Assembly (NCBI GenBank): GCA_012523465.1 | Contig: JAAYIK010000015.1 | Coordinates: 62,001-126,000, forward strand | Reading direction: 5' to 3' | Length of the DNA stretch: 64,000 bases | Origin: Lysobacteraceae bacterium | Lineage (GTDB): Bacteria > Pseudomonadota > Gammaproteobacteria > Nitrococcales > AK92 | Shown: piece after piece, positions 1 through 64,000 of the stretch | Layout of the letters: each line of letters opens with the position of its first letter | How positions within the stretch are numbered: the first letter of the stretch is position 1 | The notes under the pieces: model-generated | The model's input: the letters and a program-made list of their open reading frames with translations, nothing else | Told to the model about the DNA's origin: nothing | Database searches by the model: none | Position numbers and translations under genes: made by a program

Positions 1-19
1 GGCCACTGACCGATCGCTT

Positions 20-694
20 ATGCGCGACTATCTGATCGCTCCCTCGATTCTTTCAGCTAACTTCGCCAAGTTGGGCGAAGAGGTGGACAGGGTGCTGGCC
101 GCAGGGGCCGACATCATCCATTTCGATGTCATGGACAACCACTACGTCCCCAACCTCACCTTCGGCCCCCTGGTGTGCGAAGCCCTGCGCAAGCACGGCG
201 TCACCGCGCCCATCGACGTGCACCTGATGGTCAAGCCGGTGGACCGCATCATCCCGGACTTCGCCAAGGCCGGCGCCACCTACATCACCTTCCACCCCGA
301 GGCCAGCGAGCATATCGATCGCACGCTGCAGCTGATCCGCGACCACGGCTGCAAGGCGGGGCTGGTGTTCAATCCCGCCACGCCGCTGGACTATCTCAAG
401 TATGTGATGGACAAGGTCGACATGGTGCTGCTGATGTCGGTCAACCCGGGGTTCGGCGGGCAGACCTTCATCCCGAGCACCCTGCAGAAGCTGCGCGCGG
501 CGCGCGCCATGATCGCCGCCAGTGGCCTGCCGATCCGGCTGGAAGTGGACGGCGGCATCAAGGTCGAGAACATCCGGGCGGTGGCCGAGGCGGGTGCGGA
601 TACCTTCGTCGCCGGCTCGGCCATCTTCGGTCAACCCGACTATGCCGCTGTCATTCGCGCCATGCGCGAAGAGCTGGCCAAGGTGGGCACATGA
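20..694 (+). CDS. rpe: Ribulose-phosphate 3-epimerase
   Basis: Interconverts ribulose-5-phosphate and xylulose-5-phosphate in the cytosolic pentose phosphate pathway. The 224-residue product has the full TIM-barrel signature set: APSILSANF near the N-terminus, HFDVMDN at 34-40 with the metal-binding/catalytic Asp36, DVHLMV near 66-71, NPGFGGQ near 143-149, and the second catalytic Asp in EVDGGI. Length is normal for the family. The stop codon overlaps the gph start by 4 bp (ATGA), so the two genes are translationally coupled. The promoter lies outside the window; only 19 bp precede the ATG. Confidence 0.97.
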
Positions 695-1371
695 CCCTGG
701 GCGACATCGAGGCGGTCCTGTTCGATCTGGATGGCACCCTGGTGGACAGCGTGCCGGACCTGGCCGTGGCGGTGGACGCCATGCTGGCCGATCTGGGCCG
801 GCCGCCGGCCGGCGAGGCGCGGGTGCGCCGCTGGGTGGGCAACGGCGCCGAGCGCCTGGTCAAGCGCGCCCTCACCGGCGCGATGGACGGCGAGCCGCCG
901 GCAGACGAGCTGCAGCGGGCGCTGCCGTTGTTCTTCGAACACTACCAGCGGCACCTGGATCGCCACAGCCGGCTCTATCCCGGCGTCGAGGAATGCCTGC
1001 GCGCGCTGCAGGCGCACGGGCTGGCGCTGGGCCTCGTCACCAACAAGCCGGAGCGGTTCGTCGCCCCGCTGCTGGATAGTCTGGGTATTGCCGATTGCTT
1101 CGCGGTCACGGTGGGCGGCGACACCCTGGCGGAGAAAAAGCCGCACCCGGCGCCGCTGCTGCATGCCGCTCGGCAGCTGGGCGTGACGCCGGAGGCGACC
1201 GTCATGGTCGGGGACTCCCGCAACGACGTGCTGGCGGCCCGCCGCGCGGGCATGGCGGTGGTCTGCGTTCCCTATGGTTATAATCACGGCGAGGATATCC
1301 GCTTGACCTCACCCGACCTGGTGGTCGAAGATCTTCGTGAACTGGCGGAACAATTGAAAACGATCGCATGA
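691..1371 (+). CDS. gph: Phosphoglycolate phosphatase (HAD family)
   Basis: Dephosphorylates 2-phosphoglycolate, a by-product of DNA repair. The 226-residue product has HAD motif I FDLDGT at 11-16 (nucleophile Asp12, acid/base Asp14), motif II VTNK, a Lys in the EKKPHPAP segment, and motif [18 protein letters not shown]. The ATG at 691 lies in the ATGA overlap with rpe and gives a protein of normal family length; a longer in-frame reading upstream only extends antiparallel to rpe coding sequence. The rpe-gph-trpE order is the one found in Pseudomonas. Its own stop codon overlaps a short ORF that may be a trp leader peptide. Confidence 0.95.
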
Positions 1372-1430
1372 TCTCCTGGGTTTCTGAATACGTGATTTAC
1401 CATGCCGAATCGCGGCGATGGCGTCGCTGA
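1368..1430 (+). CDS. Candidate trp leader peptide (20 codons, two Trp)
   Basis: A 20-codon ORF starts in an ATGA overlap with the gph stop. It encodes Trp at codons 4 and 18, ends in RRWRR, and its stop codon falls inside the 5' arm of the hairpin at 1425-1447 just ahead of trpE. This is the geometry expected of a transcription-attenuation leader, and two Trp in 20 codons is high for this residue. Against it, the two Trp codons are not adjacent, there is no independent Shine-Dalgarno sequence beyond coupling to gph, and I did not find a clear competing antiterminator. This is an inference from position and composition. Confidence 0.35.
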   Translation: MISWVSEYVIYHAESRRWRR

Positions 1431-1447
1431 CACCTGATTTGTCAGCG
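1425..1447 (+). terminator. Hairpin with T-rich tail upstream of trpE (candidate attenuator)
   Basis: A perfect 8-bp stem (CGCTGACA / TGTCAGCG) with a 7-nt loop is followed by a pyrimidine-rich stretch (TTCTTCCCTTTT). It lies about 35 bp before the trpE start, so transcription reaching trpE must pass it. It could be the gph terminator, a trp attenuator, or both. Confidence 0.5.
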
Positions 1448-1481
1448 CGTTCTTCCCTTTTCGCCCGACGGATGGTGAATC

Positions 1482-2984
1482 ATGAATCAGACCCAATTCG
1501 ACGCCCTCGCAGCCGAGGGTTACAACCGCATTCCTCTGGTGCGCGAGATCCTCGCTGATCTCGACACGCCGCTCAGCACCTACCTCAAGCTTGCCAAAGG
1601 TCCGTACTCCTACCTGTTCGAGTCGGTGCAGGGAGGCGAGAAATGGGGCCGCTATTCCATCATTGGCCTGCCGGCCCGGCGCGTGCTCACCGTAACCGGT
1701 CAGCGGGTCGAGCTGCGCCGCGACGGCGCGCTGCAGCAGCAGCTGGAAGTCGACGATCCGCTGGCCTGGATCGAGGAATTCTATGCTGGCTTCCGGGTCG
1801 CGCCGCCGCCGGACATGCCCAAGGCGCCGCGCTTCCTGGGGGGGCTGGTCGGCTATTTCGGCTATGACACGGTGCGCTACATCGAGCCGCGGCTGGCACG
1901 CTGCCCCAATCCGGACCCCATCGGCGTCCCCGATATCCTGTTCCTGGTTTCCGACGAGGTGCTGGTGCTGGACAACCTGGCCGGCCGGCTGTACCTGGTG
2001 GTGCATGCCGATCCCGCTGAGCCGGGGGCGTTCGAGCGCGGCCAGGCCCGGCTGGAAGAACTGACGCGGCGGCTGCGCAGCGCCGGCAGCGTCTACCAGC
2101 CGGCCCGCCCTGGGCGGCAGATCAGCGAAGAGGAATTCAAGTCCGAGTTCACCCAGTCCGGCTTCGAGCGGGCTGTCGAGCGCATCAAAGACTACATCGC
2201 CGCCGGCGACGTCATGCAGGTGGTGCCGTCGCAGCGCATGTGGGCGCCCTATCATGCCTCGCCGCTGGATCTCTATCGGTCCCTGCGCTGCACCAACCCG
2301 TCGCCCTACTTGTTCTACCTCGACCTCGGCGACTTCCATGTGGTCGGCTCGTCGCCGGAGATTCTGGTGCGGCTCGACAATGGCGAGATCACGGTGCGGC
2401 CGCTGGCCGGCACCCGCCGCCGGGGTGCCACCGAGGCCGAGGACAAGGCCTTGGAAGCCGAGCTGCTGGCCGATCCCAAGGAAATCGCCGAGCATCTCAT
2501 GCTCATCGATCTTGCCCGCAACGACGTCGGTCGTGTCAGCGAGACCGGCAGCGTGCGGGTCACCGACCAGATGGCCATCGAGCGCTACTCGCATGTGATG
2601 CACATCGTCTCCAACGTCACCGGACGCCTCAAGCCGGGGCTGACCCCCATCGACGCCCTGCGCGCCACCTTTCCGGCCGGCACCCTGTCCGGCGCGCCCA
2701 AGATCCGCGCCATGGAGATCATCGACGAGGTGGAGCCGGTCAAGCGCGGGATTTACGGTGGCGCGGTCGGCTATCTGTCGTACAGCGGCAACATGGACAT
2801 GGCGATCGCTATCCGCACCGCGGTGATCAAGGACAAGACCCTCTACGTCCAGGCCGGCGCCGGAGTGGTCGCTGATTCCGTTCCCGAACTGGAGTGGCAG
2901 GAGACCCTCAACAAGGGGCGGGCATTGTTTCGCGCCGTGGAAATGGCCGAGCGCGGCCTCGATAACCCCGAGCCCAGCGCGTGA
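1482..2984 (+). CDS. trpE: Anthranilate synthase component I
   Basis: Converts chorismate to anthranilate with ammonia supplied by TrpG, the committed step of tryptophan synthesis. The 500-residue product has the Trp-binding regulatory region ([16 protein letters not shown], equivalent to the LLES feedback motif) and the chorismate-utilising core: [43 protein letters not shown] and [12 protein letters not shown]. It is therefore a feedback-sensitive TrpE rather than PabB. It is followed after 13 bp by trpG, and preceded by the hairpin and short Trp-containing ORF that may attenuate it. Confidence 0.97.
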
Positions 2985-2997
2985 AGGAGGGCCCGTC

Positions 2998-3591
2998 ATG
3001 CTGCTCGTCATCGACAATTACGATTCGTTTACCTACAACCTGGTGCAGTATTTGGCCGAGCTGGGGGCCGAGGTCGAGGTGGCTCGCAACGACGCCCTGA
3101 GCCTGGATGACATTCGCGCCATGCAGCCGCAGCACATCGTCATTTCCCCTGGCCCCGGCCGGCCGGAGCAGGCCGGCATCTCGCTGGCGGTGATCCGGGA
3201 GTTCGGCGGCAAGGTGCCGATTCTGGGCGTCTGCCTCGGCCATCAGGCCATCGGCCAGGCCTTCGGCGGACACGTGGTGCGGGCCGGGCGAGTGATGCAC
3301 GGCAAGACCTCGCCGGTCCATCACGCCGGCAAGGGCGTGTTCGCCGGCTTGCCCAATCCGCTGCGGGCGACCCGCTATCATTCCCTGGTCATCGACAAGA
3401 CTCGGCTGCCGGACTGCCTCGAGGTTACCGCCTGGACCCAGCAGCCCGATGGCAGCATGGAGGAGATCATGGGCGTGCGGCACCGGACCCTGGATATCGA
3501 GGGTGTGCAGTTTCATCCCGAGTCGATACTCTCGGAAGCTGGCCACGAGCTATTGGCGAATTTCCTACGTCGGCAGCCGCAGGCCGTTTGA
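2998..3591 (+). CDS. trpG: Anthranilate synthase component II (glutamine amidotransferase)
   Basis: Class I glutamine amidotransferase that feeds ammonia to TrpE; some homologues also serve PabB. The 197-residue product has the oxyanion motif SPGPGRP near 50-55, the nucleophile elbow GVCLGHQ at 77-83 (Cys79), and the catalytic His173/Glu175 in FHPES. A strong Shine-Dalgarno sequence (AAGGAGG) sits before the ATG. In Pseudomonas aeruginosa a pyocin cluster separates trpE from trpG; here they are 13 bp apart, so trpEGDC reads as one unit. Confidence 0.96.
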
Positions 3592-3601
3592 CGGAGCAGC
3601 C

Positions 3602-4624
3602 ATGAACATTCAGAACGCCTTGCGCCGCATCACCGAGCGGCAGAACCTTAGCCAGGACGAGATGGCGGCCGTGATGCGCGCCATCATGACGGGAGAGTGC
3701 ACGCCGGCCCAGATCGGCGGTTTCCTGGTGGGCCTGCGCATGAAGGGCGAGACGGTGGACGAGATCACCGCCGCCGCCCGGGTCATGCGTGAGCTGGCGA
3801 CCGGCATCAAGGTCGATACCAAGCACCTGGTTGATACGTGCGGCACCGGCGGCGACGCCCGCGGCACGTTCAACGTGTCCACGGCGTCGGCCTTCGTGGT
3901 GGCAGCGGCGGGCGGCAAGGTCGCCAAGCACGGCAACCGCTCCGTGTCCAGCAAGTCAGGCAGCGCCGACCTGCTGGAGGCGGCCGGCGCTCGGCTGGAG
4001 CTGTCGCCACGGCAGGTGGAGCGCTGCATCGAGGAAGTCGGGGTCGGCTTTCTGTTCGCGCCGCTGTTCCACTCCGCCATGCGGCATGCCGTCGCGCCCC
4101 GGCGGGAGATGGCTGTGCGCACCATCTTCAACATCCTGGGGCCGCTGACCAACCCGGCCGGCGCTCCGCATCAGCTGCTCGGCGTCTACGGGCGCGAATG
4201 GCTGCGCCCGGTGGCCGAGGTGCTGCGCGAGCTGGGCAGTCGGCACGTGCTGGTGGTCCATGCCCAGGACGGGCTCGACGAGATCAGCATCGCCGCCCCG
4301 ACCTGGGTGGCCGAGCTGGTGGACGGTGACATCCGGGAATACACCATCAGCCCCGAGCAGTTCGGCATTGCCCGCACCGCGCTGGAAGCCATACATGCAA
4401 AGGATGCCAACGAGAGCCTCGCCCTGATCCGGCGTGCCTTCGCCGGCGAGCCGGGACCGGCCAAGGACATGATCATCCTCAATGCCGGCGCCGCGATCTA
4501 CGCCGCTGATTTGACCGATACACTGGAGGCAGGGCTGGAGCGGGCGCGCGAGATGCTGGAGTCGGGTGCCGCGGCGCGCAAGCTCGAGCAGTTCGTCACT
4601 TTTACGCAGGAGGTGGAGGCATGA
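3602..4624 (+). CDS. trpD: Anthranilate phosphoribosyltransferase
   Basis: Transfers phosphoribose from PRPP to anthranilate. The 340-residue product has the diagnostic glycine-rich [40 protein letters not shown], and [10 protein letters not shown] motifs. I chose the ATG at 3602, 10 bp after the trpG stop, because it gives the conserved N-terminus ([16 protein letters not shown]). A longer reading would extend back into trpG in another frame. The stop overlaps the trpC start by 4 bp. Confidence 0.97.
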
Positions 4625-5430
4625 CGGAGCGGCAGCAGTCCAACATTCTGCAAAGAATCCTCGATCGCAAGGCGGCCGAGGTCGCCGAACGCAGCCAGAT
4701 CCTGCCGCTCGCCTCGCTGCGCAGCCAGGTCGAGCACGCGCCCGAGCCGCGCGGCTTCGTCGCCCGGCTGCGGGAGCACATCGCTGCCGGTCGCCCCGGC
4801 GTGATCGCCGAGATCAAGCGCGCCTCCCCGAGCAAGGGCGTCATCCGCGAGGATTTCAAGCCGGCGCAGCTGGCCCGCAGCTACGAAGCAGGGGGCGCCA
4901 GCTGTCTATCGGTGCTCACCGATCATGAGTTCTTTCAAGGCCACGAGCTGCACCTGCAGGAGGCTCGCGCCGCCTGCTCGCTGCCGGTGCTGCGCAAGGA
5001 CTTCGTCATCGATCCCTACCAGGTTTACGAGGCCAGGGCTCTTGGGGCCGACTGTGTGCTGCTCATCGTGGCCGCGCTCGGCGACGCCATGCTGCGGGAG
5101 CTGCATCAGCTGGCCCAGGAGCTGGGCATGGACGCGCTGGTGGAAGTGCACACCGAAGAGGAGCTGGAGCGGGCGCTGGAGTTGCGGCCGCCGTTGCTCG
5201 GCATCAACAACCGCGACCTGCACACCTTCCACACCGACATTCGCACCACGTTGCGGCTGAAGGAGCGGGTGCCGGCCGACACGTTGCTGGTCACCGAGAG
5301 CGGGATCCATATCAGCGAGGAAGTGGAGCTGATGCGCGCCAACGGCGTGCATGCATTCCTGGTCGGCGAGAGCATGATGCGCGCGCCCGATCCTGGCGCC
5401 AAGCTGCGCGAACTGTTCATGCTCGGATGA
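4621..5430 (+). CDS. trpC: Indole-3-glycerol-phosphate synthase
   Basis: Closes the indole ring by decarboxylating CdRP to indole-3-glycerol phosphate. The 269-residue TIM barrel has [11 protein letters not shown] near 63-73 (catalytic Lys/Glu region), [31 protein letters not shown] and VTESGI. It is monofunctional: there is no fused TrpF domain, as in pseudomonads. The start lies in an ATGA overlap with trpD. trpF and trpBA are absent from the window. It converges on crp with about 120 bp between them, where I see only weak hairpins. Confidence 0.97.
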
Positions 5431-5554
5431 AGGACGCTGGTCCGGGCGCGGCGCTCGGTGGTCAGTGCGATGGCCTGCGCGGGGATGGTGTGCGCCTGGA
5501 GGCTCGCCGGAGAGCCCCGGAAGCGGTTGCCGTTGCTGGCGCGCAGCGAGCCTG

Positions 5555-6193
5555 CTAGCGCGTGTTGAACACCACGATGGTCTTGCCGGAGACGGAAATC
5601 AGCCCTTCCTCCTCCAGGTTCTTCAACACCCGCCCGACCATTTCCCGCGAGCAGCCGACGATGCGCCCCAGCTCCTGACGGGTGATGCGGATTTGCATGC
5701 CGTCCGGGTGCGTCATGGCGTCCGGCTGCTTGCAGAGCTCGAGCAGCGTGCCCGCGATGCGGCCGGTGACGTCCAGGAACGCGAGGTCGCCCACCTTGCG
5801 GCTGGTCCGGCGCAGGCGGTCGGCCATCTGGCCCACGACCGGGAACAGGATCTCCGGATCGGTCTTGGCGATCTGGCGGAACCGGTTGTAGCTGATCTCC
5901 GCCAGCTCGCAGTGGGTGCGGGTGCGGATCCAGGCGCTGCGCTCGCTCTCCTGGCCGAACAGGCCCATTTCACCGAAGAAATCGCCGGCGTTGAGGTAGG
6001 CGAGCACGATCTCGTGCCCGTTCTCGTCCTCCATCAGCACCGAGACCGAGCCTTCGATGATGTAGTAGAGCGCATCCGATTTGTCGCCCGCGTAGATGAT
6101 GCCCGTCTTGGGCGGATAGCGGCGTCGGTGGCAGTGCTGCAGGAGAAAGTCGATCGAGGAGTTGCCTGTTGGCTTTTGCAGTGGCTGTAGCAT
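5555..6193 (-). CDS. crp: cAMP-responsive global regulator, Crp/Vfr
   Basis: Homodimeric transcription factor of the CRP-FNR family. The 212-residue product has an N-terminal cyclic-nucleotide-binding jelly roll with the phosphate-binding cassette [18 protein letters not shown], a dimerisation helix, and a C-terminal winged helix whose recognition helix ([19 protein letters not shown]) is nearly the E. coli CRP/P. aeruginosa Vfr sequence. No FNR-type N-terminal cysteine cluster is present. It is divergent from an OsmC-family gene, as crp is from yhfA in E. coli. The intergenic region carries a perfect 16-bp dyad that could be an operator. Confidence 0.93.
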
Positions 6194-6248
6194 TCTCTTT
6201 CCTTTGGCGGAAGACCGGCCAAGTCCAACAAACGTTATATGAAAGAGA

Positions 6249-6264
6249 TGGTACTAGAGTACCA
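6249..6264. promoter_or_regulatory. 16-bp inverted repeat between crp and the OsmC-family gene
   Basis: TGGTACT-AG-AGTACCA is a perfect 7-bp inverted repeat with a 2-bp centre, 55 bp upstream of the crp start and about 30 bp upstream of the predicted -35 of the divergent gene. It does not match the CRP consensus (TGTGA-N6-TCACA). It is a plausible operator for an unidentified repressor; function is inferred from symmetry and position only. Confidence 0.4.
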
Positions 6265-6291
6265 GAACATAAGCTTGGATACGGCCATGTT

Positions 6292-6321
6292 TTGATGTCG
6301 CTGGCCCGGGATCGCTATACT
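6292..6321 (+). promoter_or_regulatory. Sigma70-type promoter of the OsmC-family gene
   Basis: -35 TTGATG (6292-6297), 18-bp spacer, -10 TATACT (6316-6321). These match the consensus at 4/6 and 5/6. Predicted transcription start is about 80 bp before the ATG at 6408. Confidence 0.5.
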
Positions 6322-6407
6322 CCGCCCGGGTTAAGACATTGGGCCGCGAGGAAAAGTTGCCAAGGTCTGGCGACGGGCGCCTTGTGGCGCGGAAGAGGCA
6401 GACAGTC

Positions 6408-6839
6408 ATGAAAGCGACGGTCAAGTGGAAGGGTGAAGCCAGCTTCGAAGCCCGCTCGGGTAGCGGGCACAGCGTGGTCTTGGACGGTCCGCCGGACGCC
6501 GGTGGGCGGAACCAGGGGCCGCGGCCCATGGAAATGCTCTTGATGGGGCTGGGAGGCTGCTCGGCCTTCGACGTGGTGCACATTCTGCGGCGCGGTCGGC
6601 ATGACGTGACCGGGTGCGAGGTCGAGATCGAGGCTGAGCGGGCGCCCAAGCCGCCGCAAGTATTCACCAAGATCCATTTGCATTATAAAGTTGCCGGCAA
6701 CGGTCTCACCGAGGCCGTGGTGGCGCGCGCGATCGCCCTGTCGATGGAGAAGTACTGCTCGGCCTCCATCATGCTCGGCAAGACGGCCGAGATTAGTTAC
6801 GATTTCGACCTCGTCACCCCTGACGCAGCCGGCTCCTGA
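6408..6839 (+). CDS. OsmC/Ohr-family protein (YhfA-like)
   Basis: Members of this alpha/beta family use two cysteines to reduce organic hydroperoxides. The 143-residue product has Cys51 in GLGGCSAFDVV and Cys117 in MEKYCSASIML, the usual peroxidatic and resolving positions. The ATG at 6408 begins MKATVKWKG, matching the family N-terminus; a longer in-frame extension (from 6339) would overlap the predicted promoter leader and lacks family similarity. Its divergence from crp is the same as E. coli yhfA. Substrate is not known for the YhfA branch, so only the family assignment is firm. Confidence 0.85.
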   Translation: MKATVKWKGEASFEARSGSGHSVVLDGPPDAGGRNQGPRPMEMLLMGLGGCSAFDVVHILRRGRHDVTGCEVEIEAERAPKPPQVFTKIHLHYKVAGNGLTEAVVARAIALSMEKYCSASIMLGKTAEISYDFDLVTPDAAGS

Positions 6840-7114
6840 CCGTGGAGCGGTGCCGGAATACGGCGTTGGGGAGGAAGCTCGCGTCTAGTGCCGGTTGGTT
6901 GTTGCCGGCAGCCGGTGGCCGCTGCAGGGAACGCGGCGTGCCGGATCTGGTCAAAGTCAGCACGCGCCTGCTTCAGGGATAAAAAAGTTGCGAAGCAGAT
7001 CTAGTATCGAAAGGGATTTTGTGCATAATTGCGCGCCTTGGTCTGGTTCCGTCTCGTGGCGGGGCCAGGGGTCGTCCCATTTCGGGTGGTGCACTCTCTG
7101 CTGGAGGGTCAGAT

Positions 7115-7942
7115 TTGGTCTCCGAGAAGCTTAAACTCCACGGGTTCAACAACCTGACCAAATCTCTGAGTTTCAACATCTACGACATCTGCTACACCAA
7201 GACAGCGGAGCAGCGCCAAGCCTATATCGAGTACATCGATGAGGTCTACAACGCTGAGCGCCTGACGCAGATCCTGACCCAGGTATCCGAGATCATAGGC
7301 GCGAACATCCTCAATATTGCGCGGCAGGACTATGAGCCGCAAGGTGCCAGCGTCACCATCCTGGTGGCCGAGCAGGAAGTCGTGGAAAAGGACCGGATCA
7401 ACGGCCGGCCGACGCCCGGGCCGCTGCCGGACTCCGTTGTGGCGCACTTGGACAAGAGCCACATCACTGTCCACACTTATCCGGAAAGCCATCCGGAACG
7501 CGGGATTGCGACCTTCCGCGCCGACATCGACGTGTCCACCTGCGGCGTGATCTCGCCGCTGAAGGCGTTGAATTTTCTGATTCACTCCTTCGACTCGGAC
7601 ATTGTCACCATCGATTATCGCGTGCGCGGCTTCACGCGGGACATCGCGGGCCAGAAGCACTTCATCGATCATGAGATCAACTCGATCCAGAACTTCATGT
7701 CCGAGGACACGAAGCGGCGCTATCACATGATCGATGTCAACGTCTACCAGGAGCACATCTTTCACACCAAGATGCTGCTCAAGGAGCTCAACCTCGACAA
7801 CTACATCTTCGGCGAGCAGTCGGCCGATTCGCTGTCCGAGGAAGAGAAGGCCATGATCCGTCGCGAGCTGCGGCGGGAGATGTCTGAGATCTTCTACGGC
7901 CGCAATCTCGAGCCCGGGCAGGACATCGGCATCAGCCTCTGA
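7115..7942 (+). CDS. speD: S-adenosylmethionine decarboxylase proenzyme
   Basis: Provides decarboxylated AdoMet for spermidine synthesis. The 275-residue product matches the large proteobacterial class: the start region [26 protein letters not shown], the self-cleavage site Lys114-Ser115 in [14 protein letters not shown] (Ser becomes the pyruvoyl cofactor), and DVSTCG. The start is a TTG at 7115: GGAGG lies 7-8 bp upstream and no ATG gives the conserved N-terminus. An upstream in-frame start at 7019 would add 32 unrelated residues. Together with aguA/aguB in this window it indicates an agmatine-to-putrescine-to-spermidine route; speE is not here. Confidence 0.93.
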
Positions 7943-7965
7943 GCTTGCGGCAACGCTCCAACCCG

Positions 7966-7992
7966 ACAGGCCCGGCGACATGCCGGGCCTGT
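7966..7992. terminator. Bidirectional terminator hairpin between speD and coq7
   Basis: A perfect 11-bp inverted repeat (ACAGGCCCGGC / GCCGGGCCTGT, 5-nt loop) fills most of the 55-bp gap between the convergent speD and coq7 stops. There is no strong T-run on either strand, so termination efficiency is uncertain. Confidence 0.6.
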
Positions 7993-7997
7993 TGCGT

Positions 7998-8645
7998 TCA
8001 GATCCAGTAAGTCGATTTGGTCATCACCTTCGAAGCCAGCCGCATGGCCTGGCGAATCGGGAAGGGCAGCTCGGCGCCGCCGGCATGCAGTGCGGTGGTC
8101 GCGTGCTTGCGCTCGTCCACCTTCATCTGCTCAACGATGGCGCGGGTCTTCTGGTCGGTCTCGGGCAGTCGCTGGAGATGGCCATCGAGATGATCCTCGA
8201 CCTGGCGCTCGGTCTCGGCCAGAAAGCCGAGGCTCCACTTGTCGCCGGCAAGACCGGCCGCGGCGCCGATGGCGAGCGAGCCGAGGTAGAACAGCGGGTT
8301 GAGAACGCTGACCCGGCCGCCCAGCTCCTCGACACGCTGGCGACACCAGATCAAGTGATCGTTCTCCTCGGCGGCCGACTGCTGCATCAGCTCCCTGACC
8401 TCGTCGCTGCGCGCGGTCAGGGCTTGGCCCTGGTAGAGCGCCTGGGCGCAGACCTCGCCGGTGTGGTTGACCCGCATCAGCCGCATGGCCTCGCGCCGCT
8501 CGGCATCGCTCAGCTCGGCTTCCGGCAGGCCGTCGGCTGGATTGGGACGGTCGGTCGGGATCGGATTGCCCAGCAGGGTGCGCAGGCCGACGTCGACGTT
8601 CATCAGCAGCCGGTCCAGCGGCGAGTAGTGGCGTTGTGCAATCAA
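7998..8645 (-). CDS. coq7: 2-polyprenyl-3-methyl-6-methoxy-1,4-benzoquinol hydroxylase (DMQ hydroxylase)
   Basis: Di-iron enzyme for the penultimate hydroxylation in ubiquinone synthesis. The 215-residue product has the ferritin-like ligand motifs: [32 protein letters not shown], and [11 protein letters not shown] near the C-terminus. I place the start at the TTG ending at 8645: a consensus AGGAGG lies 6 bp upstream and the protein then begins [14 protein letters not shown] as in homologues. A longer upstream reading has no family similarity. Pseudomonas has the same speD-coq7 neighbourhood. Confidence 0.92.
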
Positions 8646-9003
8646 GGCAAGCCTCCTTTCAAGCAAACGGCATGGGGCTGCGCGTCGACGTCCGGCGCAG
8701 CAACTGCCGACATCTGCGATGATTGTCGATGCTTGCCGCGGCGAGCGCAAGCGAGGCGCGCGGCCTGTGGAAGATCCGGAGTGGCGACCTTGACGGTCGC
8801 CGCGGCGCATGCCAGAATCTCGCCCGCAGTCGGGCGGCGCAAGGGCGCGAGAGCCCGAAGTTTACCGAGTTATCTCCCGGATTCATGTCGGCGCGCCAGA
8901 TCCGGTTGCTGTATCTGTTGCGCGCGGCCGCTTGTATCGCGCCTGGCCATTTTGTATCATTGCCGGCCTTCGACAGGAGCGGCAGCTTCGGAGTTTTGCT
9001 GTA
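8646..9003. other. 358-bp divergent intergenic region, coq7 / rplM
   Basis: No credible gene is seen here; the short readings are GC-driven and lack ribosome-binding sites. It holds a 6-bp hairpin (CGCCCG-CAGT-CGGGCG, 8821-8836) and the candidate rplM promoter at 8932-8960. The coq7 promoter must also lie here but I could not identify it. Confidence 0.5.
8932..8960 (+). promoter_or_regulatory. Candidate rplM-rpsI promoter
   Basis: -35-like TTGTAT (8932-8937), 17-bp spacer, -10 TATCAT (8955-8960; 5/6 match). The predicted 5' leader is about 37 nt and ends at the rplM ATG. The -35 is weak, but spacing and position fit. Confidence 0.4.
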
Positions 9004-9432
9004 ATGAAAACCTTTAGTGCAAAGCAGGCAGACATCAAGCGCGACTGGTACGTGGTCGACGCGACTGGCAAGACCCTGGGGCGTCTCGCCAGCGAGATCG
9101 CTCGCCGCCTGCGTGGCAAGCACAAGCCGGAATATACTCCGCATGTCGATACCGGCGATTACATCATTGTCGTTAACGCCGAGAAGGTAAAGGTCACCGG
9201 CCGCAAGGCGACCGACAAGGTGTACTATTCCCACAGTGGCTGGATCGGCGGGCTGAAGAGCATCACCTTCGAGAAGCTGATCGACAAGGCTCCCGAGCGC
9301 GTCATTGAGTACGCGGTCAAGGGAATGTTGCCGAAGAATCGGCTCGGCCGCGCCATGTTCAAGAAGCTCAAGGTTTATGCCGGTCCCGATCATCGGCACG
9401 AGGCCCAGCAGCCCAAGCCGCTGGAAATCTGA
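9004..9432 (+). CDS. rplM: 50S ribosomal protein L13
   Basis: Large-subunit protein binding 23S rRNA early in assembly. The 142-residue product has the bacterial L13 length and signature: MKTFSAK...[18 protein letters not shown] at the N-terminus and [22 protein letters not shown] near the C-terminus. The ATG at 9004 is chosen over an upstream in-frame start because the L13 family begins exactly here. It forms the universal rplM-rpsI operon, with 38 bp to rpsI. Confidence 0.98.
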
Positions 9433-9470
9433 GCAGGCGCCACAAGTTTAGCGAGTAACGGATCGAACTC

Positions 9471-9863
9471 ATGGCAGTAGAACAAAACTACGGCACCGGT
9501 CGCCGTAAAACCTCCACGGCGCGGGTTTTTCTGAGGCCCGGCAGCGGCAACATCACCGTCAACGGGAAGCCGCTCGAGGAGTACTTCGGCCGCGAAACCT
9601 CGCGCATGCTGGTTCGCCAGCCGCTGGAGTTGATTGAGGCGGCCGACAAGTTCGATATTAAAATTACCGTCAAGGGCGGCGGCAGCAGCGGTCAGGCCGG
9701 CGCCATCCGGCATGGACTGGCCCGCGCCCTGATGGAGTATGACGAGGAGCTGCGCACCCCTCTGCGCAAGGCCGGCTTCGTTACTCGCGACGCGCGCATG
9801 GTCGAGCGCAAGAAGGTCGGACTGCGCAAGGCTCGTCGCGCCAAGCAATTCTCCAAGCGCTAA
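9471..9863 (+). CDS. rpsI: 30S ribosomal protein S9
   Basis: Small-subunit head protein whose C-terminal tail reaches the P-site tRNA. The 130-residue product has [15 protein letters not shown] at the start, [19 protein letters not shown], and the basic tail ending KQFSKR; the terminal Arg is the tRNA-contacting residue in E. coli S9. It is co-directional with rplM and followed after 15 bp by a tRNA-Gln gene, so the tRNA may be processed from the ribosomal-protein transcript. Confidence 0.98.
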
Positions 9864-9878
9864 TATACCGGTCTCAAT

Positions 9879-9952
9879 TGGGGGATCGTCTAACGGTAGG
9901 ACAGCGGACTCTGACTCCGTTAATCTAGGTTCGAATCCTAGTCCCCCAGCCA
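9879..9952 (+). tRNA. tRNA-Gln(CTG)
   Basis: A 74-nt cloverleaf with encoded CCA: acceptor TGGGGGA/TCCCCCA with the U1-A72 pair typical of glutamine tRNAs, T-arm containing GGTTCGAATCC, and anticodon CTG at 9911-9913. It lies 15 bp after rpsI and 4 bp before a terminator hairpin. Confidence 0.95.
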
Positions 9953-9956
9953 TCAC

Positions 9957-9993
9957 GAAGGGCTTACGCGAAAGCGCAGGCCCTTCTTCTTTT
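9957..9993 (+). terminator. Intrinsic terminator after tRNA-Gln(CTG)
   Basis: Outer stem GAAGGGC/GCCCTTC with an inner GC-GAAA-GC element, followed by TTCTTTT. It probably ends the rplM-rpsI-tRNA transcript. Confidence 0.75.
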
Positions 9994-10188
9994 CTCAAGT
10001 TCGTCTCGGCGAAGCCGCGGCCCTGGTGCCTGCTTCGGTTCTCGATCCGGCGCGCGGCGTCGCCTCCATCCCCGCGCGGAGCAACGCGTCTGGCGCCCGA
10101 GCCGCTGCGGCGGCTCGGGCCCGCTGCGGGCCGCGCAAGGCCCTGTGTGGCGGGGCTGCGCGAGGATCGTCGTCGCCGGGGCGACGCC

Positions 10189-11184
10189 TCACTCCGACAG
10201 CTGCAGCCCCATGGCCTCGGCCAGGATCTCGTAGGAGCGCAGCCTGGCGGAATGGTCGTAGATCGCCGCGGCGACGATCAGCTCGTCCACCCCGGTGCGT
10301 TCGATGAATTCCTGCAGCTTGTTGCGCACGGTCTCGGCCGAGCCGACGAAGGAGCAGGCGAGGGCGGTTTCGACGTAGGCCTTCTCCGCCGGTGTCCAAT
10401 AAGTTTCGATGTCGTCGATGGGCGGCGGCAACTGTCCGGGGCGGCCGCGGACCAGGTTGGTGAACTGCTGCTGCGCGGAGGTGAACAGGCGCCTGGCCTC
10501 CTCGTCGGTCTCGGCGGCGATGACGTTGATGCCGGCCATGGTATAGGGGCGCTGCAGCTGCTCCGACGGCCTGAAGGTCTGGCGGTAAATGGTCAGGGCG
10601 TCCATCAGCGCTTGCGGCGCGAAATGCGAGGCAAAGGCGTAGGGCAGGCCCAGCATAGCAGCGAGCTGGGCGCCGAACAGGCTGGAGCCGAGTATCCAGA
10701 GCGGAACCTTCAGCCCGGCTCCCGGCACGGCGCGGATCGCCTGGTTGGGCTCGGGGTCGGCAAAGTAGGCCCGCAGCTCCTGGACGTCCTGCGGGAAGCT
10801 GTCGGCACTGGTGGGATCGCGGCGCAAGGCGCGCAAGGTGCGCTGGTCGGTTCCCGGCGCGCGGCCGAGGCCAAGATCGATGCGGCCAGGGTACAGCGAC
10901 TCCAGCGTGCCGAACTGCTCAGCGATCACCAGCGGCGAGTGGTTGGGCAGCATGATGCCGCCTGCGCCGACGCGGATCTTGCGGGTGCCGCCGGCGATGT
11001 AGCCGATCACGACCGAGGTGGCGGAGCTGGCGATGCCTACCATGTTGTGGTGTTCGGCCAGCCAGAAGCGGTGGTAGCCCCAGCGCTCCACGTGCTGCGC
11101 CAGGTCGAGGGAATTTCGCAAGGCGTCGGCCGGTGTCGAGCCGCGCGTGACGTAGGCAAGGTCGAGAACCGATATTGGGAGCAT
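10189..11184 (-). CDS. Luciferase-like flavin-dependent oxidoreductase (LLM class, YhbW-like)
   Basis: Predicted FMN-dependent monooxygenase with a bacterial-luciferase-like TIM barrel. The 331-residue product has [81 protein letters not shown] and [23 protein letters not shown], all typical of the single-component YhbW branch. The ATG at 11184 has AGGAGA 6 bp upstream and is preferred over an ATG six codons earlier. Substrate is unknown for this branch. A DsbA-fold gene lies 49 bp upstream in the same direction. Confidence 0.85.
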
Positions 11185-11233
11185 GGACTTCTCCTGCATC
11201 AACCCAGAGAGAACGGGGGTCTGCGCAGCCGCT

Positions 11234-11863
11234 TCAGCACAGCCGCGACCTGAGGCGCTGGATTTCGTCTTCCAGCTCGCGTAGGCGATCCTTGCCGAAG
11301 AACATCTCCTCGCCCAGGAAGAAGGTCGGAACGCCGAAGGCGCCGCGCTCGAAAGCCCGCTGGGTGTTTGCCTTGAGCGTGTCCTTCACTTCGGGGTCTT
11401 GCGTCGCCCGCAGCAGCTGCTCGGCGTCCAGGCCGGCCTGGGCGAGGGCTTTCCGCACCACGACTTCCTCGTCCATTTTCAGCCCCTGCTCCCACATGCA
11501 GGAGAACACGACGTCGACGTATTTCCGGTAGAGCTTCTCCGATTCCCGCTGAGCTGCAACAGCACCACGCATGATGAGCAGGGTGTTGACTGGGAAGTGC
11601 GGATTCCATTTGAACTCGTTGATGCCGTGGCGGGAGATAAAGCGCTCCGTCTCGCGGTGCAGATACTCCAGCTTGTTTTTCACCCCGGCGTAGGTTTCCA
11701 TCGGGGAGCGGTTGCCGGTGAGCTTGAACAGACCGCCGAGCAGCACGGGTACGTACTGAAACTTCACCTCCAGCCGTTGCTCCAGCGAAGGAATCACAGC
11801 ATGGCACAAGTAGGCATTGGGACTGCCGAAGTCGAACAGGAATTCGATGCTCAGCTCGTTCAT
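11234..11863 (-). CDS. DsbA-fold protein, 2-hydroxychromene-2-carboxylate isomerase family
   Basis: A 209-residue thioredoxin-like/GST-kappa-fold protein. The N-terminus [14 protein letters not shown] carries Ser in place of the CXXC of true DsbA, as in glutathione-dependent HCCA isomerases, and [19 protein letters not shown] is the typical C-terminal cis-Pro/FFGKDRL signature. The family is best known from naphthalene degradation, but no other aromatic-degradation gene is present, so that pathway should not be assumed. It is followed by the LLM oxidoreductase on the same strand. Confidence 0.8.
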
Positions 11864-12025
11864 GAGCGCTTTCCTCGTGGTTGGGGTGGCTGTCGAAAAG
11901 CGCCTGGACCGTCAGGCGCGAGCCGAGGACGGGGTGGCTTGGGCGGTTCTTGCAGCTGTCATCATGCCAGCGTCGGTTTGACCGCAGGATAACACGATGT
12001 CGGCGAGGGCAGGGCCTGAACGGCG

Positions 12026-13504
12026 TCAATACAGCGATTGCAGGCTCTTGCCGAGCCGGAAGCCCCACCCGGTCTCGCCGTTGCCGGCCAGCTCGCCCAG
12101 CGCGGTCTCCTGCAGCAGGCCCGGCTCGGTGATCCGCACCAGTAGCTCATAGTAGAGGCGCACGTTTTCGACGTAGCGAACGGGCTCCCAGCCGCGGGCA
12201 TAGCCGTAACGGGTTTTGCTGTACCACTCCTTCTTGGCGAGCAGCGGCAGATGCTCCTTGACGTCGGTCCAGGAGTCGGGGTTTTTGCCTTGGGCCGCCG
12301 TCAGCATGCGGGCATCCTCCAAATGCCCCAGGCCGACGTTGTATGCCGCCAGCGCGAGCCAGGTGCGGGTGGGTTCGGGGATATGTTCCGGGATCCGCTG
12401 CTTGGTTTGCGCCAGGTAGCGGGCGCCGCCGAGTATGCTTTGCTTTGGATCCAGCCGGTTGCTGACTCCCAGGGATTTGGCCGTGTTCAGCGTCAGCATC
12501 ATGATGCCGCGCACCCCAGTCGGCGAGACGGCGCGCGGGTTCCAGTGCGATTCCTGGTAGCCGATGGCCGCCAGCAGCCGCCAGTCGAGCCCGGTTTCCT
12601 CGGCTGCCTGCTCGAAAAGCTCACGGTACTTGGGCAGCCGCTCGGTGATATGGCGCATGAAAGTCCGGGTGCCGACGTAGTCGAAGTTGTTCAGATGGCC
12701 GTAATACTTCTCCATCAGGTGGGACAGGGTGCCGTCGTTGCGGATGCGCTCGAAAAAGCGCTCGGCCGCCTGGAACAGGCTGTCATCGTCGCTGCGCACC
12801 ATGGCCCAGGCGATGCCCTGGGGCTCGGTCAGGGCGAACGCCGAGCGCAGCTCCGGATAGAACTGCTGGCTGAGCACGAGGTCGTTGGAGTCGGCGATGG
12901 TGTAGTCCAGCTGTCGGCTCCATACCTGATAGAGCAGGTCGTCGGGGCTGAGCTCGCTGGTTTCGGTCCAGGTCAGCTCCGGCACGGCTTCGCGCGCCTC
13001 ACGCAGGAACTCGGCATGGTTGCTGTGCGCCACCACCTGCAGCGTGCCGCCAACGAGGTCCTCCAGCTTCCGAGGCCGCGGATTGCCGGCGCGGTAGACT
13101 AGGAGCTGCTGCGAGCTCATGTACGGCTCGGTGAAACGGAAGCGCGCCTCGCGCTCGGCGGTTACGTTCAGCCCCGCGGCGGCGACGTGGGCGCTGCGGT
13201 TGGCTAGGGCGTTGAAAACCTGACCGGGGTCGGAAGCAACGATCAGCCGGAGCGATACTCCCAGCTCCTGGGCGAAGAGTTGCGCCAGGTCGTACTCCAG
13301 GCCCCGGGGGCCGGCGTACTGGGTTTCGTAGTAGGTCGATGGGCCCAGGCGCGTGACGACGACAAGCTCCCCGCTGTCCCGGATGCGACCGAGCAGGTTC
13401 GGCTTGCCCAGATAGCCTGCCCAGGCCAGGTAGCAAAGCCCCAGGGCCACCGTCGCCATCAGCAAGTGCACCGGCGAAAGGGTCGACTGCCGTTGAAATT
13501 TCAC
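12026..13504 (-). CDS. mltF: Membrane-bound lytic murein transglycosylase F
   Basis: Cleaves the MurNAc-GlcNAc bond to 1,6-anhydroMurNAc products in the periplasm, feeding the recycling pathway whose AmpD, AmgK and MurU are encoded further along. The 492-residue product has an N-terminal hydrophobic signal/anchor (about 13-33), a periplasmic solute-binding-like domain (about 45-270) and an SLT domain (about 290-460) with the catalytic Glu318 in AIGYQESHWNP, then VRGIMMLT and AAYNVGLGHLEDA. No lipobox is obvious, so anchoring may be by an uncleaved segment. The gene stands alone, oriented towards the DsbA-fold gene. Confidence 0.93.
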   Translation of the reverse strand: MKFQRQSTLSPVHLLMATVALGLCYLAWAGYLGKPNLLGRIRDSGELVVVTRLGPSTYYETQYAGPRGLEYDLAQLFAQELGVSLRLIVASDPGQVFNALANRSAHVAAAGLNVTAEREARFRFTEPYMSSQQLLVYRAGNPRPRKLEDLVGGTLQVVAHSNHAEFLREAREAVPELTWTETSELSPDDLLYQVWSRQLDYTIADSNDLVLSQQFYPELRSAFALTEPQGIAWAMVRSDDDSLFQAAERFFERIRNDGTLSHLMEKYYGHLNNFDYVGTRTFMRHITERLPKYRELFEQAAEETGLDWRLLAAIGYQESHWNPRAVSPTGVRGIMMLTLNTAKSLGVSNRLDPKQSILGGARYLAQTKQRIPEHIPEPTRTWLALAAYNVGLGHLEDARMLTAAQGKNPDSWTDVKEHLPLLAKKEWYSKTRYGYARGWEPVRYVENVRLYYELLVRITEPGLLQETALGELAGNGETGWGFRLGKSLQSLY

Positions 13505-13662
13505 TTCGTCTAGGCGCCTTAGTGTTGTAGACTATGCGCTCCCCAATAACGCCGGGGCCAAAGCGCGTAGCGGCTACCCAGTATACCTTGGTTAGACCGC
13601 GGCCGACTGGAAGCTTTGGCGAGCTTGCGCTACAGTATTAACCCCTTGACGGCGACTTCTTC

Positions 13663-13713
13663 GGAGCGCATGCCGGCACGCCTGACGGCGCTGACTCGAA
13701 ATCGGCTGAGGGA
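13663..13713 (+). pseudogene. Decayed tandem copy of tRNA-Ser (5' part)
   Basis: This stretch aligns with the intact tRNA-Ser(CGA) 84 bp downstream. Of 33 positions through the D-stem end and anticodon arm (13681-13713 against 13765-13797), 26 are identical, including an unbroken GACTCGAAATCGG. D-stem (GCCG/CGGC) and anticodon stem (GCTGA/TCGGC) can still pair and the CGA anticodon is kept. The T-arm and 3' acceptor strand cannot be found, so it cannot make a full tRNA. Confidence 0.6.
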
Positions 13714-13745
13714 GGCGCCGGAGGGTCAAGCAAACAGGTTCCTAC

Positions 13746-13837
13746 GGAGAGGTACCGAAGCGGTCATAACGGCACCGACTCGAAATCGGTTGGGGGCATT
13801 GCGCCCCACGTGGGTTCGAATCCCACCCTCTCCGCCA
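13746..13837 (+). tRNA. tRNA-Ser(CGA)
   Basis: A 92-nt class II tRNA with encoded CCA: acceptor GGAGAGG/CCTCTCC, anticodon stem ACCGA/TCGGT with loop CTCGAAA (anticodon CGA), long variable arm (GGGGC...GCCCC) and T-arm GTGGGTTCGAATCCCAC. It reads UCG codons. A decayed copy lies immediately upstream. Confidence 0.95.
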
Positions 13838-13945
13838 AATTCCTTATATTCACTTGGGTTTCGAAGAGTCCAGGCGGAGAACCGCCTAAAAGCCCCTCTT
13901 CCCTAAAATGGCGAGACGCTCTGGGATAGACTCGGTGAAACATCG

Positions 13946-13974
13946 AAACGGCCATCCTTAGGGGTGGCCGTTTT
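13946..13974 (+). terminator. Intrinsic terminator downstream of tRNA-Ser
   Basis: An 11-bp stem (AACGGCCATCC / GGGTGGCCGTT, one G-T pair) with a 4-nt loop, followed by T residues. It is 109 nt after the tRNA CCA end, so the primary transcript would carry a long 3' trailer. Confidence 0.7.
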
Positions 13975-14246
13975 GCTATGGGTGCTCGGGCCGGACGAGG
14001 AAGGTCACGCGTTCAGCGAGCGCCTAGCCCGGGTAGCACACACCTGGGGTGTTCCCTCTCATTGCACCTTGGCCGAAGGCGAGGACCGCCTCCGGAAGAT
14101 GACTACCCGATGGCAGCACTGGAGGAGGCAGTTGCCGTATTCCTTTGGGCGCGAAAGTCGATCGTGCGGGCAGATCAGCTCCGCCTTCCCCCTTCTTACT
14201 GCTCATTCCGGGTCTTCTGCGTTTTTCTGACCGGTCGCGCGACAGG

Positions 14247-14265
14247 CTCTGCCGTTTAGGCGGAG
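14247..14265 (-). mobile_element. Relic right-end hairpin of an IS200/IS605 element
   Basis: On the minus strand, 41 bp after the transposase relic stop, lies CTCCGCC-TAAAC-GGCAGAG (7-bp stem, one mismatch) between CGCTATCCTT and CCTGTCGCGC. This resembles the subterminal palindrome typically found after tnpA in IS200/IS605 elements. The mismatch and lack of an identifiable left end suggest an inactive remnant. Confidence 0.45.
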
Positions 14266-14306
14266 AAGGATAGCGCGGGCGGCATAGTCCCCCTTGTCTT
14301 TGGGTT

Positions 14307-14405
14307 TTAGCGTGGCGTCTGCTGCTGTTCGATGTACTGGCGCACAATGGGAATCACTGCGCTGCCGTAGCTTGAAGCAAAGTAGGACAGCGACCTTTTT
14401 ATTGT
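14307..14405 (-). pseudogene. IS200/IS605-type Y1 transposase, C-terminal relic
   Basis: About 30 codons between in-frame stops encode a peptide ending in SYFASSYGS...IVRQYIEQQQTPR, which resembles the C-terminal end of IS200/IS605 TnpA (SYFAASCGGAP...RQYIEQQ). The HUH motif and catalytic Tyr, which lie further upstream in the family, are absent, so it cannot be functional. It abuts an A/T-rich patch (14396-14408) and then a MATE pseudogene on the other strand. The call rests on my recollection of the family C-terminus. Confidence 0.5.
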
Positions 14406-14540
14406 TTAAGTGTCGAAGGGGTGCAGATCAGCGTCCTGTCCAGCGGGCGGCTGGGGTTCGGGCGACATTCCAGCCGCTCGAACTTGGATCGCCGCGGACT
14501 TCGGTGCCGAAGCCTCCGCGGGAGTAGTGCGGATCGGGGG

Positions 14541-14754
14541 CGCGGCGCCGGCGCGATGCTGCAGGGGGTGCTGATGCTGAACATCCTGTCGCTGTGGGTG
14601 CTGCGCATCCCGCTCCCCATCTGGCCGCTACCCTGCATGGTGAGCGGGGGATCGCGCTGAGAATGGGGATCAGCTTTCTGCTCAGCAGCCCGTGCGCGGC
14701 CGCGCCTAGCGGACGGCAAAGCCAGGTGCGCCGCTACGCTGCGCGGGCGGTCGC
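14541..14754 (+). pseudogene. MATE-family efflux transporter, C-terminal frameshifted remnant
   Basis: Two segments in different frames resemble the last two helices of MATE multidrug exporters. The first (14541 to about 14616) reads GRGAGAMLQGVLMLNILSLWVLRIPL and then runs to a stop at 14658; the second (about 14617-14754) continues in another frame as LHGERGIAL.MGISFLLSS...RRYAARA. The shift lies near 14613-14620. There is no upstream part of the transporter and no start codon. It ends against the prfA stop codon on the opposite strand. Confidence 0.55.
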
Positions 14755-15839
<1,085 letters not shown>

Positions 15840-15843
<4 letters not shown>

Positions 15844-17114
15844 GGGATCGACTTGTCCTCGTCTGCGATGTCCAGAGCCTGGCTCAGGGCGGCCAGGGAC
15901 TTGCGGTCTCCTGCTTCCGCCGCAGCGCGCAGCGCGGTGGTCGGGGTATGGATCAATCGATTGGTCAGGGTGTGCGCCAGGTAAGTCATGGCTTCGACCG
16001 GATCAGCGCCGGCGGCCAGACGGCGCAGCGCCCGGGCCAGGACCTCGTCACGGTCGCGCGTGGCTTGCTCGCGGTATTGGCGCAGGAGGTCGATGCCTTC
16101 CCGCGAGCGGTGCCAGGCCATGAAGCGCTCGACGCGCAGGGCGACGATCTCGTCGGCTTCGCGGGCCGCCTGCTGGCGGGAGCGCAGGTTTTCCTGGATG
16201 ACGTCTTGCAGATCGTCGACCGTGTAAAGATAGACGTCCTTCAAATTGGCCACTTCCGGCTCGATGTCACGCGGCACGGCAAGGTCGACCATGAAGATCA
16301 GCCGATGGCGCCGCCGCTTGATGGCTCGCTCCACGGCGCCCTTGCCGAGAATGGGCACCGGGCTGGCGGTCGAGGCGATGACGATGTCGCACTCGGCGAG
16401 GCGGTCGGCGATATCGCTCAGCGCGATCGCTTCGCCCCCCATGACGGCCGTCAGCTCCTGCGCCCGCTCCACCGTCCGGTTGGCGACGATCATCTTGCGC
16501 AGCCCCTGATCCTTGAGGTGGCGCGCGCACAGCTCGATGGTGTCGCCGGCGCCGATCAGCAGCGCCGTGTTGGCGCCGAGGTCGCCGAAGATCTGCTTGG
16601 CCAGGCTGACCGCGGCGTAGGCGACCGAGACCGGGCTGGCGCCGATGGCGGTCTCGGTACGGACTTGCTTGGCCACCGAGAACGCGTTCTGGAACATGCG
16701 ACCGAGAATGCGGCCGATGGTGCCAGCGTTGCGGGCGTCCTCGTAGGCAGTCTTGGTCTGGCCCAGGATCTGGGGCTCGCCCAGGACCAGCGAGTCCAGC
16801 CCGGCCGACACCCGCAGCAGGTGGCGAACGGCGTCAGCGTCCTTATAGCTGTACAGGTACTTGGAGAGCCAGTCGATGCTGACCTGGCGGACGCGGCACA
16901 GCCACTGGGTCAGCGCCTGGATCACCGAGTCGTCGGCGACCACCGCATAGATTTCAGTGCGGTTGCAGGTCGAGATGATTGCGGCTTCGTCGACGCCAGG
17001 TTCGTCGGCGAGCTCCCGCAGGCGGTCGGCGAGCTCGTCGGGAGCAAACGCCAGCCGTTCCCGGACCTCGACGGGCGCGCTGACGTGATTGACTCCAATG
17101 GCGACTATGGGCAT
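15840..17114 (-). CDS. hemA: Glutamyl-tRNA reductase
   Basis: Reduces Glu-tRNA(Glu) to glutamate-1-semialdehyde, the first step of C5 haem synthesis. The 424-residue product has the catalytic Cys49 in [37 protein letters not shown], the Rossmann motif [13 protein letters not shown], and [14 protein letters not shown] take the ATG at 17114 because homologues start [15 protein letters not shown] longer in-frame reading (37 codons) has no similarity. It is divergent from the TPR-lolB-ispE-prs run, as in Pseudomonas, with 119 bp between. Confidence 0.96.
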
Positions 17115-17233
17115 TGAAATTGGGGCAGTATATGTCTGCAAGTTACGAAAAGCTCTTCTACTGCGAAACGTCTGGCCGTCCTGTCGAATCCGAGACTGCC
17201 GACCCGCTATAGTAACCGACAGCAAGCAAACTT

Positions 17234-19084
17234 GTGATGAAGGAGCGCACGATCGACCAGGTTTTATGCACGTCTTTCCGGGTTCGTCTCGAGAAATGCC
17301 CGAGATTTCGACAGATCGTGCCCTTGCTGGTTGCTGCGCTGCTTTCGGCCTGCGCCATCCAGTCCCGTCCGGTCATCCTGCCGGAGCCTTCGCCCGAGCC
17401 GCCCGCTGTCGAGCCGCCGCTTACCGAACCGCCGGCCGCCGAGCTGCCGTCGGCGACCGAGCCGGCGCCCGTTGCCAAGCCACAGCCGAGCGTGGCCGAT
17501 GAGATCAGCGACCGGCTGCTCTTCCATGTGCTGCGCGCGGAGCTGGCTGGCAATCAGGGGGATCTGCAGCAATCGCAAGAGGCTTATCTCGAAGCCGCCC
17601 GGCTCAGTCGCGATCCTCGGCTTGCCGAGCGCGCCGCCCGTCTGGCGCTCTACCTGCACGACCTGCCGGCCGCCCGCGAGGCGGCCCAGCGCTGGCTGCA
17701 GCTGGCGCCGAACGCGCCGGCCGCGCATGAAATGCTGGCCTTGGTCCTGCTGCGCGGCGGCGATGCCGATAGCGCGCTGCGGCACTTGCGCCAGGCCCTG
17801 GCGCTCGCGCCGGCGGGCGCGGCAGCCGGATTCGAGCGATTGAGCCAGTTGCTGGCACGGGAGACGGGCGCCAGCAAGGCGCTGGCGCTAGCGGCCGTGG
17901 AAGCGCTGGCCAGTGAGCATCCTGACGAGCCCCAGGCCTACCAGACTCTAGCAGAGCTGGCGCTGCGTTTCGAGCAGCCCGAGACCGCCCTGGCGGCCGC
18001 CGAGCAGGCGCAGCGGCTGGCCCCGGACTGGACCGCCCCGGCACTGCTGAGTGTCCAGGCGCATTTGCGGATGGGCGAGGGGGAGCGGGCCATCCCGCGC
18101 CTGCAGGAGCTGCTCGACCGCCAGCCGAGCGACTACGACTTGCGCCTGCAGTATGCGCGCGCTTTGCTCGAGCTGGAGCGGCTGGAGGGCGCGCTGCGGC
18201 AATTCGAGCTGCTGCTGCAGGCCCGCCCGGACCAGGCGCAGATTCGCTACGTCGCGGCGCTGTTGGCGCTGGAGCTGGGCGAGCATGAAAAGGCCAGGGA
18301 GAACCTGCTGCAGCTGATCAACAGCGGCCAGCGCAGCGACGATGCCTATTTCTATCTGGGGCGGCTGGCGCAGCTCGAAGGCGATGCCCGCGGCGCCATG
18401 CGCTGGTTCCGCCAGGTGCAGGGGCAGCACCGGCCGGAGGCGCTCCTGCGCCTGGCCGTCATCCTCGGCGAGCAGGGGCAGTTGGCGGCGGCCCGCGGCC
18501 AACTGCAGGAGCTGCGCAGCCAGTACCCCGAGCAGGCAGCGCGCAGCTATCTGCTCGAAGCCGGCCTGCTGCGGGAGCACGAGCGGCTGGAAGAAGCGGC
18601 CGCCCTCTACAGCGAAGCGCTGTCCGCCCATCCGGAGGATCCCGACCTGCGTTATGGCCGGGCGCTCACCTACGTGCTGCTGGGGCAGATCGAGGCAGCC
18701 GAGGAGGATTTGCGTCTGCTGCTGGCGGCGTATCCAGACGAGCCGATGTATCTGAACGCGCTCGGCTACACCCTGGTCGACATGACCGAGCGTTACCAGG
18801 AAGGCTTCGAGCTCATCCAGCGCGCCTACGAGCTCGACCCCGACATCCCGGCCATCATCGACAGCATGGGCTGGGCGCTCTATCGCCTGCAGCGCCTGGA
18901 CGAGGCGCGCGAGATGCTGCTGCAGGCCTATGCGCTGGACCAGGATAGCGAGATCGCGGCCCATCTGATCGAGGTGCTCTGGCGGCTCGGCGAGCGGGAC
19001 GAGGCGCAGCGCATCCTGACGGAAGCCTTGCAGCGCAAGCCTGACAGCCGGGTCCTGCACGACGTCAGGGAGCGCCTGCAATGA
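17234..19084 (+). CDS. TPR-repeat lipoprotein upstream of lolB
   Basis: A 616-residue secreted scaffold protein. The N-terminus has a hydrophobic stretch ending in the lipobox LSAC (Cys40), a Pro-rich linker (about 45-80), then about 14 degenerate tetratricopeptide repeats to the C-terminus. The Pseudomonas equivalent lies between hemA and lolB, and its function is unknown to me; lipoprotein sorting is a reasonable guess from context only. The first codon is GTG followed at once by ATG (17237), and AAGGAG sits just inside the gene rather than before it, so the exact start is uncertain. Confidence 0.85.
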   Translation: MMKERTIDQVLCTSFRVRLEKCPRFRQIVPLLVAALLSACAIQSRPVILPEPSPEPPAVEPPLTEPPAAELPSATEPAPVAKPQPSVADEISDRLLFHVLRAELAGNQGDLQQSQEAYLEAARLSRDPRLAERAARLALYLHDLPAAREAAQRWLQLAPNAPAAHEMLALVLLRGGDADSALRHLRQALALAPAGAAAGFERLSQLLARETGASKALALAAVEALASEHPDEPQAYQTLAELALRFEQPETALAAAEQAQRLAPDWTAPALLSVQAHLRMGEGERAIPRLQELLDRQPSDYDLRLQYARALLELERLEGALRQFELLLQARPDQAQIRYVAALLALELGEHEKARENLLQLINSGQRSDDAYFYLGRLAQLEGDARGAMRWFRQVQGQHRPEALLRLAVILGEQGQLAAARGQLQELRSQYPEQAARSYLLEAGLLREHERLEEAAALYSEALSAHPEDPDLRYGRALTYVLLGQIEAAEEDLRLLLAAYPDEPMYLNALGYTLVDMTERYQEGFELIQRAYELDPDIPAIIDSMGWALYRLQRLDEAREMLLQAYALDQDSEIAAHLIEVLWRLGERDEAQRILTEALQRKPDSRVLHDVRERLQ

Positions 19085-19680
19085 TCAAGCGTTGCGCCCT
19101 GCTGGGTCTGTTTCTGCTGCTGGCAAGCTGCGCCACCGTGCCGGTACAGACGCCGGAACCGGAAGGGCCGGGCAGCCTGGAGCGACACGCCCGCGCGCTT
19201 GCCGAGCTCACCGCCTGGCAAGTGCGGGGCCGAGCGGCGATCAGCATGCCCGGCCAGGCCGGCACGGTGAGCATGGTTTGGCACCAGCGAGGGGAGCACT
19301 ACAATATCGAGCTGCGCGCGCCCTGGGGGGCCGGCACTGTCAAGGTCGACGGCGGTCCGTCCGGCGTGCTGCTGCGCACCAGCGCCGGCGTGCACGAATA
19401 TGCCGCCGCGCCGCGCGAGCTGTTGCGCCGTCACAGTGGGCTCGACCTCCCGCTGGAAGCGCTGCGCTATTGGTTGCTCGGGCTGCCGGTGCCCGCTGTG
19501 GCCGCCCAGCCCACGCTCGATTCGCGGGGCCTGTTGAGCGAGCTGCGGCAGCATGGCTGGCGAATTCGCTACCTAAACTATGGCGAGTTCGCAGGCCTGG
19601 CGCTGCCGACGCGACTGTTTCTGACCGGCGAGGATATCGAGGTTCGAATCGTGGTTCAGGAGTGGATGCTGGATCGATGA
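19081..19680 (+). CDS. lolB: Outer-membrane lipoprotein receptor LolB
   Basis: Accepts lipoproteins from LolA and inserts them into the outer membrane. The 199-residue product has a signal peptide with lipobox LASC (Cys17) and the LolB fold: WQVRGRAAISMPGQAGTVSMVWHQRGEHYNIELRAPWGAGTVKVDG and the C-terminal LPTRLFLTGEDIEVRIVVQEW. It overlaps the TPR gene by 4 bp (ATGA) and ispE by 4 bp. The inner-membrane partners LolC and LolD are encoded at 59803-61780. Confidence 0.93.
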   Translation: MIKRCALLGLFLLLASCATVPVQTPEPEGPGSLERHARALAELTAWQVRGRAAISMPGQAGTVSMVWHQRGEHYNIELRAPWGAGTVKVDGGPSGVLLRTSAGVHEYAAAPRELLRRHSGLDLPLEALRYWLLGLPVPAVAAQPTLDSRGLLSELRQHGWRIRYLNYGEFAGLALPTRLFLTGEDIEVRIVVQEWMLDR

Positions 19681-20525
19681 CGCCAACCGAGTGGCCGGCA
19701 CCGGCGAAGCTCAATCTTTTCCTGCACATTTGCGGCCGCCGCCCGGATGGGTATCATTTGTTGCAAACCGTGTTCCAGCTGCTGGACTACGGCGACACGT
19801 TGCGCTTCACGCCGCGCAGCGACGGCGTCATACGCCGGGTCAACGAGCTGCCAGGCATCCCCGAGGACGATGACTTGTGCGTGCGGGCCGCGCGGCTGCT
19901 GCAGCGCACGGCCGCTTGCCCCCTGGGGGTAGACATCCACATCGAAAAGCGCCTGCCGATCGGCGGCGGGCTCGGTGGTGGCAGCTCCGATGCCGCCACC
20001 ACGCTGGTTGCCCTCAACCGGCTCTGGCGCCTGGGTTATGACGTCGATACCCTGAGCCGGCTGGGTCTGCAGCTGGGGGCCGACGTGCCGGTTTTCGTGC
20101 GCGGGCTGAGTAGCTGGGGAGAGAGCATTGGCGAGGTGCTCTCCCCGGTGGAGCTAGGCTCGCCGTGGTACGTCGTGGTCTCGCCCGAGGTGCAGGTGAG
20201 CACCCGGCGGGTATTCACGGCGGCGGAATTGACAAGAGACACGCCGCCGATCACAATGTCGGCCTTTCGCGCGGGCCGGGTCCGCAATGACTGCGAACCA
20301 GTTGTGCGCCAGCTCTACCCTGAAGTTGCCCAGGCGCTGGATTGGCTGGTACAATTTGGGGACGCGCGTCTTACCGGAACCGGCGGCTGCGTCTTCGCAG
20401 CCTTCGATTCCGAGCGCCAGGCACGCGCGGTCTGCGAACAGGCGCCGCCACCGTGGCGAGCATTCGTCGCCCGCGGTGTCGATGTATCGCCGTTGCGCCG
20501 CATGGCGGAACGGCTGGCCGCATAG
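19677..20525 (+). CDS. ispE: 4-diphosphocytidyl-2-C-methyl-D-erythritol kinase
   Basis: GHMP kinase of the non-mevalonate isoprenoid pathway. The 282-residue product has [28 protein letters not shown], the ATP-binding [17 protein letters not shown], and the C-terminal [11 protein letters not shown]. The ATG at 19677 lies in an ATGA overlap with lolB and gives the canonical N-terminus. A tRNA-Gln gene follows 28 bp after the stop, then prs, the conserved pseudomonad order. Confidence 0.96.
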
Positions 20526-20553
20526 CGGTTGCGCTCGTTCCTGGAGCAACACG

Positions 20554-20628
20554 TGGGGCGTCGCCAAGTGGTAAGGCACGGGATTTTGATTCCCGCATTC
20601 GTAGGTTCGAATCCTACCGCCCCAGCCA
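20554..20628 (+). tRNA. tRNA-Gln(TTG)
   Basis: A 75-nt tRNA with encoded CCA: acceptor TGGGGCG/CGCCCCA, anticodon stem CGGGA/TCCCG with loop TTTTGAT (anticodon TTG), T-arm containing GGTTCGAATCC. It sits between ispE and prs on the same strand and probably shares their transcript. Confidence 0.95.
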
Positions 20629-20686
20629 TTTTCCCCCACACGTCCCGGGATCCCCGGGGCCCGGTTCAGACACAGAGTGGACGACC

Positions 20687-21643
20687 GTGACCGACAATGG
20701 CCGCATGATGGTGTTCACGGGGAACGCCAATCCCCAGCTTGCTGCCGCCATCGCCGAACACCTCAAAACCCGCCTTGGAGATGCAGTCGTCGGCCGCTTC
20801 AGCGACGGCGAAGTAATGGTTGAGATCAACGAGCACGTCCGTGGCAAGGACGTGTTCATCGTGCAGCCCACCTGTGGCCCTACCAGTGACAACCTGATGG
20901 AGCTGTTGATCATCGCCGATGCCCTGCGGCGTTCGTCCGCTGCTCGCATCACGGCGGTCATCCCGTACTACGGCTATGCCCGTCAGGATCGTCGCCCCCG
21001 CAGCCAGCGGGTTGCGATTTCCGCCAAGGTGGTGGCCGACATGATCCAGACGGTGGGCATCAACCGGGTGCTGACCGTGGACCTGCATGCGGACCAGATC
21101 CAGGGCTTCTTCAACATTCCGGTGGACAACGTCTACGCCTCGCCGGTCATGCTGGGCGACATCTGGCGGCAACTCTATCCCAATCAGATCGTCGTCTCGC
21201 CCGACGTGGGCGGCGTCGTGCGCGCCCGGGCTGTCGCCAAGCGGCTGGACGACGCCGAGCTGGCCATCATCGACAAGCGTCGTCCGCGCGCCAACGAAGC
21301 CAAGGTGATGAACATCATCGGTGATGTCGAAGGCAAGACGGCTATCATCGTCGACGATATCGTCGATACTGCCGGCACGCTGTGCGAGGCGGCCAAGACG
21401 CTGAAGGAAAGAGGCGCGACCAAGGTGGTCGCCTACATCACCCATCCGATCCTTTCCGGCAATGCCGTCGAGCGCATTGCCAACTCGCAGCTGGATGAGC
21501 TGGTGGTGACGGACACCATTCCGCTGCGCCCCGAGGCCAAGGCCTGCAATCGCATCCGCCAGCTGTCGATTGCCGAGATCCTGGCCGAGACCATGCGCCG
21601 GATCAGCAACGACGAGTCCGTCAGCGAGCTGTTCATCGAATGA
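20687..21643 (+). CDS. prs: Ribose-phosphate pyrophosphokinase
   Basis: Makes PRPP from ribose-5-phosphate and ATP; PRPP is a substrate of TrpD in this window. The 318-residue product has [59 protein letters not shown] and the PRPP-binding loop [11 protein letters not shown]. The start is uncertain: GTG at 20687 gives [10 protein letters not shown], and the ATG pair at 20705/20708 gives MMVFTGN; homologues begin a few residues before VFTGN. Longer in-frame readings run through the tRNA and ispE and are rejected. Confidence 0.95.
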
Positions 21644-21648
21644 TCCCG

Positions 21649-21671
21649 AGCCCGCCACCGCGCGGGCTTTC
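21649..21671 (+). terminator. Hairpin after prs
   Basis: AGCCCGC/GCGGGCT stem (7 bp) with a 6-nt loop and a short TTTCCC tail, 5 bp after the prs stop. It could terminate or attenuate before rplY. A second perfect hairpin (GAGCGTC-AC-GACGCTC) lies at about 21707-21722. Confidence 0.45.
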
Positions 21672-21792
21672 CCGTTGCCGTTCCGGCACGGTTTGAATCG
21701 GATTCGGAGCGTCACGACGCTCGCCAAAAGCGCCGAACCTGGTCGCGGGGGAGGCGGAGTCGCCGCTACGGCGGTTTTTATTGGAGGCTGTC

Positions 21793-22425
21793 ATGCCGGT
21801 TGAAATGAAACTTGAAGCTGAGATCCGCACGGACCTGGGGAAAGGTGCGAGCCGCCGCCTGCGCCGTGCGAACAAGGTGCCTGCCGTGTTGTACGGCGGT
21901 GACAACGGGGCTGTGCCGCTGACACTGAGCGCCGCACAGGTCGCCCGCCTGATGGAAGAAGAGGCGTTTTACTCGCAGCTCATCACCATCGTCTACAACG
22001 GCAAGCAGGAGCAGGCGGTGGTGAAGGACATCCAGCGCCATCCCTACAAGCCGCTGGTCCAGCACCTGGACCTGCAACGCGTCGTCGCCGGCCAGAAGAT
22101 GCGCACGCGCGTGCCGCTGCGGATCGTCGGCGAGGAAGAGCTGCTGAAGACCCAGAAGGGCGTGCTGCAGCACGAGATGATCGACGTCGAGGTCGAGTGC
22201 CTGCCGCAGGATCTGCCGCAGTTCATCGAGGTGGGTGTCACCGGCCTGCCCGTCGGCAGCGCCATCCACCTCAGCCAGCTGCAGCTGCCGGAAGGGGTTG
22301 AGCTGGCCACACCGGTGGCGGACTCGGAGCACGATCTGCCGGTGGTCTCGCTGCTGGCGCTGCGCGTCTCGGGCGAGGAAGAAGGCGAGGCTGCGGAAGA
22401 GGGCGGCGAGCAGGAGGCTGAATAA
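21793..22425 (+). CDS. rplY: 50S ribosomal protein L25, general stress (Ctc) form
   Basis: Binds 5S rRNA. The 210-residue product is the long form: an N-terminal L25 domain (about 1-95; RTDLGKGASRRLRRANKVPAVLYGG) plus a C-terminal TL5/Ctc beta domain (about 100-185) and an acidic Glu/Gly-rich tail. The ATG at 21793 has GGAGG nearby upstream; an ATG four codons earlier lies before that site and is rejected. It sits between prs and pth, the usual gammaproteobacterial and Firmicute order. Confidence 0.94.
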   Translation: MPVEMKLEAEIRTDLGKGASRRLRRANKVPAVLYGGDNGAVPLTLSAAQVARLMEEEAFYSQLITIVYNGKQEQAVVKDIQRHPYKPLVQHLDLQRVVAGQKMRTRVPLRIVGEEELLKTQKGVLQHEMIDVEVECLPQDLPQFIEVGVTGLPVGSAIHLSQLQLPEGVELATPVADSEHDLPVVSLLALRVSGEEEGEAAEEGGEQEAE

Positions 22426-22446
22426 GCCTCCCTGGGAGTCTGATCA

Positions 22447-23037
22447 GTGCCGTCCGCCGGTCTTGCGCTGGTTGTCGGTCTAGGCAACCCAGGCGATCGC
22501 TATGCACAGACCCGCCATAACGCCGGTTTCTGGTTCGTTGACGAGCTGGCCCGGAAGCATGGCGGGTCTTTTCGTGCCGAGAAGAAATTCCACGGCGAGC
22601 TGACGCGCATCCGCGTCGGCGAGCGGGAGTGCATGCTGCTCAAGCCCATGCAGTACATGAACCGCAGTGGGCTGAGCGTGGCCTCGATCGCCAAGTTCTA
22701 TCGCATCGCTCCCGCCGCTATTCTCATCGCGCATGACGAGATCGACCTGCCGCCCGGCGCCCTGCGCGTCAAGCAGGGCGGTGGCCATGGTGGCCACAAC
22801 GGCCTGCGCGATGTCATCTCCGCGCTGGGCAGCGCCGACTTTTGGCGGTTGCGGATCGGCGTCGGCCACCCGGGCCATCGCGATCTGGTGGTGGACTACG
22901 TGCTGTCGCGTCCCAGGCTGGAGGAGCAGATGCTGCTGGATCAGGCGATCGCGGCGGCGCTTGAGGCGTTTCCGCTGCTGCTCGAAGGCCAGTTTGGCAA
23001 GGCGCAGCAGCAGTTGCATGGCCGCAAATGCGGTTGA
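22447..23037 (+). CDS. pth: Peptidyl-tRNA hydrolase
   Basis: Releases peptide from dropped-off peptidyl-tRNA. The 196-residue product has VVGLGNPGDRYAQTRHNAGFWFVD (catalytic His in RHNAG), LLKPMQYMNRSG, AHDEIDLPPGALRVKQGGGHGGHNGLRDV and FWRLRIGVGHP. The start is GTG with GGGAG 8 bp upstream. It is followed 12 bp later by ychF. Confidence 0.96.
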   Translation: MPSAGLALVVGLGNPGDRYAQTRHNAGFWFVDELARKHGGSFRAEKKFHGELTRIRVGERECMLLKPMQYMNRSGLSVASIAKFYRIAPAAILIAHDEIDLPPGALRVKQGGGHGGHNGLRDVISALGSADFWRLRIGVGHPGHRDLVVDYVLSRPRLEEQMLLDQAIAAALEAFPLLLEGQFGKAQQQLHGRKCG

Positions 23038-23049
23038 GGGGTTCGGATC

Positions 23050-24141
23050 ATGGGTTTCAAATGCGGCATCGTCGGACTGCCCAACGTCGGCAAGTCGACT
23101 CTGTTCAATGCGCTGACCAAGGCCGGTATTCCGGCTGAGAACTATCCTTTCTGCACCATCGATCCGAACGTGGGGATCGTGCCGGTGCCGGATCCGCGGC
23201 TGGATCAGCTAGCCGAGATTGTCAAGCCGGAGCGCACGGTGCCGACGACCATGGAGTTCGTCGACATCGCCGGTCTGGTCAAGGGCGCCTCGCGCGGTGA
23301 GGGACTGGGCAACCAGTTCCTGGCGCACATCCGGGAGACCGATGCCATTGCCCAGGTGGTGCGCTGCTTCGAGGACGACGACGTCCATCATGTGGCTGGC
23401 CGGGGCGATCCCGTCGCCGATGCCGAAGTCATCAACACCGAGCTGGCGCTGGCCGACATGGAGACGGTCGAGCGGGCGCTGACGCGGGTGGAACGCCAGG
23501 CCCGGGCCGGCGACAAGGCTGCCGCTGTCCGCCGCGATCTCCTGCAGCGTGTCAAGGAGCAGCTGGATGCCGGCAAGCCGGTCCGCGCCCTCGAGCTGTC
23601 GGACGAGGAGCGGGGCATGCTGCACGAGCTGCACCTGCTCACCATCAAGCCGATGATGTACATCGCCAACGTCAAGGAAGACGGTTTCGAGAACAATCCC
23701 CTGCTGGATCGAATCCGGGCCTATGCTGCCGAGGACGGCACCCAGGTGGTGCAGGTGAGCGCGGCCATCGAGGCCGAGCTGGCCAGCCTGGAGCCGGCGG
23801 AGCAGCTGGAGTTCCTGAGCGAGTACGGTTTGAGCGAGCCGGGGCTCAATCGCGTCATCAACGCCGGCTACAAGCTGCTTGGGCTGCTTACTTACTTCAC
23901 CGCCGGCAAGAAGGAGGTGCGGGCCTGGACCGTCAAAGCCGGTTCCACCGCGCCGCAGGCGGCCGGCCGGATACACAGCGACTTCGAGCGCGGCTTTATC
24001 CGTGCCGAGGTCATCTCCTTCGAGGATTTCATCAAGTACGGCGGGGAGCAGGGCGCCAAGGAAGCCGGCCGCATGCGGCTGGAGGGCAAGGATTACATCG
24101 TCCAGGAAGGCGACATCATGCACTTCCGTTTCAACGTCTAA
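23050..24141 (+). CDS. ychF: Redox-regulated ATPase YchF (Obg family)
   Basis: A ribosome-associated P-loop protein that prefers ATP. The 363-residue product has G1 GLPNVGKST (8-16), G3 [17 protein letters not shown], the altered G4 NVKED that explains ATP preference, a coiled-coil helical insert and a C-terminal TGS domain with [17 protein letters not shown]. It is the last gene of the prs-rplY-pth-ychF run and converges on the HDOD gene. Confidence 0.96.
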
Positions 24142-24186
24142 GCCGGCGCGATGCCTGGTCAGCACGGCCAGGTCGCGCTTGCCGGC
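24142..24186. terminator. Long imperfect hairpin between ychF and the HDOD gene
   Basis: Three stem blocks (GCCGG/CCGGC, CGCGA/TCGCG, CCTGG/CCAGG) fold around a 9-nt loop with small bulges, filling the 50-bp gap between convergent stops. There is no T-run, so it may act as a bidirectional 3' end or a stabilising structure. Confidence 0.4.
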
Positions 24187-24191
24187 CGGGC

Positions 24192-25061
24192 TCAGCGGCG
24201 GAAAATCGGCGTGCCGGAGAACAGCGTGCTGAACGCCTCGATGCTTTGGACGTCGGCCTCCAGGCGCAGCTGGGCCAGCAGTTCCGGCTCAATGGGCACG
24301 CGCTCAGCGGCGCTGGGGTCGATGAAGGGCTCCTCGTCTTCCTTGCGCTTGATCTTGTAGCCCGGCTCCACCTTCTTGCTGAGCGCGTTGGCCACGTGCA
24401 CCAGGGCGACTTCGTCGAGATAGCTACGCGCCCGCACCGGCTGGTTGTGATAGGCCGTGGTCACGCACAGCATCTCGGGCAGCTTCCATTCCCGCATCAG
24501 GGCCGCGCCGACTGCGGCGTGGTCGAAGCCGAGCACCTCGCGCTCGATCTGGTACAGCGGCTGATCCGAGTGGGGCAGCCGGTTGAGCACGATCGCGGCC
24601 TGCTCGGGCAGGCGGTGATAAATGACCAGCTTGCCCAAGTCGTGGATCAGACCGGCGACGAAGAGCTGCTCCGGTTGGCTGTGCTTGAGATGCCGCGCCA
24701 GCGCCCGCGCCAGGATTCCGCAGTAAATGCTGTGATGCCAGAAGTCGGCCATGTCCACCAGCCGGGTGCTGATGTTGGCAAAGGCACTGGCCACCGAGGT
24801 CGCCAGGACCAGCTCGCGCAGGTTGCGGGTGCCGAGCAGGGTGATGGCCTGGGGGATGGTACTGACCTTGGTCTTGAAGCCGAAGTGGGCGCTGTTGACC
24901 ATGCGCAGCAGCCGCGCCGTCAGGGCCGGATCGTGGGCGATGACCCGGCCGATGTCGGCGCTGCCGTAGCGCGGATCCTCCAGCATTTCGCTGATACGGT
25001 AATAGGCGCGCGGCAACGAAACCAGGCCGTTGAGGTCGCGTATCAGCTCTTCAATCGTCAT
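24192..25061 (-). CDS. HDOD-domain signalling protein
   Basis: A 289-residue protein consisting of one HDOD domain (about 15-215), a non-hydrolytic HD-related module of bacterial signalling proteins. Motifs are LPRAYYRISEMLEDPRYGSADIGRVIAHDPALTARLLRMVNSAHFG, TIPQAITLLGTRNLRELVLA, FWHHSIYCGILARALA and AGLIHDLGKLV. There is no attached GGDEF, EAL or receiver domain. The ATG at 25061 has GAGGT upstream; a longer reading is rejected. The ligand and partners are unknown. Confidence 0.85.
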   Translation of the reverse strand: MTIEELIRDLNGLVSLPRAYYRISEMLEDPRYGSADIGRVIAHDPALTARLLRMVNSAHFGFKTKVSTIPQAITLLGTRNLRELVLATSVASAFANISTRLVDMADFWHHSIYCGILARALARHLKHSQPEQLFVAGLIHDLGKLVIYHRLPEQAAIVLNRLPHSDQPLYQIEREVLGFDHAAVGAALMREWKLPEMLCVTTAYHNQPVRARSYLDEVALVHVANALSKKVEPGYKIKRKEDEEPFIDPSAAERVPIEPELLAQLRLEADVQSIEAFSTLFSGTPIFRR

Positions 25062-25147
25062 AGTCTTACCTCTGAAACAAGGCGGCAGCAGCAGCGCCAC
25101 CCGCGGCATGGAGCCGTCCGTCGCATGCGATGGCGTCCTTGCTACTA

Positions 25148-26026
25148 CTAGTACAGCCAGCCGGCGATCGTCAGCAACGCAGCGACGGCGACCCAGATCA
25201 TCGAGCTGCGTCCGACCAGCTCTCTGGCGTCTTGCAAGAACTCTTCGACATCGTCGCTCTCGGGGTCGAATGGCTCCTCGGCGTCGTCAATGTGCAGCGC
25301 GCCGACGCCGGCGGCGGCAACCAGGCGTGCCGCCTGGTCGGACTCGTCACCGGCCTTGCGCCAGGCGTCGCGGGCATGCACGAAGCTGCCGGCCAGCGCG
25401 AAGGAGAGGGCGGCCGCCCGGGCCGGTAGCCAGTCCGCCAGCGCGAGGAGCTGGTTGCTGGAGTCGGCGAGCTCGTCATCGCTCTGCCGCTGCGCGTGCT
25501 CGTGGAGTAGCACGATGAGGCGTAACGCCACCGGACCGACCGGCCCCAGCAGCAGCAGCCAGAAGATGCCCGACAGCCAGCGGCGGTAACTTTGCCAGAA
25601 CAGGCCGGCGGCCGCCAGCAAGGGCAGGCTGGCGGCGCTGGCCGTGTTGGTGGAGCTGTCGGTCAGCTCCGCCGCATGGCTGCGCGCGGAGTCGATCCGA
25701 CCCTCGCGCCAGTCCGCGCAGAAATCCCTGACCTGCTCGTCGGGGCTGCCCGGGCCATGCAGGAACAGCAGCGCCCAGGCCCCGAGCGCGATTTCGGCCA
25801 GCCCGAGCAGCCAGCCCTCCAGCAGCACTTGCAGCAAGGCGAACAGCAGCACCGGCGGCAGCAGTGCTAGCGCCAGGCGCAGCCAGGGGTGGTCGCCGAC
25901 GCGCTCCCACAGGCTCCGCTCGAGCCAGCGCAGGTAGCGCAGGAACGGCTCCGGGCTGCGCCAGGAGTCGACCTTGCGTGGATGCTGGTTGGCCCAAAGT
26001 GCGAGCAAGATGGCGATCAATCGCAT
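25148..26026 (-). CDS. ampE: Regulatory signalling modulator protein AmpE
   Basis: A multi-pass inner-membrane protein of the AmpE/CobD-like family co-encoded with AmpD in many gammaproteobacteria. The 292-residue product has hydrophobic segments near 50-75, 80-92, 130-145, 155-172 and 275-291, with an RDFCADWREGRIDSARSHAAELTD-type soluble stretch between them. Its biochemical role is not established; it has been proposed to sense the envelope in beta-lactamase induction. It is 18 bp downstream of ampD and likely co-transcribed. Confidence 0.85.
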   Translation of the reverse strand: MRLIAILLALWANQHPRKVDSWRSPEPFLRYLRWLERSLWERVGDHPWLRLALALLPPVLLFALLQVLLEGWLLGLAEIALGAWALLFLHGPGSPDEQVRDFCADWREGRIDSARSHAAELTDSSTNTASAASLPLLAAAGLFWQSYRRWLSGIFWLLLLGPVGPVALRLIVLLHEHAQRQSDDELADSSNQLLALADWLPARAAALSFALAGSFVHARDAWRKAGDESDQAARLVAAAGVGALHIDDAEEPFDPESDDVEEFLQDARELVGRSSMIWVAVAALLTIAGWLY

Positions 26027-26044
26027 GCTTATTCACCGTGTCGT

Positions 26045-26605
26045 TCAGCCGACCGAGGCGCGTAGTCGCGCCCAGTCGAAATAGGGGCCGGGATCGGTTT
26101 TGCGTCCGGGCGCTATGTGGCAGTGACCGACGATGCGATCCGTGGTGATTGCAGGGTAGGCGCTGCGGAGGGCGCGGACGACGCCGATCAGGACGTCGTA
26201 CTGGCGGTCCGTATAGGGCAGGGTATCGCAGCCTTCCAGCTCGATGCCGATGGAGAAATCGTTGCAGGCGGTGCGCCCGCCCCAGCGGGACTCGCCGGCA
26301 TGCCAGGCGCGCCGGCTGAAGGGGACGTATTGGATGAGCTCGCCGTCGCGTCGGATGACGAGATGCGCCGAGACTTTGAGCCCGCGCAGGCCCTGAAAAT
26401 ACGGATGGGCGTCATGATCGAGGGTGTTGGTGAACAGCTGGTCGATGTAAGGACCGCCGAACTCGGCGGGCGGCAGACTGATGCCATGAATGACAAGCAG
26501 GTCCACGGGCGAGCCGCCCGAGCGGGCGTCGTGATTCGGGGACGGCCGCTGGTGTGCCTGAGGGATCAGCCCCTCGGGCAGTTCCACCGTAAAGCGCGTA
26601 TTCAT
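26045..26605 (-). CDS. ampD: 1,6-anhydro-N-acetylmuramyl-L-alanine amidase
   Basis: Cytosolic zinc amidase that removes the stem peptide from recycled anhydromuropeptides, lowering the AmpR inducer signal. The 186-residue product has no signal peptide and keeps the catalytic set of AmpD: His40 (VIHGIS), Glu121 (SIGIELEG), His160 (GHCHIAPGRKTDPG), Lys168 and Asp170, matching His34/Glu116/His154/Lys162/Asp164 of the Citrobacter enzyme. It lies 18 bp upstream of ampE. MltF, AmgK and MurU elsewhere in the window act in the same recycling route. Confidence 0.95.
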   Translation of the reverse strand: MNTRFTVELPEGLIPQAHQRPSPNHDARSGGSPVDLLVIHGISLPPAEFGGPYIDQLFTNTLDHDAHPYFQGLRGLKVSAHLVIRRDGELIQYVPFSRRAWHAGESRWGGRTACNDFSIGIELEGCDTLPYTDRQYDVLIGVVRALRSAYPAITTDRIVGHCHIAPGRKTDPGPYFDWARLRASVG

Positions 26606-26673
26606 GGGCCGTTTGCCTGGTAGCGGACGATCATTCGAATGCGAAACGCTGTTCCTGGAGCTGTCGAGGCCGG

Positions 26674-27507
26674 TTATTTTGTCATTTCGGCATAGAGCGG
26701 GCAGGCGATGCTGATGGGCGTGGGCAGCCCGTCATCCAGCCTCACTGCCGTCAACTGGCCGCCCCAGACGCAGCCGCTGTCGATGGCCAGGATGCCGTCG
26801 TCGTTGTAGAAACCCAGGGCCGACCAGTGGCCGCAGATGATGGTCGGGCCATCGTAGCGCCGGCCCGGTACCTTGTACCAGGGCATGTGGCCGGGTGGGC
26901 AGGCGTGGGGCAAGCCCTTGTAGTGCAGCTGCAGACGCCCTTCGCCGTCGCAGACCCGCATGCGGGTGAGCGCGTTGGTAATATAGCGGAGCCGGTCGAT
27001 CCCGCTCAAACTCTCGTTCCACGCATCGGGCTGATTGCCATAGATTTCCCGCAGCAGGGCGTCGTAATCGGGGCTGCGCAGGGCAGCCTCGAGTTCCTTG
27101 GCGCAGCGCTTGGCGGTCGCCAGATCCCAGGCCGGGGGGATGCCGGCATGGGTCATCACATAGCCGAGCTCGGGGTCGTGGTGGAGCAGCGGCTGATGGC
27201 GCAGCCAGTGCATCAGTTCGTCGACGTCGGGCGCGGCGAGCACCTCGTCCAGGGTGTCATTGTGGCTGGGCTCGGCGTGCCCGGCCCACACCGCCAGCAA
27301 ATGCAGGTCGTGGTTGCCCAGCACGGTGACGGCGCGCTCGCCCAGGTCGCGGACGAAGCGCAGCACCCAGAGCGAATCCGGGCCGCGGTTGACCAGATCC
27401 CCCGTGAACCAGAGGGTGTCACGGGTCGGGTCGAATTGGATCAGCTCCAGCAGCTGGCGCAGGCTCGCGCCGCAGCCCTGGATGTCGCCTATTGCATAAA
27501 CTGCCAC
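26674..27507 (-). CDS. apaH: Symmetrical bis(5'-nucleosyl)-tetraphosphatase
   Basis: Hydrolyses Ap4A to two ADP and also removes Np4 caps from RNA in E. coli. The 277-residue calcineurin-type phosphoesterase has GDIQG at 7-11, GDLVNRGPDS, GNHDLH, MTHAGIPPAWD and the C-terminal GHWSALGF and LAIDSGCVWGGQLTAVRL. The start is GTG. It lies 86 bp downstream of apaG, the usual apaG-apaH order. Confidence 0.96.
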   Translation of the reverse strand: MAVYAIGDIQGCGASLRQLLELIQFDPTRDTLWFTGDLVNRGPDSLWVLRFVRDLGERAVTVLGNHDLHLLAVWAGHAEPSHNDTLDEVLAAPDVDELMHWLRHQPLLHHDPELGYVMTHAGIPPAWDLATAKRCAKELEAALRSPDYDALLREIYGNQPDAWNESLSGIDRLRYITNALTRMRVCDGEGRLQLHYKGLPHACPPGHMPWYKVPGRRYDGPTIICGHWSALGFYNDDGILAIDSGCVWGGQLTAVRLDDGLPTPISIACPLYAEMTK

Positions 27508-27593
27508 GTCACCTCGTCCATAGGAGCATCGGCTATCCGTCGATAGTGACTGCTCCGCTCGGGCCGTGCAACCGCCTCGCTTGCGCAGCCGCG

Positions 27594-27980
27594 TCAGTGC
27601 AGGGTGCGGGGGATGGCCAGCGTGAATACCGGGATTGGCACGTCGAAGCGTACCCCATCGTCCGCCAGCATCTGGTAGCTGCCGCGCATGCTGCCGACCG
27701 GCGTCTCCAGCATGGCGCCGCTGGTGTAGCGGAAGTTCTCTCCCGGCCGCAGATGCGGCTGCTCGCCGACGACGCCATCGCCGCGCACCTCGCGCTCGTT
27801 GCCGTTGGCGTCGACGATGAACCAGTGACGGCTGATCAGCCGCGCCGCCACCGTGCCGGTATTGCGGATCGTGATGGTGTAGGCGAAGACGTAGCGGTTT
27901 TCGCTCGGATCCGACTGCTCTTCCAGATAAGCGGGCTCGGCCCGGACTTCGAAGCGGTACTTATTGGAGTTATCGGGCAT
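27594..27980 (-). CDS. apaG: Co2+/Mg2+ efflux protein ApaG
   Basis: A small FN3-like fold protein of unclear biochemical role, named from its Salmonella/E. coli association with cobalt and magnesium phenotypes. The 128-residue product has YVFAYTITIRNTGTVAARLISRHWFIVDANG, VRGDGVVGEQPHLRPGENFRYTSGA and GSMRGSYQM, all family hallmarks. In Pseudomonas ksgA lies immediately upstream; here tal and a universal stress gene come between them. Confidence 0.94.
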   Translation of the reverse strand: MPDNSNKYRFEVRAEPAYLEEQSDPSENRYVFAYTITIRNTGTVAARLISRHWFIVDANGNEREVRGDGVVGEQPHLRPGENFRYTSGAMLETPVGSMRGSYQMLADDGVRFDVPIPVFTLAIPRTLH

Positions 27981-28003
27981 CGCGCTCGATCCTGCTGCGT
28001 CTG

Positions 28004-29125
28004 CTAAGCCTCGGCTTGCTGCTTCAACGCCGCCATCTTGGCAGTCAGAGCCTGCAGGAGGTTCCGGTAGGAGGCGATGAAAGCCTCGACACCCTCGCGC
28101 TCCAACTGCTCGGTGATGGCGTCCAGATCGATGCCCAGCGCGGCCACCTGCTGCAACGTCCGCGGCGCCTCTGCGAGCGCCGGCAGCAGGCGGGCGGCCG
28201 GCTGGCCGTGATCGCGGTAGGCTTCGAAGGTCGCCGGCGGCATGGTGTTGACGGTGCGCTCGGCGATCAATTCCTCAACGTACAGCACGTCGCTGTAGCT
28301 GGGGTTCTTGGTGCCGGTGCTGGCCCACAGCAGCCGCTGCACCTGGGCGCCGGCCTCCTTGAGCTTGGCGAAGCGGGCGCCGTCGAAGATCTCCAGGAAC
28401 TTGGCATAAGCGGCGCGGGCATTGGCAATGGCGGTTTTGCCCAGCAGCGCCTCGCCCTCGGGCCGGGACTCCAACAGCCGGTCGACCGCGGTGTCGACCC
28501 GGCTGACGAAGAAGCTGGCAACGGAGGCGACGCGATCGACCGGTTTACCGGCGGCAAGCCGCTGCTCCAGGCCCTTGATGTAGGCCTCGGCGACCTCGGC
28601 GTAACGGGCGACTGCGAACAGCAGGGTGACGTTGACGTTGATGCCGTCGGCAATCAGGGTCTCGATGGCGGCAACCCCCTCGCGGGTGGCCGGCACCTTG
28701 ATCATGACATTGGGCCGGTCGATCCAGGCGTGCAGCTTGCGCGCTTCGGCCACCGTGCCGGCGGCGTCGTGCGCCAGGGTCGGCGAGACCTCGATGCTGA
28801 CCATCCCGTCCTGGCCGTTGCTAGTGTCGTAGACCGGGCGCAGCACGTCGGCGGCGGCGCGGATGTCCTCCACCGCCAGATGGTTGAACAGCTCGGCGGC
28901 ATCCCAATCCGGGTTGCTGCGTACCGCTTCGGCGATGGCGTCGTCGTAGGCGTCGCTGCCGGTGATGGCCTTTTCGAAGATGGTGGGGTTGGAGGTGACC
29001 CCGCTCACGCCGTCGTCGGCGACCAGGCGTGCCAGCTCGCCGGTGCGCAGCATGGTCCGATGGATGTTGTCGTACCAGACGCTCTGGCCGAAGCGGTTGA
29101 GGGATTTCAGCGGATTGGTGCTCAT
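28004..29125 (-). CDS. tal: Transaldolase
   Basis: Transfers a dihydroxyacetone unit in the non-oxidative pentose phosphate pathway, complementing Rpe at the window start. The 373-residue product is of the longer bacterial subfamily (about 370 residues, found in cyanobacteria and actinobacteria), not E. coli TalB. Features are QSVWYDNIHR, GVTSNPTIFEKAI, the Schiff-base Lys in NVMIKVPAT, NVNVTLLFAVARY, and LLWASTGTKNPSYSDVLYVEELI. It sits 23 bp upstream of apaG, an uncommon position. Confidence 0.93.
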   Translation of the reverse strand: MSTNPLKSLNRFGQSVWYDNIHRTMLRTGELARLVADDGVSGVTSNPTIFEKAITGSDAYDDAIAEAVRSNPDWDAAELFNHLAVEDIRAAADVLRPVYDTSNGQDGMVSIEVSPTLAHDAAGTVAEARKLHAWIDRPNVMIKVPATREGVAAIETLIADGINVNVTLLFAVARYAEVAEAYIKGLEQRLAAGKPVDRVASVASFFVSRVDTAVDRLLESRPEGEALLGKTAIANARAAYAKFLEIFDGARFAKLKEAGAQVQRLLWASTGTKNPSYSDVLYVEELIAERTVNTMPPATFEAYRDHGQPAARLLPALAEAPRTLQQVAALGIDLDAITEQLEREGVEAFIASYRNLLQALTAKMAALKQQAEA

Positions 29126-29172
29126 GCTTTCAGGAACCCGTTGTTTCGTCAGGGCGGCGATGAAGGGGGCAT

Positions 29173-29199
29173 ATTGTAAGCATTACGCTTTTGTTTCAA
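29173..29199 (-). promoter_or_regulatory. Candidate tal promoter
   Basis: On the minus strand, -35 TTGAAA (29194-29199) and -10 TACAAT (29173-29178) are separated by a short 15-bp spacer. They lie in a clearly A/T-rich patch about 48 bp upstream of the tal ATG. Spacing is suboptimal. Confidence 0.35.
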
Positions 29200-29308
29200 T
29201 AGGGTTTTGCCGCATTTCGAGAAATTCGCCACGGTATGGCGCGGGCCCGGCGGGGGGGGCGCCGTCCGGGCATGGGCCGAAGTGCTCGGGCGGCGCGACG
29301 GCGGGAGG

Positions 29309-29737
29309 CTAGATGCGGACCGCAAGCACGTCGCAGGGGGCGCCGTGGAGGACGGCGTTGGCGGTGGAGCCGAGCAGCAGCGCCAGGCCGTGGCGGCCAT
29401 GGCTGCCGACCACGATCAGGTCGACCCCGTACTGTTCGGCGAAATTGATGATCTCCCGCTTGGTGTAGCCCATGACGATATGGCGCCGGGACGGCTCCAG
29501 CCCGACCCGATCGGCCAGCTCGCGCAGCTTTTGCTCGGCGGTGTCGTGCAACTCGCTCTCGATGCTCATGGGCGGCAGCAGGGCTTCGCCGGCAGCGTCC
29601 ACCGGCAGCGGCTCAATGACGTGGAGCAGGCTGAGCATGCTGCCGTAGCGTTGGGCGAGATCTTGCGCCCGTTCCAGCACCTCCCGCCCTTCTGGGCTGA
29701 GGTCGACGGCAGCCAGTATGTGTCGATAGGCTCGCAT
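29309..29737 (-). CDS. Universal stress protein UspA family
   Basis: A 142-residue single-domain Usp. It starts YRHILAAVDLSPEG, has the ATP-binding signature GSHGRHGLALLLGSTANAVL (G-2X-G-9X-GST) and ends APCDVLAVRI, so it is probably of the nucleotide-binding branch. It is flanked by ksgA (71 bp upstream) and tal (183 bp downstream), with its own transcription possible on both sides. Confidence 0.92.
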   Translation of the reverse strand: MRAYRHILAAVDLSPEGREVLERAQDLAQRYGSMLSLLHVIEPLPVDAAGEALLPPMSIESELHDTAEQKLRELADRVGLEPSRRHIVMGYTKREIINFAEQYGVDLIVVGSHGRHGLALLLGSTANAVLHGAPCDVLAVRI

Positions 29738-29808
29738 GGCTGTCTAGCCTCCCTGCACGTGCAGTCGAGGCAAGTATAGCAAGCCGCCGGTCGGCGGGGC
29801 GGCGGCGG

Positions 29809-30600
29809 TTAGGAGCGCGCCGGCAGCTGGCCGGCGAGTGCGGCAAAGCCGGCCAGATCCACCTGCTCGGGGCGCAGCGCCGGATCGACGCCGGCGGCGC
29901 GGATCTGCTCCTCGTCGAGCAGGCCCTTGAGGGTGTTGCGCAGCGTCTTGCGGCGCTGGCTGAAAGCCTGGGCGACCAGACGGCTGAAGACGGCCACGTC
30001 GTTCACCTCGATGGGCTTGGACCGGTGCGGTATCAACCGGACGAAGGCCGAGTCGACCTGCGGTACGGGACGGAAGGCGCCGGGGGCGATGTTGAACAGC
30101 CGCTCCACCCGGCAGTGGTACTGCACCATCACCGACAGCCGGCCGTAGGCATCGTCGCCGACCCGGGCGGCTAGCCGGTCCACTACCTCCTTCTGCAGCG
30201 TGAAGTGCATGTCGGCGATGATGTCGGCGTAGTCCAGCAGGTGGAAGATGAGCGGGGTGGAGATGTTGTAGGGCAGGTTGCCGACGATGCGCAGCGGCTG
30301 CTCGTTCTCACGCAGGCTGGCGAAATCGAAGCGCAGCGCGTCCCCCTGGTGGATGACCAGCTCGCCGGCGCCCTGGCAGCGGCGGGCTAGCTCCGCCACC
30401 AGGTCGCGGTCGAGCTCCACCGCCTGCAGGCGGCCGACGGCCTGCAGCAGGGGCAGGGTGAGTGCCCCCAGGCCGGGCCCGATCTCGACCAGCTGCTGGC
30501 CGGGCTCCGGGGCGATGGCCCGGATCATGCGAGCAATGATGTTGCCGTCGACCAGGAAGTTCTGGCCGAAGCGCTTGCGGGCTCGGTGACGGAAGCTCAT
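29809..30600 (-). CDS. ksgA: 16S rRNA (A1518/A1519) dimethyltransferase
   Basis: Dimethylates two adjacent adenosines near the 3' end of 16S rRNA late in 30S assembly. The 263-residue product has [14 protein letters not shown], the SAM-binding [15 protein letters not shown], and the catalytic NLPYNIS motif, then [14 protein letters not shown] and [15 protein letters not shown]. It overlaps the pdxA stop by 4 bp and ends the lptD-surA-pdxA-ksgA operon. Confidence 0.96.
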
Positions 30601-31589
30601 GGACTGGCTGCGACGCGCGACAGGCGGATGGCTTCGGCGATGGCGGCCTCCAGGCTCCCGGCCTCAGCCCGGCCGCTGCCGGCCAGCTCCAGGGCGGTGC
30701 CGTGGTCGACCGAGGTCCGTACGATGGGCAACCCCAGTGTGACGTTGACGGCATGGCCGAAGCCGACGTGCTTGAGCACCGGCAGGCCCTGGTCGTGGTA
30801 CATGGCCAGCACGGCGTCGGCGCCAGCCAGTCCCCGGGGCGTGAACAGGGTATCGGCCGGCAGCGGACCGACCAGGTCCATGCCCTCGCGGCGCAGGCCG
30901 TCGAGCACCGGCTCGATGACCTCGATCTCCTCGCGACCCAGGTGGCCGCCCTCGCCGGCATGGGGATTGAGACCGCAGACTAGGATGCGGGGTCGGGAGA
31001 TGCCGTACTTGCGGCGCAGGTCGTGCTCCAGGATGCGTAGCACCTGCGTCAGCCGCTGCGGCGTGATGGCGGCGGGAACGTCCTTGAGCGGCAGATGGGT
31101 GGTCGCCAGCGCCACGCGCAGCTCGCCGGCGGCGAGCATCATGACCGGCAGCGGGGCGTTGGTGAGCTCGGCGAAGAACTCGGTGTGGCCGGTGAAGGGT
31201 ACGCCGGCGTCGTTGATCACTCCCTTGTGCACCGGCGCCGTGACCACGGCGGCGAAGCGGCCGGCGAGGCAGCCCTTCCCGGCCAGCCGCAGCGTCTCCA
31301 GCACGTAGCGGCTGTTGGCCGGATCCAGCTTACCCGGGCTCGCCGGCTGCGCCAGCGGCACCGCCAGCACGCGCAGCGCGCCGGCCTGCTGCGGGGCAGG
31401 GGGCGAGGCAGGATCAAAGGGCAGCAGCCGCAATGGTAGGCCCAGCATGGCGGCGCGCTGCGCTAGCAGCGCCGGGTCGGCCACCGCCACCAGCTCGGCC
31501 GGATGGGCTTGCTGGGCGATCTGCACGCACAAATCGGGGCCGATGCCGGCCGGCTCGCCAGGAGTAAGCGCGATGCGGGGTGTCGTCAT
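30597..31589 (-). CDS. pdxA: 4-hydroxythreonine-4-phosphate dehydrogenase
   Basis: NAD-dependent oxidation in DXP-dependent pyridoxal phosphate synthesis. The 330-residue product begins [16 protein letters not shown] and has the zinc ligand His in [39 protein letters not shown] and [16 protein letters not shown]. It overlaps ksgA by 4 bp and follows surA by 3 bp. Confidence 0.96.
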
Positions 31590-31592
31590 GCT

Positions 31593-32897
31593 TCAACCAT
31601 CCAGGCGGATATCGACGTAGGCGTCTTCGCGCAGCTGCCGCAGCCAGGCCTCCAGCACCTCTTCGGTCTTGCGCTGGCGGATGATCTCGGCCGCCCGGGC
31701 CCGGCGCAGCTCGTCGGTGGCGTCGCGCTGGCGGCGCTCCAGCACCTGCACGATATGCCAGCCGAAGTTGCTGCGAAACGGCTCGCTGATCTCGCCGGGA
31801 GCCAGCTGCGCCATGGCCTGCTCGAAGCTGGGGACGAACATGCCCGGCGACGCCCAGCCCAGGTCGCCGCCGCGCGAGGCGCTGGCCTTGTCGTCGGAAT
31901 GCGCTTTGGCCAGCTCGGCGAAGTCCTCGCCGTTCAGGATGCGGCGGCGCAGCGATTCCAGCCGCTGGCGGGCGTCGCTTTCGCTGACCACTTCGTTGGG
32001 CGTGATCAGGATGTGGCGGGCACGGGTCTGGGTGATAACAGCCCGGTCGCTGCTGCGGCGGTCAAGCAGCTGAATGATGTGAAAGCCGCTGGGTCCTTGC
32101 AGGATGTCGGCGGTCTCGCCCACCGCGAGCTGCGGCACCACGTTGGCGAACAGGGTTGGCAGCTCGCCCTGGGTGCGCCAGCCGAGGCTGCCGCCGTCGA
32201 GCGCGGTGGGGCTGTCGGAGTAGCTGGCCGCCAGCTGCGCCAGCTCCGCGCCCTCGCGCAGGGCGCGGAGCACCTGCTCGGCCCGCTCGCGCGCCTGCTG
32301 CAGCTGCGCGGCCGAGGCCTGGTCGGGGATGCTGATCAGGATGTGGCCGACCAGGTACTCGTCGGTGTTGCTGCCGCTTTGGCTGGCCAGGAACTCGTCG
32401 ATCTCCTGGGGAGTGATATGGACCCGGCTCTCGGCCTGGCGCTGATGGAGGCGGGCCAGGACGATCTCGTTGCGCAGCCCCTCGCGGAAGGCGGCGTAAT
32501 CGTAGCCCTCAGCCTCCAGGGCGGCGCGGAACTGGCTGAGGCTGAGGTTGTTCTGCTCGGCGATGCGCTGCACGGCGGCGTTCAGCGTGGCCTCATCCAC
32601 GCGGATGCCGCTGCGCTCGGCGACGGCGAGCTGCAGCCGCTGCATGATGAGCCGCTCCAGGACCTGGCGGATCAGGATCTGCTGATCCGGCAGGGGGATG
32701 TTGCGCTGCTGCAGCTGGGCGGCGACGGTCTTGACCTCCTGCTCCAGCTCCGACAGCAGCACCACATCGTCGTTGACCACCGCAACGATGCGGTCCAGCA
32801 GCTGGGCCGCCAGCGCCTGCGGGGCGGCCAGCAGCAGGGCGAGCGCCAGCGCCGGCCAACGCCAGGCGGTGCGGGGGAAGCGGAAGAGTCCGTTCAT
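31593..32897 (-). CDS. surA: Periplasmic chaperone / peptidyl-prolyl isomerase SurA
   Basis: Escorts outer-membrane proteins through the periplasm; LptD, encoded just upstream, is among the known clients in E. coli. The 434-residue product has a signal peptide (1 to about 30, cleaved after ALA), an N-terminal SurA domain (about 32-165) and two parvulin domains (about 172-275 and 285-385). I take the ATG at 32897 because it starts the signal peptide; the longer reading extends into lptD in another frame. The gap to lptD is 4 bp. Confidence 0.95.
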   Translation of the reverse strand: MNGLFRFPRTAWRWPALALALLLAAPQALAAQLLDRIVAVVNDDVVLLSELEQEVKTVAAQLQQRNIPLPDQQILIRQVLERLIMQRLQLAVAERSGIRVDEATLNAAVQRIAEQNNLSLSQFRAALEAEGYDYAAFREGLRNEIVLARLHQRQAESRVHITPQEIDEFLASQSGSNTDEYLVGHILISIPDQASAAQLQQARERAEQVLRALREGAELAQLAASYSDSPTALDGGSLGWRTQGELPTLFANVVPQLAVGETADILQGPSGFHIIQLLDRRSSDRAVITQTRARHILITPNEVVSESDARQRLESLRRRILNGEDFAELAKAHSDDKASASRGGDLGWASPGMFVPSFEQAMAQLAPGEISEPFRSNFGWHIVQVLERRQRDATDELRRARAAEIIRQRKTEEVLEAWLRQLREDAYVDIRLDG

Positions 32898-32901
32898 GCG
32901 A

Positions 32902-35148
32902 TTACCTTTCGAAACGGTAGCCGGAGACGACTTCCTCGATGAAAGCATCCAGGCGCCTGCCGAGCGCGCCCAGGCCAGTGAATTCCAGCTGCACCATGAA
33001 GGACAGCGACGGATCGTCGTCATCGATGGAAGATATATGCTCGCGCACCAGGGTGCGCAGCGTCCAGCAGCAACTGCCATAGGCCAGGCCGACGAAGCGT
33101 TCCAGCCGCTTGCTGTCGAGCAGCGAGTAATGCACCCCGGCCAGTCCCAGCCAGCGGCTGCCAAGGGGCCAGACCCCGGTGAGCTCGATCTGTTCCAGCG
33201 GCGCGCCCTGGCCATCCACCCCGGCCTCGCGGTGGCGATAGGTCAGATGAACCGCCTTCCACTCGTCCGGACGATAGCTAAGTCGCAGCGAGCGGCGCAC
33301 GACCTCATCCTCGCGGGTATCGTAGCGCAGGTCGCCGTAGAGGGTGAGCGGTCCCAGGCTGACGCGCAGGTCGGCCAGCAGGTCGGACCTCGAGCGGCTG
33401 TCCTCCGGGATCGCCCTGCTGCCGATGCGCACCTTGCGCTCGGAGAAGTAAAAGGCGCGTCCAATGCCGGCCCGCAACAGCTCTCGTCCCGTGGAGCGGT
33501 CCAGCAGCCGGCTGTACACCGCCAGGCTCAGCTGGTTGGCATCGCCGATGCGGTCCGGGCCGGTGAAACGGTTCATCTCGAACAGCTGCGACAGGGTCAG
33601 CTCGGTGCGGGAGGTGTCGAACACCGGCAGCTCGCTTTGATCGCGGTAGGGCACGTACAGGTAGAACAGCCGCGGCTCCAGGGTCTGCAGCAGGCGCCGT
33701 CGGCCGAGGCTAAGGTCGCGTTCGAGGAAAATGCCGCCGTCGAGGCTGAACAGCGGCACGGTGCGATTCAGCGACTCTTCCGGGTGATTGCCGCTCAGCC
33801 GATCCGGATAGTCCAGCCAATAGCGGGTGTGGCTCAACGCCACGCTCGGCGTCACGAAATAGGCCAGGCGCTCATGGCGCAGGAAGGTGTGCAGCAGCAT
33901 GTCGCTGCGCAGGCCGGTGATGCGCTCCGAGGTGGGGTGGGCGAAGCGGGTGGCTTCGCCGGCGAGGTTGTAGTTGAAGGCGCCCGGATTGCTGGAGCGG
34001 TAGCTCGCCAGCAGCCGCGGCAGCACCCGGTAGGGTCGGCTGCGGGGCAGGATCTCGTCGTCCACGGTCTGCCAGCCCTGCACCTGGCCTTGCAGATGCC
34101 AGCCCCCGCTGCGATAGCCCAGCACCGCCTGGCTGCGCAGGTGCTGTTCGCTGGTGGTGGCCAGATCGTTGCCGAAGTCGTCCAGGTACTCGCTGTCGCT
34201 GACGCGGTTGTACTCGCCGTAGAAATAGGCATTGTTGCGCCAGCGGCTGCGCCAGTCCCAGCCCAGCTGCCAGCGGTCATCGCCGAAGCGGGAGTCGTTG
34301 GGCAGGTAATTGAAGCCAAGCTCGGTGGCGTAGCCGGGGCGCAGCAGGCGCGCCTCGGTCTCCAGCATCAGGCCGCGCCGGCTAAGCAGGCGCGGGGTCA
34401 ACGTCATGTCGTAGTTGGGCGCTAGATTGAGATAGTAGGGAGTCGCGACGTCCAGGCCGTTGCGGCCGCGGTAGCCGAGGCTGGGCGGCAGGAAGCCGGT
34501 CTTGCGCCTGTCATCGATGGGAAAGCTGATGTAGGGCGTGTACAGCAGCGGCACGCCGAAGAAGCGCAGCCAGGCATGGTGGGCGGTGCCGAAGCCCTCG
34601 GCGCGGTCCAGCTCCAGGCTGCGACTGTGCAGCCACCAATCCTCGTCGCCGGGCGGGCAGACGGTGTAGGAGACGTCGTCGTACTCGCTCACGCTTTCGC
34701 TGCGCAGGCGGGCCTGGCGGGCGCTGCCGTGAGTGGTGGGGCCGAATTGAAACTCCGCCGCGTTGAGCACGCCGCGGTCCTGATCCAGGTACAGATAGCC
34801 GTCGCTGGCCCGGATGTCGGCAGGCCCCTGACGGTAGCGGACGTTGCCGATGGCATCGGCCCGGCTGCTCGGCTCGTGGTAGCGCAGCTCGTCGGCTTGC
34901 AGCACGCGGCCGCCGCGCTCCATCACGACGTCGCCCTGGAAGATGTATGTCTGGCTGCGGCGATCGAGCTGGCCGCGGTCGGCGTCCACCGTCACCGGGC
35001 CATCCGGTTCGGCTGGCGCCTCTGAAGCCCCGAGCTCGCCCAGCAGCCTGGCTGGAGGCGGGCAGGCCATGAAGTCGGCGGTCGCCAGCGGTGCCGCGCC
35101 CAGAAGCGCAGCGGCCAGCGCAAGTCGTGACCATAGCGTCGCTTTCAC
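32902..35148 (-). CDS. lptD: LPS-assembly protein LptD
   Basis: Outer-membrane 26-stranded barrel that, with LptE, inserts LPS into the outer leaflet. The 748-residue product has a signal peptide, an OstA-type periplasmic beta-jellyroll (about 50-190; VTVDADRGQLDRRSQTYIFQGDVVMERGG) and a barrel domain. The four-cysteine pattern needed for the long-range disulphides is preserved: one Cys at 29, one near 163 (YTVCPPGDED) and an adjacent pair near the C-terminus (GSCCWTLRTLVRE). The start is GTG. It heads the lptD-surA-pdxA-ksgA unit and is divergent from amgK. Confidence 0.96.
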   Translation of the reverse strand: MKATLWSRLALAAALLGAAPLATADFMACPPPARLLGELGASEAPAEPDGPVTVDADRGQLDRRSQTYIFQGDVVMERGGRVLQADELRYHEPSSRADAIGNVRYRQGPADIRASDGYLYLDQDRGVLNAAEFQFGPTTHGSARQARLRSESVSEYDDVSYTVCPPGDEDWWLHSRSLELDRAEGFGTAHHAWLRFFGVPLLYTPYISFPIDDRRKTGFLPPSLGYRGRNGLDVATPYYLNLAPNYDMTLTPRLLSRRGLMLETEARLLRPGYATELGFNYLPNDSRFGDDRWQLGWDWRSRWRNNAYFYGEYNRVSDSEYLDDFGNDLATTSEQHLRSQAVLGYRSGGWHLQGQVQGWQTVDDEILPRSRPYRVLPRLLASYRSSNPGAFNYNLAGEATRFAHPTSERITGLRSDMLLHTFLRHERLAYFVTPSVALSHTRYWLDYPDRLSGNHPEESLNRTVPLFSLDGGIFLERDLSLGRRRLLQTLEPRLFYLYVPYRDQSELPVFDTSRTELTLSQLFEMNRFTGPDRIGDANQLSLAVYSRLLDRSTGRELLRAGIGRAFYFSERKVRIGSRAIPEDSRSRSDLLADLRVSLGPLTLYGDLRYDTREDEVVRRSLRLSYRPDEWKAVHLTYRHREAGVDGQGAPLEQIELTGVWPLGSRWLGLAGVHYSLLDSKRLERFVGLAYGSCCWTLRTLVREHISSIDDDDPSLSFMVQLEFTGLGALGRRLDAFIEEVVSGYRFER

Positions 35149-35190
35149 CGTAACCAGATCCTGCCCCTTCCTGCGGCGGCCGATACGATG

Positions 35191-35219
35191 TCATAGAAGC
35201 CCGCAATGGGGCAAACTCC
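35191..35219 (-). promoter_or_regulatory. SigmaE-like promoter candidate for lptD-surA
   Basis: On the minus strand GGAGTTT (35213-35219) and TCTATGA (35191-35197) are separated by 15 bp, resembling the envelope-stress sigma factor pattern (GGAACTT-N15/16-TCTGA). lptD and surA belong to the sigmaE regulon in E. coli. The match is partial. Confidence 0.25.
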
Positions 35220-35233
35220 CCGTGTCGCCCATT

Positions 35234-35239
35234 TATAAT
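35234..35239 (+). promoter_or_regulatory. Consensus -10 box upstream of amgK
   Basis: A perfect TATAAT stands 52 bp before the amgK start. I do not see a good -35 at 16-18 bp, so it may need an activator or may be coincidental in this A/T-rich patch. Confidence 0.35.
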
Positions 35240-35291
35240 GCACGTCGGCCTAGCCGCGCCCATCCATCAACCGTATAGAGAATGACAAGCT

Positions 35292-36996
<1,705 letters not shown>

Positions 36997-37005
36997 CGCA
37001 AGGAC

Positions 37006-38439
37006 ATGGGCAAAGATATCAGCAACATCAAATTCACCCGCGAGGATTTCCAGGCCTTCGCGGCGCGCCTGAAAAGCGAGACTGAGCTGCTCAAACGCTG
37101 GCGGGACGAGGGCCGGCTGGCCAGCGATCCGCCCAGGATCGGGCTGGAACTAGAAATCTGGCTGGTCGACGAGGCCGGCCGCCCGGCGCCGTGCAACACC
37201 GCGGTCCTAGCCCAGGCCCAAGAGCCGTTGCTGACGCTGGAGTTGGCGCAGTACAACCTGGAGCTCAACACCACTCCGCAGCCGCTGGCCGGTCAGCCTT
37301 TCACCGCCCTGCGGCAAGAGCTGGAGCAGGTCTGGCAGCGCGTGGCCGCCGCCGCGGCGCGGCAGCAGGCGCGGCTCGCCATGATCGGCATCCTGCCCAG
37401 CGCACGCCAGGAAGATCTTAGCCTGGCGCGCATGTCGCCGCTTAACCGCTACCAGGCACTCAACGAGCAGGTGTTGCTGCTGCGCAACCAAAGGCCGCTG
37501 CAGCTGGACATCCAGGGCGTCGAGCGACTGACCCTGAGCCATGCCGACGTCATGCTGGAGTCGGCCGCCACCTCGCTGCAGCTGCATCTGCAGGTCAGCC
37601 CGCAGAACGCCGCGCGGCTGTTCAATGCCGCTGTTATGGCTTCTGCGGCCACCGTGGCGGCCGCCGCCAACTCGCCGTTTTTGTTCGGCCGCCGGCTGTG
37701 GGAAGAGACCCGCATCCCCTTGTTCGAACAGGCTGTGGCGGTGACGCCGCCCCACGGCGGCCATCCCGGCCCCTTCGGCCGGGTGAGCTTCGGCAGCGGC
37801 TACGGGCGCGATGCGCTGTACGGCTTCTTCGTCGAGAACCGCCAGCACTTCCCGGTGCTGCTGCCGGTGCTGCTGGACGAGCCGGAGGAGCGGCTGCCGC
37901 ACCTGTGCCTGCACAACGGTACTATCTGGCGCTGGAACCGGCCGCTGGTTGGCTTCGGCGACGACGGCCGGCCGCATCTGCGCATCGAGCACCGCGTGAT
38001 GGCGGCTGGCCCGACGCTGGCCGACATCGTCGCCAACGCGGCATTCTTCTATGGCCTGGCGCATGGCCTGGCCGAGAGCGAGCAGGGGCCCGACAGCCGC
38101 TTGCCCTTCGTGCAGGCAGAGCGCAATTTCTATGCTGCGGCTCGCCATGGCCTGGCGGCAGAGGTAAGCTGGCTGGGCAGCAGTCAGGGGCGGCTGGATC
38201 AGCTCATTCTCAACCGCTTGCTGCCATTGGCGGCGCGTGGGCTGCAGCTGGCCGGGGTGGACGATCCCGAAGCCCGTGCCGGACTGGCGATCATCGAGCA
38301 GCGGGTCGGCACCGGTCGCACCGGGGCCGCCTGGCAGCGGGCTTTCATCGAACGGTACGGGCGCGATTTCGATGCCCTGGTCAACGCCTATCTGGAACGC
38401 CAGCAATCGGGCGAGCCGGTGCATCGCTGGTCGCTGTAG
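37006..38439 (+). CDS. GCS2-like carboxylate-amine ligase (glutamate-cysteine ligase superfamily)
   Basis: A 477-residue protein of the glutamate-cysteine-ligase type 2 fold, which makes gamma-glutamyl or other amide bonds using ATP. Seen directly: GLELEIWLVD at 46-55, typical of the first metal/ATP strand, NLELNTTPQPL near 85-95, and EHRVMAAGPTLADIVANAAFFYG near 330-352. Clear GshA features and a GshB partner are missing, so glutathione synthesis is unlikely. It begins 9 bp after murU and is followed after 31 bp by an M14-like deacylase, so the four genes look like one operon. The true amine and acid substrates are unknown. Confidence 0.7.
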   Translation: MGKDISNIKFTREDFQAFAARLKSETELLKRWRDEGRLASDPPRIGLELEIWLVDEAGRPAPCNTAVLAQAQEPLLTLELAQYNLELNTTPQPLAGQPFTALRQELEQVWQRVAAAAARQQARLAMIGILPSARQEDLSLARMSPLNRYQALNEQVLLLRNQRPLQLDIQGVERLTLSHADVMLESAATSLQLHLQVSPQNAARLFNAAVMASAATVAAAANSPFLFGRRLWEETRIPLFEQAVAVTPPHGGHPGPFGRVSFGSGYGRDALYGFFVENRQHFPVLLPVLLDEPEERLPHLCLHNGTIWRWNRPLVGFGDDGRPHLRIEHRVMAAGPTLADIVANAAFFYGLAHGLAESEQGPDSRLPFVQAERNFYAAARHGLAAEVSWLGSSQGRLDQLILNRLLPLAARGLQLAGVDDPEARAGLAIIEQRVGTGRTGAAWQRAFIERYGRDFDALVNAYLERQQSGEPVHRWSL

Positions 38440-38470
38440 CCGGGCCGGCCAAACAAGCTGGGGCACGAGC

Positions 38471-39481
38471 ATGCTGAAGCAATACACCGACCTGCCAAGA
38501 GGGTTCCTGGACGCCAGTGCGGCCGAGCTGGAGCGAATCCTGGGCGGCCCCAGCCTGATCCATTTGCCGGGACTGCGCGATCGGCCGCTGTTCGTCTCCA
38601 TCCTGCTGCACGGTAACGAGACCTCCGGCCTGACCGCGCTGCAGGAGTTCCTGCGCACGCGCCTAGACCGTCCTTTGCCGCGGGCGCTGTCGCTGTTCGT
38701 CGGCAACGTGGCGGCAGCACGGGCCGGGGTGCGAACCTTACCCGGACAGCCCGACTACAACCGGATCTGGCCGGGCGGCGAGGACAGCGCCAGCCCGGAA
38801 GCCAGGATGCTGGCCCTGGTCGTCGACCAGATGCGCCAGCGGCGTGTCTTCGCTAGCATCGACATCCACAACAACAGCGGCCCCAATCCTCACTACAGCT
38901 GCATCAGCCGGGTTGATGGCCGCCACCTCTACCTGGCCTCGCTGTTCAGCCCGACAGTGGTGCATTTCACTCGGCCGCGCGGCGTGCAGGTGGCGGCCTT
39001 CGCCGAGCTTTGCCCCGCCGTCACCATCGAATGCGGCCAGCCGGGCGATCGCTACGGCATCGAGCATGCGCGCGAGCTGGTGGAAGCGGCGCTGCATCTG
39101 GGCAAGATCCCCGACCACCCGGCCAGCGAGGTCAGCCTGTTCCGCACCGTGGCGCGGGTCTTGCTGCCGGCCGACGTCACCTTCGGCTACGGCGACGAGG
39201 CGGTGGAGCTGCAGCTCATGGACGATCTGGCGCAGTTCAATTTCCGCGAGCTGCCCGTCGGCACCATCTTTGCGCGCGTCCGTGGCCAGCGGGAGGTGAA
39301 CTTCGTCGTCGAGGACCAGCAGGGCAGGGATGTCGCCGCCGACTATTTCGAGCTGGTCGACGGCGAGCTGCGCACCCGGCGTCCGGTCATGCCGGCGATG
39401 CTGACCACCAATCCGGCCATCGTTCGCCAGGACTGCCTGTGCTACCTAATGGAGGGCCTGCCAACGCCAGCCGACGGCTAA
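38471..39481 (+). CDS. Succinylglutamate desuccinylase/aspartoacylase-family zinc deacylase
   Basis: A 336-residue M14-like hydrolase. It has the zinc ligands His47 and Glu50 in LLHGNETSG, His133 in DIHNNSG, substrate-binding Asn97-Arg98 in NRIWPG, and the catalytic Glu187 in VTIECGQPG. These enzymes cleave N-acyl amino acids or related amides. It lacks an arginine-catabolism context (no astA-D), so a true AstE role is unlikely. The ATG at 38471 is preceded by weak SD-like GGGGC; longer readings enter the ligase gene. The pairing with the upstream ligase suggests opposing or sequential action on one amide. Confidence 0.75.
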   Translation: MLKQYTDLPRGFLDASAAELERILGGPSLIHLPGLRDRPLFVSILLHGNETSGLTALQEFLRTRLDRPLPRALSLFVGNVAAARAGVRTLPGQPDYNRIWPGGEDSASPEARMLALVVDQMRQRRVFASIDIHNNSGPNPHYSCISRVDGRHLYLASLFSPTVVHFTRPRGVQVAAFAELCPAVTIECGQPGDRYGIEHARELVEAALHLGKIPDHPASEVSLFRTVARVLLPADVTFGYGDEAVELQLMDDLAQFNFRELPVGTIFARVRGQREVNFVVEDQQGRDVAADYFELVDGELRTRRPVMPAMLTTNPAIVRQDCLCYLMEGLPTPADG

Positions 39482-39494
39482 GGCCGCGGAGCGG

Positions 39495-40235
39495 CTAGAT
39501 CCCGTAGCGCCAGCGATACCACCAGCCAGCCAGCAGCTCGCGCAGGGCGGCGCAGCTTTCGTGGAAGGTGTCGGGGTTGGGGGTGAAGGCGTAAAGGCTG
39601 ATGCTGGGCGCGGTGTAGACGGTGGGGGCCGGGACGACCTCGAAGCCGGCATGCTGGAACACCCGCACTGATCGCCGCATGTGGATGGTTTCGGTCACCA
39701 GGATGATGCGGCGTATGCCCAGCGGCTCCAGCAGCTCCGCGGCCAGCGTCCCGTTCTCGTAGGTGTTGCGGCTGCGCTGCTCGTGGGCTAGCACCGGCAC
39801 GCCGAACTCGTCGGCCAGCACATCCCGCATCATGATCCCGAGCGGCGTGCCCCTGCCATTGGGGGCGCCGCCCACCGGCACCACCGGCAGGCCGGTCCAG
39901 CGGTGGACCCAGGCTGCGTAGCGCAGCCGCAGCAAGGTGGAAGCGCTGACGGTGTCGCCGCCGTAGTCGGGCGCGTCCAGCGCGCGGGCGCCGCCCAGCA
40001 CCACGATGACCTGCGCCTCGGCGGCGCGGGCCGCCTCGGGAGTCAGCGGTGGCTGCCACTGCAGGCTGCGGACGAGCGGCCAGCTCGGCAGCGGCGCGCT
40101 GAGGCCGTAGAGCAGCAGCAGGCCGAGCGCGAGCAGGAGGCGGGCGGCCCGGCGGCGCCACCACAGCAGCGCCGCTAGCCCCAGCAGCAGGAGCAGGCCG
40201 GGAGGGAGGAGGAGCTTTTCGACCAGGCCGCTCAT
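39495..40235 (-). CDS. ElyC/YdcF-family (DUF218) envelope protein
   Basis: A 246-residue membrane protein with two N-terminal hydrophobic segments (about 8-25 and 31-48) and a DUF218 domain: [64 protein letters not shown] and [28 protein letters not shown]. coli ElyC of this family acts in peptidoglycan assembly and undecaprenyl-phosphate use. It overlaps lipA by 4 bp, so it ends a lipB-lipA-elyC unit. Confidence 0.85.
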
Positions 40236-41206
40236 TGGCCGCCGGAAGCGGGCAGGACCTCGCGCGCCTGGATGTCGGCATGATAGGACGAACGCACCAT
40301 GGGCCCGCTGGCGACATGGGCGAAGCCCATCTTGTAGCCCACTTCGGCCAGCCGCTGGAACTCCTCCGGCGGCACGTAGCGCGCCACCGGCAGGTGGTGC
40401 GGGCTAGGCTGCAAGTACTGTCCAAGGGTGAGCATGTCGCAGCCGTGGGCGCGCAGATCGGCCATGACCTGCTCGATCTCCTCGCTCTCCTCGCCCAGGC
40501 CGAGCATCAGGCCCGACTTGGTGGGGATGTCCGGGTGGCGTTCACCGAACTGCCGAATCAGTTCCAGCGACCACTGGTAGTCCGCGCCGGGCCGGCACTG
40601 CCTGTAGAGGCGGGGCACGGTTTCCAGGTTGTGGTTAAAGACGTCCGGCGGATGGGCCGCCAAGGCCTCCAGGGCGCGCTCCATGCGGCCGCGGAAGTCC
40701 GGCACCAGGATCTCGATGCGCACGCCCGGGTTGAGGGCTCGGACTTCGCGGATGCAGGCGGCGAAGTGGCCGGCGCCGCCATCGAGCAAATCGTCGCGGT
40801 CCACCGAGGTGATCACCACGTAGCGCAGACCGATGTCGCGCACCGTCTCCGCCAGGTTGCGCGGCTCGTCGGGATCCAGCGGCAGCGGCCGGCCGTGGGC
40901 GACGTCGCAGAACGGGCAGCGGCGGGTACAGATGTCGCCCATGATCATGAAGGTGGCCGTGCCGTGGCCGAAGCACTCCGGCAGGTTGGGGCAGGAGGCT
41001 TCTTCGCACACCGTATGCAGCTGGCCGGCCCGCAGCCTCTGCTTGATGCGGGCGATCCCGTCGCCGGCCGGCACCCGCACCCGAATCCACGACGGCTTGG
41101 GCAGCGGTTTGGCGGTGACGTCGAACTTGAAGGGGATGCGGGACGTCTTGTCGGCGCCGCGCATCTTGACCCCAGGGATGACTTTGGCAGGTGGCTTCGT
41201 GGACAT
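40232..41206 (-). CDS. lipA: Lipoyl synthase
   Basis: Radical-SAM enzyme inserting two sulphurs into octanoyl groups on lipoyl domains. The 324-residue product has both iron-sulphur clusters: the auxiliary CX4CX5C (Cys67, Cys72, Cys78) and the radical-SAM CX3CX2C (Cys93, Cys97, Cys100), and the C-terminal RSSYHAD motif with the auxiliary-cluster Ser. It follows lipB by 19 bp and overlaps the DUF218 gene by 4 bp. Confidence 0.97.
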
Positions 41207-41225
41207 GCGACCTCTTGCGTACTGT

Positions 41226-41897
41226 TCAGGATGCCGATGTTGCGGCCGCGGCCGCTCCCAGCTGCTCCAGCAGCCGCGCGAGCAGCGCCTCGGCGACCTC
41301 GTCGAGGGGGAGCTCGACGCCCAGGTCGCGCAGCTGGGTCATTTCCAGCCCGGTGTAGCCGCAGGGATTGATGCGCCGGAACGGGGCAAGATCCATAGCG
41401 GCGTTGAAGCTCAGGCCGTGATAGCTGCAGCCCCGCCGCACCCGCAGGCCCAATGATGCGATCTTGCGCCCTTCCACATAGACCCCTGGCGCATCCGGCC
41501 GCGCCTGCGCTGCGATGCCCAGATCGGCCAGCAGGGCGATCACCGTCTGTTCCAGGATGGTGACCAGGCGCCGCACGCCCAAGTTGCGCCGCCGCAGATC
41601 GAGCAAGGGGTAGACCACGATCTGGCCGGGGCCGTGGTAGGTCACCTGGCCGCCGCGGTCGGTCTGGACCACGGGAATGTCGCCGGGGGCGAGCAGATGC
41701 TCCTGTTTGCCGGCGATGCCGAGGGTGAAGACGGGGGGATGCTGCAGCAGCCAGATCTCGTCCGGCGTCGCCTCGGTGCGCCGCTCGGTGAAGTCGCGCA
41801 TGGCTGCGAACGCGGACTCATAGGGCACCAGGCCCAGGCGGCGAACGCTGACGGCCTCGGCGGCAGCGGGTTCGGCAAGCGTGCGCGGTTCGGACAT
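41226..41897 (-). CDS. lipB: Octanoyl-[acyl-carrier-protein]:protein N-octanoyltransferase
   Basis: Transfers octanoate from ACP to lipoyl domains. The 223-residue product has the catalytic pair Lys145 (GRKIASLGL) and Cys179 ([14 protein letters not shown]), plus [24 protein letters not shown] use the ATG at 41897; an upstream in-frame start adds 16 unrelated residues. It lies directly upstream of lipA. Confidence 0.96.
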
Positions 41898-42000
41898 CGG
41901 CAGCGGCTTCCAGATGGAGCCATACCATAGCGCGTCCGGCGCCAAACTGCCACCGAGCTGCCGCCTGGCCGTCCCTGGCCGGACAGGCTGCGGGAACCAG

Positions 42001-42372
42001 CTACGACCGCTTTTGCTGCTCGGCGGCGATCTCGGCGCGCACCTGGTCCATGTCCAGCTGGCGCACGCTCTCGATCACCTGGTCGAGCGCGCTGGCCGGC
42101 AGAGCGCCAGAGTGGCGGAACACCAGAATTCCCTGGCGTATGGCAGCGATGGTGGGAATCGAGCGGATCTGGAACGCAGTCGCCAGTTCCAGTTCCTGTT
42201 CCGTGTCAATCTTGCCGAAGACGATATCGGGGTTGGCCTCGGCGGCAGCCTCGTAGGTCGGGGCGAAGCTGCGGCAGGGACCGCACCATTCGGCCCAGAA
42301 GTCGAGAAAGACGATGTCGTTATTTTCAACGATTTCGTTCAGGTTGCTGGCAGTAATCTCGATCGCAGCCAT
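42001..42372 (-). CDS. Thioredoxin-family protein
   Basis: A 123-residue thioredoxin fold with WCGPC at 29-33, the cis-Pro loop [12 protein letters not shown] and a slightly extended C-terminal helix. There is no signal peptide, so it is cytosolic. The ATG at 42372 has GAGG 7 bp upstream and is preferred over an ATG five codons earlier. The upstream DNA (42386-42406) is strikingly A/T-rich, consistent with a promoter. It ends about 100 bp before lipB. Confidence 0.9.
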
Positions 42373-42552
42373 GGCACGCCTCATCATTTTATAAAAATAT
42401 AAATTGTTCTCGCATCATAACGGAAAGGACCAGCGCTGTCACCTGCCGATTGCATTGGCGTCCGGCTGGATCGGGCACCGGCGGGGCGGTTTGCGCCGCC
42501 TTGGCGGCCACGGCAGTCGGTCGGCCCGGATCGCAGCACGCTTCGATGCCCC

Positions 42553-43194
42553 ATGAAAACAACCACGAGCCTGATTCTGAGCGCTTGCTTCGCGGCGCCG
42601 GCGCTGGCCGGCAATTTCTCCTACACCAGCCTGGAAGCCGGGCTGGGCGTGCGCTTCCTCGACGACAGCCTGATCCATGCCGAGGAGGTCTACGACGAGT
42701 TCGGCGCCTTGATGCTCGCGGGCGCGTTGCAGCTCGACGCCGATTTCCTGCTCGGCGCTGAGTTGTGGGTGGCCGCCAACAGCGGGCCCGATACCGAGAT
42801 CGCGCAAAGCCGGCTCGGGCTGCGCGCAGGGTTCCCGCTGGCCCTTTCTGGCGTGCTGGACATCGTGCCCATGCTGGGAGTGCTCGCTTCGCGGGTCGAG
42901 TACTGCCAATACTCCTGGTGCTATCGGGATATCGAGGGCGGGCTGAGCTACGGGCTGGAGCTGCGCTTCTGGGCGCTGCCGGGAACCGTCGAGCTGACCG
43001 CTGCGGTCACTGATTCCACGCTGCCATCGAGCCGTCCGCTGTGGGCGGCCGGCGCCGCCATCTGGCGGGGCGCGCATCACATCGTGCGGCTCCAGCTGCG
43101 GCGGTACGAGCAGGCCGACGATGGCGCCAGGCATTCCCACGGCCTGGGGCGAGACGGCAACGAAATCCTGTTCGGCTACCGCTACAGCTGGTAG
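42553..43194 (+). CDS. YfaZ-family outer-membrane beta-barrel protein
   Basis: A 213-residue exported protein. It has a signal peptide cleaved after APALA (about residue 19), alternating hydrophobic strands (NFSYTSLEAGLGVRF, SYGLELRFWALPGTVELTAAV) and a C-terminal aromatic residue (FGYRYSW), the usual outer-membrane insertion signal. Two cysteines (VEYCQYSWCYRD) could form a disulphide in an extracellular loop. The function of the family is unknown to me. Confidence 0.75.
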   Translation: MKTTTSLILSACFAAPALAGNFSYTSLEAGLGVRFLDDSLIHAEEVYDEFGALMLAGALQLDADFLLGAELWVAANSGPDTEIAQSRLGLRAGFPLALSGVLDIVPMLGVLASRVEYCQYSWCYRDIEGGLSYGLELRFWALPGTVELTAAVTDSTLPSSRPLWAAGAAIWRGAHHIVRLQLRRYEQADDGARHSHGLGRDGNEILFGYRYSW

Positions 43195-43279
43195 CGACGC
43201 CGTCCGGCGTTGCTTTTCGGCGGCCTGGCAACAATCTGAGTGTGATCTTCGAAGGCAGTTCTCCCGGCCGGAGGCGGAC

Positions 43280-43843
43280 ATGATCAAAATCGCTATCATC
43301 CTCGGCAGCACCCGCCCGGGGCGGCTCGGCGAAGCGGTCGCGCGCTGGGTGGAGGCGGTCGCCGGCAAGCGCGGCGATGCCAGCTTCGAGCTGGTTGACC
43401 TCAGGGACTATGACTTGCCGCTGCTGGACGAGCCCAGGCCGCCCTCGCTGGGCGATTACCGGCAGGAGCACACCAGGCGCTGGGCGGAGAAGATCGCCTC
43501 GTTCGACGGCTACGTCTTCGTCACGCCCGAGTACAACCACGGCATCCCGGGCGCGCTCAAGAACGCCATCGATTTCCTCTATGCCGAGTGGAACAACAAG
43601 GCGGCCGGCTTCGTTAGCTATGGCAGCGCCAGCGGCGTGCGGGCAGTGGAACAGCTGCGTCTGGTGATGGCGGAGCTGCAGGTTGCGACCGTGCGCGCCC
43701 AGGTCATGCTCTCGCTGTTCACCGACTTCGAGAACATGAGCGTGTTCAAGCCCCACCCGCGCAACGAGGCCGCGCTCAACAGCATGCTGAGTCAGCTGAC
43801 GGCTTGGGCGGGCGCGTTGCGAACAGTGCGCACCGGGCGCTGA
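43280..43843 (+). CDS. NADPH-dependent FMN reductase
   Basis: A 187-residue flavodoxin-like reductase (FMN_red family). It has the FMN phosphate loop GSTRPGRLGEAVARWV, the conserved VTPEYNHGIPGALKNAIDF and SYGSASGVRAVEQLRLV. The ATG at 43280 follows GGAGGCGGAC, a good ribosome-binding site; longer in-frame readings enter the preceding gene. Physiological acceptor (quinones, chromate, azo dyes or FMN for a two-component oxygenase) is unclear. Confidence 0.9.
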   Translation: MIKIAIILGSTRPGRLGEAVARWVEAVAGKRGDASFELVDLRDYDLPLLDEPRPPSLGDYRQEHTRRWAEKIASFDGYVFVTPEYNHGIPGALKNAIDFLYAEWNNKAAGFVSYGSASGVRAVEQLRLVMAELQVATVRAQVMLSLFTDFENMSVFKPHPRNEAALNSMLSQLTAWAGALRTVRTGR

Positions 43844-43937
43844 GGTCGGCGCTCCTCCCGAGGTGCCTGCCGCCGCGTTCTGGGCTAGGCTTGCCGGCAG
43901 CAAGCCGCGCTCAGCGGCAGGACCGAGGAGGAGCGGG

Positions 43938-44351
43938 ATGCCAACCAAAGAAGAAATCCAGGCGTTTCTGAGCAGAGAGTTTCCTCAGACTACGGTGCAG
44001 GTGGTGGCGGTGGATCGGGGCCGGTCGCAGGTGCGCCAGCCCATCAACCAGTCCCATCTGCGCCCCGGCGGCACGGTGTCCGGGCCGACCATGATGGCCT
44101 TGGCGGACGTGGCGGCCTACGTCGCCATCTTCACTGAGATCGGCATCGTGCCGCTGGCCGTGACCACCAGCTTGTCCATTAACTTCCTCAACAAGCCGGC
44201 GGCAGATCGCGACCTGATCGCCGACGGCGAGCTGCTCAAGGTCGGCTCGCGGCTGGTCGTGGCCGACGTGCGCATCTACTCCGAGGACGAGCCGCAGCTG
44301 CTGGCGCAGGCCAGTGTCACCTACTCCATCCCGCCGGCGGCGTTGCGCTGA
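43938..44351 (+). CDS. Hotdog-fold thioesterase (PaaI-like)
   Basis: A 137-residue hotdog protein. It has the catalytic-helix motif GGTVSGPTMMALADVAAYVAI with the acidic residue of the PaaI branch, and the strand LAVTTSLSINFLNKPAADRDLIADGELLKVGSRLVVADVRIYSE. The ATG at 43938 has GAGGAGG upstream. It probably hydrolyses acyl- or aryl-CoA; the acyl group is not predictable. It converges on the NCS2 permease gene. Confidence 0.88.
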   Translation: MPTKEEIQAFLSREFPQTTVQVVAVDRGRSQVRQPINQSHLRPGGTVSGPTMMALADVAAYVAIFTEIGIVPLAVTTSLSINFLNKPAADRDLIADGELLKVGSRLVVADVRIYSEDEPQLLAQASVTYSIPPAALR

Positions 44352-44357
44352 CGGCTT

Positions 44358-44383
44358 GGCCGGGCGCCGGGAGGCGCCCGGCC
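44358..44383. terminator. Terminator-like hairpin between thioesterase and NCS2 permease
   Basis: A perfect 11-bp inverted repeat (GGCCGGGCGCC / GGCGCCCGGCC, loop GGGA) fills the 38-bp gap between convergent genes. No T-run follows on either strand. Confidence 0.55.
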
Positions 44384-44389
44384 CGCCCC

Positions 44390-45703
44390 TCAGCTCAGGA
44401 AGGCGAACTTCAGAACGAACAGCGCAGCGATCACCAGCAATGCGGCGTTGAGCTGATGCCAGCGACCGCTGGCCAGCTTGATGGCGACGTAGACGATGAA
44501 ACCCAGCGCGATGCCGTGGGCGATGGAGAAAGCCAGCGGCATGCCGAGCGCGGTGACCAGGGCCGGCGCGGCGTCGGTGATGTCCTCCCAGTCTATGCGG
44601 GCGAGGCCGCTGGTCATCAGGGCGGCGACGTAGAGCAGCGCGGGAGCAGTGGCGAAGGCCGGCACCATGGACGCCAGCGGCGCGAAGAACAGCGCCAGGA
44701 TGAACAGCACTGCGACCACCACCGCGGTCAGCCCGGTCCGGCCGCCGGCGACGATGCCGGCGGTGCTCTCGATGTAGCTGGTGGTGGTGGAGGTGCCGAG
44801 GGCAGCGCCCGCCATGGTGGCCGTGCTATCGGCCATCAGCGCCCGGCCCAGCCGCGGCAGGTTGCCGTCCTTGTCGAGTAGGTTGCCGCGTTGGGCGGCA
44901 CCGAGCAGGGTGCCGGAGGTGTCGAACAGGTCGACGAACAGGAAGGCGAAGATGATGCTGAGCAGGCCGACGTCCAGCGCCCCCCGCAGGTCCATCTGCA
45001 TGAAGGTCGGGGCCAGGCTGGGCGGAGCCGAGACGAAGCCGCGGTACTCCACCATGCCGAGCAGCAGGCCGACCACGGTGATGGCGATGATGCCGATCAT
45101 CACCGCGCCCATCACTCGCCGCGCCGCCAGGGCGCAGATCAGGACGAAGCCGGCGGCGGTCAGCAAGGTCTCGGGTGCCTTGACGTCGCCCAGCGTGACC
45201 AGCGTGGCCGGGTTGGCAACGATGATGTTGCTGTTGTGCAGGGCGATCAGGGCCAGGAACAGGCCGATGCCGGCGGCAATGCCCATCCGCAGCGATTGCG
45301 GGATGCTGTTGATGATCCACTCGCGGATGCGGAAGATGCTGAGCAGGAAGAACAGGAAGCCTGACAGGAAGACCGCACCCAGCGCTACCTGCCAGCTGTG
45401 CCCCATCTGGCCCACCACCGTGTAGGTGAAGAAGGCGTTCAGCCCCATGCCGGGCGCCAGCGCGATGGGGTAGTTGGCGAACACGCCCATGATCAGGCTG
45501 CCGATGGCCGCTGCTAGGCAGGTGGCGGCGAACACCGCGCCGTAATCCATGCCGGCAGCGGAGAGCATGGCCGGGTTGACCACGATGATGTAGGCCATGG
45601 TGAGGAAGGTGGTGATGCCGGCGATGACCTCGGTCTTGAGGTCGGTGCCGTGCGCTTTCAGGTGAAAAAGCCGTTCCAGCACTTGGGGCTCCAGTCGAAG
45701 CAT
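44390..45703 (-). CDS. NCS2-family purine permease (AzgA-like)
   Basis: A 437-residue inner-membrane transporter with about 12-14 hydrophobic helices. Motifs are EVIAGITTFLTMAYIIVVNPAMLS, NYPIALAPGMGLNAFFTYTVV, FLFVDLFDTSGTLLGAAQRG and ALGTSTTTSYIESTAGIVAGGRTGLTAVVVA, the signature of the guanine/hypoxanthine (AzgA) branch rather than uracil/xanthine UapA-type. I prefer the ATG at 45703, just before the conserved LERLFHLKAHGTDLKTEVIAG; an upstream start is possible and neither has a clear SD. It diverges from the hemerythrin gene. Confidence 0.88.
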   Translation of the reverse strand: MLRLEPQVLERLFHLKAHGTDLKTEVIAGITTFLTMAYIIVVNPAMLSAAGMDYGAVFAATCLAAAIGSLIMGVFANYPIALAPGMGLNAFFTYTVVGQMGHSWQVALGAVFLSGFLFFLLSIFRIREWIINSIPQSLRMGIAAGIGLFLALIALHNSNIIVANPATLVTLGDVKAPETLLTAAGFVLICALAARRVMGAVMIGIIAITVVGLLLGMVEYRGFVSAPPSLAPTFMQMDLRGALDVGLLSIIFAFLFVDLFDTSGTLLGAAQRGNLLDKDGNLPRLGRALMADSTATMAGAALGTSTTTSYIESTAGIVAGGRTGLTAVVVAVLFILALFFAPLASMVPAFATAPALLYVAALMTSGLARIDWEDITDAAPALVTALGMPLAFSIAHGIALGFIVYVAIKLASGRWHQLNAALLVIAALFVLKFAFLS

Positions 45704-45810
45704 TAGTGTTGCGGATGGGTTGAAGCCGGCAATTAGAATCCCTTGGTCGCCGGCTTGCAAGAGCCGACGGCCAGGCTCGCCGCTTCCTGCCGACGGCGGC
45801 GGATGCCTAC

Positions 45811-45826
45811 CTTGACCGCCGTCAAG
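45811..45826. promoter_or_regulatory. FNR/ANR/DNR-like inverted repeat upstream of hemerythrin
   Basis: CTTGAC-CGCC-GTCAAG is a perfect 6-bp inverted repeat with a 4-bp centre, the geometry of FNR/DNR-family sites (TTGAT-N4-ATCAA). Its centre (45818.5) is about 41 bp before the transcription start implied by the -10-like TAACAT at 45847-45852, the normal position of a class II activator. A 12-bp palindrome GATGACGTCATC (45826-45837) abuts it. Confidence 0.45.
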
Positions 45827-45886
45827 ATGACGTCATCGCCCCCCCTTAACATCGGCCTCAAAATCAATGACAGGGGGGATGAGAGG

Positions 45887-46291
45887 ATGACTTTTTGGCC
45901 ATGGAGCAAGGAGTTGGAGGTCGGGATCGCGGTCATCGACGAGCAGCACCGCTGGCTGGTCGAGCAGACCAACCGCCTGCACGAGGCCCTGCAGGCCGGC
46001 AGCGAGCGCGAACTCATCGGCGAGATCCTCGAAGGCCTGATGGACTACACCATGAACCACTTCATCGTTGAGGAGGAGCTGTTCGATCGCCTAGGCTATC
46101 CCGAGTCGGCCGCTCACAAGGCCTACCACAACCGCTTCACCGAGCAAGTGATGAGCCTGCTGCTGCGCCACGAGAACGGGGAAGAGGTGGGCATGGACGC
46201 CTTGGAGCTGCTCAAGCGCTGGCTTACCCACCACATACTCAAGGTCGACAAGGCGTATGTCGAACACTTCCGCAAGCACGGGGTTTGCTGA
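45887..46291 (+). CDS. Bacteriohemerythrin
   Basis: A 134-residue oxygen-binding non-haem di-iron protein. All seven ligands are present: His21 (DEQHRWL), His58 and Glu62 (MNHFIVEEELF), His77 and His81 (AAHKAYHNRF), a C-terminal His at 115/116 and Asp121 (HHILKVDKAY). The ATG at 45887 has GAGAGG upstream; the in-frame extension to 45743 covers the predicted promoter and is rejected. The family carries oxygen to oxygenases or senses O2/NO. The ANR/DNR-like box upstream suggests low-oxygen or NO control. Confidence 0.93.
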   Translation: MTFWPWSKELEVGIAVIDEQHRWLVEQTNRLHEALQAGSERELIGEILEGLMDYTMNHFIVEEELFDRLGYPESAAHKAYHNRFTEQVMSLLLRHENGEEVGMDALELLKRWLTHHILKVDKAYVEHFRKHGVC

Positions 46292-46306
46292 CGGGCGGCA
46301 GGGGCG

Positions 46307-47065
46307 ATGCCGCAGCTGATCGAGAGCCCGCACAATCCCCGCTTCAAGCTCTGGAAGTCGCTGCTGGACGGCCGTGGCATCAGGAAGCAGCAGCGCTTCC
46401 TGCACGCCGGCCGCAAGGCGGTGCCGGAGGTGTTGGCGCGCCATCCGGAGCGCTTCGAAGCCGTCCTCTGCCTGCAGGAAGACCAGCTCGCCGGGCTGCC
46501 GCTGCCGCCGGCGTTGCCGCGCTACCGGCTGGCGCCGGCCCTGTTCGCCCAGCTGGATGTCATCGGCACCCGTTTCCCCCTGCTGGTAGGGCGGTTGCCG
46601 GCATTCCCGCGCGCCGACCTGGCCGCGCCGCCGCGTGGCCTGGAGCTGGTGTGCGCGCTGGGCAATCCCGACAACCTGGGCGCCCTGCTGCGCAGCGCTG
46701 CCGCCTTCGGCGTGCGTCGCGTCATCCTGCTGCCGGAAGCGGCCCAGCCTTTCCATCCGCGCGCCTTGCGCGCTGGCGCCAACGCCCAGTTCGAGCTGGA
46801 GCTGCTGCAGGGGCCGGGCTGGACCGAGCTGCCCGCTGCCGCCGGGCCGCTGCTGGCCCTGGATGCGGGCGGCGAGCCGCTGGATCGTTTCGACTGGCCG
46901 CGCGATCTGCGCCTGGTGCTGGGCGAGGAGGGCAAGGGGCTGCCGCCGTCGTTACCGCTGCGCCGCCTGGCCATACCCACCACCGGGCGGGTGGAATCGT
47001 TGAACGCCACGGTGGCTGCCAGCCTGGCCCTCTACGCCTACTACCAAGCGCTGCGGCCGGGCTAG
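46307..47065 (+). CDS. SpoU (TrmH)-family RNA 2'-O-methyltransferase
   Basis: A 252-residue SPOUT enzyme with an N-terminal RNA-binding substrate domain (IESPHNPRFKLWKSLLDGRGIRKQQRFLHAGRKAVPEVL) and a C-terminal knotted SAM domain: ALGNPDNLGALLRSAAAFGV, DLRLVLGEEGKGLP and IPTTGRVESLNATVAASLALYAY. It resembles the TsnR/RlmB-type group; whether it acts on rRNA or tRNA is not clear. It follows hemerythrin by 15 bp and converges on the MFS gene with a 6-bp gap. Confidence 0.9.
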   Translation: MPQLIESPHNPRFKLWKSLLDGRGIRKQQRFLHAGRKAVPEVLARHPERFEAVLCLQEDQLAGLPLPPALPRYRLAPALFAQLDVIGTRFPLLVGRLPAFPRADLAAPPRGLELVCALGNPDNLGALLRSAAAFGVRRVILLPEAAQPFHPRALRAGANAQFELELLQGPGWTELPAAAGPLLALDAGGEPLDRFDWPRDLRLVLGEEGKGLPPSLPLRRLAIPTTGRVESLNATVAASLALYAYYQALRPG

Positions 47066-47071
47066 CCGCGC

Positions 47072-48178
47072 TCAGCGCGCCCGGCGCAGCTGCGGATGCA
47101 GGAAGCAGGCCAGCAGCACGGCGGCGGCCAGCACGGCGCTGACCACGTACGGCGCCTGCGGTGCCAGCCCGTACAGCGACATGCCTACGAACGGCGCGAA
47201 GATTACCGCCATGCCGCCGGTGGCGCTCATGAGGCCGGCCACCCCGCCCTGCTCGTCGACGCCGACTGCCAGCGACGAGCCGGCCATGAAGCCCGGGCGT
47301 AGAAAGCCGAAGCCAAGTCCCAGCAGGGTCATGGCGGCCAGCATGGGCAGATAGGTGCGGCTGAACACGATGATGACGAAGGCGACGATGCCGACGCCGG
47401 CGCCCAGCACCATCATGGTCCGCGGCGAGGGCTGCAGCAGGCGGATCAGGATCAGCTGCGCCACCAGCATGGCCGCGGCCTCGCCGGTCAGCATGATGCC
47501 GACCGAACGCGCGCTGGCGGTGGGCTCCATGCGCAGCACGTCCATGGCGTAAAAGCCCGCAGCCAGCATGGCGATCACCTGCGACAGCTCCACCACCACG
47601 GCGACTAGCAGAAAGGGCCGCACCCGGCGGTCCAGCGGACTCAGCCGCGGCGGTGTCTGCGGGCGGCGCTGCATCGGCTTGCTGTCCGGCAGCCACAGCG
47701 CCACCGTGGCGGCGCTGATCAGGGCCAGCACGCCGGCGCCATAGAACGGTGCCACCAGGCCGAAGCCGAGCAGCGCCGCCACTACCGCCGGGCCGACGAT
47801 GGTGCCGAGCGCAAAGGCCGCCCCCAGCAGCGCCAGCTGGGGGCCGCGCTCATGGGGCTGAGTGCGGTCGGCGACGTAGCCGCCGAGCCCGAGCAGGATC
47901 AGCGGGCGGCGCCCCAGTGCGTCGCTGCGCCGGCCCCAGAACGGGCTCATCACCACCCACAGCACGGCCGAGACGGTGAAGATGCTGCCGACCTGGACAT
48001 CCGACAGTCCCAGGTCGCGGGCCGCCGGTGGCAGCACTGCAAAGATCAGGGTCTGCCCGATGCCGATACAGATCAGGCTGGCGAACAGTATCCAGAACGG
48101 CCGCTGCCGCTGGCGAGCGGCGGCGGCCTGGGAAACCTGCGCGGGCGACTCGAAAGCAATCTGGCTCGGTTGATTCAC
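47072..48178 (-). CDS. MFS transporter with an apparent internal deletion (TM3-TM4)
   Basis: A 368-residue DHA1/TetA-like major facilitator. N-terminal TM1 (about 28-50) and TM2 (about 62-82) with the SDALGRRP A-loop look normal. But the text then runs LLGLGGY directly into VADRTQPHERGPQLALLGAAF, which in full-length homologues lies after TM4. About 45-50 residues (TM3, TM4 and their loop) appear to be missing in frame, leaving about 10 helices against 12. CTAC occurs at the junction, a possible microhomology. The start is GTG. The gene may be a recent pseudogene or an altered transporter. Confidence 0.8.
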   Translation of the reverse strand: MNQPSQIAFESPAQVSQAAAARQRQRPFWILFASLICIGIGQTLIFAVLPPAARDLGLSDVQVGSIFTVSAVLWVVMSPFWGRRSDALGRRPLILLGLGGYVADRTQPHERGPQLALLGAAFALGTIVGPAVVAALLGFGLVAPFYGAGVLALISAATVALWLPDSKPMQRRPQTPPRLSPLDRRVRPFLLVAVVVELSQVIAMLAAGFYAMDVLRMEPTASARSVGIMLTGEAAAMLVAQLILIRLLQPSPRTMMVLGAGVGIVAFVIIVFSRTYLPMLAAMTLLGLGFGFLRPGFMAGSSLAVGVDEQGGVAGLMSATGGMAVIFAPFVGMSLYGLAPQAPYVVSAVLAAAVLLACFLHPQLRRAR

Positions 48179-48312
48179 GGATGCAGCGGCTCCGGGTGGA
48201 AGACAGCGATCCTAGCAGGAAGCGGGGCGCTTGTCGGCGGGGCGGTTGCCGGCCCGGCGCATCTGGGCCAAGATCGCTGCCGGTAACTGGAGAGGAGATT
48301 CGCGAGGCAAGC

Positions 48313-48774
48313 ATGTCGCAGCATTTTCGCTACTACCTGCGCGTCCGCTACAGCGAGTGCGACGCGCAGAAGGTCGTCTTCAACGCCCGCTACGGTGAGT
48401 ACGTCGATCTCGCCAGCACCGCCTTCCTGCGCGCCATTGGTCTCGACGAGCTGCTCGGCAGCGGGCAGTTCGACTACCAGGTCGTGCGGCAGGTGCTGGA
48501 ATGGAAAGCCCCGGCGCGCTTCGATGACGTGCTGGAGCTGACCGTCTATGCCACCCATCTGGGTAACACCTCGTTCACGCTGATGACCGAGTTCCGTCAT
48601 GCCGGCAAGGACGCGATCACGGCCACCGCCGATACGGTCTACGTCGCCGTCGACCCGCAGACCCTGACCAAGACGCCGCTCACCGATCAGGTGCGGGCGG
48701 CGCTGCAGCGGGGCGGGCCGGGGCTGGTGGTGGATCACGCCGGTTACTTCCCCATCAGGCTGCAGGAGGGCTGA
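48313..48774 (+). CDS. YbgC-like acyl-CoA thioesterase (4-hydroxybenzoyl-CoA thioesterase family)
   Basis: A 153-residue hotdog protein with the catalytic motif YSECDAQKVVFNARYGEYVDLASTAFLRAIG, in which Asp17 (SECDAQ) is the family acid, and a second-half strand LGNTSFTLMTEFRHAGKDAITATADTVYVAVDPQT. The ATG at 48313 has GAGG upstream; longer in-frame readings overlap the MFS gene. It converges on rsgA with 17 bp between them. Confidence 0.9.
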   Translation: MSQHFRYYLRVRYSECDAQKVVFNARYGEYVDLASTAFLRAIGLDELLGSGQFDYQVVRQVLEWKAPARFDDVLELTVYATHLGNTSFTLMTEFRHAGKDAITATADTVYVAVDPQTLTKTPLTDQVRAALQRGGPGLVVDHAGYFPIRLQEG

Positions 48775-48791
48775 GGCGCGCTGTGCGCCGG

Positions 48792-49670
48792 CTATTCCGC
48801 CAGCAGCTCGTGGAACGAGGCCAGCCGCAAGGGATCGATCTCGCCCCGCTGCAGGGCAGCCTGTACCGCGCAGCCCGGCTCGTCCCGGTGGCGGCAGTTG
48901 GCGAAGCGGCACTCGCCCTGGAAGGCGCGCAGCTCGACGAAGCCATGCTCGATCTGCTCCGGCTCCAGGTGGCCCAGCCGCAGCGTGCGGATGCCGGGCG
49001 AGTCGATCAGATCGCCGCCATCTGGCAGATGGTAGAGCGTGGTTTCGGTGGTGGTGTGGCGGCCCAGGCCGGTGGCTTCGGAGAGCGAGCCGATGCGCAG
49101 CGCCCGATCGGGGACCAGGTGCTGGATCAGGGACGACTTGCCGACGCCGGACTGTCCGACCAGAATGCCCGTCTTGTCCTGGAAGCGTGCTTTCAGCGCG
49201 GCCACGCCCTCGCCGGTCAGACTGCTGCCGGCCAGGACCGGATAGCCGAGCCGCTGGTAGATCCGGAGCTGCTGCAGCAGCGCCTCCCGCTGAGCGGGCG
49301 CGGCCAGGTCGAGCTTGTTGAGCCAGATCAGCGCCTCCAGCTCCAGGTGCTCGGCCAGCACCAGGTAGCGGTCGATCAAACCGCGCTCGAACGGCGGCTG
49401 GACGGCGATGACCACGACCAGCAGATCGACGTTGGCAGCGAAGGGGCGCAGCTGGCCGCGGTAATTGGGGCGGGCCAGCAGGTTGCGGCGCGGCAGGATT
49501 TCCTCGATCACCTTGCCGCCAGCCTCATCCCGGAAGCGCACGTAGTCGCCGCAATAGGGCCGGCCCAGGCGTCGGCGCGGCAGGCAACGGTGCAGCCCGC
49601 CGTCGGCATCCTCGACGACGCAGTCCAGGCTGTAGCTGGCGACGACTCGCCCGGTGATGGTTTCGGCCAT
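48792..49670 (-). CDS. rsgA: Small ribosomal subunit biogenesis GTPase RsgA
   Basis: Circularly permuted GTPase that matures the 30S subunit. The 292-residue product has an OB fold (about 1-70), the permuted motifs NKLD (118-121) before GQSGVGKSSL (172-181) and DSPG, and a C-terminal zinc knuckle with Cys254, Cys259, His261 and Cys267 in ECRFANCRHRDEPGC. It is divergent from orn, the conserved rsgA/orn pair. Confidence 0.96.
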   Translation of the reverse strand: MAETITGRVVASYSLDCVVEDADGGLHRCLPRRRLGRPYCGDYVRFRDEAGGKVIEEILPRRNLLARPNYRGQLRPFAANVDLLVVVIAVQPPFERGLIDRYLVLAEHLELEALIWLNKLDLAAPAQREALLQQLRIYQRLGYPVLAGSSLTGEGVAALKARFQDKTGILVGQSGVGKSSLIQHLVPDRALRIGSLSEATGLGRHTTTETTLYHLPDGGDLIDSPGIRTLRLGHLEPEQIEHGFVELRAFQGECRFANCRHRDEPGCAVQAALQRGEIDPLRLASFHELLAE

Positions 49671-49799
49671 ACTTTAGTTGCTCTTGACATGCGCCCGGCC
49701 GCCGCCGGCGCGAGATCGAGCTTGGGACGGGCAGCGAGAGCGGCAGTCGCCGCACTGCCCAACCAATCCTGCACATTTTAACGAAAAAGGCGTTACGAC

Positions 49800-50357
49800 A
49801 TGGCGCAGTCACCTGACAATCTGATCTGGATCGATTTGGAAATGACCGGCCTGGATACCGAGAAGGACCGGATCATCGAAATCGCCACGGTAGTCACCGA
49901 CAGTCAACTCAACATACTGGCCGAAGGCCCGGTGCTCGCCATCCATCAGGACGAGGACGTCCTGAGCGCCATGGACAGCTGGAACACCAAGCAGCACACG
50001 ACCTCCGGCCTGCTCGATCGGGTCCGGCGCAGCACCATCGACGAGGCCGAAGCCGAGCGGCTGACGCTGGAGTTCCTGCGGCAGTGGGTGCCACCCAACA
50101 CGTCGCCCATGTGCGGCAACAGCATCTGCCAGGATCGCCGCTTCCTACACCGCTGCATGCCGGAGCTGGAGCGCTATTTCCACTACCGGCACATCGATGT
50201 CAGCACGCTGAAGGAGCTGGCCGCCCGCTGGGCGCCGGAAATCCTGCCCGGCTTCGTCAAGCAGGGCACGCACCTGGCGCTGGAGGACATCAAGGAGTCC
50301 ATCGCCGAGCTGCGCTACTACCGCGAGCATTTCATCCGGCTGCCGTCCCGCGACTGA
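49800..50357 (+). CDS. orn: Oligoribonuclease
   Basis: 3'-5' exoribonuclease that clears RNA dinucleotides including pGpG. The 185-residue DEDDh nuclease begins [23 protein letters not shown] (Asp12, Glu14) and has [33 protein letters not shown] and the C-terminal [21 protein letters not shown] with the catalytic Asp/His. Divergent from rsgA, 129 bp apart. Confidence 0.97.
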
Positions 50358-50577
50358 GTGGCAGCCTCCCTTCCCGGTCCGTGGCGCCTGCTGCCGGCCG
50401 GCGAAAGCGTGACGGCGTCACGAGCCGGGGCCGACGTTGTCGACAGCCGCCCTCGACTTGCCCACAATAGGATCGCTGGGCCGCCGTCACAGGCCATGCT
50501 TTCCTGCCACCCCATGCCAAGGCGAAGCTGCCCCGCGCGCCGCGGCCAAGCCGCGCGCGGCGGGCAGGAGAAGCAAG

Positions 50578-50892
50578 ATGATCATGACCTACGTCCGATT
50601 CTTCAGCCTGTTCGTGATCATGCTGCTGCTGTTCCTGGCCAGTCCCGACGGCATGCTGTCCCGGCTGGGCCTGGAGCGCAGCCCGCTGATCGCCGTGCTG
50701 GCGGCCATCATCGTCGCCGGCATCGTGCATAGCTTCCGGCTGGTTTACCTACTGGCCACGGTGGTGCTGGCGGTGGTCGCCAACCTGGCTCCTGAAGTAG
50801 CGGCGGAGTTGGGCTTCGACCGCGATTACGCCATCGCGGCGCTGCTGGCGGTCCTGATCAGCCCGTGGGTGGTGAGCAAGCTGAATGGCTGA
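50578..50892 (+). CDS. Small inner-membrane protein of unknown function
   Basis: A 104-residue protein with about four hydrophobic helices (7-22, 38-55, 57-75, 87-101) and almost no soluble part. The ATG at 50578 has AGGAG upstream; a longer reading from 50437 includes low-complexity G/C-rich sequence and is rejected. I do not recognise a family. It follows orn by 220 bp and ends in a hairpin shared with the rhodanese gene on the other strand. Confidence 0.6.
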   Translation: MIMTYVRFFSLFVIMLLLFLASPDGMLSRLGLERSPLIAVLAAIIVAGIVHSFRLVYLLATVVLAVVANLAPEVAAELGFDRDYAIAALLAVLISPWVVSKLNG

Positions 50893-50921
50893 CCCCGATC
50901 GGCGTCAGCGCTCGATCGGGG
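50893..50921. terminator. Hairpin spanning the 3' ends of the membrane-protein and rhodanese genes
   Basis: A perfect 9-bp inverted repeat (CCCCGATCG / CGATCGGGG, 11-nt loop) begins right after the plus-strand stop and covers the last codons of the minus-strand gene. It is probably a shared transcription 3' end without T-run. Confidence 0.5.
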
Positions 50922-51726
50922 TATCGTCCCGGTTGCCCCATTCCGACCAGGAGCCGGCATAGCCGCGCACCCGCTGGTAGCCCAGGTGCTTGAGCACGAT
51001 GTAGGTGTGCGCCGAGCGATGATGGGTCTGGCAGTGGGCGATCACTTCCTTGTCCGGGGTCACGCCGAGCTCCCGCAGCCGCTTGCGCAGCACCGCCTCG
51101 GGCAGCAGCCGGCGTTGGCGATACGGGTCCATGGCCAGCGTCCAGTCGAAATTGACGGCGCCGGGGATATGCCCGGCCCGGGCCGCGCGCTGGTCGGTGC
51201 CGGCGTATTCTGCCGGGGTGCGGGTGTCGAGCACGACCACGTCGTCGTCCTCCAGCCGGGAGCGGACATAATCCAGATCGGCCAGCGCGGCGGGATTGCG
51301 CAGCCGGGCCGTATACTGGCTGGGCCGGGGCGCCACCTGGCCGCTCTCCAGGGGGCCGCCGTCCGCGACCCAGGCCTCTAGCCCGCCGTCGAGCAGGGAG
51401 AAGGCGGGATGGCCGAGCACGTCCAGCGTCCACAGCAGGCGGCTGGCGCGGCCGTTGCCGGTGTTGTCGTAGGCCACCACGTGGCTGTCCTCGCGCAGGC
51501 CGATGGCGGAGAACACTGCCGACAGCTGCGGCAGGTCCGGCAGCGTGCCCATGGCCGGTGGCCGGGGCTGGATCAGCGCCTGGAACGGCAGGTGGATTGC
51601 CCCCGGCAGGTGCTGGGCGAGATAGTCGGCCGGCTCGCTCAAGTCGACCAGCAGCAGCCGGTCGTGGCCGAGCAGGGGCTGCAGCTGCTGGGGGGAGACG
51701 ATGAGGGGCAGCAGGGGGGCAGGCAT
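50905..51726 (-). CDS. Thiosulfate sulfurtransferase (two-domain rhodanese, RhdA-like)
   Basis: A 273-residue tandem rhodanese: an inactive N-terminal domain (about 8-130) and an active C-terminal domain (about 140-270) with the persulphide Cys232 in the loop CQTHHRS. That loop is the one known for RhdA of Azotobacter vinelandii and Pseudomonas, which moves sulphane sulphur from thiosulphate to cyanide or protein acceptors. It lies 31 bp downstream of csiV and looks like the end of an mfd-csiV-rhdA run. Confidence 0.88.
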   Translation of the reverse strand: MPAPLLPLIVSPQQLQPLLGHDRLLLVDLSEPADYLAQHLPGAIHLPFQALIQPRPPAMGTLPDLPQLSAVFSAIGLREDSHVVAYDNTGNGRASRLLWTLDVLGHPAFSLLDGGLEAWVADGGPLESGQVAPRPSQYTARLRNPAALADLDYVRSRLEDDDVVVLDTRTPAEYAGTDQRAARAGHIPGAVNFDWTLAMDPYRQRRLLPEAVLRKRLRELGVTPDKEVIAHCQTHHRSAHTYIVLKHLGYQRVRGYAGSWSEWGNRDDTPIER

Positions 51727-51757
51727 CGGCAGCGTCCTCCTGAGGGATCCCGTGGTT

Positions 51758-52402
51758 TCAGCCGTCCGTCAGGCGCCTGACCTGGACCAGCACGCCCAGC
51801 GCGGGATGGTCCAGATAATGCAGCTCGCCGGTCCGGACTCGGCGCGACTGCTGGTGCACGTAGGTCGGCTGCGGCTCGACGTCCAGGGTGCCTTCCGAGA
51901 AGGAGACCGCGTCGAAGGCCGGTTCCGGCCGATAGCGCAGGTCGACCGCGAAATGCAGAAACCGATCTTGCTGGAATCGTATCAGGCCGTGCAACGGGGG
52001 ACGAAGGGCATTGCCCCAGGGCTGCCACTCGGGCGGGATGGCGACCGAAGCGGCCTCGGCGCTGGACAGTCCGGGCTGGCGCCAGCCGATGTGGAGCAAT
52101 GGCTGGTAGCGGCCGGAATCCTGCAGGCGCTGGTAAACCGCGCCCAGCTGCAGCTCGCCGCTGTCCAGCATGGCATAGGGCAGCGTGGCGCCGCCCTGCG
52201 GCTGGCGCAGCGTCACCACCTGCTCGGCCTCCGGCGGTGGCGGATCGACCGGATGCAGCTCGGCATCCAGGCCGGTGGGATCGGGCTGGCGGAAGACGAT
52301 CAGCTCGATCTCGTACCAGGGCGTGGATTGCTGCGCGCCGGCCGGCGCAGCCAGGGTCAGGGCGGTCAGGACGATGGCGAAGAAAAAGCGAGATCCCTTC
52401 AT
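51758..52402 (-). CDS. csiV: CsiV-family periplasmic peptidoglycan-associated protein
   Basis: A 214-residue exported protein with a signal peptide cleaved near APAGA-QQ (about residue 23) and the family start WYEIELIVFRQ, then GRYQPLLHIGWRQPGL, and a C-terminal beta-rich half. In Vibrio cholerae CsiV binds peptidoglycan and is needed for PBP1A/LpoA function. Its location just downstream of mfd (10 bp) is the usual one. Assignment rests on the WYxIElivF hallmark, the signal peptide and the position. Confidence 0.75.
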   Translation of the reverse strand: MKGSRFFFAIVLTALTLAAPAGAQQSTPWYEIELIVFRQPDPTGLDAELHPVDPPPPEAEQVVTLRQPQGGATLPYAMLDSGELQLGAVYQRLQDSGRYQPLLHIGWRQPGLSSAEAASVAIPPEWQPWGNALRPPLHGLIRFQQDRFLHFAVDLRYRPEPAFDAVSFSEGTLDVEPQPTYVHQQSRRVRTGELHYLDHPALGVLVQVRRLTDG

Positions 52403-52412
52403 GACGCTACTC

Positions 52413-55400
52413 TCAGGCCGCCTTGCGGTCGGCCAGGCTGTCGATCAGCTGCTCGACCTTGACGATGCGCTGGTCCGGCTCGGCCAGGTCGAGCTTGAAG
52501 CGTAGCTTCTGCTGCCCGTCCAGGCGGAACTCGTTGGGCCGCTGCTGAATCAGCCGGATGATCCGCAAGGGATCGATCTGCGGCCGCTCCGAAAAGACCA
52601 TGACCCCGCCGGTCGGGCCGGCCTCGAGTTTGACGATGCCTAAAGTCTGCGCTTTCAGCCGCAATTCTGCCAGTCGGAACAAATTCTTCGCCGGCGGCGG
52701 CAACAGGCCGAAGCGGTCGATCATCTCCACCTGCAGCTCGCGCAGGGCGTCGCTGTCGGGGGCGCTGGCGATGCGCTTGTACATCACCAGCCGGGTATGC
52801 ACGTCGGGCAGATAGTCCTCCGGCAGCAGCGCCGGGATGCGCAAATCGACCTCGGTGCCGTGTCGCAGCGGCTCCAGCAGGGTCGGCTCCTTGCCCTCCT
52901 TGAGCGCTTTCACCGCCCGCTCCAGCAGGTCGCTGTACAGGCTGAAGCCGATTTCCTGGATCTGGCCGCTTTGCTCCTCGCCCAGCAGCTCGCCGGCGCC
53001 GCGGATCTCCAGGTCGTGCGAGGCCAGGGCGAAGCCGACGCCCAGCTCCTCCAGCGCCGCCACTGCCTCCAGCCGCTTGACCGCATCCGGCGTCAGCAGC
53101 GGCTTGGGCGGCACAATCAGGTAGGCGTAGGCGCGCCGGTGCGAGCGGCCGACCCGGCCGCGCAGCTGATGCAGCTGGGCCAGGCCGAAGCGGTCGGCAC
53201 GGTTGATGATGATGGTGTTGGCGTTGGGGACGTCGATGCCGCTCTCGATGATGGTGGTGCAGACCAGGATGTTGAAGCGCTGGTGGTAGAAATCCAGCAT
53301 CACCCGCTCCAGCTCGCGCTCGCGCATTTGCCCGTGGGCGATGCGGATGCGCGCCTCCGGCAGCAGCTCCTCCAGCTCGCAGGCCGCCCGCTCAATGCTC
53401 TCCACTTCGTTGTGCAGGAAGTAGACCTGGCCGCCGCGCTTGAGCTCGCGCTGGCAGGCTTCCTGGATCAGGCTGTCGTTCCACTCGCTGATGAAGGTGG
53501 AGATCGCCAAGCGGCGCTGCGGCGGCGTGGCGATAATGGACAGGTCGCGCAGACCGGCCAGGGCCATGTTGAGGGTGCGCGGAATCGGCGTGGCAGTGAG
53601 CGTCAGGACGTCGACATTGGCGCGCAGCGCTTTCAGGCGCTCCTTCTGCCGCACCCCGAAGCAGTGCTCTTCGTCGATGATCAGCAGCCCCAGGTTCTTG
53701 AAGCGTACGTTGTCCTGTAGCAGCTTGTGGGTGCCGATGACGATATCGACCTTGCCTTCGGCCAGATCGGCCAGGATGCCTGTCTGCTCCTTGCCGGAGG
53801 TGAAGCGCGACAGCATCTCGATGCGCACCGGCCAGCCGGCGAAGCGGTCGCGGAAGTTCTGGTAATGCTGCTGGGCCAGCAGCGTGGTCGGCACCATCAC
53901 CGCCACCTGACGGCCGCCGGAGACACCCATGAAGGCGGCCCGCATGGCCACCTCGGTCTTGCCGAAGCCGACGTCGCCGCAGATCACCCGATCCATGGGG
54001 CGCGGCGAGCGCATGTCTGCCAGCACCGACTGGATGGCGGCCTCCTGGTCCGGCGTCTCCTCGAAGGGGAAGGCCTCGGCAAAGGCGTAATAGTCCTCTT
54101 CCGAGATGTGGTAGGGGTCGCGCTTGGCCGCCTCGCGGCGGGCGTAGATGTCCAGCAGCTCGGCGGCCACGTCGCGGGCCTTCTCGGCCGCCTTGCGCTT
54201 CGCCTTCTCCCACTGGTCCGAGCCTAGCCGATGCAGCGGCGCGTTGTCGCTGTCGGCGCCGGTGTAGCGGGAGATCAGATGCAGCGAGGACACCGGCACG
54301 TACAGCTTGGCTTCGTCGGCGTACTCCAGGGTCAGGAATTCCTGCTTGAAGCCGTCCAGCTCCAGCGTCTGCAGGCCGCGGTAGCGGCCGACGCCGTGCT
54401 CTTCGTGCACCACCGGCGCGCCGATGGAAAGATCGGTCAGGTCCCGGATGATGGCATCCGGGTCGCGCTGCGGGCCGCGACGCCGCCGGCGCCGCTGCTG
54501 GGCCCGCTCGCCATAGAGCTCCGCCTCCGGGATCAGTGCCAGCTGCAGGTCGCTCAAGATGGCGCCACGGTCCAGCGCCCCGACCGTCAGCCCCAGCCGG
54601 GCCTCGCCGGCCAGAAACTCCGCCCAGCGATCGACGGGCTCAGGACGGATGTCGCGCCGCTGCAGGCGCTCCAGCAGCGCCTCCCGGCGTCCCTCCGACT
54701 CGGCGATCAGCAGCGTCCTGCCGGCAAACTCAGCCAGGAAACGCTCCAGCCGGGCGCTTTGCGGGTCGGCCAGCGGATCCAGGCTGACGTCGGGCAGCGG
54801 CTCGATGGCATAGCACACGTCGCGCCCGCCCGGGCGCTCGGACAGCGGCGTGTTGAAGCAGACCGCTTGCGGCAGGCGGTTGAGCTGCTCGCGCACGGCT
54901 TCCGGCCGCAGGAACAGGCGCTCGGGCGGCAGCAGCGGCCGCTCGATGTCGTAGCGGCGCTGCTCGTAGCGGGTCTCGATCTGCTGCCACATGGCAGCGC
55001 CGGCCTGGCTGAGATCGCCCAGACGCAGCGCCAGCGTGCCCGCCGGCAGGTAGTCGAACAGGGTGGCCGTCTGCTCGAAGAACAGCGGCAGGTAGTACTC
55101 GATGCCGTTCGGCAGGTTGCCGGCGCTGACCTCGCGGTAGATCAGGCTGCGGTTAGGGTCGCCCTCGAAGGCGGCCCGATAGGCCTGGCGGAAGCGGGTG
55201 ATGGCTTCCTCGGTGGTCGGGAATTCGTGCGCCGGCAGCAGCTCGATGCGCTCGATTCGATCCAGGGTGCGCTGGGTTTCTGGATCGAAGGTGCGGATCG
55301 AGTCCACCTCCTCGTCGAACAGGTCGATGCGATAGGGCAGGGCGCTGCCCATGGGGAACAGGTCGACCAGTGAGCCGCGCACCGTGAACTCGCCCCGTTC

Positions 55401-55898
55401 CCTTACTTCCGACACGTAGCGATAGCCGGCCTGATCCAGCAGCATGCGCATGCGCTCAAGGTCGAGGCGGTCGCCGACGGCCAGCAGCAGACTGTGGCTG
55501 GCCAGATACTCCACCGGCGCCAGCCGCTGCATCAGGGTGGCCACCGGCACGATGAGGATGCCGCGCTCGGTGCGGGGCAGGCGGTAGAGACTGCTGATGC
55601 GATCGGAGACGATGTCCTGGTGCGGCGAGAAAACGTCGTAGGGCAGGGTTTCCCAGTCCGGCAGGATCAGCACCGGCAGCTCGCCGCTGCCGAAGAAGCG
55701 CAGCTCGCGCTGCAGCTGCTGCGCCGCCTGGCTGCTGTCGGTGATGACCAGCAGCAGCCCGTCGTGCTGCTCGGCGGCGCGGGCGATCGCCAGAGCGCAG
55801 CTGGCGCCAGCCAGGCCGTGCCAGTGAAGCCGGTCGCCGGCTTTGCGCGGCAGCGCCGGCTGGAGGACGGAGACGGTACGAGAAGAAGCGCTACTCAA
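52413..55898 (-). CDS. mfd: Transcription-repair coupling factor Mfd
   Basis: DNA translocase that removes stalled RNA polymerase and recruits UvrA. The 1161-residue product has a UvrB-like N-terminal module, the RNAP-interacting CarD-like domain (about 480-560; GAPVVHEEHGVGRYRGL), a RecG-like helicase with Walker A GDVGFGKTEVA, DEEH box IIDEEHCFG and TATPIPRTL, and a C-terminal TRCF domain. The start is TTG, 9 bp after the preceding gene's stop; no ATG is available. Downstream csiV is 10 bp away. Confidence 0.96.
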   Translation of the reverse strand: MSSASSRTVSVLQPALPRKAGDRLHWHGLAGASCALAIARAAEQHDGLLLVITDSSQAAQQLQRELRFFGSGELPVLILPDWETLPYDVFSPHQDIVSDRISSLYRLPRTERGILIVPVATLMQRLAPVEYLASHSLLLAVGDRLDLERMRMLLDQAGYRYVSEVRERGEFTVRGSLVDLFPMGSALPYRIDLFDEEVDSIRTFDPETQRTLDRIERIELLPAHEFPTTEEAITRFRQAYRAAFEGDPNRSLIYREVSAGNLPNGIEYYLPLFFEQTATLFDYLPAGTLALRLGDLSQAGAAMWQQIETRYEQRRYDIERPLLPPERLFLRPEAVREQLNRLPQAVCFNTPLSERPGGRDVCYAIEPLPDVSLDPLADPQSARLERFLAEFAGRTLLIAESEGRREALLERLQRRDIRPEPVDRWAEFLAGEARLGLTVGALDRGAILSDLQLALIPEAELYGERAQQRRRRRRGPQRDPDAIIRDLTDLSIGAPVVHEEHGVGRYRGLQTLELDGFKQEFLTLEYADEAKLYVPVSSLHLISRYTGADSDNAPLHRLGSDQWEKAKRKAAEKARDVAAELLDIYARREAAKRDPYHISEEDYYAFAEAFPFEETPDQEAAIQSVLADMRSPRPMDRVICGDVGFGKTEVAMRAAFMGVSGGRQVAVMVPTTLLAQQHYQNFRDRFAGWPVRIEMLSRFTSGKEQTGILADLAEGKVDIVIGTHKLLQDNVRFKNLGLLIIDEEHCFGVRQKERLKALRANVDVLTLTATPIPRTLNMALAGLRDLSIIATPPQRRLAISTFISEWNDSLIQEACQRELKRGGQVYFLHNEVESIERAACELEELLPEARIRIAHGQMRERELERVMLDFYHQRFNILVCTTIIESGIDVPNANTIIINRADRFGLAQLHQLRGRVGRSHRRAYAYLIVPPKPLLTPDAVKRLEAVAALEELGVGFALASHDLEIRGAGELLGEEQSGQIQEIGFSLYSDLLERAVKALKEGKEPTLLEPLRHGTEVDLRIPALLPEDYLPDVHTRLVMYKRIASAPDSDALRELQVEMIDRFGLLPPPAKNLFRLAELRLKAQTLGIVKLEAGPTGGVMVFSERPQIDPLRIIRLIQQRPNEFRLDGQQKLRFKLDLAEPDQRIVKVEQLIDSLADRKAA

Positions 55899-55907
55899 GG
55901 CCTTGCT

Positions 55908-57032
55908 TTACTCACTCTGGGCAGTGAACTCGGCGGCACGGGCGCGGCGCCGCTCGTAGGCTTCGCGGACGATGGCGACATCCTCGAGGAACCAGGGCAG
56001 CTCTTCCAGGCGCAGCGCCTGCGGCCCGTCGACCAGCGCCCGCGCCGGATTGGGGTGGAAGTCCACCAGGATCATGTTGGCCCCCGCGATGACGCCCTGC
56101 GCGGTGACGTGCATCATGTCCAGCAGCCGGTCCGGCGCGCTGGCGCGGTTGCCGACCGAGTGCGACGGGTCGATGCACACCGGCAGGCGGGTCAGGCGCT
56201 TCACCACCGGCACATGAGCGAAGTCGACGAAGTTGCGGTGCGGGTCGCCCATGTTGGTCTTCATGCCACGCAGGCAGAACACGATGCGGCTGTTGCCGCC
56301 GCTGGCCAGGTACTCGGCCGCGTGCAGCGACTCTTCCAGCGTGATGCCGAAGCCGCGCTTGAACAGGATAGGATACTCGCTTTGCCGGCCGACGTGCTTG
56401 AGCAGCTCGAAGTTCTGCGTGTTGCGGGTGCCGATTTGCAGCATCACCCCGGTCGGCTGGCCGCTGGCCTCGAGGGCCTGCTGGATTTCCTCGATCTGGC
56501 TCTCGTGGGTGATCTCCATGGCGATGACCCGGATGCCGTACTTGCCGGCCAGCTCGAACACCCAGGGCAGGCAGCTGCTGCCGAGTCCCTGGAACGAGTA
56601 CGGGCTGGTGCGCGGCTTGTAGGCGCCCATGCGGGTGCAGACCTGCCCGTGCTCCTGCAACGCCCGCATCATCTGCTCGACGTGCTCGCGGGTGTCCACC
56701 GCGCACAGCCCGGCGAAGACGTTGAGATTGTCCTGGCTGAAATGGACACCGTTGTAGCTGAAGGCAAAGCCTTCCTGGTCGCTGCGATGGCGGCCAATGA
56801 TGCGGAACTCGTGCGAGACCCGCACCACCCGCTCCACGCAGGGCAGTGCCTCCATTTCCTCGGGCTGCAGCTGCTGGGTGTCGCCCAGCAGGTAGATCTC
56901 GGTCAGCGTCTGCTGGACGCCACGGACCTGGTGGACGCGGGTGGTAATGCCCGGCAGCTCGGCCAGGTGCTGCTGCAGCAGCTTGTAGTCGGGACTGTCG
57001 AAGTCAGTATCGGCGGCAAGAACCAGAATCAT
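55908..57032 (-). CDS. Divergent DAHP-synthase-like (AroA-beta family) protein
   Basis: A 374-residue protein with an N-terminal ferredoxin-like regulatory domain (about 1-80) and a TIM barrel of the DAHPS/KDO8PS superfamily: GAYKPRTSPYSFQGLG, MLQIGTRNTQNFELLKHVG, PILFKRGFGITLEESLHAAEYLASGGN, IDPSHSVGNR and PARALVDGPQ. Departures from the usual enzyme: GPCxVE is GLCAVD, the CERG turn is CLRG, and the metal-ligand Glu of VEVHP is Asp (VDFHP). It heads the mfd-csiV-rhdA run. It may be a functional DAHPS with altered metal use or a related enzyme on another 2-keto sugar. Confidence 0.7.
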   Translation of the reverse strand: MILVLAADTDFDSPDYKLLQQHLAELPGITTRVHQVRGVQQTLTEIYLLGDTQQLQPEEMEALPCVERVVRVSHEFRIIGRHRSDQEGFAFSYNGVHFSQDNLNVFAGLCAVDTREHVEQMMRALQEHGQVCTRMGAYKPRTSPYSFQGLGSSCLPWVFELAGKYGIRVIAMEITHESQIEEIQQALEASGQPTGVMLQIGTRNTQNFELLKHVGRQSEYPILFKRGFGITLEESLHAAEYLASGGNSRIVFCLRGMKTNMGDPHRNFVDFAHVPVVKRLTRLPVCIDPSHSVGNRASAPDRLLDMMHVTAQGVIAGANMILVDFHPNPARALVDGPQALRLEELPWFLEDVAIVREAYERRRARAAEFTAQSE

Positions 57033-57147
57033 GGGCGATGTCCGATGGTTGTTGGAGCGTTAGGATTGAGCCGTTGCAAGGCGTCAAGCTTTGCTCGGCG
57101 AACCTGACGGCCGAGGCTGGCGCCGGCGCCCGCTGACGCCGGAGCCA

Positions 57148-58035
57148 TCAGTCGCGGTAGAGCCGCAGCAGGTCCTGGTAGGCATCGACGCGGCGGTCGC
57201 GCAGATACGGCCAGATGCGGCGCACCGTCTCGGTCCGCGCCAGCTCGACGTCGGCGACCAGGACTTCTTCCTTGTCGATGGAAGCCTGCGCCAGGATCTC
57301 GCCCTGCGGCCCGGCCATGAAGCTGGTGCCCCAGAAGTCGATGCCGGGCGTGCTGCCGGTGGGATCGGGCTCATGGCCGACCCGGTTGCAGGCCAGCACC
57401 GGCAGGCCGTTGGCGACGGCATGGGCACGCTGGATGGTGACCCAGGCATCGCGCTGGCGGGCCTGCTCGTCCTCCGTGTCGCGGCTGTCCCAGCCGATGG
57501 CGGTGGGATAGAGCAGCAGCTCCGCGCCGGCCATGGCCATCAGGCGGGCGGCCTCAGGGAACCACTGGTCCCAGCAGATCAGCACGCCCAGCTTGCCCAC
57601 CGAGGTCTGGATGGGCTGGAAGCCCAGGTCGCCCGGGGTGAAATAGTACTTTTCGTAAAAGCCTGGATCGTCCGGGATGTGCATCTTGCGGTAAATGCCG
57701 GCCAGGCTGCCGTCGGCCTCCAGCACCACCGCGGTGTTGTGGTAGAGCCCCGGCGCCCGGCGCTCGAACAGCGAGCCGACGACGACCGTGCCGGTTTCCT
57801 TGGCCGCCTGCGCCAGCAGCTCGGTGCTGGGGCCAGGGATGGGCTCAGCCAGGTCGAACAGCGCCGGGTTCTCGTGCTGCGGGAAATAGCGGCTGCGGTG
57901 CAGCTCCTGCAGCATGACCAGCTTGGCTCCCCGCTCGGCGGCTTCTCGGATGCCGGCCAGGGAGCGCTCCATGTTGGCGGCCAGGTCGTCGCCGCAGGCA
58001 TGCTGAACAAGAGCAACACGCAAGGTGTTCGTCAT
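57148..58035 (-). CDS. aguB: N-carbamoylputrescine amidase
   Basis: Nitrilase-superfamily hydrolase converting N-carbamoylputrescine to putrescine. The 295-residue product has the catalytic triad Glu44 (MLQELHRS), Lys117 (YRKMHIPDD) and Cys154 (LICWDQWFPEAARL), the AguB hallmark. I use the ATG at 58035; the in-frame extension has no family similarity. It follows aguA by 137 bp on the same strand. Confidence 0.93.
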   Translation of the reverse strand: MTNTLRVALVQHACGDDLAANMERSLAGIREAAERGAKLVMLQELHRSRYFPQHENPALFDLAEPIPGPSTELLAQAAKETGTVVVGSLFERRAPGLYHNTAVVLEADGSLAGIYRKMHIPDDPGFYEKYYFTPGDLGFQPIQTSVGKLGVLICWDQWFPEAARLMAMAGAELLLYPTAIGWDSRDTEDEQARQRDAWVTIQRAHAVANGLPVLACNRVGHEPDPTGSTPGIDFWGTSFMAGPQGEILAQASIDKEEVLVADVELARTETVRRIWPYLRDRRVDAYQDLLRLYRD

Positions 58036-58172
58036 CGTCGACAGTCTCTCCACTGCTGCAGGGGGTGGGCCCGGAAACGCCGCGGATTCTCGCCGCAAAG
58101 CCTCCGCGCAGACTCGATGCGGTCAGCTCTGGTGACGATCATGGTCCGCATCCACGGCGCATCCGGCTGGAA

Positions 58173-59264
58173 TCAAGAAGCGATTAGAGTCCGGCCGCAG
58201 CCGGGAAGTTCAATGCCGGCAGGCAGTTGCATGCTGAGGCAATGCAGGCTGCCGTGCTGGACGATGATGGGCAGCGCCGGCGAGGGAATCACCTCGCGGT
58301 CCGGAAACGCCTGCTGCAGTACGGCGATGGCCTTGGCGTCGGCCGGGTCATCGTAGGCAGGCACGATGACGCCGCCGTTGACGATGAGGAAATTGGCGTA
58401 GCTGAGCGGCAGCCGGTGGCCGTCGTCGGCATGGGCAGGCCGCGGCCAGGGCAGCGGCAGCAGCCGGTACGGCTCGCCGTGCGCGGTGCGCAGGCTCCGC
58501 AGCTCGGCCTCCATCGCCTGCAGGCTCTCGTAGTGCGAGTCGCCGGGATCGTCGCAGGCGGTGTAGGCGATGGTGTCGACCGAGCAGAAGCGCGCCAGCA
58601 TGTCGATGTGGCCGTCGGTATCGTCACCTTCCAGCTCGCCGTGTTCCAGCCACAGCACCCGCTGCGCGCCCAGCCAGTCGCGCAGCAGGATCTCGACCTG
58701 CTGCTGGCTCAGGTCGGGGTTGCGGTTCTCGTCCAGCAGGCAGCGCCGGGTGGTCAGGATGGTGCCCTGGCCGTCGCTTTCGATGGCGCCGCCTTCGAGC
58801 ACCCAGTCGATGCGGCGGTAGTCGACGTCGCCAAACGCGCCGGCGGCATGCAGCCGGCGCACCAGCTGGTTGTCCAGCTCGGCCGGGAACTTGTTGCCCC
58901 AGCCGTTGAAGCTGAAGTCCAGCAGCAGCGGTAGTGCGCCTTCCCGGTACACCGTGAGCGGACCGTGGTCGCGGGCCCAGACGTCGTTGGAAGGACAGAG
59001 CACGAAGCTGATCTGCACCGGCGACACGCCGCGCTCGGCCAGCGCCTCGATGATGCTGCGCTGGTGAGGCTCGTCGTAGCAGACGATGAGCAGCGGCTGG
59101 AAGCGAGCCACCACGGCAGCGAAATCGGCCATGGCCCGGTGCGCGGCCGGCAGCAGGTCGCCCCAGTCGCCGTATCGATGCGGCCAGGTCAGCATGGTGC
59201 CGGCCTGGGGCTCCCATTCGGCGGGTAGGCGAACCCGCGCCCGGTATTGCGGAGCGAAGCTCAT
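58173..59264 (-). CDS. aguA: Agmatine deiminase
   Basis: Guanidino-group hydrolase converting agmatine to N-carbamoylputrescine. The 363-residue five-bladed pseudo-barrel has WEPQAGTMLTWPH, NDVWARDHGPLTVY, LEGGAIESDGQGTIL, DTDGHIDMLARF, the nucleophile Cys342 in QHGSLHCLSMQLP. With aguB and SpeD it forms the agmatine-based putrescine/spermidine route. A BamE-domain gene lies upstream. Confidence 0.95.
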   Translation of the reverse strand: MSFAPQYRARVRLPAEWEPQAGTMLTWPHRYGDWGDLLPAAHRAMADFAAVVARFQPLLIVCYDEPHQRSIIEALAERGVSPVQISFVLCPSNDVWARDHGPLTVYREGALPLLLDFSFNGWGNKFPAELDNQLVRRLHAAGAFGDVDYRRIDWVLEGGAIESDGQGTILTTRRCLLDENRNPDLSQQQVEILLRDWLGAQRVLWLEHGELEGDDTDGHIDMLARFCSVDTIAYTACDDPGDSHYESLQAMEAELRSLRTAHGEPYRLLPLPWPRPAHADDGHRLPLSYANFLIVNGGVIVPAYDDPADAKAIAVLQQAFPDREVIPSPALPIIVQHGSLHCLSMQLPAGIELPGCGRTLIAS

Positions 59265-59289
59265 TGCGGTTTTGGCTCAGCGGCGGTGG

Positions 59290-59571
59290 TCAGGGGCGTG
59301 CGACGGTGTGCAGTACCAGGTCACGTTCGAAGTAAACGACGTAATCGTCGTAGACCCAACGGGAAATCGGCGGCTCGCCCACCGGGGCGATCTTCTCCCT
59401 GGGCTCGCCGAAGAGGCTGGCGACCGTGGCCTTGCTCATCCCGCGCGCCGGCAGGTTCTGGCGCAGCTCGGCGTCGCGCTGGACCTTCTCGATCAGCAGC
59501 GTATCGGCCTGCGCCTGGGTGCCCAGAATCAGCAGCAAAGCAGCGACGATGGATTTGAGAATCGTTTGCAT
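59290..59571 (-). CDS. Small periplasmic BamE/SmpA-domain protein
   Basis: A 93-residue exported protein: a signal peptide (about 1-22, cleaved after QAQA) and a short BamE-like domain with QRDAELRQNLPARGMSKATVASLFGEPREKIAPVGEPPISRWVYDDYVVYFERDLVLHTV. The GMSKATVASLFGEP phrase is the SmpA/BamE helix signature, and no lipobox Cys is visible, so it is not BamE itself. The ATG at 59571 has GAGGAG 8-9 bp upstream. Its function is unknown. It precedes aguA by 25 bp. Confidence 0.7.
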   Translation of the reverse strand: MQTILKSIVAALLLILGTQAQADTLLIEKVQRDAELRQNLPARGMSKATVASLFGEPREKIAPVGEPPISRWVYDDYVVYFERDLVLHTVARP

Positions 59572-59600
59572 GAGCGCCACTCCTCATTCATTATCCGCGC

Positions 59601-59627
59601 ACTATAGCATCGGGCGCTGCCGGTCAA
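59601..59627 (-). promoter_or_regulatory. Candidate promoter for the BamE-domain gene and agu genes
   Basis: On the minus strand, -35 TTGACC (59622-59627, 5/6) and -10 TATAGT (59601-59606, 5/6) with a short 15-bp spacer, about 30 bp before the ATG. The short spacer lowers confidence. Confidence 0.35.
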
Positions 59628-59802
59628 AACGTTTGTCGGCCGTTCCGGCGCATCCATGCTCGCAAAACCCCAGCCCCATGCGCTAGGCTAGGGCGGCCGG
59701 GCTCTCCACGCAGGCCGCCGCGGCGGCAGGCGCACGGCTTCCGCGGTGCGTGCCGGCACCGCCGACCCGATGCGGCAACCCGTAAGGAACTAGCCGAACC
59801 GT

Positions 59803-61047
59803 ATGTTTAAACCATTAGAGCTGTACATCGGCCTGCGCTACACGCGAGCCAAGCGGCGCAATCACTTCGTCTCCTTCATTTCCCTCACCTCCATGCTGGG
59901 CATCGCCCTCGGCGTCACCACGCTGATCACCGTGCTGTCGGTGATGAACGGCTTCGAGCAGCAGCTGCGGGAGCGCATCCTCGGCATGGTCTCGCACGCC
60001 ACCATCCACGGCGTGGGCGACAAGCCGGAAGAGTGGCAGGAGCTGGTGCGGCTAGCCGAGGCCAATCCGCGCGTGCTGGGCGCAGCACCCTACATCCAGG
60101 GCGAGGTCATGCTGACCAATGCCGGCCGGGTCGGCGGCAGCCTGATTCGCGGCATCGTGCCTGGCTACGAGGAGCGGGTGGCCGACATCGCCGACAAAAT
60201 GATCGCCGGCGATCTGGACTCGCTGCAGCCCGGCCGCTTCGGCATCGTGTTGGGGCGGGACCTGGCGCTGCTGCTGCAGGTGGACGTGGGCGATCTGGTC
60301 ACCATGGTGGCGCCGGAAGCGACCATCTCTGTGGCCGGCGTGCTGCCACGGGTCAAGCGCTTCACCGTGACGGGGATCTTCCAGAGCGGGATGTACGAGT
60401 ACGACCGCGCGGTCGCCTTCGTCAACATGGACGACGCCGCCAAGGTCTTCCGTCAGCCTGGCATCACCGGCATCCGGCTCAAGTTCGACGATCTGATGGC
60501 GGCTCCCTGGCTGGCCCGCCAGGTGGCGGCGGCGCTGCCTGGCTACTACAGCGTGCGTGACTGGACGGTGCAGCACTACAACTTCTTCCGCGCGGTGCGC
60601 ACCGAGAAAACCGTGATGTTCGTGATCCTCACCCTGATCGTCGCGGTGGCGGCCTTCAACATCGTCTCCACCCTGGTGATGGTGGTCACCGACAAGCAGG
60701 CCGACATCGCCATTCTGCGCACCCTGGGCATCAGCCCCGGCAGCATCATGGGGATTTTTATGGTGCAGGGCGCCATCATCGGTATCATCGGCACGGCGCT
60801 CGGCGTGGCCTGCGGCATCGCGCTGGCGCTCAATGTCGAGACCATCGTGCCTTTCATCGAACGCATGGCCGGCGTGCAGTTCCTGCCGGGCGATGTCTAT
60901 CCGATCAGCGACATGCCGTCCGACCTGCGCTCGCAGGACGTGGTGCGAGTCGCCGGCATCGCGCTGCTGCTGTCGCTGCTGGCGACCCTGTATCCGGCGT
61001 GGCGGGCATCTCGCACCGCGCCGGCGGAGGCGCTGCGCTATGAGTGA
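59803..61047 (+). CDS. lolC: Lipoprotein-releasing ABC transporter permease (LolC/LolE/LolF type)
   Basis: Inner-membrane MacB-like permease that frees lipoproteins onto LolA. The 414-residue product has an N-terminal TM segment (about 22-50; [26 protein letters not shown]), a large periplasmic domain (about 55-265) and three C-terminal TM segments (about 270-300, 318-345, 377-400). Followed by an 8-bp overlap with lolD, but there is no lolE: this may be the LolF2D2 arrangement in which one permease forms a homodimer. LolB is encoded at 19081. Confidence 0.92.
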
Positions 61048-61780
61048 GACCAATGCCAAGCCCGTGTTGCGGGCACGCGATCTGCGCAAGCGTTTCGTCG
61101 AGGGGCCGCTGCAGGTGGACGTGCTGCGCGGAATCGACCTCGACATCCGGCAGGGAGAGCAGGTCGCCATTGTCGGCCGCTCCGGCTCCGGCAAGAGTAC
61201 CCTGCTGCACCTGCTCGGGGGGCTGGACACGCCCACCGCCGGCGAGGTCTGGGTGTCGGGCCAGCCGCTGCACAAGCTGAGCGAGCGGGCCCGCGGCAAG
61301 CTGCGCAACCGCGACCTCGGCTTCATCTACCAGTTCCACCACCTGCTGCCCGAGTTCACCGCGCTGGTCAACGTGGCCATGCCGCTGCTGATCGGCGGCG
61401 CCAAGCCGGCCGAGGCCCGCAAGCGGGCGCTGGAGGTGCTGGAGCGGGTCGGCCTGGGAGAGCGGGTGGAGCACAAGCCGGGCGAGCTGTCCGGGGGCGA
61501 GCGTCAGCGCGTCGCCATCGCCCGCGCGCTGGTGACCCGGCCGCGCTGCGTGCTGGCGGACGAGCCCACCGGCAACCTGGACAAGCACACCGCGGCTCAG
61601 GTCTTTGCCCTGCTGCAGGAGCTGAATCGGGAATACGGCGTCAGCGTGCTGATGGTGACCCACGACCTCGAGCTGGCGCGGCGGATGGACCGGGTGCTGG
61701 CGATGGACGATGGCCGCTTGCGCGAGATCAGTCTGGACTCCGCGGACGGCGCTGGCGCCGCTGCTGATAGGCACGAATAA
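61040..61780 (+). CDS. lolD: Lipoprotein-releasing ABC transporter ATPase LolD
   Basis: ATP-binding subunit powering lipoprotein release. The 246-residue product has Walker [10 protein letters not shown] (46-54), the Q-loop followed by LolD-typical [23 protein letters not shown], signature [15 protein letters not shown] and Walker [13 protein letters not shown]. It overlaps lolC by 8 bp. The C-terminus is longer than most and overlaps the convergent DUF2062 gene by 53 bp. Confidence 0.95.
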
Positions 61781-62252
61781 CGAACAGCCGCCACAGCAGG
61801 TGCACGGTCAGAAAGGCGAGGGCGGCGACGATGGTGCCGACCACTAGGCAGCCTAGCAGCAGCGGCTGCCAGATGCTGCCCAGCTCATGCCAGAACCATT
61901 CCAGGGTGAGCTGGAAGGGGACGCGTTCCTTGGTACCCAGCAGCATGGTGCCGACGCGGTAGCAGAAGTAATAAATCGGCGGCATGGTGATGGGGTTGGT
62001 TGTCCACACCATAGCCACCGAAATGATGAGATTCACCCGCAGCAGAATGGCCAGCAGGGCGGCAATGGCCATCTGCCCGGGGGCGGGAATGAAGGCCACG
62101 AACAAGCCGAGGGCGCATGCGCCTGCCACGGAGCGGCGATTGAGGTGCAGCAGGTACGGATCGTCCAGCAATCGGCCAAGGAAGCGGAGCTCGCGCCTGG
62201 CGCGCAGGGTGGACGCATCCGGCAGAAGGCGGCGGATAAGCTTGCGGGGCAT
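61728..62252 (-). CDS. DUF2062 membrane protein
   Basis: A 174-residue integral membrane protein with two or three hydrophobic segments (about 40-60, 64-85, 130-155). It has [71 protein letters not shown], matching the DUF2062 signature ([10 protein letters not shown]). Function is unknown. It ends inside lolD on the opposite strand and starts 66 bp before the comEC reading frame, as in Pseudomonas where it neighbours comEC. Confidence 0.88.
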
Positions 62253-62318
62253 GGTTGCCAGTTCGCTTTATCGAAGGCCCTAAGGGTAGCGGATTCCTCC
62301 GCCGGCGGGAACGCGACC

Positions 62319-64000
62319 TTGACCCTGCTCGCCTTCGCTGCCGGCGTCATCATTCTGCAGCAGTTCTCCTCCCTGCCCGGCCCTGGTTTGCTGGCAGCCC
62401 TCGCCCTGGGGGCTGGCGGCCTGCTGTGGCGGCCGCTGCGGCTGCCGGGCGCGTTCTGCGCCGGCCTGCTGTGGGCCGCCTGCCATGGCCACTGGGCGCT
62501 CGCACAGCGGCTGCCGGCCGAGCTGGAGGGGCGCGACCTGGTGCTCGAGGCCGAGATCGTTGCCGTCGAGCGGCGCGACGATGCTGCCGTCAGCCTGCTG
62601 CTGCAGCGCGCGCGGTTGCCCGATTACCCCGCTTGGCGGCCGCGCCAGCTGCGCCTGAGCTGGTATGGCCGCATGCCGCCGCTGCAGCCCGGCGAGCGCT
62701 GGCGACTGCCGGTTCGGCTGCAGCGGCCGCACGGCGCCATGAATCCGGCCGGATTCGACAGCGAGCGCTGGCTGTTCGCCCAGCGCATCGACGCGCTGGG
62801 CCACGTCACCGATGCCGACCAGACCGTGCGGCTGGGTCGGCGCTGGAGCCTACACCGGGTGCGGGACGCCATCGCCCGGGAGATCGCCATGCACCTGCAG
62901 GGGCGTCCGGCCCAGGGCATCGTCGTGGCGCTGGCGGTGGGCGAGCGGCGCTGGATCGAGCGGCAGCAGTGGGAAGTGCTGCAGGCCACCGGCACGGCCC
63001 ACCTGGTCGCCATTTCCGGCCTGCACGTGGGGCTGGTGGCGCTGCTGACCGGGCTTGCCGTCCAGCGGCTGTGGCGGTTGTCCGCCACCGCTTGCCGGCT
63101 GTGGCCGGCCCGCCTGCCGGCGGTGCTCGCGGGCATGCTGGCAGCGACCGTTTACGCGCTGCTGGCCGGATTCACCCTGCCGACCCAGCGGGCCCTGATC
63201 ATGCTGCTGGTGCCGGCGCTGGCCTTGCTGGCGCGCCGCCGTATCCGTGCCTGGCACGGCTTCGCGCTGGCATTGGCCGCCGTGCTGCTGTGGGATCCAC
63301 TGGCGCCGCTCAGCGCCGGCTTCTGGCTGTCGTTCGGGGCCGTGTTGCTGCTGCTGGCGGCCGGCCTCGACCGCTCCCGCGAGCATTGGCTGCGGCAGCT
63401 GGTCAAGACGCAGCTGGTGGCGAGCTTCGGCCTGTTGTCGGTCAGCGTCGTTTGGCTGCAGCTCGCGCCCTGGATCGCGCCCCTTGCCAATGCCTTCGCC
63501 ATCCCGCTAGTCGGCTTCCTGGTGGTGCCGCTGACCTTGATCGGCACCGCCGGGCTCGCCTTCGGCGAGCGCGCCGCACTGCCGCTGGACGCCGCCGAGT
63601 GGTTGACGGCCAGGCTACTGGAGTGGCTGGATGTGCTGGCGGCCCATGCGCCGCCGGCCGTCGCGGCAGGCGTGCCCGGCTGGGCGGTGGCGTTGTCCGT
63701 GCTTGCCGCCCTGCTGCTGGTGCTGCCGCGTGGCACCGGGCTGCGTTGGCTGAGCCTGCCGCTGTTGCTGCCGCTGGCACTGGCGGCGCCGTCCCGATCG
63801 TCGGAGGAGGTGCTGCGGTTGACCCTGTTTGACGTCGGTCACGGCACGGCAGTGGTGCTGGAAGCCGGCGGGGAGGCGGCGGTGTTCGATGCTGGCCCGC
63901 GCCGGGGCGAGCACGACGCCGGCGAGCGCGTGCTGCTGCCCTATCTGCAAAGCCGCGGTCATCGCGCGCTGCGCTGGTTGTTCGTCAGCCATCGCGACTC
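62319..64000 (+). CDS. comEC: DNA internalization-related competence protein ComEC (3' end outside window)
   Basis: Polytopic channel that takes transforming DNA across the inner membrane. The open frame runs to the window edge (about 560 codons) and includes the ComEC N-terminal OB-like domain (about 60-170; LVLEAEIVAVERRDD... NPAGFDSERWLFAQRI), the Competence core with LVAISGLHVGLVALL and LPTQRALIMLLVPALALLARRR, many TM helices, and the beginning of the metallo-beta-lactamase-like domain (LTLFDVGHGTAVVLEAGGEAAVFDAG, SHRD). No ATG fits; the TTG at 62319 is a tentative start. Confidence 0.88.
   Translation, partial: MTLLAFAAGVIILQQFSSLPGPGLLAALALGAGGLLWRPLRLPGAFCAGLLWAACHGHWALAQRLPAELEGRDLVLEAEIVAVERRDDAAVSLLLQRARLPDYPAWRPRQLRLSWYGRMPPLQPGERWRLPVRLQRPHGAMNPAGFDSERWLFAQRIDALGHVTDADQTVRLGRRWSLHRVRDAIAREIAMHLQGRPAQGIVVALAVGERRWIERQQWEVLQATGTAHLVAISGLHVGLVALLTGLAVQRLWRLSATACRLWPARLPAVLAGMLAATVYALLAGFTLPTQRALIMLLVPALALLARRRIRAWHGFALALAAVLLWDPLAPLSAGFWLSFGAVLLLLAAGLDRSREHWLRQLVKTQLVASFGLLSVSVVWLQLAPWIAPLANAFAIPLVGFLVVPLTLIGTAGLAFGERAALPLDAAEWLTARLLEWLDVLAAHAPPAVAAGVPGWAVALSVLAALLLVLPRGTGLRWLSLPLLLPLALAAPSRSSEEVLRLTLFDVGHGTAVVLEAGGEAAVFDAGPRRGEHDAGERVLLPYLQSRGHRALRWLFVSHRD

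Follow-up and report, generated by a model that had tools for sequence, protein, structure and literature searches.

A divergent carboxylate-amine ligase of the GCS2 type and an M14-like zinc deacylase, encoded next to each other behind the murein-salvage genes amgK and murU, form a genuine functional pair, as supported by their co-occurrence, their adjacency and three fusions. The two enzymes probably constitute one cytosolic module that makes and cleaves, or ligates and then deprotects, a small N-acyl amino acid. Both genes lie in the window, by which we mean the whole analysed stretch of 64,000 nucleotides, within a draft genome of 3.0 Mb that has the Ectothiorhodospiraceae as its nearest named relatives. 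They close a run of four co-directional genes, whose features are as follows.

35149..35291, no strand: intergenic region between the divergent lptD and amgK, putative place of the operon promoter
36316..36996, plus strand: murU, MurNAc-1-phosphate uridylyltransferase; 8-bp overlap with amgK
35292..36323, plus strand: amgK, N-acetylmuramate/N-acetylglucosamine kinase; GTG start, first gene in the run
37006..38439, plus strand: GCS2-type carboxylate-amine ligase, 477 amino acids; 9-bp gap after murU
38471..39481, plus strand: M14 AstE/AspA-like zinc deacylase, 336 amino acids; 31-bp gap after the ligase

Coordinates, strand, the overlap and both gaps are those given by an initial annotation of this DNA. 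The run (35292-39481) is flanked by the divergent lptD, starting at 35148, and by a convergent DUF218 gene (39495-40235). Judged from the gene orientations, the lptD-amgK intergenic region is the likely place of the operon promoter; a search for sigma-70-like sites across 35100-39650, this region included, gave no match. Nor was any promoter-like site found within the amgK-murU-ligase-deacylase run, and its sole terminator-like match falls inside the GCS2 gene. Neither kind of match falls in the gap between murU and the ligase. Terminator-like matches in the region are fewer than in shuffles, and no RNA families were found at the locus. Of the 30 ligase-bearing genomes in the order to which the window genome belongs, 23 show these four genes in the same arrangement, which argues that the run is more than chance. 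In profile searches AmgK matched Pfam APH with 125 bits and NCBIfam NF045759 with 301 bits, under the cut-off of 550, and MurU scored 318 bits with NF045761, over the cut-off of 250. Across most of the order, amgK adjoins murU.

The pairing itself was followed through 369 genomes drawn evenly from the class. The ligase is found in 133 (135 are listed, and the count excludes two genomes whose match is just a fragment of some 30 residues), the deacylase in 130 and both in 126 (Fisher p=4e-84, uncorrected for phylogeny). The two genes are adjacent and on the same strand, with M14 downstream, in 113, mostly with gaps of less than 100 bp. Single reading frames of 808-845 amino acids carry both domains, ligase first, at L061/L084, L104 and L257/L260. 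These fused proteins occupy three places on the ligase tree, with three changes of state, and are read as three separate fusions. Such fusion and linkage establish that the two enzymes are functionally coupled, but not that they share a substrate. The ligase can also do without M14, since about seven genomes of the class carry it with no detected M14 gene and since its full-length relatives in Actinobacteria, at 36-42% identity (Streptomyces L274:7001-8479, Nonomuraea L275:7001-8461, Tsukamurella L276:7001-8506), lack an M14 relative within 7 kb. In Streptomyces and Tsukamurella the annotated neighbours of the ligase are unrelated.

Related loci vary in their surroundings. At L061:8001-12853 the fused ligase-deacylase is followed by a TPR/Cds6_C protein and then by a Cds6_C-bearing YkuD L,D-transpeptidase, and genes belonging to the clusters of these two proteins follow the unfused pair at L055 and L057. 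A protein of about 361 amino acids (L068:3224-4309 and relatives), with no match in Pfam or NCBIfam, is encoded directly downstream of M14 on the same strand at several gammaproteobacterial loci. In a genome of the same genus (L037, G002), amgK-murU-ligase are directly followed by the convergent DUF218 gene, and no M14 was found downstream. The ligase gene of Alkalilimnicola ehrlichii AK92 (L006, G001:C11; L089) is split across frames, with a stop reported in the frame of the first piece, which points to a pseudogene or to errors of assembly; at this locus, murU and M14 are covered nearly end to end.

The ligase is a divergent, long GCS2 subfamily. Its score with Pfam GCS2 (PF04107) is weak, 33.6 bits at a cut-off of 21, and stays far under the cut-offs for YbdK (TIGR02050; 36.4 bits against 176.4) and for the other NCBIfam GCS2 equivalogs (21-36 bits against 332-437). 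A Foldseek search with its AlphaFold2 model (pLDDT 86.7) places it in the GCS2 fold, the best match being YbdK (1r8g; E=4e-15, TM 0.6/0.8). The search also retrieved 1tt4, the plant glutamate-cysteine ligase 2gwc (E=2e-10), yeast and bacterial glutamate-cysteine ligases and, as distant kin, Dop and PafA. PMC2588565 describes as superfamily motifs GhExE, an acidic residue on the strand that follows, [HQ]x[NH], Ex[RK] and a pair of arginines. The first corresponds to G46-L-E48-L-E50, with G, E and E in 127/127 aligned sequences, the acidic residue to E86, invariant in the 127, and [HQ]x[NH] to Q192-L-H194 on a predicted strand, with Q and H in 127/127. E328 and R330 of Ex[RK] are likewise found in 127/127, while the arginines are R236, invariant, and R309, present in 126. 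The final Asp of Ex[RK]x2D is Ala in the window ligase and its relatives of the order, or Ser/Pro in some. The ligase shares with YbdK the fold, GhExE and other superfamily motifs, but it is about 100 amino acids longer, is 16% identical to 1r8g when the structures are aligned and is linked to M14 and murU.

Similarly, the plant-type glutamate-cysteine ligase 2gwc has the same fold but only 18% identity, and in the window genome other genes serve glutathione: an E. coli-type gshA (PF04262, 554 bits) on contig C25 and gshB (TIGR01380, 444 bits) on C19. Because these dedicated genes exist, the ligase is unneeded for glutathione, and this gives better grounds for considering glutathione synthesis unlikely than the absence of partner genes nearby, on which the initial annotation had relied. 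A search for a PF08886-type GshA gave no match in the genome, but its control was also silent.

The deacylase matches PF24827 (AstE_AspA_cat) with 35.9 bits at a cut-off of 25. Foldseek with its AlphaFold2 model (pLDDT 88.6) retrieves AstE first (1yw6, E=1.7e-13) and then AspA (2gu2); CCP5 also matched, and the murein tripeptide amidase MpaA, another M14 enzyme, is a distant fold relative with a much weaker match (E=1e-5). Recognizing the kinship of both proteins needed profiles and folds, since PDB sequence searches left the ligase with no match and the deacylase with no convincing homologue. The zinc and catalytic set that the initial annotation had described as intact (His47, Glu50, His133, Glu187) is indeed present in 114/114 aligned sequences, as in enzymes of the AstE/AspA type. 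Equally conserved (114/114) are R88, N97 and R98, which align with AstE residues and which, from what is known of AspA, we take to bind the substrate carboxylate. The deacylase therefore has the fold, the zinc ligands, the catalytic Glu and the putative carboxylate-binding Arg/Asn/Arg in common with AstE and AspA but, unlike AstE, is paired with a ligase in a locus without arginine catabolism context. A canonical AstE of arginine succinyltransferase catabolism was rejected on this context and on a score of 18.7 bits, far under the equivalog cut-off of 170, in agreement with the earlier view that arginine catabolism is unlikely.

Following superfamily precedent, the GCS2-type ligase would phosphorylate a carboxylate with ATP and join it to an amine to form an amide; by analogy with its family, this would be the gamma-carboxylate of glutamate or of a related acid. 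The M14 zinc enzyme would hydrolyse an N-acyl amino acid amide, with the free alpha-carboxylate held by R88, N97 and R98. Both would work on the same small metabolite, which might be made and unmade, or ligated and then relieved of its N-acyl group. Given the co-occurrence, adjacency and fusion, it is simplest to suppose that the two enzymes catalyse successive or opposite steps on a single small molecule; their activities, the shared substrate and the direction are inferred. Both proteins are taken as cytosolic, since no obvious N-terminal signal sequence can be read in either.

The association of an amide-forming ligase with an amide-cleaving enzyme has parallels: PMC2588565 describes ligase families adjoining a glutamine amidotransferase-like peptidase or a gamma-glutamyl cyclotransferase, although the partner there is not M14. 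The window genome also contains a second GCS2 ligase, a YbdK-family protein of 391 amino acids encoded downstream of an M20 peptidase/aminoacylase gene, at a distance of 3 bp (L001:1171-3510, G000:C27, minus strand). This shows a second instance of the ligase-hydrolase theme in the same genome.

It may be that the pair belongs to a branch of peptidoglycan recycling, a suggestion we make tentatively, in which an amide on a wall-derived acid or peptide is made, removed or cleared in step with AmgK-MurU; a gamma-glutamyl peptide, or the N-acyl-L-Ala amide of leftover MurNAc-L-Ala, are examples of such substrates. Within the order, murU lies directly upstream of the ligase in 26 of the 28 genomes with room for it, which means that the pair is not mostly away from amgK-murU there. 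The link noted in the initial annotation thus stands for the order, but class-wide it holds for only 58 of the 118 loci with room, amgK being usually close by. The wall reading is weakened by those pairs, about half of all in the class, that have no murU nearby; for these, no widespread partner was found beyond small lineage groups. Still, murU is the sole recurrent neighbour of the pair, and the link persists as the upstream context varies: Chromatiales and allied symbionts have the arrangement trx-rho-murU-ligase-deacylase, and their amgK lies elsewhere or was not seen. An assignment of these neighbours as murA and bolA was rejected, as they are rho and thioredoxin. Also in favour of a wall-derived substrate, two genomes of a single family, in which no ligase was found, have the deacylase gene immediately after murU, and an L,D-transpeptidase (YkuD) gene stands beside some pairs. 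The linkage can nevertheless be inherited gene order, since the murU-link label changes 18 times on the ligase tree against 33-43 times for shuffled labels; the link follows descent, yet changed often.

Across the class, murU was detected in 125/133 ligase genomes versus 198/236 others (Fisher p=0.005, uncorrected for phylogeny). The eight ligase-bearing genomes without murU at E<=1e-30 (hand count; four of them at least 90% complete) count against a strict wall role, as does the occurrence of murU in 323/369 genomes, most of which lack the pair. Mpl is likewise found in most genomes without the pair. Together with the pairs that have no nearby murU and the actinobacterial ligases that have no nearby deacylase, these distributions do not uphold a dependence on MurNAc salvage. 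Also against a wall role, MpaA, the M14 enzyme of murein peptides, matches the deacylase fold far less well than AstE. In favour of such a role, the genome contains Mpl, AnmK (on C27) and AmpD, the last of which lies in the window as the initial annotation had indicated (about 26084-26515, minus strand). With all three present, ordinary MurNAc and peptide salvage looks complete without the pair. The ligase as a replacement for Mpl was disfavoured, as Mpl is present on C3 (682 bits) and in most other genomes. For the earlier proposal that the pair acts on recycled wall material, the widespread murU link is supported and a dependence on salvage is not; such a role is possible. Given murU, a wall-derived substrate is a fair guess. 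That the pair is an undescribed branch of wall recycling, adding and removing an amide on wall-derived material near the point where UDP-MurNAc is remade, we consider rather unlikely; such a branch would be common in gammaproteobacteria, for example in sulphur, methane and ammonia oxidisers.

A biosynthetic role may be envisaged with similar caution. Here the ligase would couple an N-acylated amino acid to an amine and the M14 enzyme would strip the protecting acyl group, yielding a solute, a cofactor part or a secondary metabolite. Enzymes of the AspA and AstE kind take off acetyl or succinyl groups, the three separate fusions would suit successive steps, and the ligase comes first both in the gene order and in the fused proteins, but no gene for an acyl-donor step recurs beside the pair.

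Improbable, in our view, is that the pair attaches an amino acid to a protein and takes it off again, as PafA and Dop do with Pup or as do the tubulin glutamylases and carboxypeptidases. That the ligase is distantly related in fold to Dop and PafA, and that deglutamylases such as CCP5 exist among M14 enzymes, would fit, but the ligase fold is nearest to small-molecule ligases, and neither a conserved small ORF nor a target gene was seen to recur next to the two genes. It is very improbable that the ligase makes gamma-glutamylcysteine for glutathione or a related thiol, in spite of the GCS2 fold and of the gamma-glutamyl:cysteine ligase activity reported for YbdK in a work cited by PMC2588565, given the dedicated gshA and gshB in the same genome and no recurrent thiol genes beside the pair save the thioredoxin next to rho.

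Both kinds of enzyme are known, and PMC2588565 already points out ligases beside amide-cleaving enzymes. The literature searched gave no account of this ligase subfamily, its M14 partner or the fusions, which is weak evidence of novelty as subscription journals were mostly outside the search. A module that is kept by about a third of a large class and fused in three branches very probably has one defined task. Knowing its substrate would put a name to a metabolite that maps of these bacteria still lack, and the link to murU offers a first place to look for it.
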